Shown here: positions 1 to 41,649 of the stretch, one piece after another | Layout: each line of letters begins with the position of its first letter | Position numbering within the stretch: position 1 is the stretch's first letter | DNA from: Cellvibrionales bacterium | GTDB taxonomy: Bacteria > Pseudomonadota > Gammaproteobacteria > Pseudomonadales > JAHEIH01 | DNA: 41,649 nucleotides | Direction of reading: 5' to 3' | Assembly (NCBI GenBank): GCA_024639455.1 | Contig: JAHEIH010000012.1 | Coordinates: forward strand, 12,194 to 53,842 | The notes under the pieces: model-generated | The model's database searches: none | The model's input: only the letters and a program-made list of their open reading frames with translations | What the model was told of the DNA's origin: nothing | Position numbers and translations under genes: made by a program

Positions 1-2
1 TA

Positions 3-218
3 GAAACCATCGAGGAAATCGGCGGTGAAAACCGCGAGTACTTCATGGAAGCGGGCGGAGAACGCTACGAATACATTCCCTGCTTAAATGCAGAGCCCGT
101 GCATATTGAGATGATGCAGAATTTGATTACCACTCAGGCGAGCGACTGGCTGGGTGGTTTTAACGAGAATCCCGAGGCCACCGCACAGCGTGCAATAGCC
201 ATGGGTTCAAAAGCCTAA
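3..218 (+). CDS. hemH: Ferrochelatase, C-terminal end (partial)
   Basis: The window opens inside this gene; 71 residues and the stop are present. Ferrochelatase inserts ferrous iron into protoporphyrin IX, the last step of protoheme synthesis. The visible part has the family's C-terminal signature: an [12 protein letters not shown] segment followed by HIEMMQNLI, matching the EcHemH-type ending (YEYIPALNATPEHIEMM). The active-site His and Glu lie upstream of the window and cannot be checked. The TAA stop at 216-218 overlaps the stop codon of the convergent small gene. The identification rests on a short but very characteristic stretch. Confidence 0.93.
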
Positions 219-475
219 TCGAGCGTGAACCATTTGATGGGGAGTTGGCCGTCGTAACGGGCGAACAACTCACCCTCAAACACCTCAACGCGGCGCACCC
301 CTTGCAACGCGCTGTATTCATCGCGCTCGGCTAAGCGCTCAAGCACTTCTTCAGCCTTATCAGCGGCTACGTGAAAATAATAGATAGCGGTTTCTGTCAC
401 GGCTTGTGCAGTAAAGATTTCACTGCGAAAAGATCGGTGGGCGGTTTCCTTTGCATGTGCAACGCGCGTATTCAT
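215..475 (-). CDS. Small hypothetical protein, 86 aa
   Basis: I do not recognise this protein. The frame is open back to 511, but I place the start at the ATG at 473-475 ([10 protein letters not shown]), because AAGAGG sits about 4 bases upstream; the earlier ATG gives only 12 more residues and has no clear ribosome site. The product is soluble-looking with no signal peptide or membrane segment. It has a central beta-like stretch (AIYYFHVAA), a charged helix ([15 protein letters not shown]) and an aromatic C-terminus (IKWFTLD). It converges on hemH and the two stops share the tetramer CTAA. Function unknown; coding status is supported by the ribosome site and amphipathic composition. Confidence 0.6.
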
Positions 476-763
476 AGTGCCTCTTAGCGAATACCAATGA
501 ACAATGCCCAAAAAAGTAGAAAAGAAATCTTAAGCCGTCAAAATTTTAGCGTAAAAATGTTACAAGATGATTGCAAGGAGTAAACAGAGGAATGAAGAGT
601 GAGGGTAACCATCAAGCTATCCCCCACTCAAAGGCGCCCGGCGATACGGGCACATAGCCACTCGGCGTAAATTAAATATGGCTAAGAATTGAACAATAAA
701 CAAGCCATGCTTTAGACAGATAATTCATAAAAAACAGTAATTTTTTATGACATCAAGCTAAGA
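476..763. other. Intergenic region, no clear gene
   Basis: About 290 bases lie between the small unknown gene and the RMND1-like gene. It holds a possible 21-residue plus-strand reading frame at 592-657 with an AGAGGA ribosome site (see findings). Two hairpin-forming stretches overlap it: 598-631, where AGTGAGGG faces CCCCCACT, and 636-652, where GCCCG GCGATA CGGGC can fold. An AT-rich hairpin lies at 725-750 (TCATAAAAAA, six-base loop, TTTTTTATGA), just past the stop of the RMND1-like gene. It could act as a weak terminator for that gene but lacks a GC-rich stem. I see nothing else. Confidence 0.4.
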
Positions 764-1537
764 CTAATGCCCCGGCAACATGTATATCGCGATATCGACC
801 GCGATCAACAAAATAATAATCCATTCCAAAAACGCACTGTGCTTGTGTCGCTGCTCTTCCGCCAACATCCCTAGCATTTCATGGATGGTGGCCAGCTTGG
901 TATTTAAAATAGATAATCGAGCATTGATGTCTAGATACTTGCTCAATACGTTATAAAGGCCTTCTAATTCGGGGTATGACCAGAAAAACTCAGGCGTATC
1001 TAAGAGAGTAAATTGCCATGTGATATCGGTACTGGTATCGAAAAGGACGCCGCGCAACTTTGATAATTCTCGTCGACTCAAGGGCACTTTACCGGTACGA
1101 GCCAATTCTTTCGAGACATACATATTGGATTGAATCACATCGCGAGCGACCCCTTCAAAAAACTCCAGCTTGGTCTCTTGTGCAAAGGCGTGGCTGAGTG
1201 CGAGCCGAGTTAATGGATCGTCATTTGGCAAACTCAGCACATCATCTCGTACCTGAAAACTACCTTCATCGCTGAAGTGGTACTGGTACTTTTCAACGAC
1301 CACATCTACAGGATCTATCACGATGTCTTCAATGGCTTCTAACAAAGACTTCCGTTGGTCGTATCCAACACCCCATGTTACCAACACACCATAATCGAAG
1401 ACCCAGGCTTCACCTTGGGTAAAGCTGATCAGATAGGCATCGCGATAACGCACAGCAGACTGTTGCTCAATCAATACCGTATCAACACGCTCGCTATTAA
1501 GGCCACGACCTAACAAACTAATTTGAATTTCTTTCAC
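764..1537 (-). CDS. RMND1/DUF155 family membrane-anchored protein
   Basis: A 257-residue protein of the RMD1/RMND1/Sif2 (DUF155) family, which in eukaryotes includes mitochondrial proteins needed for translation; the bacterial role is not settled. Visible family traits are an N-terminal beta-rich half with GEAWVFDYGVLVTWGV, a central helical part with a TKLEFFEGVARDVIQSN segment, the LSRRELSKLRGVLFD stretch, a helical SKYLDINARLSILNTKL coil, and a single C-terminal membrane span (about residues 237-254). This matches the usual tail-anchored layout. The start is GTG at 1535-1537, with AAGGA upstream inside the preceding gene; the TGA of the GNAT-peptidase gene overlaps it as GTGA. Translational coupling with that gene is therefore likely. 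Confidence 0.85.
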   Translation of the reverse strand: MKEIQISLLGRGLNSERVDTVLIEQQSAVRYRDAYLISFTQGEAWVFDYGVLVTWGVGYDQRKSLLEAIEDIVIDPVDVVVEKYQYHFSDEGSFQVRDDVLSLPNDDPLTRLALSHAFAQETKLEFFEGVARDVIQSNMYVSKELARTGKVPLSRRELSKLRGVLFDTSTDITWQFTLLDTPEFFWSYPELEGLYNVLSKYLDINARLSILNTKLATIHEMLGMLAEEQRHKHSAFLEWIIILLIAVDIAIYMLPGH

Positions 1538-2646
1538 GCTCTTTTCCTTACTGCTACTGCAGTGCGCAGTCGAATGGCTCCAAAACTCACCATTTTGTCA
1601 AAATCTTCTCGCGCGATAGGCACATGCTGAGCATCGATGGCCAATTGATCCTCATCGAGGTCGGGGTCATGCAGATAAAAACAATGCTGGTCGGCGCCCG
1701 ATACAGCCACCCAATGAGGCGCCTTGCGGCCATCCAGTCGATACGTACTAATTAGAACAATCAGGGCAAACCCATTCTTAAGGCACTCGTCAATGTCCTG
1801 CACCGTGATAGCGTATTTGTGGATCTGCAGGCATTTCTTAACCGCTTCCGCCATGAATCCATCGTGCACAAGAGTCATCAACCGCTTTTTCGATTCGCTA
1901 CGCACACCGTCAACAAACAGGGCTGAATCGCTACTAATCCAAACCTCTGCAGCGAAACCACGCTTTTCGGCGGCCAAGGCCAAGCCTACAGGGTGCGTAC
2001 CACCCAGCCCTGTGGTCATGTATATAGTGGTCGCCTCGCGCCATATTGCCAGCTCATGGGCGGCGTCCATAATGACCTGATCGTCCTGATTGACCATCGC
2101 CATCAACAACGCCGCCGGGCCACAGGTAAATTCAGTGGTCTGTTGATACCAAGGCATCTGTGGGCGACTTTCATTGGCCAACGGTTTGACGATACGCTTC
2201 TGCATACGCAGCGCATCGCTGTGATCTTCGTAGTAATCCAAGTACTCGCCAAACACGCGGTAACCAAGTTTCTCGTATAACGCAATCGCAACATGGTTGG
2301 TTTTTGCCACCTCAAGGCGCATGTATAACCTGCCCTGAGCTACCGCGCGAGATTCAGCCTCAAGCAATAACGCCTTGCCAAGCCCTGTGCCGCGGGTGGA
2401 TTGATCCACGGCGATCGAATAAAGGCGGGCCAAACGCGTGCCGCGGTGACACCATATCAAGGCATAAGCGACGATCTTATCGGTACTATTACGTGCCACG
2501 ATAAGCAAACCTGTCGTGGCGGTAATCCAATGTTTGAAGCGACGACGGCTTAGTCGGTCATGGCTAAAGCAGGTTTTTTCAAGCTGCCACAGGGCATCGA
2601 CATCCGCCGGTTCGGCAAGACGAAAACGATAGGGAGACGCGTTCAA
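1534..2646 (-). CDS. GNAT acetyltransferase fused to C39-like cysteine peptidase
   Basis: A 370-residue two-domain protein. Residues 1-150 are a RimI-like GNAT N-acetyltransferase: the acetyl-CoA loop R85-G-T-G-L-G90 is present and is followed by the NHVAIALYEKLGY helix typical of the fold. Residues 165-360 are a C39-like papain-fold domain (Peptidase_C39-like, formerly DUF3335) with Cys175 in the TEFTCGPAAL motif, His311 in APHWVAV and Asp327 in LHDPD as a plausible catalytic triad. The fusion is known in marine gammaproteobacteria; its substrate is unknown, and my recollection is that it often sits near RimK-type ligases, none of which is seen here. The start is TTG at 2644-2646 without a good ribosome site; no in-frame ATG fits the domain boundary. 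Its stop overlaps the RMND1-like start. Confidence 0.85.
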   Translation of the reverse strand: MNASPYRFRLAEPADVDALWQLEKTCFSHDRLSRRRFKHWITATTGLLIVARNSTDKIVAYALIWCHRGTRLARLYSIAVDQSTRGTGLGKALLLEAESRAVAQGRLYMRLEVAKTNHVAIALYEKLGYRVFGEYLDYYEDHSDALRMQKRIVKPLANESRPQMPWYQQTTEFTCGPAALLMAMVNQDDQVIMDAAHELAIWREATTIYMTTGLGGTHPVGLALAAEKRGFAAEVWISSDSALFVDGVRSESKKRLMTLVHDGFMAEAVKKCLQIHKYAITVQDIDECLKNGFALIVLISTYRLDGRKAPHWVAVSGADQHCFYLHDPDLDEDQLAIDAQHVPIAREDFDKMVSFGAIRLRTAVAVRKRA

Positions 2647-2772
2647 ATGGGGGGCACTCAGCGAGGTGGTTCAATTTCGCGCAGTGTGCGCTTTTTAGGC
2701 AAAAGTACAAGCGATATTTTATGGCTTTAAACAATATTTTCTTATTAAATTTCGACCGCTTATAACTGATAT

Positions 2773-2806
2773 AAAGGCCGGCATGGCATCGACACCCACC
2801 GACCTT
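2773..2806 (-). terminator. Probable terminator after adenosine kinase
   Basis: On the minus strand AAGGTCGG pairs with CCGGCCTT (one G-T pair) around an 18-base loop, followed by a short T stretch. It begins just past the adenosine kinase stop. The U-tract is weak, so termination may be partial. The rest of 2647-2816 is AT-rich and probably holds the promoter of the GNAT-peptidase gene, but no convincing -35/-10 pair stands out. Confidence 0.5.
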
Positions 2807-2816
2807 CTTAAAAGAT

Positions 2817-3815
2817 TTAGGCCGGTTTCTGAAGCACGAGGCTTTGCAACGCCGCCTTGCTTAAGCGCGGGCCGTATTTGCCTACTACTTGCGCTGCACA
2901 GCGGTTGCCAAACGAGGCGGCCGCTTGTTTGTCGCCACTGGTGACCAATACAGACATAAAGGCGCCGGCAAACATATCGCCCGCGCCATTGGTATCGACG
3001 GCATCGGCGGGGAATCCCGCCACGTGCTCCACGCTATGCATATCACCCACTAAGGCACCATTGGCACCATCGGTAATCGCAAACGCGCTGCAGTGGTGCA
3101 GCAACGTATCGCCAGCCGCCTCGAGTGACTCGCACTGAGTAAAGGCCTTGGCTTCGTCGGCGTTGCAGAATATGAGATCGACACCAGCGCCAATCACTTG
3201 ACGGATGGCGGTTTCGAACACAGCTACGACGAAGGGGTCAGACAAACTTAATGCCACTTTTACGCCGTTGTCGCGGGCAAATTTCAACACGTCCAACACC
3301 ATATCGGTGCGTGGTTGGTCAGTTAACAAATAGCCTTCTAAGTAGAGCCAATGAGACGCAGCCAGCGCGTCAAAATCGACCTCGGCGAGCGAGTGGTTCA
3401 CACTGGCGCCCAAAAATGTATTCATCGTGCGATCGGCGTCAGGCGTCACCATCACCAGGCACTTACCGGTGATATCACCACTGGCACGAACATCGTGAAA
3501 GCGAATACCGGCGTCTTTTAGATCAGCGGCGAACAACGCGCCGTCGTCGTCGTCAGCAACGCGGCCACTAAAGGCCACACTAGCGCCGAACTCGGCGGCC
3601 GCCACAGCACTGTTACAGGCCGAACCGCCGCAGGCGCGGTCGATGTGCGAATGGTGTTTGATCAACGCACTCACCAATTCGTCTTGGCGTTGTTCGTCAA
3701 CCAGGGTCATTACCCCCTTGTCGATGCCATTAGCGGCGAGAAATTCTGGGGTCACACGGATCTCGGTGTCGACCAGGGCGGAGCCAATGGCGTAAATGTC
3801 GATAGTTTTGGTCAT
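2817..3815 (-). CDS. Adenosine kinase, PfkB/ribokinase family
   Basis: A 332-residue PfkB-family sugar/nucleoside kinase that most resembles bacterial adenosine kinases (adenosine + ATP to AMP + ADP, purine salvage). The N-terminal substrate-binding glycine motif GGSACNSA (residues 63-70) and the C-terminal anion-hole motif NGAGD with catalytic Asp280 are both present. The MTKTIDIYAIGSALVDTE start is typical. ATG at 3813-3815 is preceded by AAGGAG at good spacing. A TAGAAT -10-like hexamer lies at 3837-3842 on the minus strand. The gene is divergent from rfaH and followed by a probable terminator. PfkB substrate choice cannot be proven from motifs, so ribokinase-like activity on another nucleoside or sugar remains possible. 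Confidence 0.85.
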   Translation of the reverse strand: MTKTIDIYAIGSALVDTEIRVTPEFLAANGIDKGVMTLVDEQRQDELVSALIKHHSHIDRACGGSACNSAVAAAEFGASVAFSGRVADDDDGALFAADLKDAGIRFHDVRASGDITGKCLVMVTPDADRTMNTFLGASVNHSLAEVDFDALAASHWLYLEGYLLTDQPRTDMVLDVLKFARDNGVKVALSLSDPFVVAVFETAIRQVIGAGVDLIFCNADEAKAFTQCESLEAAGDTLLHHCSAFAITDGANGALVGDMHSVEHVAGFPADAVDTNGAGDMFAGAFMSVLVTSGDKQAAASFGNRCAAQVVGKYGPRLSKAALQSLVLQKPA

Positions 3816-3864
3816 GCTGTTCTCCTTGTTGAGGCTATTCTAGCCTACCCTGCGAGACTAAGCA

Positions 3865-3893
3865 TTGTTGAATGCACGATTGGTCGCTATCAT
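3865..3893 (+). promoter_or_regulatory. Candidate sigma-70 promoter for rfaH
   Basis: TTGTTG at 3865-3870 and TATCAT at 3888-3893 are separated by exactly 17 bases, giving a predicted transcript start near 3900 and a leader of about 17 bases before the rfaH ATG. The hexamers match sigma-70 consensus at most positions. Prediction only. Confidence 0.5.
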
Positions 3894-3916
3894 GCCGTTT
3901 CAATTAGGGAGTTTTT

Positions 3917-4420
3917 ATGTCCGACAATGCGCAATGGTTCCTGTTGCAAACAAAAGCCCGCGACGAACTGCGCGCGCTTGAGAATTTGCACAATCAAGGG
4001 ATCCACACCTACTGTCCGATGATCGAGGTCAGCAAAATTGTGCGCGGCAAACGCCAGCAACTTACCGAGGTGCTGTTTCCAGGCTACATCTTCGTTAAAC
4101 TTGATGAACAATCCCCTAGATTTACTAGCATTCGCTCCACCCGCGGCGTGGCAAAATTTGTGAGTTTTGGCAGCACCCCCAGCGTGGTTCCCAATGAACT
4201 GATCGCTTTGATCCAACAACAGTGCGATGCCGATGATACCGAGATCGTTAATAACGCACCGCAGCGTGGTGACATGGTGGAAATAACCGAGGGCGCCTTT
4301 AACGGGCTGCAGGCGGTATTTAGCCAACCCGACGGCGCGAAGCGCGCCATCGTGCTGGTTACGGTGATGAGTCAGCAAGTTCCGGTGAGCATCAGCAACC
4401 GAGACATAACCAAACGCTAA
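3917..4420 (+). CDS. rfaH: Transcription antiterminator RfaH
   Basis: A 167-residue NusG paralogue. RfaH binds RNA polymerase at ops sites and suppresses pausing and Rho termination in long operons for LPS core, capsule and exopolysaccharide, then recruits ribosomes. Features seen: W8-F-L-L-Q-T-K, ENLHNQGIHTYCPMIEV, the basic RGKRQ stretch and LFPGYIFVKL of the NGN domain, followed by a short KOW-like C-terminal domain (RGDMVEITEGAFNGLQAVF). The single YCP and LFPGY motifs favour RfaH over NusG, as does the lack of neighbouring secE/rplK. ATG is preceded by AGGGAG. It converges with a hexose-phosphate mutase gene that could feed the polysaccharides RfaH controls. I found no convincing ops element in the window. 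Confidence 0.92.
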   Translation: MSDNAQWFLLQTKARDELRALENLHNQGIHTYCPMIEVSKIVRGKRQQLTEVLFPGYIFVKLDEQSPRFTSIRSTRGVAKFVSFGSTPSVVPNELIALIQQQCDADDTEIVNNAPQRGDMVEITEGAFNGLQAVFSQPDGAKRAIVLVTVMSQQVPVSISNRDITKR

Positions 4421-5826
4421 GCGGCCTGCACCGCCGCCAAACACGCTTCACAAAGCGCTTTTGCGTGGTCAGCGTCAGTGGCTTCGGCGTAACAGCGCAA
4501 TTCGGGGGCATTCCCAGAAGGGCGTAAGTGAACGATATCGCCGTTGCTGAAAGTCACGCGATAACCATCGGTAATATCAACATTGGTGGGCTCACCACTG
4601 TTTGGCGCCATCACTACAGAGGCGTCGCGAATGCCTTCAACGAATTCTGCAATGAGGGCTTTGCTCTTTTCGGTAGCAAAGTTTTGGATGCGATCGCTGT
4701 GGGTAAAGCGCGTGGGCAAATCCACCAATAATTCTGACACCTTGCAACCGCGCTCGGCCGCTAAACCGAACACCGCCAGCATGGGTAAGATCGAGTCACG
4801 CGTAGGCAAGGCTTTCAAACGCTGGGCACCTTTTACGATATCGCTGCCCAACAGCACGCCGCCATTTGCTTCGTAACCCAACACAGCACTCCCCTCTGGC
4901 GCATGTTCCATACCCGCGATCACATAGGGTGAGCCGATTTTGGTGCGGATGCATTCTTCAAAGCAATGCGAATGTTCCAAAACGGTATTACTGCTAACCG
5001 GTGTCACCACATAGTTCGCCGCCAAGAATTTCGCTGTTAACACACCGACCACATCACCGCGCAGCCATTGGCCGTTTTCATCGCCAATCAACGGGCGGTC
5101 TGCATCACCATCTGTCGACACAATGGCATCAAATCCCACCTCACGCGCCCATTTCGCCGCCTGTTCAATATCCTCGGGGCGAACCGCTTCGGTATCGATG
5201 GGCACAAAGGTTTCAGTGCGCCCAAGTGCCACCACCTCAGCACCGAGTTGCTCGAAAATATCGACAATAATATCGCGCGCCACACTCGAGTGTTGGTAAA
5301 CGGCAATCTTTTTACCTGCTAGTGCACCCGCAAAAAAAGAGGTGTAACGGGCAATAAAGCTATTCAATGCCACCGGGTCCGCAACGGGCAAGGCGGGTAA
5401 TGCCATGTTCGACGGAATTTCCACCAGCTGATGCAGCATTGCGGTTTCGTCGCGCTTGCTGATTTCACCTTCACGACGGTAAAACTTGATACCGTTGCGA
5501 TCAAATGGAATATGGCTACCCGTAATCACAATGGCAGGCACGTTTTGCAATGCGGCATAATAGGCAATGGCTGGGGTTGGAAGCGCACCCACGTAATCCA
5601 CATGAACACCCAAATCACACATGGCCGCCATACAAGCTTGTGTCATCTGCGGGCTACTAGGGCGCAAGTCATGACCGATGACAACACGGTCACCCTCACC
5701 CGCCGCACGCCAAAAAGCGGCGGCATAGGCATAACACACTTCATTAGTTAACTCTTCCACCAAGCCACGTACACCGCTGGTGCCAAACTTTACTGGGCTT
5801 TCCGATAAGACAAAAACAGATGACAT
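4417..5826 (-). CDS. Phosphomannomutase/phosphoglucomutase-family enzyme
   Basis: A 469-residue alpha-D-phosphohexomutase interconverting hexose 1- and 6-phosphates for nucleotide-sugar synthesis. The phosphoserine loop is T-G-S104-H-I-P, with Ile where most family members have Asn, a variant known in one proteobacterial phosphomannomutase subgroup. The Mg-binding loop is D239-G-D-A-D-R244, the sugar-binding loop is GYEANGG (317-323), and the phosphate-binding RPSGNAPELR motif is near the C-terminus. I place the start at ATG 5824-5826 (MSSVFVLSES), preceded by AAGGATT; the longer frame adds 17 residues that do not look like the family. Its TAG stop overlaps the rfaH stop on the other strand. 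Mannose versus glucose versus glucosamine preference cannot be decided. Confidence 0.88.
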   Translation of the reverse strand: MSSVFVLSESPVKFGTSGVRGLVEELTNEVCYAYAAAFWRAAGEGDRVVIGHDLRPSSPQMTQACMAAMCDLGVHVDYVGALPTPAIAYYAALQNVPAIVITGSHIPFDRNGIKFYRREGEISKRDETAMLHQLVEIPSNMALPALPVADPVALNSFIARYTSFFAGALAGKKIAVYQHSSVARDIIVDIFEQLGAEVVALGRTETFVPIDTEAVRPEDIEQAAKWAREVGFDAIVSTDGDADRPLIGDENGQWLRGDVVGVLTAKFLAANYVVTPVSSNTVLEHSHCFEECIRTKIGSPYVIAGMEHAPEGSAVLGYEANGGVLLGSDIVKGAQRLKALPTRDSILPMLAVFGLAAERGCKVSELLVDLPTRFTHSDRIQNFATEKSKALIAEFVEGIRDASVVMAPNSGEPTNVDITDGYRVTFSNGDIVHLRPSGNAPELRCYAEATDADHAKALCEACLAAVQAA

Positions 5827-5875
5827 GCAGGTAATCCTTAACGCGGCTCGCTGAAACGGGTAAAAAGTATGTGAC

Positions 5876-5906
5876 AAAAAAAAATCCCCTGCAAGGCGAG
5901 GGATTT
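5876..5906 (-). terminator. Rho-independent terminator after the Ig-domain lipoprotein gene
   Basis: On the minus strand AAATCCC pairs with GGGATTT around an 11-base loop and is followed by nine T residues (the A-run at 5876-5884). It lies between the lipoprotein stop and the mutase start, so it separates the two minus-strand units. Confidence 0.8.
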
Positions 5907-5921
5907 CTATAAGACAAAGCC

Positions 5922-8831
5922 TTAGTCGTTATCGATACAGCCGAATGACGCTGTTGCTAATACATTGCCTGCTCGCTCAGGAACGGCAACAGTCACCGTG
6001 ACAAGACCTGACGTTTTGTCGGTCGACGTATCTTCACCGAGGAACACATCAAAGGCATGGTTACCGAAAGCGTTGGTATCAACAAATTCATAACTACTTA
6101 CGCCCTGCACTTCGCAGTTATCGAAACTGACACTGACAGTGGTGCCGCCGGGTAAACGACCATTAAAGAGGTCTGAGATATAGATGCGGCGCGTATTTGA
6201 ATTGTCGTTGTCGGTAATATCCACACCTACATCCGAACCGCTGAGCAGCACGTTACTTGTTGAATAAATACCAATGAATGGACTAGAGCCGCCTACATTT
6301 AGGGTCAAACTATCGCTAACAGTAATCAAGTCACGAGAACAAACCGTTGCAGCAGCACCATCGGGGCAGAGCGTGCCATTATAGACACCATTGGCGTAGT
6401 CGTAGGTACCATCATCATCGAAATCGACAAACTCTTCTTCTTCACCACCGCTCTGCCAATTAGCACAAACTGTAGCAGCTGAAACACTAGCGCCGCTTAC
6501 GATAACTGAACTTGAGACGCCTGCCGATGCCGCTCTCACTTGAGTAGGACTGATACAAGCACCGACGGTATTCATGTTACCAAACACACCGTCTTCGTTG
6601 TGATCGATGTAGGCTTCTGGCATATCGACAAATTCTTCGCCCTCATCGTACTGGCCATTTCCGTTGGCATCGACAAAACTTTCTTCACCAATGGCATAAG
6701 CAAGAATGGTAGACCGACCACCAAATACTTGGCCAGGGTACGTTGGCGTAGCTGCATTTGTATCAGCAATCACACTCGTAAAACTGCCACCGGTGACATT
6801 GGCTACATTGGTGTTAGCCAAAGACAAGACGGGGCAAGGGACGCCAAATGGTACCGCGCCACCTAAAGACGCTGGCTCACCGCCATTCCATCCTGTACTG
6901 CCACTCATCAAATCTGCCGTGCCATCCATATTAGAATCACACTGGCGGTTACCTAAATTTGGCACTGGGCCAGTATTAACGGTGTTATCAGGTGTGCGAG
7001 GGTTCTGGCTATTCCAGGTGACTGAACAGGTCCCACCAGATGTAGAACATGTATCGACGATACGACCATATTCAGTAGTAAAATTAACTGAAGTGCCATC
7101 GGGTACAGGGTTGTTAAATGCATCCGCCGCACGAAGATTCAAGGTGGACTCAAACCCATCGAAATCATAACCTGCCGGTGTCAAAATAGTGGCGCTTAGC
7201 GACATCGAGTTTTGATCCGCTAGCCCCGTACTGACAATCAAACTATCGGACACACTGCTAATATCTACCCCGTTAACCGTAATCGTAGCCACTGCCCTTA
7301 CAGACGTAGCAACGGTTCCGGCATTGACGATAACTGACACTCGGCCTTCGGCATTCGAGGTCAAACGCTCATCAGCAGTTGCAATGTCAGCATTTTCAAG
7401 CAGCATACCGTCATCATTAAGATCACCGGTTAAATTAATACCACCCGTCACCGTGCTAAGTTCCACGGAAACCGGCTCACCTGACTTCGGCTGACCTGCT
7501 TGGTCGATGACTTCGTAGATTAATGTCGCAAATTCCTGACGATTGTTACCACCTGTACCTGCCATTGCAATCGAAGTTGGTGTGGCTGAAACAAAGCGAA
7601 TAGAGTTTGCAGGGGCATCTTCAACACTCAATGATCCTAGTGCTGTTACGTCCGCTAATTCAACCACCGTTGCCTGAATACTATCCGAGGTTGCACAGCC
7701 CGTTGCCTCGTAGGTTGCTGCCGCACGACCGTTGATTGTTTGCACACCCGTATCAATACGTGCATCACCCGAAGAAGCGCAGCTACTGGTGAAATTGATG
7801 GTCAGCGGTGTAGTGAACAAGTTGTCTTCGTAGTCGAAGACCGACACAGACAACGAGGCGGTACCCGCAGGAGATAAGGTCACAGAACCATCCGTTGCTC
7901 CGTTAACGCCAATCACCCCAGGATTTGCCGCGCTGAAGCCGAGCGCAAGATTAACCGCGCCTACCGAGAAGGTATTACTCACAGAATCTTCGGCCACGGT
8001 GGCTGTCACGGTACCCGCTGCACCGGGATCACTACCGCCCGATGCGATGGTGGCATAGGCAACCCCATTACCATTGGTAAGAACTTGGCCGCTGGCGGGA
8101 GTTAATGCCCCCGCTGTACTTTCGATGGTGACGATAGCGCCATCCAATGGAACATCGTTGGCATTGAGCACACGCACCACAAACAACGAGGTTTGCACTG
8201 CATTAATTGAATACTCTCCCTCATCTGACCGCGCCGCATCAAATTCGGTCAGGCTTCCGACAAAATCAGTCACTGCTGCCACAGTGCCCTCAGCATCTAA
8301 CACTGACATCGGATAGATTCGACCTTCAAGCTGAAGACCGGCGGATGCATTAACTGCTGCAATCGTAGCACTGTAGGTTTGGCGAGCTGTCGCCGAACTG
8401 CCATCATCGGCGGTGTATACAACTGTAATAGCACCCGCTTCGCCTTCTTCAGAACCGGTGACATCGATCTGAACGGTAGCTACGCCACTACCATTAGTCG
8501 ACACCGTACCTGAACTTGGGAACAGCGCTCCTAAACTTGCCGAGGCCTCAACCAATTCATCTGAAACCGGCGCGCCATCTGCATCCAACACGGTAATCTC
8601 GAGTGTGCGAGGCTCTGTATCGAGAACAATGTTACCCGTTTGACTGTAATTAGCTTCCCAAGCCAATGAAATAGATGGTGAGGCGGTCGTATCACCCGTA
8701 TCGACAGTGCCACCTCCGCTAGGAGAAGGCGCCCCAGCCGGCCCACTGCCACCACAAGCGGCGACCATAGCCAACATTAGAATTGAAGACAGGGTATTTC
8801 TGATATTTTTAGCAACACGCAACACAGGCAT
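5922..8831 (-). CDS. Large secreted lipoprotein with Ig-like (Big) domains
   Basis: A 969-residue protein starting at ATG 8829-8831, preceded by a strong GGAGG. The signal peptide ends in a lipobox, V-A-A-C near residue 28, followed by a Gly/Ser/Pro-rich linker with GGSGPAG. The rest is a chain of about five bacterial Ig-like (Big_1/invasin-like) modules, recognisable by recurring patterns such as VLDADGAPVS, TNGSGVATV, VLNANDVPLD and TNGNGVAYATI. Around residues 690-790 are Asp-rich stretches like DANGNGQYDEGEEFVD and DHNEDGVFGN that resemble calcium-binding turns. Conserved Cys pairs suggest disulfides. It probably acts in the periplasm or at the cell surface as an adhesin or structural lipoprotein; no enzymatic domain is visible. 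It is divergent from tamA. Confidence 0.8.
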   Translation of the reverse strand: MPVLRVAKNIRNTLSSILMLAMVAACGGSGPAGAPSPSGGGTVDTGDTTASPSISLAWEANYSQTGNIVLDTEPRTLEITVLDADGAPVSDELVEASASLGALFPSSGTVSTNGSGVATVQIDVTGSEEGEAGAITVVYTADDGSSATARQTYSATIAAVNASAGLQLEGRIYPMSVLDAEGTVAAVTDFVGSLTEFDAARSDEGEYSINAVQTSLFVVRVLNANDVPLDGAIVTIESTAGALTPASGQVLTNGNGVAYATIASGGSDPGAAGTVTATVAEDSVSNTFSVGAVNLALGFSAANPGVIGVNGATDGSVTLSPAGTASLSVSVFDYEDNLFTTPLTINFTSSCASSGDARIDTGVQTINGRAAATYEATGCATSDSIQATVVELADVTALGSLSVEDAPANSIRFVSATPTSIAMAGTGGNNRQEFATLIYEVIDQAGQPKSGEPVSVELSTVTGGINLTGDLNDDGMLLENADIATADERLTSNAEGRVSVIVNAGTVATSVRAVATITVNGVDISSVSDSLIVSTGLADQNSMSLSATILTPAGYDFDGFESTLNLRAADAFNNPVPDGTSVNFTTEYGRIVDTCSTSGGTCSVTWNSQNPRTPDNTVNTGPVPNLGNRQCDSNMDGTADLMSGSTGWNGGEPASLGGAVPFGVPCPVLSLANTNVANVTGGSFTSVIADTNAATPTYPGQVFGGRSTILAYAIGEESFVDANGNGQYDEGEEFVDMPEAYIDHNEDGVFGNMNTVGACISPTQVRAASAGVSSSVIVSGASVSAATVCANWQSGGEEEEFVDFDDDGTYDYANGVYNGTLCPDGAAATVCSRDLITVSDSLTLNVGGSSPFIGIYSTSNVLLSGSDVGVDITDNDNSNTRRIYISDLFNGRLPGGTTVSVSFDNCEVQGVSSYEFVDTNAFGNHAFDVFLGEDTSTDKTSGLVTVTVAVPERAGNVLATASFGCIDND

Positions 8832-9006
8832 GTAGATTTCCTCCGTGAACTCACCACGTATATACCGATGACTCGGTATAAAACTCACTTTCAGCATAGA
8901 CCATATTTTTTAAATTCTCTGAAAAATTCCCTTAGATCAAACTTAATTGAATAAATAAGCACTGCGTCTGTCGAGCGATGGGTTTTACGACTAGAATAAA
9001 GCCACC

Positions 9007-10797
9007 ATGGATGATTCTTACACGATGCCTGACAACCAATTTCGCCCTCGCTCAATCCCCCTCTTCGTTCTGCTGGCAATAGGCTTTTGGCCGGTATCGC
9101 TGTGCTTTGCTGAACTTAACGTCTCGGGTATCGACAGCGATTTGGCGGCGGCGGTGGTTGAGCAATCACCGCTGAATGGAGCGGCCTGCGACGCGCCCAA
9201 TTGGTGGGTGGAAAAACAATTGGATAAAACCCAAGTAATTGCTGGGCAGCTCTTGGAAACGCAGGGGTTTTATCAATCGTCGTTTGAGCATCAGCAAAGC
9301 ACTGAGAAGGATTGCTGGCAGGCGCAACTGAAGATTATACCCGGCACGCAAGCGATCTATCGTTCGGTTCTGCTCGACGGTATCGACACCCTGCAGTTTA
9401 ATAGCGATCAGCTGGCCACCTTTGTTCCTCAAACGGGGTCGGGCTTTACCCACGCCAGCTATGAAGACATCAAGTCTAATGTCATCAGCCAAGCCCACGC
9501 TATGGGATACTTGGATGCCCATTGGCAAACCAACAAGGTCACGGTGCAGATCCCACGCGAGGACGCTGAAACCTCGGTCAGCGAGCAAACTACTGCCGAC
9601 GTAGCGTTGCTACTTTCCCCTGGGCCGCGCTATCGCTTTGGGAGTCTTGAACACCACATTGACAACATCGACCCAGACTTTCTAGCGAAGTTTTACGATA
9701 TGCGCCCGGGCGATCCCTTTACCCGCCAGGCATTAGACGAGGCCTATCAAAACTTGATGTCGACAGGCTATCTCGGTGCATTGGCTATTACCCCCCAGTA
9801 CGATCAGGCCAGCGAACACGTCGTGCCAGTGTTAGTAGAAGGCGCTCCGGCTCGCAAACGAACCTATGAAATTGGCGCCGGTTACGCCACCGATAGCGGC
9901 CCTCGCACCCGTGGCGAAGTTCGCTGGCGACGCATCAATGATCGCGGCGACCGCGCCCGTCTGACTGCCATGCTGGCTAATAAAGAAAGCGTACTCAGCG
10001 GCGAATACCGTCGCGCCGATGAAGATGACCCCCGCAATCGCTGGCTAAGTCTGGGGGCCAGTTATGAGTTCGATGAGCCTGATACCTACAAGCGTGAGAA
10101 GACCGCGATTACCGCGACACAAAGCCTGCGCCGTGAAGATAAATGGCTGCGTACCCATGTGGTGCAATATTCTTCGGAGGTGTGGCGCATCGCCGACACC
10201 GACGGCGACACCCAGTTGCTGAGTATTGGCCAAGGCTGGCAGCGCAGCCTGGGCGAAGGGCGCGGACGCCTTGCCAGTGGTCGCTCGTTGAATTTAATTT
10301 GGCGCGCGGCCGCCAAAGCCGCGGGATCCGACATCGATGTGCTACAGATGCAGGCCGCCTATAAAACCATTTATACCCTATCGCCCAAATGGCGTTTGCT
10401 AGGCCGAGTCCACATGGGCATCAACGTGGTAGATGATCTCGATTTACTCCCTCCAGATCTGCGTTTTTTTGCTGGCGGCGATAACAGCGTGCGCGGTTAC
10501 GACTTAGACACCTTAGGAGACATTCGCGTTGTCAACGGCGAATCCGTCGTTATTGGCGGCAAGCGCATCATCGATGGCTCTATCGAGCTAGACCGCGCCA
10601 TCCGTAAAGATTGGTCAGCGGCGCTATTTGTCGACGCCGGCAGCGCGTTCAATAACGCCCCGGACTTGGCAATAGGCGCCGGAGTGGGTGCGCGCTGGTA
10701 TTCACCGCTCGGGCCAATCCGCATCGATATTGCCCATGGTTTTGATGGGCTGAACCCTGGCTGGCGTTTACACATTAGCTTTGGAGCAGAGCTATGA
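9007..10797 (+). CDS. tamA: Autotransporter assembly factor TamA (BamA/Omp85 family)
   Basis: A 596-residue outer-membrane protein. After a signal peptide (hydrophobic IPLFVLLAIGFWPV, cut near CFA-EL), three POTRA repeats run to about residue 270, followed by a 16-strand Omp85 barrel. Barrel traits include GAGYATDSGPRTRGEVRW, the FAGGDNSVRGYDLDTLG motif containing the conserved RGY of lid loop 6, and a C-terminal strand ending WRLHISFGAEL. With TamB it inserts autotransporters and other outer-membrane proteins. ATG 9007 is used; ATG 9025 (MPDNQF) is an alternative and neither has a good ribosome site. A TAGAAT hexamer at 8992-8997 would start transcripts almost at the first ATG. The stop overlaps tamB by four bases. 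Confidence 0.93.
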   Translation: MDDSYTMPDNQFRPRSIPLFVLLAIGFWPVSLCFAELNVSGIDSDLAAAVVEQSPLNGAACDAPNWWVEKQLDKTQVIAGQLLETQGFYQSSFEHQQSTEKDCWQAQLKIIPGTQAIYRSVLLDGIDTLQFNSDQLATFVPQTGSGFTHASYEDIKSNVISQAHAMGYLDAHWQTNKVTVQIPREDAETSVSEQTTADVALLLSPGPRYRFGSLEHHIDNIDPDFLAKFYDMRPGDPFTRQALDEAYQNLMSTGYLGALAITPQYDQASEHVVPVLVEGAPARKRTYEIGAGYATDSGPRTRGEVRWRRINDRGDRARLTAMLANKESVLSGEYRRADEDDPRNRWLSLGASYEFDEPDTYKREKTAITATQSLRREDKWLRTHVVQYSSEVWRIADTDGDTQLLSIGQGWQRSLGEGRGRLASGRSLNLIWRAAAKAAGSDIDVLQMQAAYKTIYTLSPKWRLLGRVHMGINVVDDLDLLPPDLRFFAGGDNSVRGYDLDTLGDIRVVNGESVVIGGKRIIDGSIELDRAIRKDWSAALFVDAGSAFNNAPDLAIGAGVGARWYSPLGPIRIDIAHGFDGLNPGWRLHISFGAEL

Positions 10798-13700
10798 TCG
10801 CCCCTACAAAACGCCGGTTGCGCTGGCGCCGCTGGATCGCCGCCACTTTGATTGCACTTGGCAGCGTCCTGATGAGCCTGTATATGGTGCTTGCCACCAA
10901 CGACGGTTCGCGCTGGCTGATTCAAAAAGTCGGCACGTCGGTACCCTATAGCACGACCGATATTAGCGGCAACGTGATCAGTGGACTTAACATTGGTCAC
11001 TTGAGCATGGCGCTTCCCAGTGCAGCCATAAGCGTCAAAAACGCCAGCATTAATCTCGATCTTTGGCCATTGCTGTTCGCCCAAGAATTGCGCATTGCCT
11101 CATTGAGTATCGAGTCGCTGACAGTAGCCACGCGCCCCGCCGAGCAGGCCAATAGCGATACCTCGCTACCTTTATTACCCGCACTACCGGTACGCGCCGT
11201 GCTAAACAAGCTATCGCTAGACACTATCGTCATTGATGACGCTGTGCCCATGGGTCTAGCTATGGATAGCCTTAGCTTGATCGATCAACGCCTCAAATGG
11301 CAACGCTTAACCTTTACCCGTGCCGATCTAACGCTGCAAAGCTCTGGGGAATGGCTGGCCAACGCCCTCACCCAACAACTCAAAACCAAGACGCGCTGGT
11401 CGATGGGTTCTATGGGGGGTGAATTAGTCGGTGAAGGGCCACTTAAGGCCTGGAAACTCAACCACAGCTTCAGCGCCGGTGAAGCGCTGGGAAGCGGCAA
11501 GGTGTTTAGTGATGGCAGCCTGAAAGTGCTCGCCGTCGACGATGTCAACGTCATTCTAAACAACCAAATCAGCGGCATCCAAGGCCCTGGCTGGTCTATT
11601 GGTAGCGAGCAACTCACTGTGAATACTGATTTGACGACATTCACCGTGAGTGGCAACATCGTTTTAAATAGCGAACACGCCGGCGATGTAAACGGGAACA
11701 TCCAAGCTAGCGGCACCCTTGCCAAAGGCGCGACCATCACCCTGGACGTTGCGGCTCTTAGCGGCAAAGCACAACTCAACAGCCAAGTCGACTGGCAACC
11801 CACCGTAAATATCATTGGCGAGATCCAAGGCCGCGGCCTTCGACTAGACCAACTGGCGGCATGGCCCTTAAATAGTCAGGCCATGACCGCCTTAAACATT
11901 CGTTTTGCTGCGCAGCAGAATGGCGAAGTGATCCATTGGCAGGTCCCAAAAGCCGCCCTTGACGGTGTGCTGGGTGATGCTCCACTCACCGTTGAAGCCC
12001 GAGCGAAAGGTACGCCGGACAATTTTCACCTTGAACACCTTTTCCTGAGGCACCTCGGAAATTGGTTAGAGGGTCGCGGCGATCTTATTGTCCAACAAGC
12101 CGCCATGCAATTTACCGCCAACTTCGACGACATTAGCCCCTACCGTGCGGGGCTTCAAGGTGATGCGGTGGTGAACGGCAAGGTTCAAACCGCGCTCGAT
12201 AATTGGCAGCACGGCAGCCAGATCGCCATTGAACTCAACAGTCGACAACTGCAAGCCGGCGATACTCACCTGGGTGGCTTGTCTTTACAGCTCAACAACA
12301 GTGGCCAGCAGTTGAATGGTCAATTAAGCGCAGCTTTCATCCACAGCGGTGATATCGCGTTGGAGGATTTTAAACATAGTTTAGAGGGTGATATCGGTCA
12401 CGATAGTGTCAGTGTCGCCGGCACTGGCGGCGGGCAACTGATTATCGGCGGGCAGCGTTTCCCTCTGCCCTCCCCCACCAGCCAATGGCGCTGGTATCGC
12501 CAGGGTGAATCTCTGCTAGATATCAACCTGCAAGCCAGCGATGACCGCTTTAGCTTGCTCGCTAATGCCAATATTGACCGACAACAACAATTGCTAGCTA
12601 ATGCTGAGCTGGCCGTTACTTCCCTGCAATGGCTGAGCGATTTCAACCCGCGATTGGAAACCCTCGATGGCAGCGCTCAGCTTCACGCCGAGATAAACGG
12701 CTCGCTTGTCTCAACGGACGAACTAAACATCACCAGTCAGTTTAGCGTCGATGCCCCGGCCATCTCATTGATCGATCCCGCCATACGACTTAACAGCAAC
12801 CGTATCGAAGGGGCATTGTTGCGCGATGGTCGCTTTACTTTTAGCGGTCACGCACAACAGGGTGAAAAACCCATCGCTCTGATGGGTAGCGGCCAGTTGC
12901 TAGGCGACAACTCACCGACGTTGCAGGTTTCGCTCAACGCCGAGGGCCTGCGCGCCACCACCCCCAAAGTAGAAATCGCCGTTTCACCCAACCTCAACCT
13001 TGCCATTGATCCGAGCTTGGTGAAGGTGCGTGGCAGCATTGCGGTCCCCCTAGCTGATATCGAAGTTAGCCAATTGCCCAACCCCAGCTTCACCCGCTCT
13101 GATGACGTGTTCGTGGTAGGTCGTAAAGCACCAGAAACAAGAACCAGCATGCAACAAGATATCGACGTCACGCTGCGACTCGACGATAAAGTGGTGATAA
13201 AGGCGGCGGGGCTGGCAACTAAATTGCGCGGCGAATTACGCTACAGTTCAGTCACTGGGCGCCCAGCGCAACTGCAAGGCAAATTGGACTTAGTCGATGG
13301 CAGCCTGAGTTCGCAGAACGGCGATCTATCGATCAAACGCGGCAGCCTGATTTTCAGCGGCAGCACTGATAACCCTGGAGTTGATATTATCGCCGTGCGC
13401 AAGATCGATTCACCCGCCATCGAGGTTGGCCTGCACATTACCGGCACGGTGAAAGACCTGCGCACGGCTATTATTTCGATTCCAGCCATCGATCAAACCA
13501 AGGCGTTATCTTACTTGGTGTTCGGGCGCGACATTAGCCAAGACGATGGCGACAGTGGCAACAGCAACGCACAACTAATGAGCGCCGCTATTAGCCTGGG
13601 GATTGGCCAGTCCAGCAGTTTGATGCAAAACCTCAAGCGCAGTACGGGATTGGACGAATTGGCCGCCGTCGCTAACGACAGCGGCTCGGCCTCATTGATT

Positions 13701-13865
13701 GCAGGCAAACAAATTAACAGCCGACTCTACGCCCGCTATCGCTACGACATGGCCGAGGCATTGGGAGTATTGTTGCTGCGCTACCGTCTAAGCCAGCGCT
13801 GGACGTTGGAAGCCGAAAGCGGCGCCGATAACTCTATCGATGCGCTATATCGACTGGGCGACTAG
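10794..13865 (+). CDS. tamB: Translocation and assembly module protein TamB
   Basis: A 1023-residue AsmA-like/TamB protein, shorter than the ~1250-residue E. coli protein. It has an N-terminal signal anchor (about residues 14-35, WIAATLIALGSVLMSLYMVL), a very long repetitive beta-rich body that in the family forms a hydrophobic groove bridging the periplasm, and the conserved C-terminal TamB domain (DUF490) with KLRGELRY, QGKLDLVDG, SIKRGSLIFSG, KALSYLVFGRD and a final RYRYDM..ALGVLLLRYRLSQRW barrel-like part. It works with TamA in outer-membrane protein insertion, and relatives are implicated in phospholipid transport. ATG overlaps the tamA stop (ATGA), indicating coupled translation. Confidence 0.92.
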   Translation: MIAPTKRRLRWRRWIAATLIALGSVLMSLYMVLATNDGSRWLIQKVGTSVPYSTTDISGNVISGLNIGHLSMALPSAAISVKNASINLDLWPLLFAQELRIASLSIESLTVATRPAEQANSDTSLPLLPALPVRAVLNKLSLDTIVIDDAVPMGLAMDSLSLIDQRLKWQRLTFTRADLTLQSSGEWLANALTQQLKTKTRWSMGSMGGELVGEGPLKAWKLNHSFSAGEALGSGKVFSDGSLKVLAVDDVNVILNNQISGIQGPGWSIGSEQLTVNTDLTTFTVSGNIVLNSEHAGDVNGNIQASGTLAKGATITLDVAALSGKAQLNSQVDWQPTVNIIGEIQGRGLRLDQLAAWPLNSQAMTALNIRFAAQQNGEVIHWQVPKAALDGVLGDAPLTVEARAKGTPDNFHLEHLFLRHLGNWLEGRGDLIVQQAAMQFTANFDDISPYRAGLQGDAVVNGKVQTALDNWQHGSQIAIELNSRQLQAGDTHLGGLSLQLNNSGQQLNGQLSAAFIHSGDIALEDFKHSLEGDIGHDSVSVAGTGGGQLIIGGQRFPLPSPTSQWRWYRQGESLLDINLQASDDRFSLLANANIDRQQQLLANAELAVTSLQWLSDFNPRLETLDGSAQLHAEINGSLVSTDELNITSQFSVDAPAISLIDPAIRLNSNRIEGALLRDGRFTFSGHAQQGEKPIALMGSGQLLGDNSPTLQVSLNAEGLRATTPKVEIAVSPNLNLAIDPSLVKVRGSIAVPLADIEVSQLPNPSFTRSDDVFVVGRKAPETRTSMQQDIDVTLRLDDKVVIKAAGLATKLRGELRYSSVTGRPAQLQGKLDLVDGSLSSQNGDLSIKRGSLIFSGSTDNPGVDIIAVRKIDSPAIEVGLHITGTVKDLRTAIISIPAIDQTKALSYLVFGRDISQDDGDSGNSNAQLMSAAISLGIGQSSSLMQNLKRSTGLDELAAVANDSGSASLIAGKQINSRLYARYRYDMAEALGVLLLRYRLSQRWTLEAESGADNSIDALYRLGD

Positions 13866-13868
13866 CCA

Positions 13869-14804
13869 CTAATTAAACTGCAGCATGCTCCCCGCCTGAT
13901 TGAACTGCAACATCAATGGGTTGGCACGCGCCAATGGTTTAAGCAAATCTTGAAGCGACATCAGTCTTGCGTAAAATAGCCTTGCCCCACATGACAGCCC
14001 ATTTTCGCGAGTGTGGCTGCCTGAACGTCGTCCTCAATACCTTCTGCCACAATGGCGAAATCAAATATCTTGGCCAAATTGATAACATTAGGCACCCAGT
14101 TTATCGAGGGCTTGCTGGAGGGTAAGTCCAGCAATGGAGACATGAAAAAACTCGGCGACTTCTGGTGCCACATGACAGATCACACCACCGGGATCTAACT
14201 GTACTTGCCCGCTGGCTAAACTTTCTGCCACTTGACGGTAAGCATCATTGACCGCCGTGAGCTCTGCCTTATCTTTTAGCAAACGTTCGTGCTTGTATTG
14301 CAGCACCATGCGGCGCTGGTGCGCACGCAGTAAACCTTCAACTTGCAACGCAAAGGCCGATAAAAGCGACAATTCATCGCTGGTAAATTCCCGCGGCATA
14401 AAATCCACCACGCACAAACTACCTACAACAAACTCGCCATCGGGGCGGATAGGAATTCCCATATAACTACGAATGAAGGGCTCACCCGTAACCATTGGAT
14501 AATCCCTAAAGCGTGGATCATGCTTGGCATCATCAACCATCAATATACGCCCATCGTTCACCACGTGCTGGCAAAACGACACCTCGCGACTGGCTTCACA
14601 AATATCCAATCCAACCACGGACTTAAACCACCGGCGGTTTTCGTCAACCAAACTAATCAATACAATAGGAACGTTAAGCATAGACGCCGCCCACGACGTA
14701 AGATTATCGAAGATCTCTTCGTTTTCCGTATCGAGGATATTTAAACTACGCAAAAATTCTAGACGAAGTTTTTCCGTGTTGCTATGTATTGAACTTATCG
14801 CCAT
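13869..14804 (-). pseudogene. Decayed GAF-PAS-(GGDEF)-EAL c-di-GMP signalling gene
   Basis: The 5' part (14804-14088) encodes an intact GAF domain (SWAASMLNVPIVLISLVDE, DICEASREVSFCQHVV, YMGIPIRPDGEFVVGSLCVVD), a coiled linker and the start of a PAS-like domain, then stops at TAA. Directly after, in another frame, is the C-terminal piece of an EAL phosphodiesterase: VINLAKIFDFAIVAEGIED, then KMGCHVGQGYF. A second frame change follows and the expected tail (LMSLQDLLKPLARANP) runs to a stop at 13869-13871. GGDEF and most of EAL are missing. The simplest reading is an internal deletion plus frameshifts. The GAF part has an AGGTAA ribosome site and may still give a 238-residue protein. It converges with tamB, four bases apart. 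Confidence 0.8.
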
Positions 14805-15083
14805 GTGAGTTACCTATTCATAACACAAGCATGCGCCTTTCATAGAACATTAGCAAAGCAATCTCGATAATTTTTAACAAAAATGTATCAAAGCCCAGAA
14901 AAACATAGTTCTTGATATCGTCGAACAGCGAATTCAGCCCTTTAGGAGGCCATATTTTGTGCTCCTGTGTCGTTATTTAACTAGGCTTGGTCGTCTTGGC
15001 TAAGGCAAAATATAAGATGCGACTTAAAATGCTGCACATAATTTAGATAAAATTAACCAAATAGTTTAATTACGAGGTACACC
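14805..15083. other. Intergenic region upstream of ETF-QO
   Basis: About 280 AT-rich bases between two divergent genes, presumably carrying the promoters of both. A short imperfect inverted repeat, AATTAACCAAATAGTTTAATT, lies at about 15053-15073, right upstream of the ETF-QO ribosome site, where it could serve as an operator. I see no RNA gene or reading frame of note. Confidence 0.3.
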
Positions 15084-16721
15084 ATGGAACGCGAATTTAT
15101 GGAATTTGATGTCGTCATCGTTGGCGCAGGCCCCTCTGGCCTAGCGGCAGCTTGCCAGCTGCGACAGCTGTCAGAAGACATCAGTGTTTGCGTAGTCGAG
15201 AAAGGCTCAGAAGTGGGTGCCCATATTTTGTCTGGTGCTGTTTTTGAACCCCGCGCCTTGAATGAGCTTTTCCCCGATTGGAAAGAGCGCGGTGCCCCGC
15301 TCAATACCGCGGTAACGCGTGACGAGATTCACCTATTCAAGAATGACACCGCCACGCAAGTGATCCCCAATATGTTTGTGCCCAAAACCATGCACAACGA
15401 GGGCAACTACATCATCAGCTTGAGCAACATGTGTCGCTGGTTGGCGGAGCAAGCTGAAGCACTCGGCGCGGAAATTTACCCAGGCTTTGCCGCGGCAGAA
15501 ATTTTGTTTGGCGAAGATGGCCGCGTCACCGGTATCGCCACTGGTGACATGGGTGTGGGCCACGACGGCGAGCCCACCGACAACTACATGCCTGGCATGG
15601 AACTGCGCGCCAAATACACCTTGTTTGCCGAAGGTTGCCGCGGCCATCTAGGCAAGCAGTTAATGGACCAGCTCAACCTGCGCGAAGGCAAAGAGCCCCA
15701 GCACTACGGCATTGGCATTAAAGAATTGTGGGAGATCCCCGCCGACAAACACGAACAAGGCCTGGTTATGCACACCGCGGGCTGGCCGCTGGCAGAAAGT
15801 GGCTCCGCCGGCGGTTCGTTCCTGTACCACATCGAAGACAACCAAGTCGCACTGGGTCTGATAACCGATTTAGGATACAGCAACCCACACGTCAGCCCCT
15901 TTGAAGAGTTCCAACGCTACAAGCAGCACCCCGCTGTTAAACGCTTCTTAGAAGGCGGCAAGCGTATTTCTTACGGCGCTCGCGCCATCGCCAAAGGCGG
16001 TATACAGTCGCTACCCAAAATGTCATTCCCCGGCGGTATGCTGATTGGCTGTGACGCCGGCACACTGAACTTTGCAAAAATTAAAGGCAGCCACACCGCG
16101 ATGAAGTCAGGCATGGTCGCCGCTGAAGTATTGGCACCTGCCTTGGCAGAGGGCGCCGATGGTGCAGAATTAGCCTACGATGCGGCGTTCCAAGACAGTT
16201 GGGCTTACAAAGAACTGCACGCGCAACGCAACTTCGGCCCAGCGCAGCACAAATTTGGCAACATTTTAGGGTCGGCCTATGCCTTTATCGATATCAACAT
16301 CTTCGGCGGTAAATTGCCCTGGACCTTGAGCGATCCAACCCCTGATCATGCCACGCTCAAACCCGCTAGCGAGTGCAAGAAGATCAACTATCCCAAGCCC
16401 GATGGCGTGATCAGCTTCGACCGTTTGTCTTCAGTGTTCCTTTCGAACACCAACCATGAAGAAGACCAGCCTTGCCACTTACAGCTGAAAGATGCCAACG
16501 TGCCCTTGGCGCACAACCTGCCCATGTTTGACGAACCCGCGCAGCGCTACTGCCCTGCCGGCGTTTATGAGATCGTGGAAGAGGAAGGCGGTAACAAACG
16601 CTTCCAGATCAACGCGCAGAACTGCGTACACTGTAAGACGTGTGACATTAAAGATCCTAGTCAGAACATCGTTTGGGTCACCCCCGAAGGGGCTGGCGGT
16701 CCCAACTACCCCAATATGTAA
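15084..16721 (+). CDS. Electron transfer flavoprotein-ubiquinone oxidoreductase
   Basis: A 545-residue membrane-associated flavo-iron-sulfur enzyme that takes electrons from reduced ETF (loaded by acyl-CoA dehydrogenases) and passes them to ubiquinone. The FAD-binding motif VIVGAGPSGL places GxGxxG at residues 14-19. The C-terminal 4Fe-4S ligands are Cys490 (RYCPAGVYE) and C514-V-H-C517-K-T-C520, and the protein ends GGPNYPNM as the family does. Length equals the family norm. ATG at 15084 follows ACGAGG. A terminator follows directly. The etfA/etfB genes are not in the window, but a convergent acyl-CoA dehydrogenase gene lies next to it. Confidence 0.95.
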   Translation: MEREFMEFDVVIVGAGPSGLAAACQLRQLSEDISVCVVEKGSEVGAHILSGAVFEPRALNELFPDWKERGAPLNTAVTRDEIHLFKNDTATQVIPNMFVPKTMHNEGNYIISLSNMCRWLAEQAEALGAEIYPGFAAAEILFGEDGRVTGIATGDMGVGHDGEPTDNYMPGMELRAKYTLFAEGCRGHLGKQLMDQLNLREGKEPQHYGIGIKELWEIPADKHEQGLVMHTAGWPLAESGSAGGSFLYHIEDNQVALGLITDLGYSNPHVSPFEEFQRYKQHPAVKRFLEGGKRISYGARAIAKGGIQSLPKMSFPGGMLIGCDAGTLNFAKIKGSHTAMKSGMVAAEVLAPALAEGADGAELAYDAAFQDSWAYKELHAQRNFGPAQHKFGNILGSAYAFIDINIFGGKLPWTLSDPTPDHATLKPASECKKINYPKPDGVISFDRLSSVFLSNTNHEEDQPCHLQLKDANVPLAHNLPMFDEPAQRYCPAGVYEIVEEEGGNKRFQINAQNCVHCKTCDIKDPSQNIVWVTPEGAGGPNYPNM

Positions 16722-16726
16722 TAGCA

Positions 16727-16754
16727 AAAGCCCCGCTCATGCGGGGCTTTTTTT
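16727..16754 (+). terminator. Rho-independent terminator after ETF-QO
   Basis: A perfect 10-bp stem (AAAGCCCCGC / GCGGGGCTTT) with a TCAT loop is followed by a seven-base T run. On the minus strand it is followed by four T residues, so it may also end the convergent acyl-CoA dehydrogenase transcript. Confidence 0.92.
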
Positions 16755-16780
16755 GGGAGCTGTTCTAAGAACCGTGGGAC

Positions 16781-18004
16781 CTATCCCCACCGTGCAATAA
16801 TCTGCTTACCAAGCGACATCAAGTGCACCTCGTCTGGACCATCTGCCATGCGGCACCAGCGCGCATAGCTAAACGCTTCAGCCATCGGGAAGTCGGCACT
16901 GAAGCCACCGGCGCCGTGCAACTGCATGCAGCGGTCGATAATGTCTTGCACCATGGTAGGCACGCGCGCCTTGGTGGCGGAAATCAAATCGATCGAGTGT
17001 TTTATACCCTGGCTATCCATCGCTTCAGCGGTACGATACACCATCAAACGCGCCATTTCTAAATCGGCATAACTCCGCGCGATTGATTCACGCACTCCTT
17101 GGTTGCGGTTCATAGGCTGACCAAACACCCCGCGGGCGTTGACTCTTTTGCAGGTGATCTCCAAGCAGCGCTGGGCAGCACCAATCAGACGCATGCAGTG
17201 GTGCATGCGGCCGGGGCCTAGCCTGCCTTGAGCGATTTCAAAACCACGCCCAGGGCCCAAGATCATGTGATCATCAGGCACCCAAACATTGTTAAACACC
17301 ATCTCGGCGTGACCAAAGGGTGGGTCCACATAGCCAAAGGCACTCATTGGGCGGATGATGTCGATACCGGGCGTATCCCGCGGCACCAAGATCTGGCTTT
17401 GCTGCAAGTGGCGGGCGGGGTTGTCAGGGTCGTTCTTGCCCATCACAATGAAAATCTGGCAACGCTCGTACATGGCGCCAGAAATGAACCACTTGCGACC
17501 ATTGAGACGCCAACCCTCGCCGTCTTTTTCAATACTCAGCTGCACATTCGTGGCGTCGCTACTGGCCACCTGAGGTTCAGTCATGGCGAAGGCCGAACGG
17601 ATGTCACCCGCTAACAAAGGCGCGAGCCACCGATCCTGCTGCGCTTCGTCGCCAAACTTCATCAGCACTTCCATGTTGCCGGTATCGGGCGCGTTACAGT
17701 TGAACACTTCTGAGGACCACAACACTCGACCCATTAACTCTGCCATCGGCGTGTAATCGAGATTGGAGTACCCCTCGTGGTCAACGAACTGCGCTAGCGA
17801 TGGAGGGACAAACAGGTTCCACAACCCGGCCGCTTTTGCTTTGCCTTTAAGTTCCTGCATGATCGGCACGGTGGCCCAGGGATCCGCAGCATTGTTTAAT
17901 TGCTGGTGGTAGATCGCTTCGTTGGGATAGATGTGTTCGTCAAAAAAGGTGTGCAACTCGGCAAGGGTTTGCTCGGCGCGAGGAGATATCTGCAAGTTAA
18001 ACAT
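16781..18004 (-). CDS. Acyl-CoA dehydrogenase family protein
   Basis: A 407-residue flavoenzyme of the ACAD10/11-like branch, which introduces the alpha-beta double bond into acyl-CoA and passes electrons to ETF. Motifs: FAMTEPQVASSDATN and NGRKWFISGA of the FAD/substrate middle domain, the GPGRMHHCMRLIGAAQRCLE helix, and MQLHGAGGFSADFPMAEAFSYAR near the end, with MADGPDEVH completing the active-site region. The start is ATG 18002-18004 (MFNLQISPRAEQTL), preceded by AAGAGG; the frame is open for 87 more codons upstream, but that sequence is Arg/Ser-rich, overlaps an inverted repeat and is unlike the family. It is convergent with ETF-QO, its likely downstream electron acceptor. Confidence 0.92.
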   Translation of the reverse strand: MFNLQISPRAEQTLAELHTFFDEHIYPNEAIYHQQLNNAADPWATVPIMQELKGKAKAAGLWNLFVPPSLAQFVDHEGYSNLDYTPMAELMGRVLWSSEVFNCNAPDTGNMEVLMKFGDEAQQDRWLAPLLAGDIRSAFAMTEPQVASSDATNVQLSIEKDGEGWRLNGRKWFISGAMYERCQIFIVMGKNDPDNPARHLQQSQILVPRDTPGIDIIRPMSAFGYVDPPFGHAEMVFNNVWVPDDHMILGPGRGFEIAQGRLGPGRMHHCMRLIGAAQRCLEITCKRVNARGVFGQPMNRNQGVRESIARSYADLEMARLMVYRTAEAMDSQGIKHSIDLISATKARVPTMVQDIIDRCMQLHGAGGFSADFPMAEAFSYARWCRMADGPDEVHLMSLGKQIIARWG

Positions 18005-18090
18005 GGCGAAGCCTCTTATTCGTTTGGCTTCATTGTTGTCAGAGTGGCAGCGAATTGAAAGACGCAATATGCGCCACGATGATCTGTGGG

Positions 18091-18112
18091 TTGCCACGCG
18101 GAGCGTGCGCAA
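18091..18112 (-). promoter_or_regulatory. Hairpin in the acyl-CoA dehydrogenase leader
   Basis: On the minus strand TTGC-G-CACGC, a three-base TCC loop, then GCGTG-GCAA form a nine-pair stem with one bulged G. It lies about 90 bases upstream of the acyl-CoA dehydrogenase ATG, inside its presumed leader. No T-run follows on the minus strand. Role unknown. Confidence 0.4.
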
Positions 18113-18135
18113 CATTTTCAAGGGAATTAAATGGG

Positions 18136-18261
18136 GATTAAGCGTCGCGAGCGATGGCAGAGTGAGGCGCGCGCCTTTGAAAAAAAAGGAGTTTACTGGT
18201 CGTAAATGAGTATTTTTGAAAAGGCGCGCAACGAAGCTATGCCGAGCGCAGCAGCTTAATC
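18136..18261. repeat. ~126-bp imperfect palindrome (REP/MITE-like)
   Basis: Both ends carry GATTAAGC in inverted orientation (18136-18143 and 18254-18261), equidistant from a centre at about 18199. The inner 28-base arms (18169-18196 and 18202-18229) match at 21 of 28 positions around a five-base TGGTC loop, with GCGCGCCTTT at the outer and TTTAC at the inner end of each arm. The right end contains the stop codon of the ABC exporter gene. It fills half of the gap to the acyl-CoA dehydrogenase gene. The symmetry suggests a dispersed non-coding palindromic element or a strong mRNA fold that ends or protects the exporter transcript. Copy number cannot be judged from this window. Confidence 0.65.
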
Positions 18262-20091
18262 GCAATCTTCACCAAGGAAGCCACCAGTCTGTCTCGCCCA
18301 CAACTGGGCATAAATACCCTCGTGGCTAAGCAATTCACGGTGCGATCCAGTCTCGATAATGCGCCCCTCGTCCATCACCACCAATCGATCCATGGCGGCA
18401 ATCGTCGACAAGCGATGGGCAATCGCGATCACTGTCTTGCCTTCCATCAATTCATAAAGACTTGACTGGATAGCGGCTTCAACTTCGGAATCGAGCGCCG
18501 ACGTCGCTTCGTCTAATACGAGGATAGGCGCATCTTTAAGCAGCACGCGCGCAATGGCAATGCGCTGGCGTTGGCCACCAGATAATTTAACACCGCGTTC
18601 GCCCACTTGGGCGTCGTAGCCGGTGTTGCCGTCGGCATCGCGCAACTGCAGGATAAATTCGTGGGCCTCGGCGCGCTTGGCGGCGTCGATCATGTCGTCT
18701 TCAGACGCATCGGGGCGACCGTAGAGAATGTTTTCACGCACGGTGCGGTGCAGCAGCGAGGTATCTTGCGTAACCATACCAATATTGGCGCGCAGACTTT
18801 CTTGCTGTACCTGGGAGATATCCTGGCCGTCGATACTTATACGCCCCTCGGCGACATCGTAAAAACGCAGCAATAAATTCACTGTGGTCGACTTACCCGC
18901 GCCGGAACGGCCAACCAAGGCCACTTTTTCACCGGGCTTCACATCCAGGGTAAAGTTATCAATGACGCGGCGATCGCCATCATAGTAAAAATTGACTGAC
19001 TCAAAATCGATCGCACCTGCGTTGACCTGTAACGCAGGAGCTGCCGGCACGTCTGTCACGCTCACTGGGGTACTCAGGGTATTCATACCATCGACCACGG
19101 TACCAATATTTTCAAACAGGGCGCTCACCTCCCACATAATCCAGTGAGCCATACCGTTTAAGCGCAGCGCCACCGCGATAGCGATAGCAATGTCGCCCAC
19201 ACTGACCAGCTCGTGTAGCCATAGGTAAATAGCCAAAGCACCCGTGCAAAAAGACAGTAAATGATTGATAACCTGTACACTAACGTTGAGTCCTGTGGCC
19301 AAACGCATTTGCCGGTATACCGTGTCGATAAAACCGTCCATGCTGTCGCGGGCATAATCTGCTTCTCGCGAGGTATGCGAGAACAATTTGACGGTTTGCA
19401 CGTTAGAGTAGGCATCAACCACACGGCCGGTCATGGTGGCACGTGCATCGGCTTGTTCGATCGACACGTTTTTCAGCCTAGGCACAAAGTGGAACTGAAT
19501 AACCACATAGGCGGCCAGCCAGGCCAACATAGGCAGCATCAGCAACCAATGCGAAGACGCGACAATGACCAGCGCGCTAATAAAGTACACCGAGATAAAC
19601 ACCAAAACATCCAGCAGTTTCATGACGCCTTCACGCACCGCTAGTGCGGTTTGCATCATTTTCGTGGCGACGCGGCCCGCAAAATCTTTGGTATAAAAAT
19701 CAAGACTTTGGCGCAGTAAGTAGCGGTGGGCGCGCCAGCGAATCGACATGGGGTAATTCCCCAGCAAACTTTGGTGCGACACCAAGCTATGTAGCAACCC
19801 CAACAGGGGCAAAATTATCAGCGGCACCGAGGCCATCCACATCAATGTGGGCCACTCTGTATCGAGGAAGGTACGGCGGTCGCTCTCGGCTAGCCAATCC
19901 ACCAAGCGCCCCATAAAGCCAAACAGGGTCACTTCGAACACCGCCACCAAGGCCGTGAGCATCGACAACACAATCAGCGGCTTGGCAAACCCCTGGCTGT
20001 AATAGCGACAAAACGCCAACACACCGCGCGGTGGTTGGCCGAGGTTTGTCTCGGGAAAAGCGTCAGTGAGGCGTTCAAAAAAACCAAACAT
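18256..20091 (-). CDS. ABC exporter, fused permease and ATPase
   Basis: A 611-residue half-transporter of the ABCB/MsbA-like type, expected to act as a homodimer in the inner membrane. Six membrane spans occupy about residues 38-330. The nucleotide-binding domain has Walker A G394-RSGAGKST402, the Q-loop at Gln442, signature LSGGQ (503-507), Walker B ILVLDE (523-528) and the switch His559. It resembles lipid/multidrug exporters, but the substrate cannot be told. The start ATG at 20089-20091 lies three bases after the MOSC gene stop, so the two are probably cotranscribed. Its stop codon is inside the palindrome described separately. Confidence 0.9.
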   Translation of the reverse strand: MFGFFERLTDAFPETNLGQPPRGVLAFCRYYSQGFAKPLIVLSMLTALVAVFEVTLFGFMGRLVDWLAESDRRTFLDTEWPTLMWMASVPLIILPLLGLLHSLVSHQSLLGNYPMSIRWRAHRYLLRQSLDFYTKDFAGRVATKMMQTALAVREGVMKLLDVLVFISVYFISALVIVASSHWLLMLPMLAWLAAYVVIQFHFVPRLKNVSIEQADARATMTGRVVDAYSNVQTVKLFSHTSREADYARDSMDGFIDTVYRQMRLATGLNVSVQVINHLLSFCTGALAIYLWLHELVSVGDIAIAIAVALRLNGMAHWIMWEVSALFENIGTVVDGMNTLSTPVSVTDVPAAPALQVNAGAIDFESVNFYYDGDRRVIDNFTLDVKPGEKVALVGRSGAGKSTTVNLLLRFYDVAEGRISIDGQDISQVQQESLRANIGMVTQDTSLLHRTVRENILYGRPDASEDDMIDAAKRAEAHEFILQLRDADGNTGYDAQVGERGVKLSGGQRQRIAIARVLLKDAPILVLDEATSALDSEVEAAIQSSLYELMEGKTVIAIAHRLSTIAAMDRLVVMDEGRIIETGSHRELLSHEGIYAQLWARQTGGFLGEDCD

Positions 20092-20094
20092 GGA

Positions 20095-20601
20095 TCAAAG
20101 CAACTTGGGTTGGCGCGCAAGCAGTTGTACAGCACTGCCAATCTGAATGCGACCCGACTGAACGATTTTGCAGCAGTAACCGCCGTAGCCCATCATGCTG
20201 ACGAAACCGCCTGGACCGAGGGTCTTTTCCATACGTTCGCAGGGGTCACACAAGGCACCCACGTCAACAATTGCCTCGCCAATCTGCACACGCTGATAGC
20301 GCAAAGCATTGAGGTTTACCCCCGACACCACGATATTGCGACGCAATTCACTCGGGTCGATAGTACGCCCGACGCTGGCTTCAATTTGTTGGATAAATTC
20401 ACGCGAAATGAGGGTCACTTGGCGACCAGAGCCGGGAGTTTTAGCCATGCGGTGATCGCGGTGCAGGCCGCGACCTGCCTCAGCTTCAACATGCTCTAAC
20501 GCTTGCAGTGCCGCAAAACGCGCTGGCCGCACGCCAATCCATTCAACAGTACCTGTCGGCACCGTATCGGCGTAACGTTCAAACAGTTTGTAGACGTCCA
20601 T
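20095..20601 (-). CDS. MOSC domain-containing protein
   Basis: A 168-residue MOSC (Moco sulfurase C-terminal) domain protein. Members bind or transfer sulfur and may bind molybdenum cofactor; many bacterial ones are standalone. Visible traits are the RRNIVVSGVNL segment typical of MOSC, VTLISREFIQQIE, and a conserved Cys in GALCDPCERME that is the candidate sulfur-carrying residue. An N-terminal VEWIGVRPAR stretch replaces the usual start. It lies between a CPXCG mini-protein and an ABC exporter with gaps of 9 and 3 bases. Physiological substrate unknown. Confidence 0.85.
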   Translation of the reverse strand: MDVYKLFERYADTVPTGTVEWIGVRPARFAALQALEHVEAEAGRGLHRDHRMAKTPGSGRQVTLISREFIQQIEASVGRTIDPSELRRNIVVSGVNLNALRYQRVQIGEAIVDVGALCDPCERMEKTLGPGGFVSMMGYGGYCCKIVQSGRIQIGSAVQLLARQPKLL

Positions 20602-20610
20602 GCGGCCTCG

Positions 20611-20799
20611 CTAGTCGCTATCGGTGCGGATATCGAGTTGAATGTCGCCATCCCACTCGAATACGTGAATTTCAATCGGGGAGCAACACACTCGACAATC
20701 TTGGATGAGTTGTTGACCGATATCGCAGCTGGTATCTACCGCGATATCGTTGGTTTGCAAACAGTAAGGACAGGCGAATTGGCAATCGACAATATCCAC
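20611..20799 (-). CDS. CPXCG-type cysteine-rich small protein
   Basis: A 62-residue protein with two Cys pairs, CPYC (residues 10-13) and CRVCC (35-39), the layout of the small CPXCG family that probably binds zinc. The last residue of the first pair motif is Leu rather than Gly (CPYCL). The acidic C-terminus FEWDGDIQLDIRTDSD fits a small soluble metal-binding protein. The start is GTG at 20797-20799, with a strong GGAGGGA upstream. Function is not established for the family. It lies 12 bases after lipA in the same direction. Confidence 0.8.
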   Translation of the reverse strand: MDIVDCQFACPYCLQTNDIAVDTSCDIGQQLIQDCRVCCSPIEIHVFEWDGDIQLDIRTDSD

Positions 20800-20811
20800 A
20801 CGTCCCTCCGC

Positions 20812-21786
20812 TTACACCTTAAGCGCTTTAAGTTTGCTCAGATCCACTTGCTTATCGGCGTGGTACGAAGAACGCACCAAGGGGCCGCTGGCGACACTTA
20901 AAAAGCCCATCTCTTCAGCAATTTTGCCAAGCTCGGCAAACTCATCGGGGTGTACGTAGCGATCCATCGGGTAGTGATTCTTACTGGGCATCAAATACTG
21001 CCCCAAGGTCAGCATATCGATATTGTGCGCGCGCATATCTTCAAACACTTGCAACAACTCATCACGGGTTTCACCCATACCAAGCATCAAGCCCGTCTTT
21101 GTCAGCACCTCAGGGTTGCGCTCCTTGTATTTATTGAGAAGATCTAACGACCACTGGTAGTCAGAGCCTGGGCGCATTTCTTTATACAAACGCGGCACGG
21201 ATTCTAAATTGTGGTTAAACACATCCGGCGCCTCGGCACTCAAGATATCTAACGCGACATCCATGCGACCACGGAAGTCAGGCACCAATACCTCTACCCG
21301 AATACCGGGGCGGCGGGCGCGGGTTTCGCGTATACAATCGGCAAAGTGCTGGGCACCACCGTCGCGCAGGTCATCGCGGTCTACCGAGGTAATCACCACG
21401 TATTTTAAGCCCATGTCTTGGATCGCTTCAGCCAGTTCGACGGGCTCGTTGGGGTCCAGTGCCAGCGGGCGGCCATGCGCCACGTCGCAGAAAGGGCAAC
21501 GGCGGGTACAGATTTCACCCATAATCATAAACGTCGCTGTACCACCGCTAAAGCATTCGCTCAGATTGGGGCAATTGGCTTCTTCACACACCGAGGCCAA
21601 CTTGTGTTTACGCAGACGTTCTTTCACTTCGGTAACTTTTGCCGAGGGTGACATTTTGATGCGCAGCCATTCCGGTTTACGAGGGATTTCCTCGGTGGGA
21701 ATTATCTTCACTGGGATGCGTGACACCTTATCGTAGCCGCGCAATTTTTCTCCGGGGACAACCTTTTTGGGTTTTTCGTTACTCAT
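20812..21786 (-). CDS. lipA: Lipoyl synthase
   Basis: A 324-residue radical-SAM enzyme inserting two sulfurs into octanoyl groups on lipoyl domains of 2-oxoacid dehydrogenases and GcvH. The auxiliary cluster ligands are C67, C72 and C78 ([12 protein letters not shown]), the radical-SAM cluster ligands are C93, C97 and C100 (CTRRCPFC), and the C-terminal RSSY motif (305-308) supplies the fourth auxiliary ligand. ATG at 21784-21786 (MSNEKPKK) is chosen over an in-frame TTG four codons earlier. It lies nine bases after lipB, which makes its octanoylated substrate. Confidence 0.97.
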
Positions 21787-21794
21787 GGTCTTTC

Positions 21795-22445
21795 TCAATA
21801 GGGCAATGCCAGGGTCGCCGGCACGCTGTCAGTAATTTCGGTGTTTAACTGGTCGGCAATAGCGGCCGCTAGTTTGGTCTCGACCTCGTCGATACCGGGT
21901 GTTTTATCGCCCAACAATTGGCGCATACAGATCACTTCCATGCCCTGATAGCCACAGGGGTTAATGCGCAGGAAAGGCTCCATATCCATATCTACGTTCA
22001 AACTTAAGCCGTGGTAGGAGCAACCACGCTTTATTCGCAATCCCAACTGGGCAATCTTGGCATCGCCCACATACACACCCGGCGCGTCAGGGCGGGCGCG
22101 AGCGCTAATGCCGTAACCTGCCAACACATCAATAATGGCGTTTTCAATAGCGTTCACCAAGTCGCGCACACCGTAATCGGCGCGTTTAATATCAAACAAC
22201 ACATAGCCCACAATCTGCCCGGGGCCGTGGTAGGTCACCTGCCCGCCGCGGTCAGATTGCACCACAGGAATGTCACCGGTGAGCAATAGATGCTCTGGCT
22301 TGCCGGCCTGACCTTGGGTAAATACGGCAGGGTGTTGCAACAACCATAACTCGTCTCTAGCACTGCCATCGCGTTGCGCGGTATAGCGTTGCATCGCTTG
22401 GTAGACGTCGTCGTAGGGAAGTTGTCCGAAGTGGCGCAGCCGCAC
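21795..22445 (-). CDS. lipB: Octanoyltransferase
   Basis: A 216-residue enzyme moving octanoate from acyl-carrier protein to lipoyl domains, the step before LipA. It has the [16 protein letters not shown] motif, the catalytic Lys in [28 protein letters not shown], and the active-site Cys in INPCGYQGM. The start is GTG, sharing one base with the stop of the DUF493 gene (TAGTG), so translation is coupled. The order DUF493-lipB-lipA is conserved in gammaproteobacteria. Confidence 0.97.
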
Positions 22446-22717
22446 TACATCACCATGGTCACAACACCTGAGTTTTTCAGGTCGCTGTGCAATGCCTCAA
22501 GTTGCGGCTGGCCAGTAGCAATAATCGTCACCGTCATCGATACGAAGGTTCCCTTGCTGCTATCTTTCATCACCACACTGGTACGATCGTAATCGGGTGA
22601 ATGCTCCTCAACGATCTCTAATACCGTGCCCTTAAAGTGGTCACAGCTACGGCCTAAAATTTTGATCGGGTAGTCACAGGGGAACTCGATCTTTGGATCT
22701 TGAACGTCTTCGCTCAT
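22445..22717 (-). CDS. YbeD/DUF493 family protein
   Basis: A 90-residue protein of the YbeD (DUF493) family, with an ACT-like ferredoxin fold that has been suggested to be regulatory. The [12 protein letters not shown] start and the [25 protein letters not shown] end are characteristic. Almost always found between a D-Ala-D-Ala carboxypeptidase gene and lipB, as here. It overlaps both neighbours by one base (TAATG at the start, TAGTG at the end). Molecular function unknown. Confidence 0.93.
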
Positions 22718-23904
22718 TAAATCGCACCAAATAATTGCATAAAGAACAGTTTGATGGCGTCTATCAGGCGGCCAAAGAAGCCAGCTTCTGCAACACTTTC
22801 CAACGCTACCACTGGCAGCGTCACGATGTTGTCATCGCCCAAGTTCACCACCAACTCACCTAGCGTTTGGCCTTCAGCCACGGCACCTTTAATCACTTTA
22901 TCGATGGTCATGTTGGCCTGTAGGTCGCCACGCGAACCGCGCGGAATGGTCACAAACACATCTTCGGCAATACCCAAACGCACACTGTTGCGCTCGGAAC
23001 CCCATAGGCGCGCCTCGGTCAACTGCTCACCGGCCTTATACAATTGGGGCGTTTCGTAAAAACGGAAGCCGTAGTTCAACAATTTGCTTGACTCCACTTG
23101 GCGGGAACGGGTGCTTTCGGTACCCATCACCACAGAAATCAAACGCATGCCGTTCTTCTCCGCCGATGTCACCAGGCAGTAACCTGCCTCTGAGGTGTGA
23201 CCAGTTTTCAGGCCATCGACGCCAAGCTGACCACCCAGCAAGCTATTGCGGTTGGGGGTACGAATACCGTTGTAGGTATAGCTCCGTTCGCTGTAGAGCT
23301 TATAGTCTTCGGGAAAATCATTGATGATGTGCTTGGCCAGAATCGACAAGTCGCGCGCGGTGGTTAGGTGGCCATCGGCGGGAAGACCGTGCGAATTGAC
23401 GAAATAGGTATTGCTCATGCCCATCACTTGGGCGTGCTGATTCATCACATCCGCAAACGCTGCTTCGCTACCGGCCAGGTGCTCAGCTACCGCCACAGTG
23501 GCATCGTTGCCAGAGCTGATAATGACACCGCGGTGAAGATCCTCTACCGCGACTTCAGTGCCGACTTCGATCCACATCAGCGATGACCCCTTAAACACAG
23601 GGTTTTGTGCCCAGGCATTCTTACTGATTTTGACCATGTCCGTGGGTTTGACGTTACCGCGAGCGATCTCGTACGACATGATGTAGCTGGTCATCATTTT
23701 GGTGAGGCTGGCTGGCGGCAACCGCTGGTCAGCATTGTTCTCCGCAAGAATTTTGCCGCTTTTAGCGTCGAGCAGCAGGTGAGCTGTCGCAGCCACCTCC
23801 GGTGGAGCGGGGATCAATTGGGGCGCGGATTGCGCCGCCGCAGATAAACTCAACACGCCCGACAACAGCGCGCTCGCAACGACCGACAGGTAACGAATAG
23901 ACAT
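22717..23904 (-). CDS. dacA: D-alanyl-D-alanine carboxypeptidase (PBP5/6 type)
   Basis: A 395-residue periplasmic enzyme trimming the terminal D-Ala of peptidoglycan pentapeptides. It has a signal peptide ending near SAAAQS-A, the active-site S66-L-T-K69, the S131-G-N motif and the K233-T-G box, then the family's C-terminal beta domain and an amphipathic membrane-binding helix at the end (FFGRLIDAIKLFFMQLFGAI). That helix and its place in the rodA-rlpA-lipB cluster support a PBP5/6 (DacA/DacC) role. dacC would be an equally fair symbol. Confidence 0.95.
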   Translation of the reverse strand: MSIRYLSVVASALLSGVLSLSAAAQSAPQLIPAPPEVAATAHLLLDAKSGKILAENNADQRLPPASLTKMMTSYIMSYEIARGNVKPTDMVKISKNAWAQNPVFKGSSLMWIEVGTEVAVEDLHRGVIISSGNDATVAVAEHLAGSEAAFADVMNQHAQVMGMSNTYFVNSHGLPADGHLTTARDLSILAKHIINDFPEDYKLYSERSYTYNGIRTPNRNSLLGGQLGVDGLKTGHTSEAGYCLVTSAEKNGMRLISVVMGTESTRSRQVESSKLLNYGFRFYETPQLYKAGEQLTEARLWGSERNSVRLGIAEDVFVTIPRGSRGDLQANMTIDKVIKGAVAEGQTLGELVVNLGDDNIVTLPVVALESVAEAGFFGRLIDAIKLFFMQLFGAI

Positions 23905-23966
23905 AGTACAGACAACCCTCCTTTTGGTGGCCGCAGTGTACCAAAATCTCAGGCGCTAAGCGACGC

Positions 23967-24713
23967 CTAGCGGGGGCGAATCAAGACGGGACGGGAAAAG
24001 CCCGCGTCAACCAACTGCTGAATAAGCGCATCGGCGGCGGCAAAGGTAGTCAATGGCCCCAAACGGGCACGGAACACCCCATTTTCCGCTTCGATCACCG
24101 ACGCCACCTGAACAATGGCGGCCACCTGGGTTAGCAGCGCCTCAGCGCGATGGCGTTCGCTAAAGGCACCCAGTTGTAAGAAATAACCTCCCGCTTTGGG
24201 CAACTCAAGTAAATTATTGGGATCGAGTACTTCAATCCGAACCCGCGCTGTACCCTTATCCATGTATCCCAATTTGGTCGCCGCGGCAAACGACAAGTCG
24301 ATCAAACGGTCGTCGTGGAAGGGGCCGCGATCGTTGATGCGCACTACCGCCGTACGGCCATTTTCTAGATTGGTTACTCTGGCGTAACAGGGAATAGGTA
24401 GGGTTTTGTGCGCCGCGCTCATGGCGTACATATCAAAAATTTCGCCATTAGACGTGCGCCGGCCATGAAACTTTGTGCCGTACCAAGAGGCGATGCCCTC
24501 CTCCACATAACCGATGGGTGTCGGTAACAGGTGATAGGTTTTGCCAAGCACGTCATAGGGCGAGCGATTCCCTGCACGCCCAATCACCTCAAAACGCGGC
24601 ACGGCGTCGGGAATGGTCTCAGGATCGAGGCGTATACTTGGAGCACTATCACGATGCTCGACAGCACTACAGCCCGCCAAGGTCAGAAACAAAACAGCGA
24701 GTAACAGCCTCAC
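23967..24713 (-). CDS. rlpA: RlpA septal ring lytic transglycosylase, lipoprotein
   Basis: A 248-residue outer-membrane lipoprotein. Lipobox L-A-G-C15 follows a short signal peptide. The double-psi beta-barrel domain has GIASWYGTKFHGRRTSNGE, AHKTLPIPCYARVTN and VRINDRGPFHDDRLIDLS with the catalytic Asp, and a C-terminal SPOR domain (about residues 175-248, YFLQLGAFSERHRAEALL) binds denuded septal glycan. It cuts glycan strands lacking stem peptides. GTG at 24711-24713 is the start, directly after the mltB stop, which points to coupled translation. A small AGGCG/CGCCT hairpin follows before dacA but has only a weak T stretch. Confidence 0.95.
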   Translation of the reverse strand: MRLLLAVLFLTLAGCSAVEHRDSAPSIRLDPETIPDAVPRFEVIGRAGNRSPYDVLGKTYHLLPTPIGYVEEGIASWYGTKFHGRRTSNGEIFDMYAMSAAHKTLPIPCYARVTNLENGRTAVVRINDRGPFHDDRLIDLSFAAATKLGYMDKGTARVRIEVLDPNNLLELPKAGGYFLQLGAFSERHRAEALLTQVAAIVQVASVIEAENGVFRARLGPLTTFAAADALIQQLVDAGFSRPVLIRPR

Positions 24714-25688
24714 TTATTGGTCACCCAACTCGCGGCTCAATTGGTAAACTGCCATGGCATAGAGGCGACTGCGGTTGTAGCGGGTGATGGCATAAAAGTT
24801 CTTTAAACCAAGCCAATACTCTTCGCCGTGTTTAACGCGCAAGCGCACCGCGGTGGCTTGCATGTCATCGTTCACGCCCTTGGCTTCATGTCCAAAACCC
24901 AATTCTGCCAATTCGGCAACAGTGCGTTTTGGAGTCAAGGAATCATTCAATATAGACTCATCCAAGTCAGCACTCACTACGGCAGGAACAACGATAGGCG
25001 CTCCACGTTGCCAACCATGCTCAGCTAAATAATTGGCAACCGAACCGATCGCATCGACCGGATTATTTAGAATATCGACAATGTGGTCGCCATCAAAATC
25101 AATGGCATAGTGTCGGTAGCTGCTGGGGATGAATTGGCCATACCCCATCGCACCGGCATAAGACCCCAGTAGCTCTGTGATGTCAAAATTTTGTTCTTTA
25201 GTGAGCAGAAATAGCTCTTCTAATTGGCCGCGGAAAAACTTGGCTCGCGGCTCGTAGTCAAAGCCCAAGGTAGCCAAAGCATCCAACACACGGTACTTAC
25301 CGGTATAGGTACCGTAACGTGTTTCCACACCAATAATGGCGGCTACAACATAGCGTGAAACGCCGAACGCTTTTTCAGCACGATCAAAGGTAGCGGCATG
25401 TTTCTGCAAGAAGGCTTTACCGTTGTTGATACGCTTACTATCCATGAAAATACGGCGGTACTCATACCATGCTAGGCGTTTTTCAGCCGGACGCGAAATC
25501 GCATCGATGATAGATTGCTGGTATGTCGCCTCACCCATGGTCGCGCTAACGTAATCGCGATCCAAGCTGTGCTTGCTCACCATCTCATCGATGAAGGCTT
25601 GCACCTCGGTTTGTTCACGATAGTCCTTAGCAGCCACACTGCTTGCCAATCCTAATGCCGCCAGTGCGACAAGGCCCTTCTTCCACAT
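24714..25688 (-). CDS. mltB: Lytic murein transglycosylase B
   Basis: A 324-residue periplasmic enzyme that cleaves the MurNAc-GlcNAc bond with formation of 1,6-anhydroMurNAc. It has a signal peptide (LVALAALGLASSVAA, then K-D) with no lipobox Cys, so it is soluble or peripherally bound, unlike the E. coli lipoprotein. Catalytic Glu122 sits in IIGVETRYGTYTGKYRVLDAL, and the family's SYAGAMGYGQFIPSSYRHYAIDFDGD segment is present. It lies nine bases after rodA within the elongation cluster. Confidence 0.94.
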   Translation of the reverse strand: MWKKGLVALAALGLASSVAAKDYREQTEVQAFIDEMVSKHSLDRDYVSATMGEATYQQSIIDAISRPAEKRLAWYEYRRIFMDSKRINNGKAFLQKHAATFDRAEKAFGVSRYVVAAIIGVETRYGTYTGKYRVLDALATLGFDYEPRAKFFRGQLEELFLLTKEQNFDITELLGSYAGAMGYGQFIPSSYRHYAIDFDGDHIVDILNNPVDAIGSVANYLAEHGWQRGAPIVVPAVVSADLDESILNDSLTPKRTVAELAELGFGHEAKGVNDDMQATAVRLRVKHGEEYWLGLKNFYAITRYNRSRLYAMAVYQLSRELGDQ

Positions 25689-25697
25689 GATATTTCC

Positions 25698-26843
25698 CTA
25701 GTGCGCCAAGCGGCGCTGCTCTGTACTGATGGCCATCAAAATACCAAAACCCATCATCAAGGTCACCAACGAAGTTCCACCTTGACTCACTAATGGCAGC
25801 GGAACACCCACTACCGGTAAAATTCCAGACACCATGCCCATGTTGACCACCACATAAACAAAAAATGTCATGCTCACTGCGCCGGCTACCAAACGGGCAA
25901 ACGTCGATTGCGCAGACATGCCAATGACAAGACCGCGCACCAAAATTAACAGGTACAAAAGCAGCAAGCTAACCACACCGATCAGGCCAAACTCTTCGGC
26001 AAGTACCGCGATAATAAAGTCGGTATGACTTTCAGGCAGGAAGTTCAGCGCAGACTGCGAGCCCTGCAAGTACCCCTTACCCTCAACACCACCTGAGCCG
26101 ATGGCGGTCATCGATTGAATAATGTTCCAGCCGGCGCCCAAGCGATCGCTCTCAGGATCAAACAAGGTAAGCACGCGTCGCTTTTGGTACTCGTGCATCA
26201 CAAAGAACCACATGATCGGCGTCGCCACTACCACCAAACCGCCTACAGCCGCAATGTAGCGCCCACTTAAGCCCGCAAAAAACAAGCAGAATAATCCCGC
26301 CGAAGCCACCAAAATCGCGGTACCTAAATCGGGCTGCCTAAAGATCAACACCGCCGGTATCATAGCGATCGCTAATGCCGTGGTTACATCTTTAAGACGC
26401 GGCGGCAACACCCGCTGCGCTAAGAACCACGCCGTAGCCAACGGCATAATCAGCTTCATAATTTCAGACGGCTGGAACCGAAAACCGCCAATATCTAACC
26501 AGCGTTGCGCACCCTTGCCGACCGTCCCTGCAAAAAGTACCGTCACCAATAACACCAAGCCCAGCACATAGACAAAGGGTGACCAGCGCCGCATCACATC
26601 GACACTGATTTGGGCAACAAAAAACATCGCACTATAGGCGATAAAGAAAAATGTCGCTTGTCGCTTGACGGTAGCCAGCGACTGTCCACTGGCGCTGTAA
26701 AGCACCACCAATCCAACACCGGTGAGAATCATCAACAGCAACAACAGGTAGGGGTCGATATGCAGCCGCTGCCACATGGTAGCTCGAAGACTCGAAGCAC
26801 TGCCGCCGAGAGACATCTGCCTGACAAATTCACCGCTACTCAC
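25698..26843 (-). CDS. rodA: Rod-shape SEDS peptidoglycan glycosyltransferase RodA
   Basis: A 381-residue SEDS protein with about ten membrane spans that polymerises glycan strands in the elongasome together with PBP2. Characteristic segments are GKGAQRWLDIGGFRFQPSE, FRQPDLGTAILV with the catalytic Asp, QSMTAIGSGGVEGKGYLQGSQ, LPESHTDFIIAVLAEEFG and the C-terminal VSQGGTSLVTLMMGFGILM. The start is GTG, overlapping the mrdA stop by four bases (GTGA), which ties its synthesis to PBP2. Confidence 0.97.
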   Translation of the reverse strand: MSSGEFVRQMSLGGSASSLRATMWQRLHIDPYLLLLLMILTGVGLVVLYSASGQSLATVKRQATFFFIAYSAMFFVAQISVDVMRRWSPFVYVLGLVLLVTVLFAGTVGKGAQRWLDIGGFRFQPSEIMKLIMPLATAWFLAQRVLPPRLKDVTTALAIAMIPAVLIFRQPDLGTAILVASAGLFCLFFAGLSGRYIAAVGGLVVVATPIMWFFVMHEYQKRRVLTLFDPESDRLGAGWNIIQSMTAIGSGGVEGKGYLQGSQSALNFLPESHTDFIIAVLAEEFGLIGVVSLLLLYLLILVRGLVIGMSAQSTFARLVAGAVSMTFFVYVVVNMGMVSGILPVVGVPLPLVSQGGTSLVTLMMGFGILMAISTEQRRLAH

Positions 26844-28696
26844 TTCCCGAGACCTCCTAAATCGCCCTGCTCGTCCAGCAGATAAGCATCCATCACTGCG
26901 CGCGCCACTTTCACCGCCTCAGAACTCTTTTCGCCATTTTCGATAACCACAGCTACAGCGATTTGTGGGTCATCCGCCGGCGCATAGCCGATATAGAGCG
27001 CATGGTCGCGCTTGCGCTTTGCTAAAGCTTCTGAATCGTACTCTTCGCCCTGCGCGATACCCACTACTTGAGCAGTACCCGTTTTACCGGCCATCGCATA
27101 GGGCATACCTCGCGACGCCGCGCGTGCCGTGCCACGTTCGCCGTGCACCACGTCAAACATGGCTTTTTCGATGACCGCCCAGTGTGCAGGGTCAACATCC
27201 AAGGTGTTGCGCCTTACCGGCATGGGTTCTAGTTCGCCCATTTTTTTGAGCACTCGGGGCTGAATCCACTGACCTCTATTGGCGAGCACCACTGTCGACG
27301 CCGCCAACTGCATGGGTGTGGCTAGCATGTAGCCTTGGCCAATACCGATATTGAGTGTTTCGCCGGGGAACCACGGTAAATTATGCGCCCGTTTCTTCCA
27401 GGCCTTGGAAGGCATTAGGCCGCTCCGCTCGCTGGTCAAGTCCACACCCGTTGGGACCCCGTAACCAAAGCTAGCCATGAACTCGTGGATTTTATCGATA
27501 CCGAGCTTGTACGCCAGGTCATAGAAGTAAACATCGCAAGATTCGATGATGGCGTCCGTTACATTGATGCGAGCGGCATGACCTTCGCGCTTCCAATCGC
27601 GATAAAAACGGGTATCTTTGGGCAACTGATACCAACCAGGATCGCGCACGGTGGTATTAGGGGTCACCGTCCCATAATAGAGCCCCGCCATGCCGATCAA
27701 TGGCTTCACTGTCGAGGCTGGGGGATATTGTCCCTGCAGACTGCGGTTGAAAAGCGGCAAATCGGGCGAGTCGCGCAGCGCCGCATAATCCTTGCTACTA
27801 ATACCGTTAACAAACAAATTTCCGTCGTAGCTCGGCGAGCTAACCACCGCCAGCAATCCGCCATTCTTGACGTTCATCGCCACGACCGAACCGCGGCGAC
27901 CAGCCAGAGTTTCATAACCGGCGCGCTGCAAATCTGCATCGAAATGAAGGTGTAAATCACTCCCGGGGACAGGGTCAATTTGATCGAGCACCCGTAGAAT
28001 CCTTCCGCGGACGTCGGTCTCCACGTTTTGGTAACCCACCTGGCCGTGCAACTGCGATTCGTAGTAGCGCTCTACCCCCAGCTTACCCATGCTGTAGGTC
28101 GCCGAGTAATTTTCAGGGTCGAGCGTCTTCTGTTCGCGCTCATTAATACGGCCGACATAACCTATAACGTGGCCAAATAACTCACCGTAGGGATAGTGCC
28201 GCACCAACTGGGCCTGAATTTCCACCCCCGGCAAGGTGTGGATATTCACCGCTAACTTAGCAATCTGCTGTTCATCCAAGCTGAATATTAGCGGCACTTC
28301 CTCGAAGGGACGTTGTCGCTTCAGTCGTCGCCGAAAACTCTCAATATCTTCATCGTCGATCGAAAGCAATTGTTGTAATCGCGCCAGCGTATCCTCCAGA
28401 TCGGGTACACGCTCACGCACCAAAACTAACGACTGACTAGAGATATTTTCTGCCAACAAGCGGCCTTTGCGGTCGTAGATCAGGCCGCGTTTGGGGGCCA
28501 GCGACTGCACGTGGACTCGGTTGTTATCCGATTCGGTTTTAAAACGCTGGTACTGAAATATCTGCAGGTAGATGTAGCGTGATAGCACCACGGCGAAAAC
28601 CAGTGCAATCACGACAATGGCAAACACAGCGCGTCCCTGATATAGCTCGGCTTCAGCGCTGGGATCTTTGATGTAGCGACGATCTTGTTGCCACAC
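26840..28696 (-). CDS. mrdA: Penicillin-binding protein 2 (transpeptidase)
   Basis: A 618-residue class B PBP, RodA's partner, forming peptide cross-links in lateral wall growth. It has a single N-terminal membrane anchor (about residues 23-45), the pedestal domain with RGLIYDRKGRLLAENI, and the transpeptidase motifs S328-T-V-K331, S386-C-D and K538-T-G-T-A-Q. The length is usual for PBP2. The start is GTG at 28694-28696 (MWQQDRRYIK) with only a weak ribosome site. It follows rlmH after 24 bases. Confidence 0.96.
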   Translation of the reverse strand: MWQQDRRYIKDPSAEAELYQGRAVFAIVVIALVFAVVLSRYIYLQIFQYQRFKTESDNNRVHVQSLAPKRGLIYDRKGRLLAENISSQSLVLVRERVPDLEDTLARLQQLLSIDDEDIESFRRRLKRQRPFEEVPLIFSLDEQQIAKLAVNIHTLPGVEIQAQLVRHYPYGELFGHVIGYVGRINEREQKTLDPENYSATYSMGKLGVERYYESQLHGQVGYQNVETDVRGRILRVLDQIDPVPGSDLHLHFDADLQRAGYETLAGRRGSVVAMNVKNGGLLAVVSSPSYDGNLFVNGISSKDYAALRDSPDLPLFNRSLQGQYPPASTVKPLIGMAGLYYGTVTPNTTVRDPGWYQLPKDTRFYRDWKREGHAARINVTDAIIESCDVYFYDLAYKLGIDKIHEFMASFGYGVPTGVDLTSERSGLMPSKAWKKRAHNLPWFPGETLNIGIGQGYMLATPMQLAASTVVLANRGQWIQPRVLKKMGELEPMPVRRNTLDVDPAHWAVIEKAMFDVVHGERGTARAASRGMPYAMAGKTGTAQVVGIAQGEEYDSEALAKRKRDHALYIGYAPADDPQIAVAVVIENGEKSSEAVKVARAVMDAYLLDEQGDLGGLGK

Positions 28697-28720
28697 AGTC
28701 TTTAGTCCATTAAAAGCGCC

Positions 28721-29191
28721 CTAGGCGCGATGATAAGGGTGATTATTGTTGATCGACCAGGCGCGATACAACTGCTCGGCGAGGATAACGCGCACCAAGG
28801 GGTGAGGAAAGGTCAAAGCAGACAAAGACCACTTTTGTTCGGCTCGCTGCAGACATTCGATGCTGAGACCATCCGGACCGCCGATCAGTAGACTTATATT
28901 ACGACCACCCATCTGCCAGTTTTTGAGATGCCCCGCGAGGTCTTCGGTGCTCCAGGCCTTACCCTTTACATCGAGCGCAACGACACCATCACCTTTACCA
29001 ATGGCCGCCAGCATGGCATCGCTTTCGACTTGAATGGCACGCGCCACATCGGCCCCTTTACCGCGTTTACCGAGCGGCAACTCCACCCACTCGATGCGCA
29101 GGTCAGGTCCCAGTCGTTTGGTGTATTCTTCGCTGCCCGCTTCCACCCATTTGGGCATTTTGGTGCCAACGGCGATCACCTTAAGACGCAA
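28721..29191 (-). CDS. rlmH: 23S rRNA pseudouridine-1915 N3-methyltransferase
   Basis: A 156-residue SPOUT methyltransferase acting on pseudouridine 1915 of 23S rRNA in assembled 70S ribosomes. The knotted SAM site is seen in [11 protein letters not shown] and the conserved tail is [30 protein letters not shown]. The start is TTG at 29189-29191: [13 protein letters not shown] aligns with the family's first residue, and GGAG from the end of rsfS provides the ribosome site. Three bases separate it from the rsfS stop. Confidence 0.96.
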
Positions 29192-29194
29192 AAC

Positions 29195-29557
29195 TTACTC
29201 CGCGTTACCGCTTGGGGCTGAGCCCCACAGTTTTTCGAGGTCGTAGAAAGCGCGCGTCTCGGGCATTTGCACGTGAACGATCACGCCGCCTAAATCGACC
29301 AGAATCCAGTCACCGGCGGTTTCACCTTCCACACCCAACGGCAATTCACCGCGTTTTTTTAATTCCATTACCACGTTATCAGCCATCGATTTAACGTGGC
29401 GGTTAGAGGTACCGCTGGCGATGATCATATAGTCGGTCATGCCGGTTCTGTCGCGAACATCCAACACCACCACCTCTTTGCCCTTGAGGCTATCAATTGC
29501 CTCGACGGTCGCGTCGCGAATTTCTTCAGAAGATAAAAAGCTCATTTTTGCAGCCAT
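29195..29557 (-). CDS. rsfS: Ribosomal silencing factor RsfS
   Basis: A 120-residue protein of the RsfS/Iojap family, which binds ribosomal protein uL14 and blocks subunit joining in starvation. It has the characteristic KKGKEVVVLDVRDRTGMTDY-like stretch (here LKGKEVVVLDVRD), IIASGTSNRHVKSMAD, GDWILVDLGGVIVHVQ and the closing FYDLEKLWG. ATG at 29555-29557 (MAAKMSF), with AGGTGAG upstream, is preferred over a GTG three codons earlier. It follows nadD after nine bases. Confidence 0.95.
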   Translation of the reverse strand: MAAKMSFLSSEEIRDATVEAIDSLKGKEVVVLDVRDRTGMTDYMIIASGTSNRHVKSMADNVVMELKKRGELPLGVEGETAGDWILVDLGGVIVHVQMPETRAFYDLEKLWGSAPSGNAE

Positions 29558-29566
29558 GCGGCGCAC

Positions 29567-30190
29567 TCACCTGTACAGTTGATGTAATTCAATATATTGC
29601 GCCACAGCGGCCGGTACATCATGACCTATATCACCACCCTCGACGAGGGTTTGGCGAATCGCTGTGGACGACGTTGTCCAAAGTGGGCATTGTACACTAG
29701 TCAACGCACCACGGCTGCATACAATATCACTTTGCGAAGGTTGAAACGCCCCGCCCCACTGGCTAGCGGCAACATCTGGCGCCGGTTCACCGCCGCGATG
29801 CACCACGACGATATTCACTAATTGTAGAAAATCGTCAGCACGATACCAACGACCGAAGTAGCGAAAAGCATCAGCGCCCATGAACATAAAAATCGCCGCA
29901 GCGGGAAACTCATCACGCAGTGACTGCATGGTATCTATCGAATAGGAAGGGCCCGCGCGCAGCAGCTCTCGATTGTCGGGGTAAAGTGCCGGGTGAGACT
30001 GACACGCTTGCTGCAGCATGGCCCAGCGATGCTCGGTCGGCGTACTCGGCGAGTCGCGGTGCACCGGCTGGTAGCAGGGCACCATATGCAAGCGCGCGAG
30101 CCCGAGGCGCTCAACCAGCGCCATAGCGGTATGCAGGTGCCCGTTGTGCACCGGGTCATAGGTGCCGCCAAAGACGCCGATACGTTGCAT
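29567..30190 (-). CDS. nadD: Nicotinate-nucleotide adenylyltransferase
   Basis: A 207-residue enzyme joining nicotinate mononucleotide and ATP to deamido-NAD in NAD synthesis. The nucleotidyltransferase signature GVFGGTYDPVHNGHL is at residues 5-19, with the HxGH-type HNGH. FMGADAFRYFGRWYRADD fits the NaMN-binding part, and the C-terminal TTSSTAIRQTL is the family's ISSTxIR-type motif. ATG shares one base with the proA stop (TAATG). Confidence 0.95.
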   Translation of the reverse strand: MQRIGVFGGTYDPVHNGHLHTAMALVERLGLARLHMVPCYQPVHRDSPSTPTEHRWAMLQQACQSHPALYPDNRELLRAGPSYSIDTMQSLRDEFPAAAIFMFMGADAFRYFGRWYRADDFLQLVNIVVVHRGGEPAPDVAASQWGGAFQPSQSDIVCSRGALTSVQCPLWTTSSTAIRQTLVEGGDIGHDVPAAVAQYIELHQLYR

Positions 30191-31446
30191 TATTGGCGAA
30201 TGTGACCGTCGCCGAAGACCACGTATTTCTGCGAGGTCAAGCCTTCTAGGCCGACCGGGCCACGCACGTGGATTTTGTCGGTGGAGATGCCAATTTCTGC
30301 GCCAAGGCCGTATTCAAATCCGTCGGCGAAGCGGGTTGACGCATTGACCATCACCGACGACGAATCGACTTCACGCAGGAAGCGGCGTGCCAGTGTCACA
30401 CTTTCAGTAATAATGGCATCCGTGTGGTGCGAACCATAGTGGTTGATGTGATCAATGGCGTTATCGATACCGTCGACCACTTTGATCGACAGAATAGGTG
30501 CCAGATACTCTGTTGACCAATCTTCTTCACTGGCAGCCAATACGCCATCGCATAACGCACGGGTGCGTTCGCAGCCGCGCAACTCAACACCGTGCTCGCT
30601 GTAGGCTTTGACTAAATCAGGCAGCGCCGCTTCCGCCACAGGGGCATCTACCAACAGGGTCTCCATTGTATTACAGGTGCCGTAACGATGTGTTTTGGCG
30701 TTCACCGCTACCGCGTGGGCTTTGGCCAGATCAGCGGTCGCATCGATATACACGTGACAAATACCGTCCAAGTGTTTAATCACGTTGACGGTAGCATCTT
30801 TGCTAATGCGCTCAATCAAACCTTTACCGCCACGAGGCACCACTACATCAACAGTACCGTTCATAGTAATCAGTTCACCCACCGCGGCGCGATCGGTAGT
30901 TTCCACCACTTGCACCGCTTCACTAGGGAGACCCGCCGCCGCCAAACCGGCACTGATTGCTTCGGCAATCGCGCGGTTAGAGTGGATGGATTCAGAGCCA
31001 CCTCGCAAAATGGTGGCGTTACCCGACTTAAGACAAAGACTGGCGGCGTCGATGGTAACATTGGGACGCGATTCATAGACAATGCCAATGACCCCTAGCG
31101 GTACGCGCATTTTGCCTAATTGAATGCCAGAGGGTCGGTAGGCCATATCGGTGATTTCTCCAACGGGGTCAGGCAAGCTCGCCACTTGCAGCAGGCCTTC
31201 GATCATGCCGTCGAAACGCGCTGGTGTTAGCGCCAAACGATCGAGCATGGCGTCATCAAGACCGTTGTCGCGACCGGCGTCCAGATCCAGTTGGTTTGCG
31301 GCCATGATGGCATCACGGCGCGCTTGCATGTGCTCGGCAATGGCGTCGAGGGCTGCGTTTTTCTGTTGGGTGTCGGTTTTGGCTAAAACCGCTGCCGCGC
31401 GCTTGGCTTTCTGGCCAAGCTCGCGCATGTACTGTGCAACATCCAT
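30190..31446 (-). CDS. proA: Gamma-glutamyl phosphate reductase
   Basis: A 418-residue NADPH-dependent enzyme making glutamate-5-semialdehyde, the second step of proline synthesis. Aldehyde-dehydrogenase-type motifs: [35 protein letters not shown], and the catalytic Cys in [14 protein letters not shown], with [18 protein letters not shown] at the end. ProB is not in the window. proA is the head of the proA-nadD-rsfS-rlmH-mrdA run. The 65-base gap upstream holds a TACAAT -10-like hexamer without a clear -35, and a weak CCCCTC/CAGGGG hairpin that might end the preceding transcript. Confidence 0.97.
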
Positions 31447-31511
31447 GGAATTGAGTGCCTATCTTACGTAAAGAGGCACATTGTACACCCCTGAGAGGCA
31501 AGAGGGGATAG

Positions 31512-32111
31512 CTAGGCTTCCAGTTGTGACACGAACTCGGCTAATAACTCTAACCGATCGAGGGGATTGGTCTGTTCGAGCAAGGCTTGCTTTTGATCGT
31601 CATCGATCGGCAATAGCGCCGACAAGTGATTTGCCACACTGAGCGCACTGCGACTATCGATGGTCAGCATCAGTTGCTGGATCGCCTCGTGCTCTTGCAA
31701 GGTGTCGAGCAACTCCCACATGGGCAGGAATTCCTCCGGCAACTGGCAGTCCTCTTCTTCGGGCAAATAGATGACCTCACCAATACTCAGATTCGACTTA
31801 TCGCGCTGCGCTTCAAGCACCTGAATCTTTTGCACACCCTCGACGACGATTCCCAAACGGCCGTGGGGCAATGCACTCCAATCGACGATTTTCACCGCGC
31901 ACCCCACCGCCTCAAAACTGGGCAACTCACTAAAACGCGACGCCACCTCAGAACCCACCACCAAATTAACGATGCCAAAAGGTGTGCCATCGCGCATGCA
32001 GTTCTTCACCATATCCATGTAACGTGGCTCAAAGATTTGCAGCGGAATTCTCGCCCCTGGAAACATCACCGTCGACAGGGGAAACAAGGGCATGGTGATT
32101 GAGTCGCTCAT
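31512..32111 (-). CDS. Lon N-terminal (LON substrate-binding) domain protein
   Basis: A 199-residue standalone LON-domain protein. The start MPLFPLSTVMFPGARIPLQIFEPRY is the classic N-terminal domain of Lon protease, and KIVDWSALPHGRLGIVVEGVQKIQV follows as expected. It has no AAA+ or protease domain, so it is not a protease itself. Such proteins are widespread in gammaproteobacteria and their role is unclear. It begins eight bases after the YkgJ-family gene. Confidence 0.93.
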   Translation of the reverse strand: MSDSITMPLFPLSTVMFPGARIPLQIFEPRYMDMVKNCMRDGTPFGIVNLVVGSEVASRFSELPSFEAVGCAVKIVDWSALPHGRLGIVVEGVQKIQVLEAQRDKSNLSIGEVIYLPEEEDCQLPEEFLPMWELLDTLQEHEAIQQLMLTIDSRSALSVANHLSALLPIDDDQKQALLEQTNPLDRLELLAEFVSQLEA

Positions 32112-32119
32112 AAGGATCC

Positions 32120-32386
32120 TTAGTGTCGTTTAGCTGGTTGGGTTTCACCCTCAAGCCAGGTCAGTGTTTGCATGGCTTGTTCGCGCTTGTCACCACACAC
32201 CTCGACCATCGGTTTAAACGCCGCACAAAAATCTGGCCGGTCGGGTGTACCAAACAGGCGACACAGGTTGTGCTCGTCGAGGTGAATGCAGCGTACCCCC
32301 GCGGGTTTACCTTCGGGCATGCCAGGTAGGCCGCCGTTAATGGAGGGTGCAATGCAACAAGCACCACAACCGAGGCGACATTCCAT
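32120..32386 (-). CDS. YkgJ-family cysteine cluster protein
   Basis: An 88-residue protein with eight cysteines in the YkgJ-type pattern: C-R-L-G-C-G-A-C-C near the N-terminus, then CIHLDEHNLCRLFG, RPDFCAAF and VCGDK. The family probably binds zinc or an iron-sulfur cluster; function unknown. The ATG overlaps the MMPL gene stop by one base (TAATG). Confidence 0.9.
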   Translation of the reverse strand: MECRLGCGACCIAPSINGGLPGMPEGKPAGVRCIHLDEHNLCRLFGTPDRPDFCAAFKPMVEVCGDKREQAMQTLTWLEGETQPAKRH

Positions 32387-34932
32387 TAGGCGGCGCCGCT
32401 CACGCGTTCCGGGCCGAAAGGTTTAATCCATACGATCAAACGCGGCAAAAGGGTCATCGCACCAAGCAAGGCCGCCAGCATGGCGACACCCGTCAAAATG
32501 CCGAAATAGATGCTGGGGGTAAAATTCGACAGCGTCAGTACCGAGAAACCAATCACAATGGTTGCCGAGGTGTAGTACATGGCGCGACCGATGCTGCCAT
32601 GGCTGCGGAACATCGTCTCACGGTAGTTACCATCCACGGCAAACTCGGTTTTGAAGCGATGGATGTAGTGGATGGTATCGTCCACGCCAATGCCGACGCA
32701 GATAGCGGCGATCGTAATGGTCATCAAATCGAGTGGCATACCCAGCAGCCCCATGAAACCCAGCACCATACTGGCGGCCAAAATGTTCGGCGCAATGGCG
32801 ATGAGCGATACACTGAGCGAGCGGAACAGCACCAAGAACATCGCCACAATCGCCACAAAAACAAAGCCCAAGGTCAGAATCTGGGAGCGGAACAAGCTCT
32901 GCAGCATGTTGTTATACAACACCAACATACCCGTGAATTGCAGGTCTTCATCGGCGATGCCCATCTCATTCACCAAATGGTCGCGCAGGTCACTGAGGAA
33001 CTGATTGCGACGTAAACTGTGACTCGTTTCTTTCACGCGAAGATTAATGCGCGCTTGGTTATTTTCTGCGTCGAGGTAGGGCGCCACCAAGAAGTTATCG
33101 ATATCCTCCGGTAGACTGTTCTGCAATACCGCTAACTGGATATCATCGACGTTGCCGGCCAGGCCTCGCACTACCTTGTAAAAGGTTCCCAGCGACAGCA
33201 CTTTACCGGTTTCAGGCAAGCTCTCTAAATAGTCGTGCACCGCTTCGACCTTACTCAGGCCATCAACAGTAAACCACGGGCTTTGCTCAAACGATTCACC
33301 GCCGTCACCGGCGAAAGGATCGCTGTCGGCAAAGGGGTCTGCTTCAGCGAAGGGATCATCGCCAAAGGCATCTTCGCTGTCATCGCCCACCACCGCAAAA
33401 AGGTCTTCCCCAGCGCTTTCGAGCGGTGCCGTTTTTATCAAGATATCGAGCGGAATGGTGCCACCAAATTCACGATCGATGGTCTCCATGCCCTGATAAA
33501 TTTCAGTCGACTCGTCAAAGTAATCGATAAAGCGGTTCTCTACCTGCAACTGCGAAATACCATAGGCACTGATGGCCGCCAACAACAGCGCCAACCAAAT
33601 CACACCATGTTTTAGATGGTCGGTGGCGCGGGCAAACCAAATGGTCACGCCGGGCGCACCGCCACCAGCATAGCCGGCACCGCCCTTGCCCCACAGCACC
33701 ATGCCCGCGGGCAACACTGTGAACGCCACAATCAAGGCGAGGCTGATGCCGATAGTCATCATCCAACCAAAATCAATCACCGGGCGAATCCCGCTCACCA
33801 CCAGTGAGGCGAACGCCACTATGGTGGTCAGCGCAGTATAAATACAGGGCTTTGCCATGTAGCGCACGGTTTCATACACCAGCGCTTCGTTGTCATCGTC
33901 TGGGCGCTCCTGCAGCAATTCGCGGTAGCGCACCACCAAGTGGATACAGATCGACAACGTCACAATCAACAACAGGGCAACAAAGTTGGAGGAAATGACG
34001 GTCATGCGCCAATCGACCAAGGCGAGGTAACCCAACATGGTAACGATGGTGACCCCACAGGTGAGCAGGGGCAACACCACCCAGCGCGCACTGTGAAAAA
34101 TCACCGCCAACAGCACCACGATAAACAGGAACAACCCTACGCCAAAGATGTTCAAATCGCTGCGGATGAAGTCGATCATATCGGCGGCGATCATCGGCAC
34201 CCCGCCAAGGAAGATTTCCGTTTCGCCGCGATAAGTGTCGAGGATGGCGCGGATTTCGCTGATGTATTGATCGCGGGTAATATTGGCCTCAGCAACATAG
34301 TCTTTAAAGTTCTGTGAGGCCTCTGCCAAGGTCGTTTTTTCTTGCTCGCTCAAGGGGCGCTGTTGCGCCAAGGCGCGCAGGTCGTCGCGAGCGTTTAGCA
34401 GTTCGCTGTAGCGCGGGTCGTTATACAAATTGACCTGCAGCATGGTGATATCACCCTCAGCGTTACTGAGCAGATCTTTGTAAATGGGACTGGTGCGCAG
34501 TTCCTGTGCGGCTAGTGCGCGATCTACCGAAGGGTCAGATAGCGTGTGAATGTCTGCCGACAGATCGGTTAAAGACAGCGGCGGGCTTTCCAGCAGCGGG
34601 ACATCGAGAATGGATACCACCGACGTCACCTGTTCGAGCTGAGTCAACTCATCGCGCAGGTTGGCCAAGACCGCCAAATTTTCATCCGTCAGCAAATCGC
34701 CCGACGGCTTAAAGGTCACCAGTAAGAAATCATCCGACCCATAGGTTTTGGTCGTTTGGCGGTAAACTTCGAGCGCTGTATCACCTTCGAGCACCAGCGA
34801 ATCGGAGCTGGCGTCCAACTTAATATTGGGGACTTGTAGGGCGAAAAACACACTCATCGCCAACAGCGCCAGCATTAACCAAGCCGCGCCTTTAAGCACC
34901 ATACGGCGATAAAAATTAGCCAAAATATCCAT
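32386..34932 (-). CDS. MMPL/RND-family transporter with acidic DPFA insert
   Basis: An 848-residue inner-membrane RND permease with 12 predicted spans in two MMPL halves. Each half has one span, a large periplasmic domain and five more spans. The second half contains MTITIAAICVGIGVDDTIHYIHRFK, whose GVDDTIHY acidic pair fits the proton-relay position. Hydrophobic molecules such as lipids or sterol-like compounds are the likely cargo; no membrane-fusion or outer-membrane partner is adjacent. Odd feature: at about residues 505-547, in the second periplasmic loop, there is an acidic low-complexity stretch with DPFA repeated three times (DDPFAEADPFADSDPFAGD). It follows mpl after two bases. Confidence 0.88.
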   Translation of the reverse strand: MDILANFYRRMVLKGAAWLMLALLAMSVFFALQVPNIKLDASSDSLVLEGDTALEVYRQTTKTYGSDDFLLVTFKPSGDLLTDENLAVLANLRDELTQLEQVTSVVSILDVPLLESPPLSLTDLSADIHTLSDPSVDRALAAQELRTSPIYKDLLSNAEGDITMLQVNLYNDPRYSELLNARDDLRALAQQRPLSEQEKTTLAEASQNFKDYVAEANITRDQYISEIRAILDTYRGETEIFLGGVPMIAADMIDFIRSDLNIFGVGLFLFIVVLLAVIFHSARWVVLPLLTCGVTIVTMLGYLALVDWRMTVISSNFVALLLIVTLSICIHLVVRYRELLQERPDDDNEALVYETVRYMAKPCIYTALTTIVAFASLVVSGIRPVIDFGWMMTIGISLALIVAFTVLPAGMVLWGKGGAGYAGGGAPGVTIWFARATDHLKHGVIWLALLLAAISAYGISQLQVENRFIDYFDESTEIYQGMETIDREFGGTIPLDILIKTAPLESAGEDLFAVVGDDSEDAFGDDPFAEADPFADSDPFAGDGGESFEQSPWFTVDGLSKVEAVHDYLESLPETGKVLSLGTFYKVVRGLAGNVDDIQLAVLQNSLPEDIDNFLVAPYLDAENNQARINLRVKETSHSLRRNQFLSDLRDHLVNEMGIADEDLQFTGMLVLYNNMLQSLFRSQILTLGFVFVAIVAMFLVLFRSLSVSLIAIAPNILAASMVLGFMGLLGMPLDLMTITIAAICVGIGVDDTIHYIHRFKTEFAVDGNYRETMFRSHGSIGRAMYYTSATIVIGFSVLTLSNFTPSIYFGILTGVAMLAALLGAMTLLPRLIVWIKPFGPERVSGAA

Positions 34933-34934
34933 AC

Positions 34935-36284
34935 TTATCCTTGTGTAGCGAGCGCGTCGAGCAATCGCTGGTGAATAGCCTCAAAGCCACCGTTACTCAT
35001 AATCACCACGTGATCGCCGTCCCGACGGTCGGCAATAATGGCATCGATGATATGTTGTACGTTGTCGAACACGTGGGCGCGCTCGCCAAGCGACTGTTGT
35101 ACTTTCCAGGTGATACCCGGCGATTGAAGGGCATAGATGTTGTCAGCCAAATCGAGCGCGGCGCGCAAGGTTTGCTGGTGGCAACCCATCTTCATGGTAT
35201 TCGAGCGTGGCTCGAGCACGGCAATCAGACGACCACCATTAACACACAGCTTGTTTTTCGCCCCCTGCAGGGTGGTCGCGATAGCCGTGGGGTGATGAGC
35301 AAAATCGTCGTAAACACTGACCCCCGCGGCACTGCCTCGCAGCTCCATCCGCCGCTTCACACCGCCGAATTCACTCAGGGCCTGAGCGCTGACATCGAGC
35401 GTAACACCGACGTGTCGCGCCGCCGCCGCGGCATGCAGGGCGTTGAGCACATTGTGCTGACCCGACATATCCCAGGTGACTTCGGCCCGCTCATCTCCCA
35501 ACACCAGAGCAAAGTGACTACCGTCTGAGCTAACGTCCTCGGCATGTAAATGATCCGCTGTATCAATCGCTTCACACTCAGACCAACAGCCTCGGCTCAT
35601 CACATCGATAATATTGGCGTCGTCGCCGTTGTAGAGAATACGCGCACTACTAGGCAAGGTCTTAATCACATGCTGGAACTGCGCCTTGATCGCTTCGAGA
35701 TCGCGAAAAATATCGGCGTGGTCATACTCGAGATTGTTGAGCACCAAGGTGCGCGCATGGTAGTGCAAGAATTTGGAGCGCTTATCGAAAAACGCGGTGT
35801 CGTATTCATCAGCTTCGATCACAAAGAAATCGGTCTCGCCGAGCCGCGCCGATTCACTGAAGTCCAAGGGTACACCGCCGATCAAGAAGCCCGGCGCCAT
35901 GCCGGCGTAATCGAGGATTTTGGTCAGCATGGTGGCCGTGGTGGTTTTACCGTGTGTCCCAGCCACTGCTAACACCCATTTATCACGTAACAGGTGCTCA
36001 CCCAGCCACTGCGGACCAGAGGCAAACGGCAGGTTCTGCTCCAAAATATACTCGACGGCGGGGTTGCCGCGGCTCATGGCATTGCCAATGATGTAGATAT
36101 CAGCCGCGGGCAAATTCTCGGGCGCGTAGCCTTCGATCAGGCGAATACCGGCATTTTCCAATTGCGTGCTCATCGGCGGGTAGACATTGGCGTCACAGCC
36201 TGTCACTGAATGGCCGAGCTGTCGTGCCAGCAGGGCCAAACTGCCCATAAAGGTTCCGCAAATACCTAAAATGTGTATATTCAT
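34935..36284 (-). CDS. mpl: UDP-MurNAc:L-Ala-gamma-D-Glu-mDAP ligase (murein recycling)
   Basis: A 449-residue Mur-ligase-family enzyme reattaching recycled murein tripeptide to UDP-MurNAc, bypassing MurC, MurD and MurE. Traits: N-terminal NIHILGICGTFMGSLA, nucleotide loop GTHGKTTT (109-116), VIEADEYDTAFFDKRSKF, VLNNLEYDHADIF and YDDFAHHPTAI. The DEYDTAFFDKRSKF motif separates Mpl from MurC. It heads the minus-strand array that ends in lipA and is divergent from the phosphofructokinase gene, 75 bases apart. Confidence 0.96.
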   Translation of the reverse strand: MNIHILGICGTFMGSLALLARQLGHSVTGCDANVYPPMSTQLENAGIRLIEGYAPENLPAADIYIIGNAMSRGNPAVEYILEQNLPFASGPQWLGEHLLRDKWVLAVAGTHGKTTTATMLTKILDYAGMAPGFLIGGVPLDFSESARLGETDFFVIEADEYDTAFFDKRSKFLHYHARTLVLNNLEYDHADIFRDLEAIKAQFQHVIKTLPSSARILYNGDDANIIDVMSRGCWSECEAIDTADHLHAEDVSSDGSHFALVLGDERAEVTWDMSGQHNVLNALHAAAAARHVGVTLDVSAQALSEFGGVKRRMELRGSAAGVSVYDDFAHHPTAIATTLQGAKNKLCVNGGRLIAVLEPRSNTMKMGCHQQTLRAALDLADNIYALQSPGITWKVQQSLGERAHVFDNVQHIIDAIIADRRDGDHVVIMSNGGFEAIHQRLLDALATQG

Positions 36285-36359
36285 AGGTGTCTCAATAATT
36301 TTGGCTATATTCTAGCATGCATAGCAATAACACTGGCACGCCAAAAAGGACTTACCACG

Positions 36360-37634
36360 ATGCAAAAAGCGCCCGTTAATGCGATCTACGCCCAAAGTGG
36401 CGGTGTCACCTCAGTCATCAATGCCTCCGCCTGCGGCGTGATCGAAACAGCGCGCCGCTACCAGGACCACATCGGCGTGGTATACGCCGGGTTTAACGGC
36501 ATCCTAGGTGTGTTGCGCGAGGAATTGATCGACACCCACATGGAGACCGAGCAGACCATCGCAGCACTTCGTCAGACGCCTGGCGGCGCGTTTGGTTCCA
36601 GTCGTTATGTGTTGCGAAGCCCTCAGCGCGACCCTGCCGCTTATGAAAGACTGATTCAAGTCTTTAAGGCCCACAACATTGGCTACTTCTTCTACAACGG
36701 CGGCAATGGCTCGGCGGACACCTGCGAAAAGATCGCCAGTATCAGCCAAAGCATGGGTTATCCCATTCAAGCCATCCACATTCCCAAGACCATCGACAAC
36801 GATATCGTCGGCACCGATTGCTGCCCTGGTTTTGGTTCTGTGGCCAAGTATGTCGCCACCGCCACTCGAGAAACGGGCCACGACATTGCCTCCATGGCGA
36901 GCTCATCCACCAAAGTATTTATTTTAGAGGTGATGGGCCGCAACGCCGGCTGGATCGCCGCCGCCAGCGCGCTCGCCCAACAGTGCGACAGCGAGCCGCC
37001 GCATATTATTCTTTTTCCCGAAGTACCCTTCGACCCCGATCGCTTTGTACAGTCGGTGCAGCAGGCCGTTAAGCAATATGGATATTGCAGCGTGGTGGCC
37101 TCAGAAGGGGTATGCGATGCCAACGGACGTTTCCTATCGGCCTCAGACGATGTCGACGCTGCCGGGGATCACCAGTTAGGTGGAGTGGCACCAAAATTGT
37201 CGCAATTTATTGTGTCGCGCACGGGGCTAAAAACGCACTACGCCGTGGCCGATTACTTGCAAAGAGCCGCGCGGCATATGGCCTCGGCCACCGATGTAGA
37301 GCAAGCCTATCAGGTCGGCGTTCACGCGGTAGAGGCCGCCATTAATGGGGTTAACGGTGCTATGGTCAGTATCGTACGCGACAGCGACTCACCCTACCAA
37401 TGGCACTGCCAGACGATTGGTTTAGAAGGTATCGCCACCCTTGAGCGCAAATTGCCGCCCCACTTCATCAGCCAAGACGGCATGCACATTACTGACGATG
37501 CCAAACGTTACCTACAGCCGCTGATCATGGGCGAAGACTTCGGCAGCTACGACGAGCAGGGGTTGCCTGCCTATGCCAAACTTCGAAAAGTGATGGTCAG
37601 TAAAAGCCTTCCGCCGTGGGAACCCCTTGACTGA
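36360..37634 (+). CDS. 6-phosphofructokinase, ATP- or PPi-dependent
   Basis: A 424-residue group II/III phosphofructokinase phosphorylating fructose 6-phosphate (reversible if PPi-dependent). ATG 36360-36362 (MQKAPVNAIY), preceded by AAGGAC, is chosen; the frame is open 29 codons upstream into the mpl promoter. Motifs: AQSGGVTSVINASACG, N113-G-G-N-G-S118, I-P-K143-T-I-D146-N-D with catalytic Asp146, and EVMGRNAGWIAA. Gly117 (E. coli position 104) normally marks ATP use, while Lys143 (position 124) is the PPi-type residue. In the close PPi-type relatives I recall, the motif reads GGNDS. Donor therefore left open. Confidence 0.88.
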   Translation: MQKAPVNAIYAQSGGVTSVINASACGVIETARRYQDHIGVVYAGFNGILGVLREELIDTHMETEQTIAALRQTPGGAFGSSRYVLRSPQRDPAAYERLIQVFKAHNIGYFFYNGGNGSADTCEKIASISQSMGYPIQAIHIPKTIDNDIVGTDCCPGFGSVAKYVATATRETGHDIASMASSSTKVFILEVMGRNAGWIAAASALAQQCDSEPPHIILFPEVPFDPDRFVQSVQQAVKQYGYCSVVASEGVCDANGRFLSASDDVDAAGDHQLGGVAPKLSQFIVSRTGLKTHYAVADYLQRAARHMASATDVEQAYQVGVHAVEAAINGVNGAMVSIVRDSDSPYQWHCQTIGLEGIATLERKLPPHFISQDGMHITDDAKRYLQPLIMGEDFGSYDEQGLPAYAKLRKVMVSKSLPPWEPLD

Positions 37635-37698
37635 CAACTTTGCACACCGCCACCGGTCGCCATTTGTTTTAATGTATGGGTAGCAGGGGAGAAACAGC

Positions 37699-39564
37699 AT
37701 GCCAAACGTCGATATTTTGATTAAAAACGCCAAAGTCTTTCACCGCGGGGAACCGCCAATAGTGCAGGACGTGGCTATTGGAGACGGAAAAATTCTGCAA
37801 CGCGGGGCCAATCTTGAGGTGGACGCTTCTTGTAAAGTGATCGATGCCGACGGAATGTGGTTGATGCCAGGTCTATTCGACATCCATACCCACTACGACC
37901 TCGAGTTGGAGGTGGCGCCTGGACTACCCGAATCCACTCGCCATGGCACCACCACCGTGGTGATTGCCAACTGTAGCTTGGGTTTGGCCTACGGCAATCA
38001 ACGCCGCGACGGCCACGATCCGATAGTCAGTTGCTACGCTCGGGTGGAGAATATTCCCAAAAGCGTACTTCGCGCCGTGGCCGACAAGGTGAATTGGTCG
38101 ACCCCGACACAATATTTAGCGCACCTTACTAAGCTTAACTTGGGGCCTAATGTGATAACCATGATGCCCCACTCTATGCTGCGCATTGAAGCAATGGGCT
38201 TTGAAGACAGTATTAGCCGAGATCCAACGTCAAGCGAGTTGGCTAACATGCGCAGCCAACTTCAAGCAGCGCTCGACGTGGGTTACGCGGGTTTTTCAAC
38301 CGACGCCCTGCCGTTTCACTACCTGGCCAACCAGCCCTACACCGCGCGCACCATTCCCACCCAGTTCGCCAAGTACGAAGAGATCAAGGCACTCACCCAA
38401 GTTGTGCGCGAAGCCGGTGCCATTTGGCAGGCCACACCACCCAAAGACAGCGTCTTCGGCACGTTAAAGACTATGCTGCTAACCAGCGGACTGATGCACG
38501 GCAAGCCCCTTAAAACCACTGTGGTAGCCGCGATGAAGATCAGCAACAATTGGAAGTTGTTAGGCATGGTGAAGGTGCTGGCCCACCTACTCAACAGCGC
38601 CATCGTGCGCGGCAACTTCCACATGCAAGCACTGGGCGCCCGCTTTAAGACCTGGTCCGATGGCGCCATCACGCCGCTAGCAGAGGAAATACCTGAGCTA
38701 CGACGCCTCAACGAAACCGACCTTGAAGACCGCGAGGCGCGCCAAAAAATCATGCACGATCCTACTTTTGTGGCTGAGTTCAAGGCCATGTGGTTGCGCG
38801 GTAAGCGCGGTTTTGGCATCGACCGCATTAAGCGCCTCATCAATCTGGAAGACTATGCCTTCCATCGCGACATGGCGAAAATGACCGTGGAACGCTGCCC
38901 CATGAAGCATTGGGAGGGATGGACATTTGAAGCCGTTTACCAGCGCGTGCAAGCTATCCACGCCGGACAAATCGCCCCGCAAAACAAAAGCGAAGCCAAA
39001 TTAGTCGAAAAAGATTTTGCCAGCATCCACGATGAGGGCGATTTCATGCTGCAAATGCTGCGCAGTTTTGACACCAAGCTGTCGTGGTCGACGGTTACCG
39101 GCAACGACGATCTTACTACCGTGCGCGAACTACTGATGAACCCCCTATTCATCCCCGGTTTTAACGACAGCGGCGCCCATCTAACCAATATGGCCTTTTA
39201 CGATGCCAATCTACGCAGCCTGAAACTGGCTGCCCAGGGTGGCGAAAACGATGTTAGCTATATAGTGAAGCGACTCACCTTAGATGCTGCAGAATTATTT
39301 GGCGTTGACGGCGGCACCCTCGATATTGGCGCGGCGGCCGATGTGATTCTGATCGACCCCAACAAACTCGCGCAATACGATGGCGAACGCAGTGCTGTTC
39401 GCATACACCGTGAAGACATTGGCCACGAACAGCTGGTTAATCGCAGCGATGGTGTGGTTGAGATGGTCATCATCGGCGGAAATGTGGCCTGGAAGCAGGA
39501 TCAACCGAGCTCCACTCTGGGCGTAAAACCCATGGGACGTTTGCTGACGCGTGTAGCGATGTAA
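37699..39564 (+). CDS. N-acyl-D-amino-acid deacylase-type amidohydrolase
   Basis: A 621-residue amidohydrolase-superfamily enzyme of the D-aminoacylase branch, expected to release D-amino acids or act on a related amide. Metal site: H63-T-H65-Y-D, and Cys92 in VIANCSLGL, the Cys that D-aminoacylases use as a metal ligand. The late Asp in GFNDSGAHLTNM is the likely catalytic acid/base. The C-terminal LDIGAAADVILIDPNKL is the small beta-domain motif. ATG follows GGGGAGA. It is longer than classical D-aminoacylase (about 480 residues), with extra helices in the middle. The exact substrate is uncertain; a wall-related role would fit the mpl/dacA neighbours but is inference. Confidence 0.85.
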   Translation: MPNVDILIKNAKVFHRGEPPIVQDVAIGDGKILQRGANLEVDASCKVIDADGMWLMPGLFDIHTHYDLELEVAPGLPESTRHGTTTVVIANCSLGLAYGNQRRDGHDPIVSCYARVENIPKSVLRAVADKVNWSTPTQYLAHLTKLNLGPNVITMMPHSMLRIEAMGFEDSISRDPTSSELANMRSQLQAALDVGYAGFSTDALPFHYLANQPYTARTIPTQFAKYEEIKALTQVVREAGAIWQATPPKDSVFGTLKTMLLTSGLMHGKPLKTTVVAAMKISNNWKLLGMVKVLAHLLNSAIVRGNFHMQALGARFKTWSDGAITPLAEEIPELRRLNETDLEDREARQKIMHDPTFVAEFKAMWLRGKRGFGIDRIKRLINLEDYAFHRDMAKMTVERCPMKHWEGWTFEAVYQRVQAIHAGQIAPQNKSEAKLVEKDFASIHDEGDFMLQMLRSFDTKLSWSTVTGNDDLTTVRELLMNPLFIPGFNDSGAHLTNMAFYDANLRSLKLAAQGGENDVSYIVKRLTLDAAELFGVDGGTLDIGAAADVILIDPNKLAQYDGERSAVRIHREDIGHEQLVNRSDGVVEMVIIGGNVAWKQDQPSSTLGVKPMGRLLTRVAM

Positions 39565-39627
39565 GCCATTCGGACGTATCTTCCCCCCTCGCCTTGCGCT
39601 GAAATGCCGTTTTTCTAGGAAAAAATA

Positions 39628-40257
39628 ATGAAGCCAAACTATCGATTTCAGTGCGAGGCAGATGAGGCGTCGATCAATGCCCACCGACAAGTGGTCGATG
39701 CACTAAGAGCCATTAATGAAGGTGTTGTTCTGCTCAATCAATCACCTCAGCAATTATCAGAGCTAGCGACAACGCTCGGATCGATTGCCGAGCAGGTGGA
39801 AGCTGGCCAAGGCGAACGACTCAGAGAGTATTTCACACCACTAAAGCAGCTAGAAAGACGCGAAGGATTGCAACCTTATGCACCCTTTGGTGGCAGCCAT
39901 AGCCCTATCACGCCGCAACTGCACTACCGAGAAGAAGGCGATAAAATTATTGCCGAAGCAACTTTTAGCTTGTTGCACGAAGGCCCTATTGGCTGTGTCC
40001 ACGGCGGCGTAATCGCTGGGATTTATGACTGTGTGCTTGCTGCAGCTGTGGTTAAACATGGCTACGGCGGTCCCACAGCGCAACTCAATACCCGCTATAT
40101 CGCCCCAACATTACTACACAAACCCTTGATATTCAGCGCCTGGCTGGAAAAGGTCGATGGCAAAAAAATTCACGTTGCGGGTGAATGCCACTGCGACGGC
40201 GAACTCCTTTCTAGCGCTGAAGCGCTTTTCATCAATAACTTGAAGACACGCCCATGA
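39628..40257 (+). CDS. Hotdog-fold thioesterase (PaaI-like)
   Basis: A 209-residue protein. Residues about 85-205 form a PaaI/4HBT hotdog domain: GPIGCVHGGVIAGIYDCVLAAAV holds the HGG catalytic-site motif, followed by TAQLNTRYIAPTLLHKPL and ECHCDGELLSSAEALFI. These enzymes hydrolyse acyl-CoA thioesters. The first ~80 residues are helical (QVVDALRAINEGVVLLNQ) and look like a separate N-terminal extension. ATG follows AGGAAA. The stop overlaps the next gene's start (ATGA), implying the pair is coupled. Substrate unknown. Confidence 0.83.
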   Translation: MKPNYRFQCEADEASINAHRQVVDALRAINEGVVLLNQSPQQLSELATTLGSIAEQVEAGQGERLREYFTPLKQLERREGLQPYAPFGGSHSPITPQLHYREEGDKIIAEATFSLLHEGPIGCVHGGVIAGIYDCVLAAAVVKHGYGGPTAQLNTRYIAPTLLHKPLIFSAWLEKVDGKKIHVAGECHCDGELLSSAEALFINNLKTRP

Positions 40258-41378
40258 TAAAAAAAATTCTTCTCTCACTCGCCGCTTTGTCCACCCTCGC
40301 AGTGGGCGGGGGCATTGCTTTCATTCAATATGAATACGCTGGTGTAGGCCTACCGTGGGTAAACTCGGTCGATTTGCCTGACCTCCCTGAGTTTCCTACC
40401 CCAGCTGGCGATTTACAAGAAGCCCAACAAGGCACACTTTACTTTGCCTCCAAAAGCCCTTATTCCTTGCAGAATGCGCTTTTTAGGTACGACCAATCGG
40501 TCGACACCACGGGTATGGGTAAGCTCTATCTACCCGCTAATGCAAACGCAGCATCACCCGTGCCTGCCATGATCATTTTGCATGGCAGCGGCGGGCTTCG
40601 TGAGGATCGTGAATACCGCTATGCTGAGTGGTTCGCCAGCGAGGGCATTGCTGCCTTCGTGATTGACTACTACAGTGTTCGCGGTGTCACGCCCGACACC
40701 AAGTATTTGTATAAAACGCTATCAGCGAGTGATATAGACATCGTGGCCGATGCCTTTTCTGCGTTGAAACTACTGGCGAATCATCCGGCGATTGATGCCC
40801 ATCGCATTGGTGTTACTGGCTATTCCTATGGCGGCATGGCGACCCGCTATACGCTCGACCGACGGTTACAACAAGCTATCGCGCCCGACTACCCGCCCTT
40901 TGCTCTTCACATCAGCGTGTACGGCCCTTGCTTTCAGACAACAGGCAGTGAAATCACCACTGGCGCGCCCTACATGGCAATCTATGGCACCGAGGACAAT
41001 AGTGTGGATCCTGCCCACTGCGCAGTATTACACCAGCGCCTGGAAGAGGGCGGCAGTTCAGTGGCTGACGTGATGATTGAGGGGGCAGGACACGCGTGGG
41101 AAAATGAGATGCCTCGCCAGAAGTATGATTTCCCCTTTGTACGTGGCTGTGAATTTTCTTACACCGCTGATGGCATCCCGACCATCGATGGCAAGGCCAT
41201 TGATTTTCCTGGACCCGACGCGAGCCGCGATGAACTGGCCTTCAATCGTGTCAGTGTTCATCTAACAGCACCGCATTGTCTTGGTAATGGCTACATCATT
41301 GGCCGCGATGAAAAGAGCGATAAAATCTCGCGCGATGCTATGTTGGACTTTATGAAAGGACACTTCTTTGAGCAATGA
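40254..41378 (+). CDS. Secreted/membrane-anchored alpha/beta hydrolase (DLH-like)
   Basis: A 374-residue alpha/beta hydrolase resembling dienelactone hydrolase. The N-terminus has a signal peptide or anchor (KKILLSLAALSTLAVGGGIAF). The oxyanion motif is HGSGG (110-114), the nucleophile is Ser191 in GYSYGG, Asp248 lies in IYGTEDNSVD and His280 in GAGHAWE; this is a complete catalytic triad. Several Cys (C226, C256 and two near the C-terminus) may form disulfides, fitting periplasmic location. It overlaps the thioesterase gene by four bases and ends in a perfect palindromic terminator. Carboxylic-ester substrate unknown. Confidence 0.85.
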   Translation: MIKKILLSLAALSTLAVGGGIAFIQYEYAGVGLPWVNSVDLPDLPEFPTPAGDLQEAQQGTLYFASKSPYSLQNALFRYDQSVDTTGMGKLYLPANANAASPVPAMIILHGSGGLREDREYRYAEWFASEGIAAFVIDYYSVRGVTPDTKYLYKTLSASDIDIVADAFSALKLLANHPAIDAHRIGVTGYSYGGMATRYTLDRRLQQAIAPDYPPFALHISVYGPCFQTTGSEITTGAPYMAIYGTEDNSVDPAHCAVLHQRLEEGGSSVADVMIEGAGHAWENEMPRQKYDFPFVRGCEFSYTADGIPTIDGKAIDFPGPDASRDELAFNRVSVHLTAPHCLGNGYIIGRDEKSDKISRDAMLDFMKGHFFEQ

Positions 41379-41404
41379 AAAAGGCGCCTAGGCGCCTTTT
41401 TCAT
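41375..41404 (+). terminator. Perfect 30-bp palindromic terminator
   Basis: The 30 bases at 41375-41404 form a perfect palindrome centred on GGCGCCTAGGCGCC with A-run and T-run on either side, so it can end transcription in both directions. It includes the stop codon of the alpha/beta hydrolase gene and probably also served the minus-strand TonB-receptor remnant ending at 41415. Confidence 0.92.
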
Positions 41405-41414
41405 GGTTCGGACA

Positions 41415-41534
41415 TTACAGACGTAATTCCAAATCAAGCCCCACCGTACGGGGATTACCGAAATAATTTAACGCCACGGCCCCCAGAGGAATACCGTTGA
41501 TGTAATACTCCTCGTCGGCGGGATTTTTCAGATG
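41415..41534 (-). pseudogene. C-terminal remnant of a TonB-dependent receptor
   Basis: The minus strand encodes 39 residues ending at TAA (41415-41417): HLKNPADEEYYINGIP, then a strand, then NYFGNPRTVGLDLELRL. The Asn-Pro-x-D-x-x-YY turn and the GNPRTxGL...LRL end are typical of the last two barrel strands of TonB-dependent receptors. The frame is closed at about 41573 (TAA), and a terminator for another gene lies directly upstream at 41538-41569. No receptor body can precede it here, so it is a remnant left after deletion or replacement. It is too short to give a substrate. Confidence 0.7.
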
Positions 41535-41537
41535 AAT

Positions 41538-41569
41538 TAAAAAAGCCGCAAGGTTTCCCCGGCGGCTTT
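41538..41569 (-). terminator. Rho-independent terminator, minus strand
   Basis: On the minus strand an 8-bp stem AAAGCCGC / GCGGCTTT with a 12-base loop is followed by a six-base T run (A-run at 41539-41544). It ends the partial gene whose stop is at 41591-41593 and lies just ahead of the receptor remnant. Confidence 0.85.
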
Positions 41570-41590
41570 GTTAACATTTTTTGCCGGACA

Positions 41591-41649
41591 TTACTCCACA
41601 AGGAACTGGCTATACCACTTCCTAAATTTGGCGAATGGGCCATCACCAT
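41591..41649 (-). CDS. Unidentified protein, C-terminal end (partial)
   Basis: The window ends inside this gene. Only the last 18 residues are visible, GDGPFAKFRKWYSQFLVE, followed by TAA at 41591-41593. I favour this frame over the longer open frame covering 41455-41649 because it ends about 22 bases before a strong minus-strand terminator and has a normal aromatic and charged composition. It is too short to name. Confidence 0.5.
   Translation of the reverse strand, partial: GDGPFAKFRKWYSQFLVE

Follow-up and report, generated by a model that had tools for sequence, protein, structure and literature searches.

An RMND1-family gene overlapping a GNAT-papain fusion gene in a Cellvibrionales bacterium: probable part of a recurring module with an RLAN-RimK-type ligase

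Introduction

Two overlapping genes raise the question whether their products act together and, when one encodes a GNAT-papain fusion protein and the other a protein of the RMND1 (DUF155) family, whether the second takes the place of the RimK-type ligase usually expected beside the first. Such a pair lies in a stretch of 41,649 nt, here called the window, of a Cellvibrionales bacterium (GCA_024639455.1, contig JAHEIH010000012.1, positions 12,194-53,842 of the forward strand). An RLAN-RimK ligase with a GNAT-DUF3335 fusion was reportedly described as a gene-neighbourhood system in a 2009 amidoligase survey by Iyer and co-workers. A search of the open-licence literature found neither a report which connects DUF155/RMND1 with DUF3335 or with a RimK-type ligase nor experimental work on this widespread ligase/acetyltransferase/peptidase system.

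Variants of human RMND1 lead to mitochondrial disease, and the protein is proposed to tether mitochondrial ribosomes and to take part in translation at the inner membrane, with data on its exact role still limited (PMC7564844). The gene context of the bacterial relatives is a clue to their function.

Results

The two genes are encoded on the minus strand, with the following features in window coordinates.

764..1537, minus strand: DUF155/RMND1-family protein, 257 aa, GTG start (open reading frame and Pfam)
776..832, minus strand: C-terminal hydrophobic segment of the DUF155 protein, residues 236-254 (Kyte-Doolittle)
902..1405, minus strand: DUF155 domain, residues 45-212 (PF02582)
1534..1537, minus strand: GTGA overlap of the fusion stop TGA and the DUF155 start GTG (sequence)
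1534..2646, minus strand: GNAT-DUF3335 fusion (papain-like, 'C39-like'), 370 aa, TTG start (open reading frame and Pfam)
1549..2157, minus strand: DUF3335 papain-like domain, residues 164-366 (PF11814)
1666..1668, minus strand: Asp327 codon (82 Asp and 7 Glu among 89 sequences)
1714..1716, minus strand: His311 codon (89/89 sequences)
2122..2124, minus strand: Cys175 codon, catalytic-type (89/89 sequences)
2173..2634, minus strand: GNAT domain, N-alpha-acetyltransferase type, residues about 5-158 (structural matches Ard1 and RimI)

The four bases 1534-1537 are common to both open reading frames, as the original prediction had it; the TTG start of the fusion is the first ATG, GTG or TTG after the upstream stop. 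Both domains of the fusion exceed their Pfam cut-offs by far, Acetyltransf_1 (PF00583, residues 18-129) with 59.9 versus 20.7 bits and DUF3335 (PF11814) with 281.2 versus 25 bits, and the RxxGxG loop predicted to be intact reads R85-G-T-G88-L-G90. The anticipated Cys175/His311/Asp327 triad is likewise complete, and its feared loss in homologues did not materialize. In a set of 89 distinct sequences, which contains the window protein, the cysteine and the histidine as well as Gln169 are invariant and position 327 is acidic throughout (39 Asp and 2 Glu in a smaller set of 41). The acetyltransferase loop is looser than the triad, with R85 kept in 60, G88 in 78 and G90 as Gly in 53 and Ala in 35 of the 89. 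A classical C39 leader peptidase as the identity of the second domain is not supported, as Peptidase_C39_2 (PF13529) scores 23.0 bits against a cut-off of 24, gave nothing when this genome was searched at E 0.001, and a transporter domain is absent from the fusion. DUF3335 itself is described, in a survey of papain-like proteinases, as often fused to GNAT and closely related to Guanylate_cyc_2 (PMC10318531).

The AlphaFold2 model of the fusion (from 32 sequences; mean pLDDT 92.8, pTM 0.88) places the GNAT domain next to Ard1 (4pv6; Z 22.6, 147 aligned residues, 1.4 Å) and RimI (2cnm; Z 22.4, 148 aligned residues, 2.2 Å), and 20 of the first 22 structure matches listed bear a name of the Ard1, RimI, Nat or Naa type. 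Glu103 and Tyr115 of RimI have catalytic roles; Glu112 and Tyr124 of the fusion align with these residues in 2cnm and are retained as Glu in 89/89 and as 78 Tyr and 11 Phe, respectively. N-terminal acetylation would thus fit the modelled fold, and by sequence the domain is classed as RimI-like and not filed as RimI, with 70.9 bits for the RimI equivalog TIGR01575 below its cut-off of 86.4.

The second protein carries DUF155 with 144.7 bits (cut-off 27). Its hydropathy peaks at residues 236-254 with a 19-residue Kyte-Doolittle mean of 2.39, compared to 1.08 for the best stretch starting before residue 200, and E238 and W239 in this segment are nearly invariant in 22 homologues. The designation as a tail-anchored RMND1-like protein is thereby supported, with the C-terminal anchor predicted from hydropathy. 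The AlphaFold2 model, built on 22 sequences, is confident (mean pLDDT 91.0, pTM 0.82) and superposes on CorA, CmaX and ZntB with Z 8.5-9.0 and rmsd 4.1-5.0 Å over 156-181 residues, a level which long helices can reach by chance. The best Foldseek E value is 3.6e-3, not a strong match, and sequence comparison with solved structures gave none below E 0.098; a CorA-like arrangement of the predicted fold should be taken as a lead only. The annotation 'RMD1 family protein' is carried by two distant relatives that are encoded on plasmids.

These features bear on an alternative which we regard as possible although we would not expect it, namely that the product of ligase and fusion is a small metabolite, an N-acetylated peptide similar to an osmolyte or a cofactor, and that DUF155 serves in the membrane or in transport and not as a tether for protein modification. 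Sets of ATP-grasp, GNAT and peptidase proteins do occur in metabolite pathways; the GNAT domain weakly matches N-acetylglutaminylglutamine synthetase (TIGR03103, 34.6 bits versus a cut-off of 569), and a CorA likeness would suit transport. On the other hand, the GNAT fold is nearer to the protein N-alpha-acetyltransferases, and the likeness to CorA stays under the level trustworthy for long helices.

Whether the pairing extends beyond this strain was assessed with a DUF155 subfamily alignment, which retrieved 316 relatives, the best 80 of which were kept as named loci together with flanks of up to 10 kb; contig ends shorten some loci, so that the counts are lower bounds. A fusion gene lies within 10 kb of DUF155 at 17/80 loci, and at the same 17 an RLAN/RimK-type ligase is found within this distance, the ligase-profile match at locus L143 being left out as a canonical RimK. 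A fusion gene directly upstream of DUF155 and in the same orientation is present at 14/80 loci, 13 of which show the order ligase, fusion, DUF155 on one strand. The linked loci include Cellvibrionaceae bacterium 1162T.S.0a.05, Marinagarivorans, Aestuariibacter, Paraglaciecola, Glaciecola and Aliiglaciecola. The adjacency is thus not confined to one strain, and a ligase accompanies the pair elsewhere, ahead of the fusion in 13 cases.

Genomes sampled evenly from the class (185) and the phylum (398) give the same picture; in the class sample, weak partial PF11814 matches over the cut-off (G016, G116) and a DUF155 match below it (G052) were excluded, and some organisms appear to be shared with the named loci (for example L103/G202, L125/G206 and L114/G544). 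Where DUF155 occurs with fusion or ligase, the genes are at most 10 kb apart in 6/16 (class) and 15/22 (phylum) genomes, the latter representing fewer independent cases as one family (f217) supplies 11 of the 15. At a generous chance of linkage of 2% per genome, the binomial tails amount to 4e-7 (class) and 5e-21 (phylum), ignoring kinship. Co-occurrence with DUF155, equally calculated with kinship ignored, is significant for the ligase (Fisher p 6e-5 in the class, 1e-8 in the phylum) and for the fusion (0.005 and 7e-11). Chance adjacency is unlikely because the pairing recurs, and a joint function of fusion and DUF155, suggested by the original prediction from the coupling of the two genes, gains support from the repeated neighbourhood and from the enrichment of fusion and ligase in DUF155 genomes.

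A gene can also land near a module without sharing its function. Such hitch-hiking of DUF155 would suit the linkage at only 17/80 of its loci, its accessory distribution (see below) and the mixed state of the closest relatives of the window protein, which falls into a supported (starred) set of ten in the DUF155 tree with four members linked to the module and six not. We nevertheless consider it very unlikely, as the linkage recurs in seven sampled families other than that of the window genome, spans two DUF155 subfamilies and several gene orders, and as DUF155 co-occurs with fusion and ligase even in unlinked genomes.

The tendency of the fusion to sit near RimK-type ligases, which the original prediction mentioned, proved pronounced, with a ligase within 10 kb in 26/29 fusion-bearing genomes of the class sample; the three exceptions are G154, in which no ligase was found, G060 with a ligase on another contig and the genome under study. 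Among order-level relatives with the fusion, 9/10 have the ligase nearby, the exception again being this genome. The original prediction that no RimK-type ligase is visible here applies to the window and not to the genome. On another contig, C13, a profile search located the RLAN domain of such a ligase at C13:209401-209835 (E 2.6e-34); the protein combines RLAN (116 bits) with RimK (36 bits) and other ATP-grasp matches and is surrounded by genes for a LysR regulator and for PhoU-like and Pit-type phosphate proteins. The pair is situated at 13.0-14.8 kb of the 53.8-kb contig C23 and the ligase at 209 kb of the 244-kb C13, both inside their contigs, which makes a contig-end artefact unlikely as the cause of the split.

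In a tree of 60 ligases the separated ligase belongs to a set of five (support 98) together with three ligases from intact ligase-fusion-DUF155 operons and that of genome G191, while the window fusion and members of intact operons form an unstarred set of six with support 94, nested inside a starred set of 23; the trees are quick ones calculated without bootstrap. Identity to the intact operon of strain 1162T is 56% for the fusion, 55% for DUF155 and 60% for the ligase. That DUF155 might have replaced the ligase as a different partner of the fusion, as put forward originally, is not supported in view of the ligase elsewhere in the genome and of relatives which carry all three genes in one operon. 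The simplest reading would be an ancestral operon split by the moving of one part, in one direction or the other. G215, from another family, is a second split case, in which fusion, DUF2817 and DUF155 genes follow one another while the ligase is encoded at a distance of 2.1 Mb. No member of the three families turned up in a genome of the same genus as the window's (G185, 75% complete).

The three components do not have equal standing. DUF155 is present in 10/29 and absent from 19/29 of the fusion-bearing genomes of the class sample and lies within 10 kb of the fusion in 3/29, as compared to 26/29 for the ligase; the ligase is therefore the standing partner of the fusion and DUF155 an accessory, not an obligate one. 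Conversely, DUF155 genomes devoid of both partners make up 13/29 in the class and 17/39 in the phylum. Among the 63 named loci with no fusion within 10 kb, 49 genomes could be searched (the remainder being 13 loci and L142), of which 37 encode a fusion elsewhere, 39 a ligase elsewhere and 10 neither. DUF155 of Paraglaciecola marina (L131) has LysR and small-protein neighbours in common with that of P. arctica (L130), while ligase and fusion are absent from the whole P. marina genome; L126 equally retains DUF155 with both partners missing genome-wide, and at L168 both are located elsewhere. In a distant DUF155 subfamily (19 tree rows), families f226 and f216 include genomes without ligase and fusion, and members of the same subfamily stand beside the module in G101 and, by coordinates, in G297, G309 and G313. 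The DUF155 tree implies 15 changes of linkage, at least 9 of them forced by supported branches, an approximate count as the labels miss links beyond the 3.5-kb loci (for example L101). As DUF155 persists where ligase and fusion are missing, it may have a job of its own, either a second role or a role on the substrate side which outlives the enzymes.

The same persistence bears on a special case of the reading favoured below, in which the substrate of the module is a protein of the ribosome or near it, and DUF155 recruits ribosomes to the membrane in the way suggested for RMND1 in mitochondria. The RimI-like GNAT domain, the relatedness of the ligase to RimK and the proposed tethering of mitochondrial ribosomes would go well with this assumption; it is distinctly unlikely in view of the many bacterial DUF155 genomes without the module, a GNAT score short of the RimI cut-off and a substrate that is putative.

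A small peptide gene, suggested as a further companion and potential substrate, did not emerge. Open reading frames of at least 45 aa (in the neighbour survey) or at least 60 aa at the surveyed loci include no consistent or conserved candidate; the survey comprised 91 loci, 15 of which were chosen for DUF155 beside the module, so that its DUF155 count is no frequency. A protein of 73-115 aa with a signal-peptide-like start is encoded near 9/81 DUF155 loci, but it is also present at L118, L131 and L168, with neither ligase nor fusion nearby. Nor did a shared regulator appear. In this genome, as at some Alteromonadaceae loci, a LysR gene is located ahead of the ligase, but three such proteins are only 23-25% identical to that of this genome over 72-150 residues, and the genes ahead of the operons in L104 and L112 do not match it. 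Scans for promoters and terminators in the window stayed near the level of shuffled sequence (5 versus 3.1 and 3 versus 2.9), and no Rfam family reached threshold there.

Carboxypeptidase-type genes accompany the fusion in other genomes. Local profiles, built from one or few members and with some members checked against Pfam, detect DUF2817 near the fusion in 3/29 class-sample genomes and 2/10 relatives, M14 in 3/29 class-sample genomes and MATCAP in 2/10 relatives and at L242; MATCAP matches of this kind lie near the fusion in G191 and Litorivivens, and in G206 a MATCAP (PF08014) gene is 8 bp away from it. With the same profiles, no DUF2817, M14 or MATCAP gene was found beside the fusion in this genome (G000:C23:1-16000 or the window). 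PF08014 presumably also comprises the animal proteins TMCP1 and TMCP2. These tubulin carboxypeptidases are reported to trim tails and to remove glutamates (PMC10499314). By analogy, the position of the ligase beside carboxypeptidase-type enzymes suggests a possible cycle of addition and trimming on peptide ends.

Also by local profiles, a variant neighbourhood in G004, G022 and G170 assembles genes for the RLAN ligase, GCS2 and FGase, and in G004 a single-domain C39-type protein is encoded ahead of the ligase. This composition speaks for the metabolite alternative.

Discussion

The reading that we favour, and which we hold to be moderately probable, is that the pair is part of a recurring RLAN-ligase/GNAT-papain/DUF155 module for the modification of peptide or protein ends, from which the ligase has split off in this genome, with DUF155 as a membrane tether. 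The module as such is based on co-occurrence, a shared neighbourhood, a ligase that groups with those of intact operons, the conservation of catalytic-type residues and a predicted anchor. Since the metabolite alternative overlaps with the module part of this explanation, the likelihoods of the two do not exclude each other and do not add up to certainty.

Judged by their families, the components could work as follows. The RLAN/RimK-type ligase would add amino acids to the end of a peptide or protein, the GNAT domain would acetylate an alpha-amine, and the papain-like domain may cleave or transfer an amide bond; carboxypeptidase-type neighbours, where other genomes have them, might trim the product or reverse its formation. 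A cytosolic DUF155 protein, fixed by its C-terminal anchor, would keep the enzymes, or else the substrate, at the inner membrane.

A more far-reaching reading, unlikely as we consider it to be, would make bacterial RMND1-family proteins the membrane organisers of a peptide-end modification system that is a counterpart of the tubulin cycle and that combines RimK-type ligation, RimI/Ard1-type N-acetylation and trimming of the papain-like and zinc-carboxypeptidase type. The mitochondrial RMND1 tether would then descend from, or share its logic with, an adaptor with which a modified protein or ribosome is brought to the inner membrane.

As the recurring operon ties bacterial RMND1 relatives to named enzyme classes, the function of DUF155 becomes testable, with binding to the RimK-type ligase or the GNAT-papain enzyme and location at the membrane as the questions to address. 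For the widespread ligase/acetyltransferase/peptidase system, DUF155 adds a membrane component.

Several known systems lend themselves to comparison. With the N-alpha-acetyltransferases RimI and Ard1 (Naa10), the GNAT domain shares the fold (Z about 22) and the glutamate and tyrosine aligned to RimI 103 and 115, but it is joined to a papain-like domain and scores under the RimI equivalog cut-off. The C39 leader peptidases of ABC exporters (PF03412) are, like the fusion, of the papain-like superfamily with a Cys/His/acid triad, a kinship indicated in the survey cited for DUF3335 (PMC10318531), whereas the fusion has no transporter domain and its domain is DUF3335. The tyrosination/glutamylation cycle of tubulin, in which TTL-type ligases oppose carboxypeptidases, resembles the module in that an ATP-grasp ligase stands beside carboxypeptidase-type genes; in contrast, the module is bacterial, involves no tubulin, its opposing action is presumed, and the locus of this genome is without such a neighbour. 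A further counterpart, the system of RLAN-RimK ATP-grasp ligase and GNAT-DUF3335, has the same fusion protein and the same ligase family, while here the ligase resides on another contig and a DUF155 gene overlaps the fusion. The RMND1/Rmd1/Sif2-Sif3/Mrx10 family (PF02582), finally, has the DUF155 domain and the predicted C-terminal membrane segment in common with the window protein, which, unlike these relatives, is bacterial and encoded in an operon with putative peptide-modifying enzymes.

Small protein near DUF155 in Alteromonadaceae

At nine loci of Alteromonadaceae genomes, the gene for the DUF155 (RMND1-family) protein lies close to one encoding a protein of 73-115 amino acids, whose copies have a signal peptide-like start and two cysteines in common, and which at eight of the nine is adjoined by, or near to, a LysR-cluster gene. 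Two examples, in the loci's own coordinates, are:

L168, 9372-9593, small protein (no match to Pfam)
L130, 6031-6258, small protein

Neighbourhoods of the fusion and the ligase

In the window, the GNAT-DUF3335 fusion/DUF155 pair has as neighbours genes for RfaH and a PfkB-family kinase; two further gene groups of the window are listed with them:

2817-3815 (-), PfkB-family kinase
3917-4420 (+), RfaH (TIGR01955, 172.5 bits against a cut-off of 144.5)
9007-13865, Omp85/TamB pair
22717-28696, cluster including genes for PBP transpeptidase, FtsW/RodA and D-Ala-D-Ala carboxypeptidase

Elsewhere, a variant set at three loci (L058, L059, L060) comprises genes for the RimK-type RLAN ligase, GCS2 and FGase, with DUF155 2-6 kb away from the ligase, which at L058 is preceded by a single-domain C39-type protein. 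At L114 and L213, taken as the same organism, an extra piece of 149 residues matching the fusion profile adjoins the ligase, and DUF155 lies on the opposite strand between this piece and the full fusion.

Relatives of the fusion (~44% identity, 98% coverage) are also carried by very large replicons of Azospirillum (plasmid records H1-H7). At three further loci, a gene near the fusion encodes a bacterial protein related to MATCAP, which trims the terminal tyrosine from tubulin, matched by PF08014 or by a local profile built here from one or a few family members:

L064, 7202-8536, MATCAP relative (PF08014, 452 bits)
L061, 5749-6891, MATCAP relative (local profile)
L242, 9367-10656, MATCAP relative (local profile)
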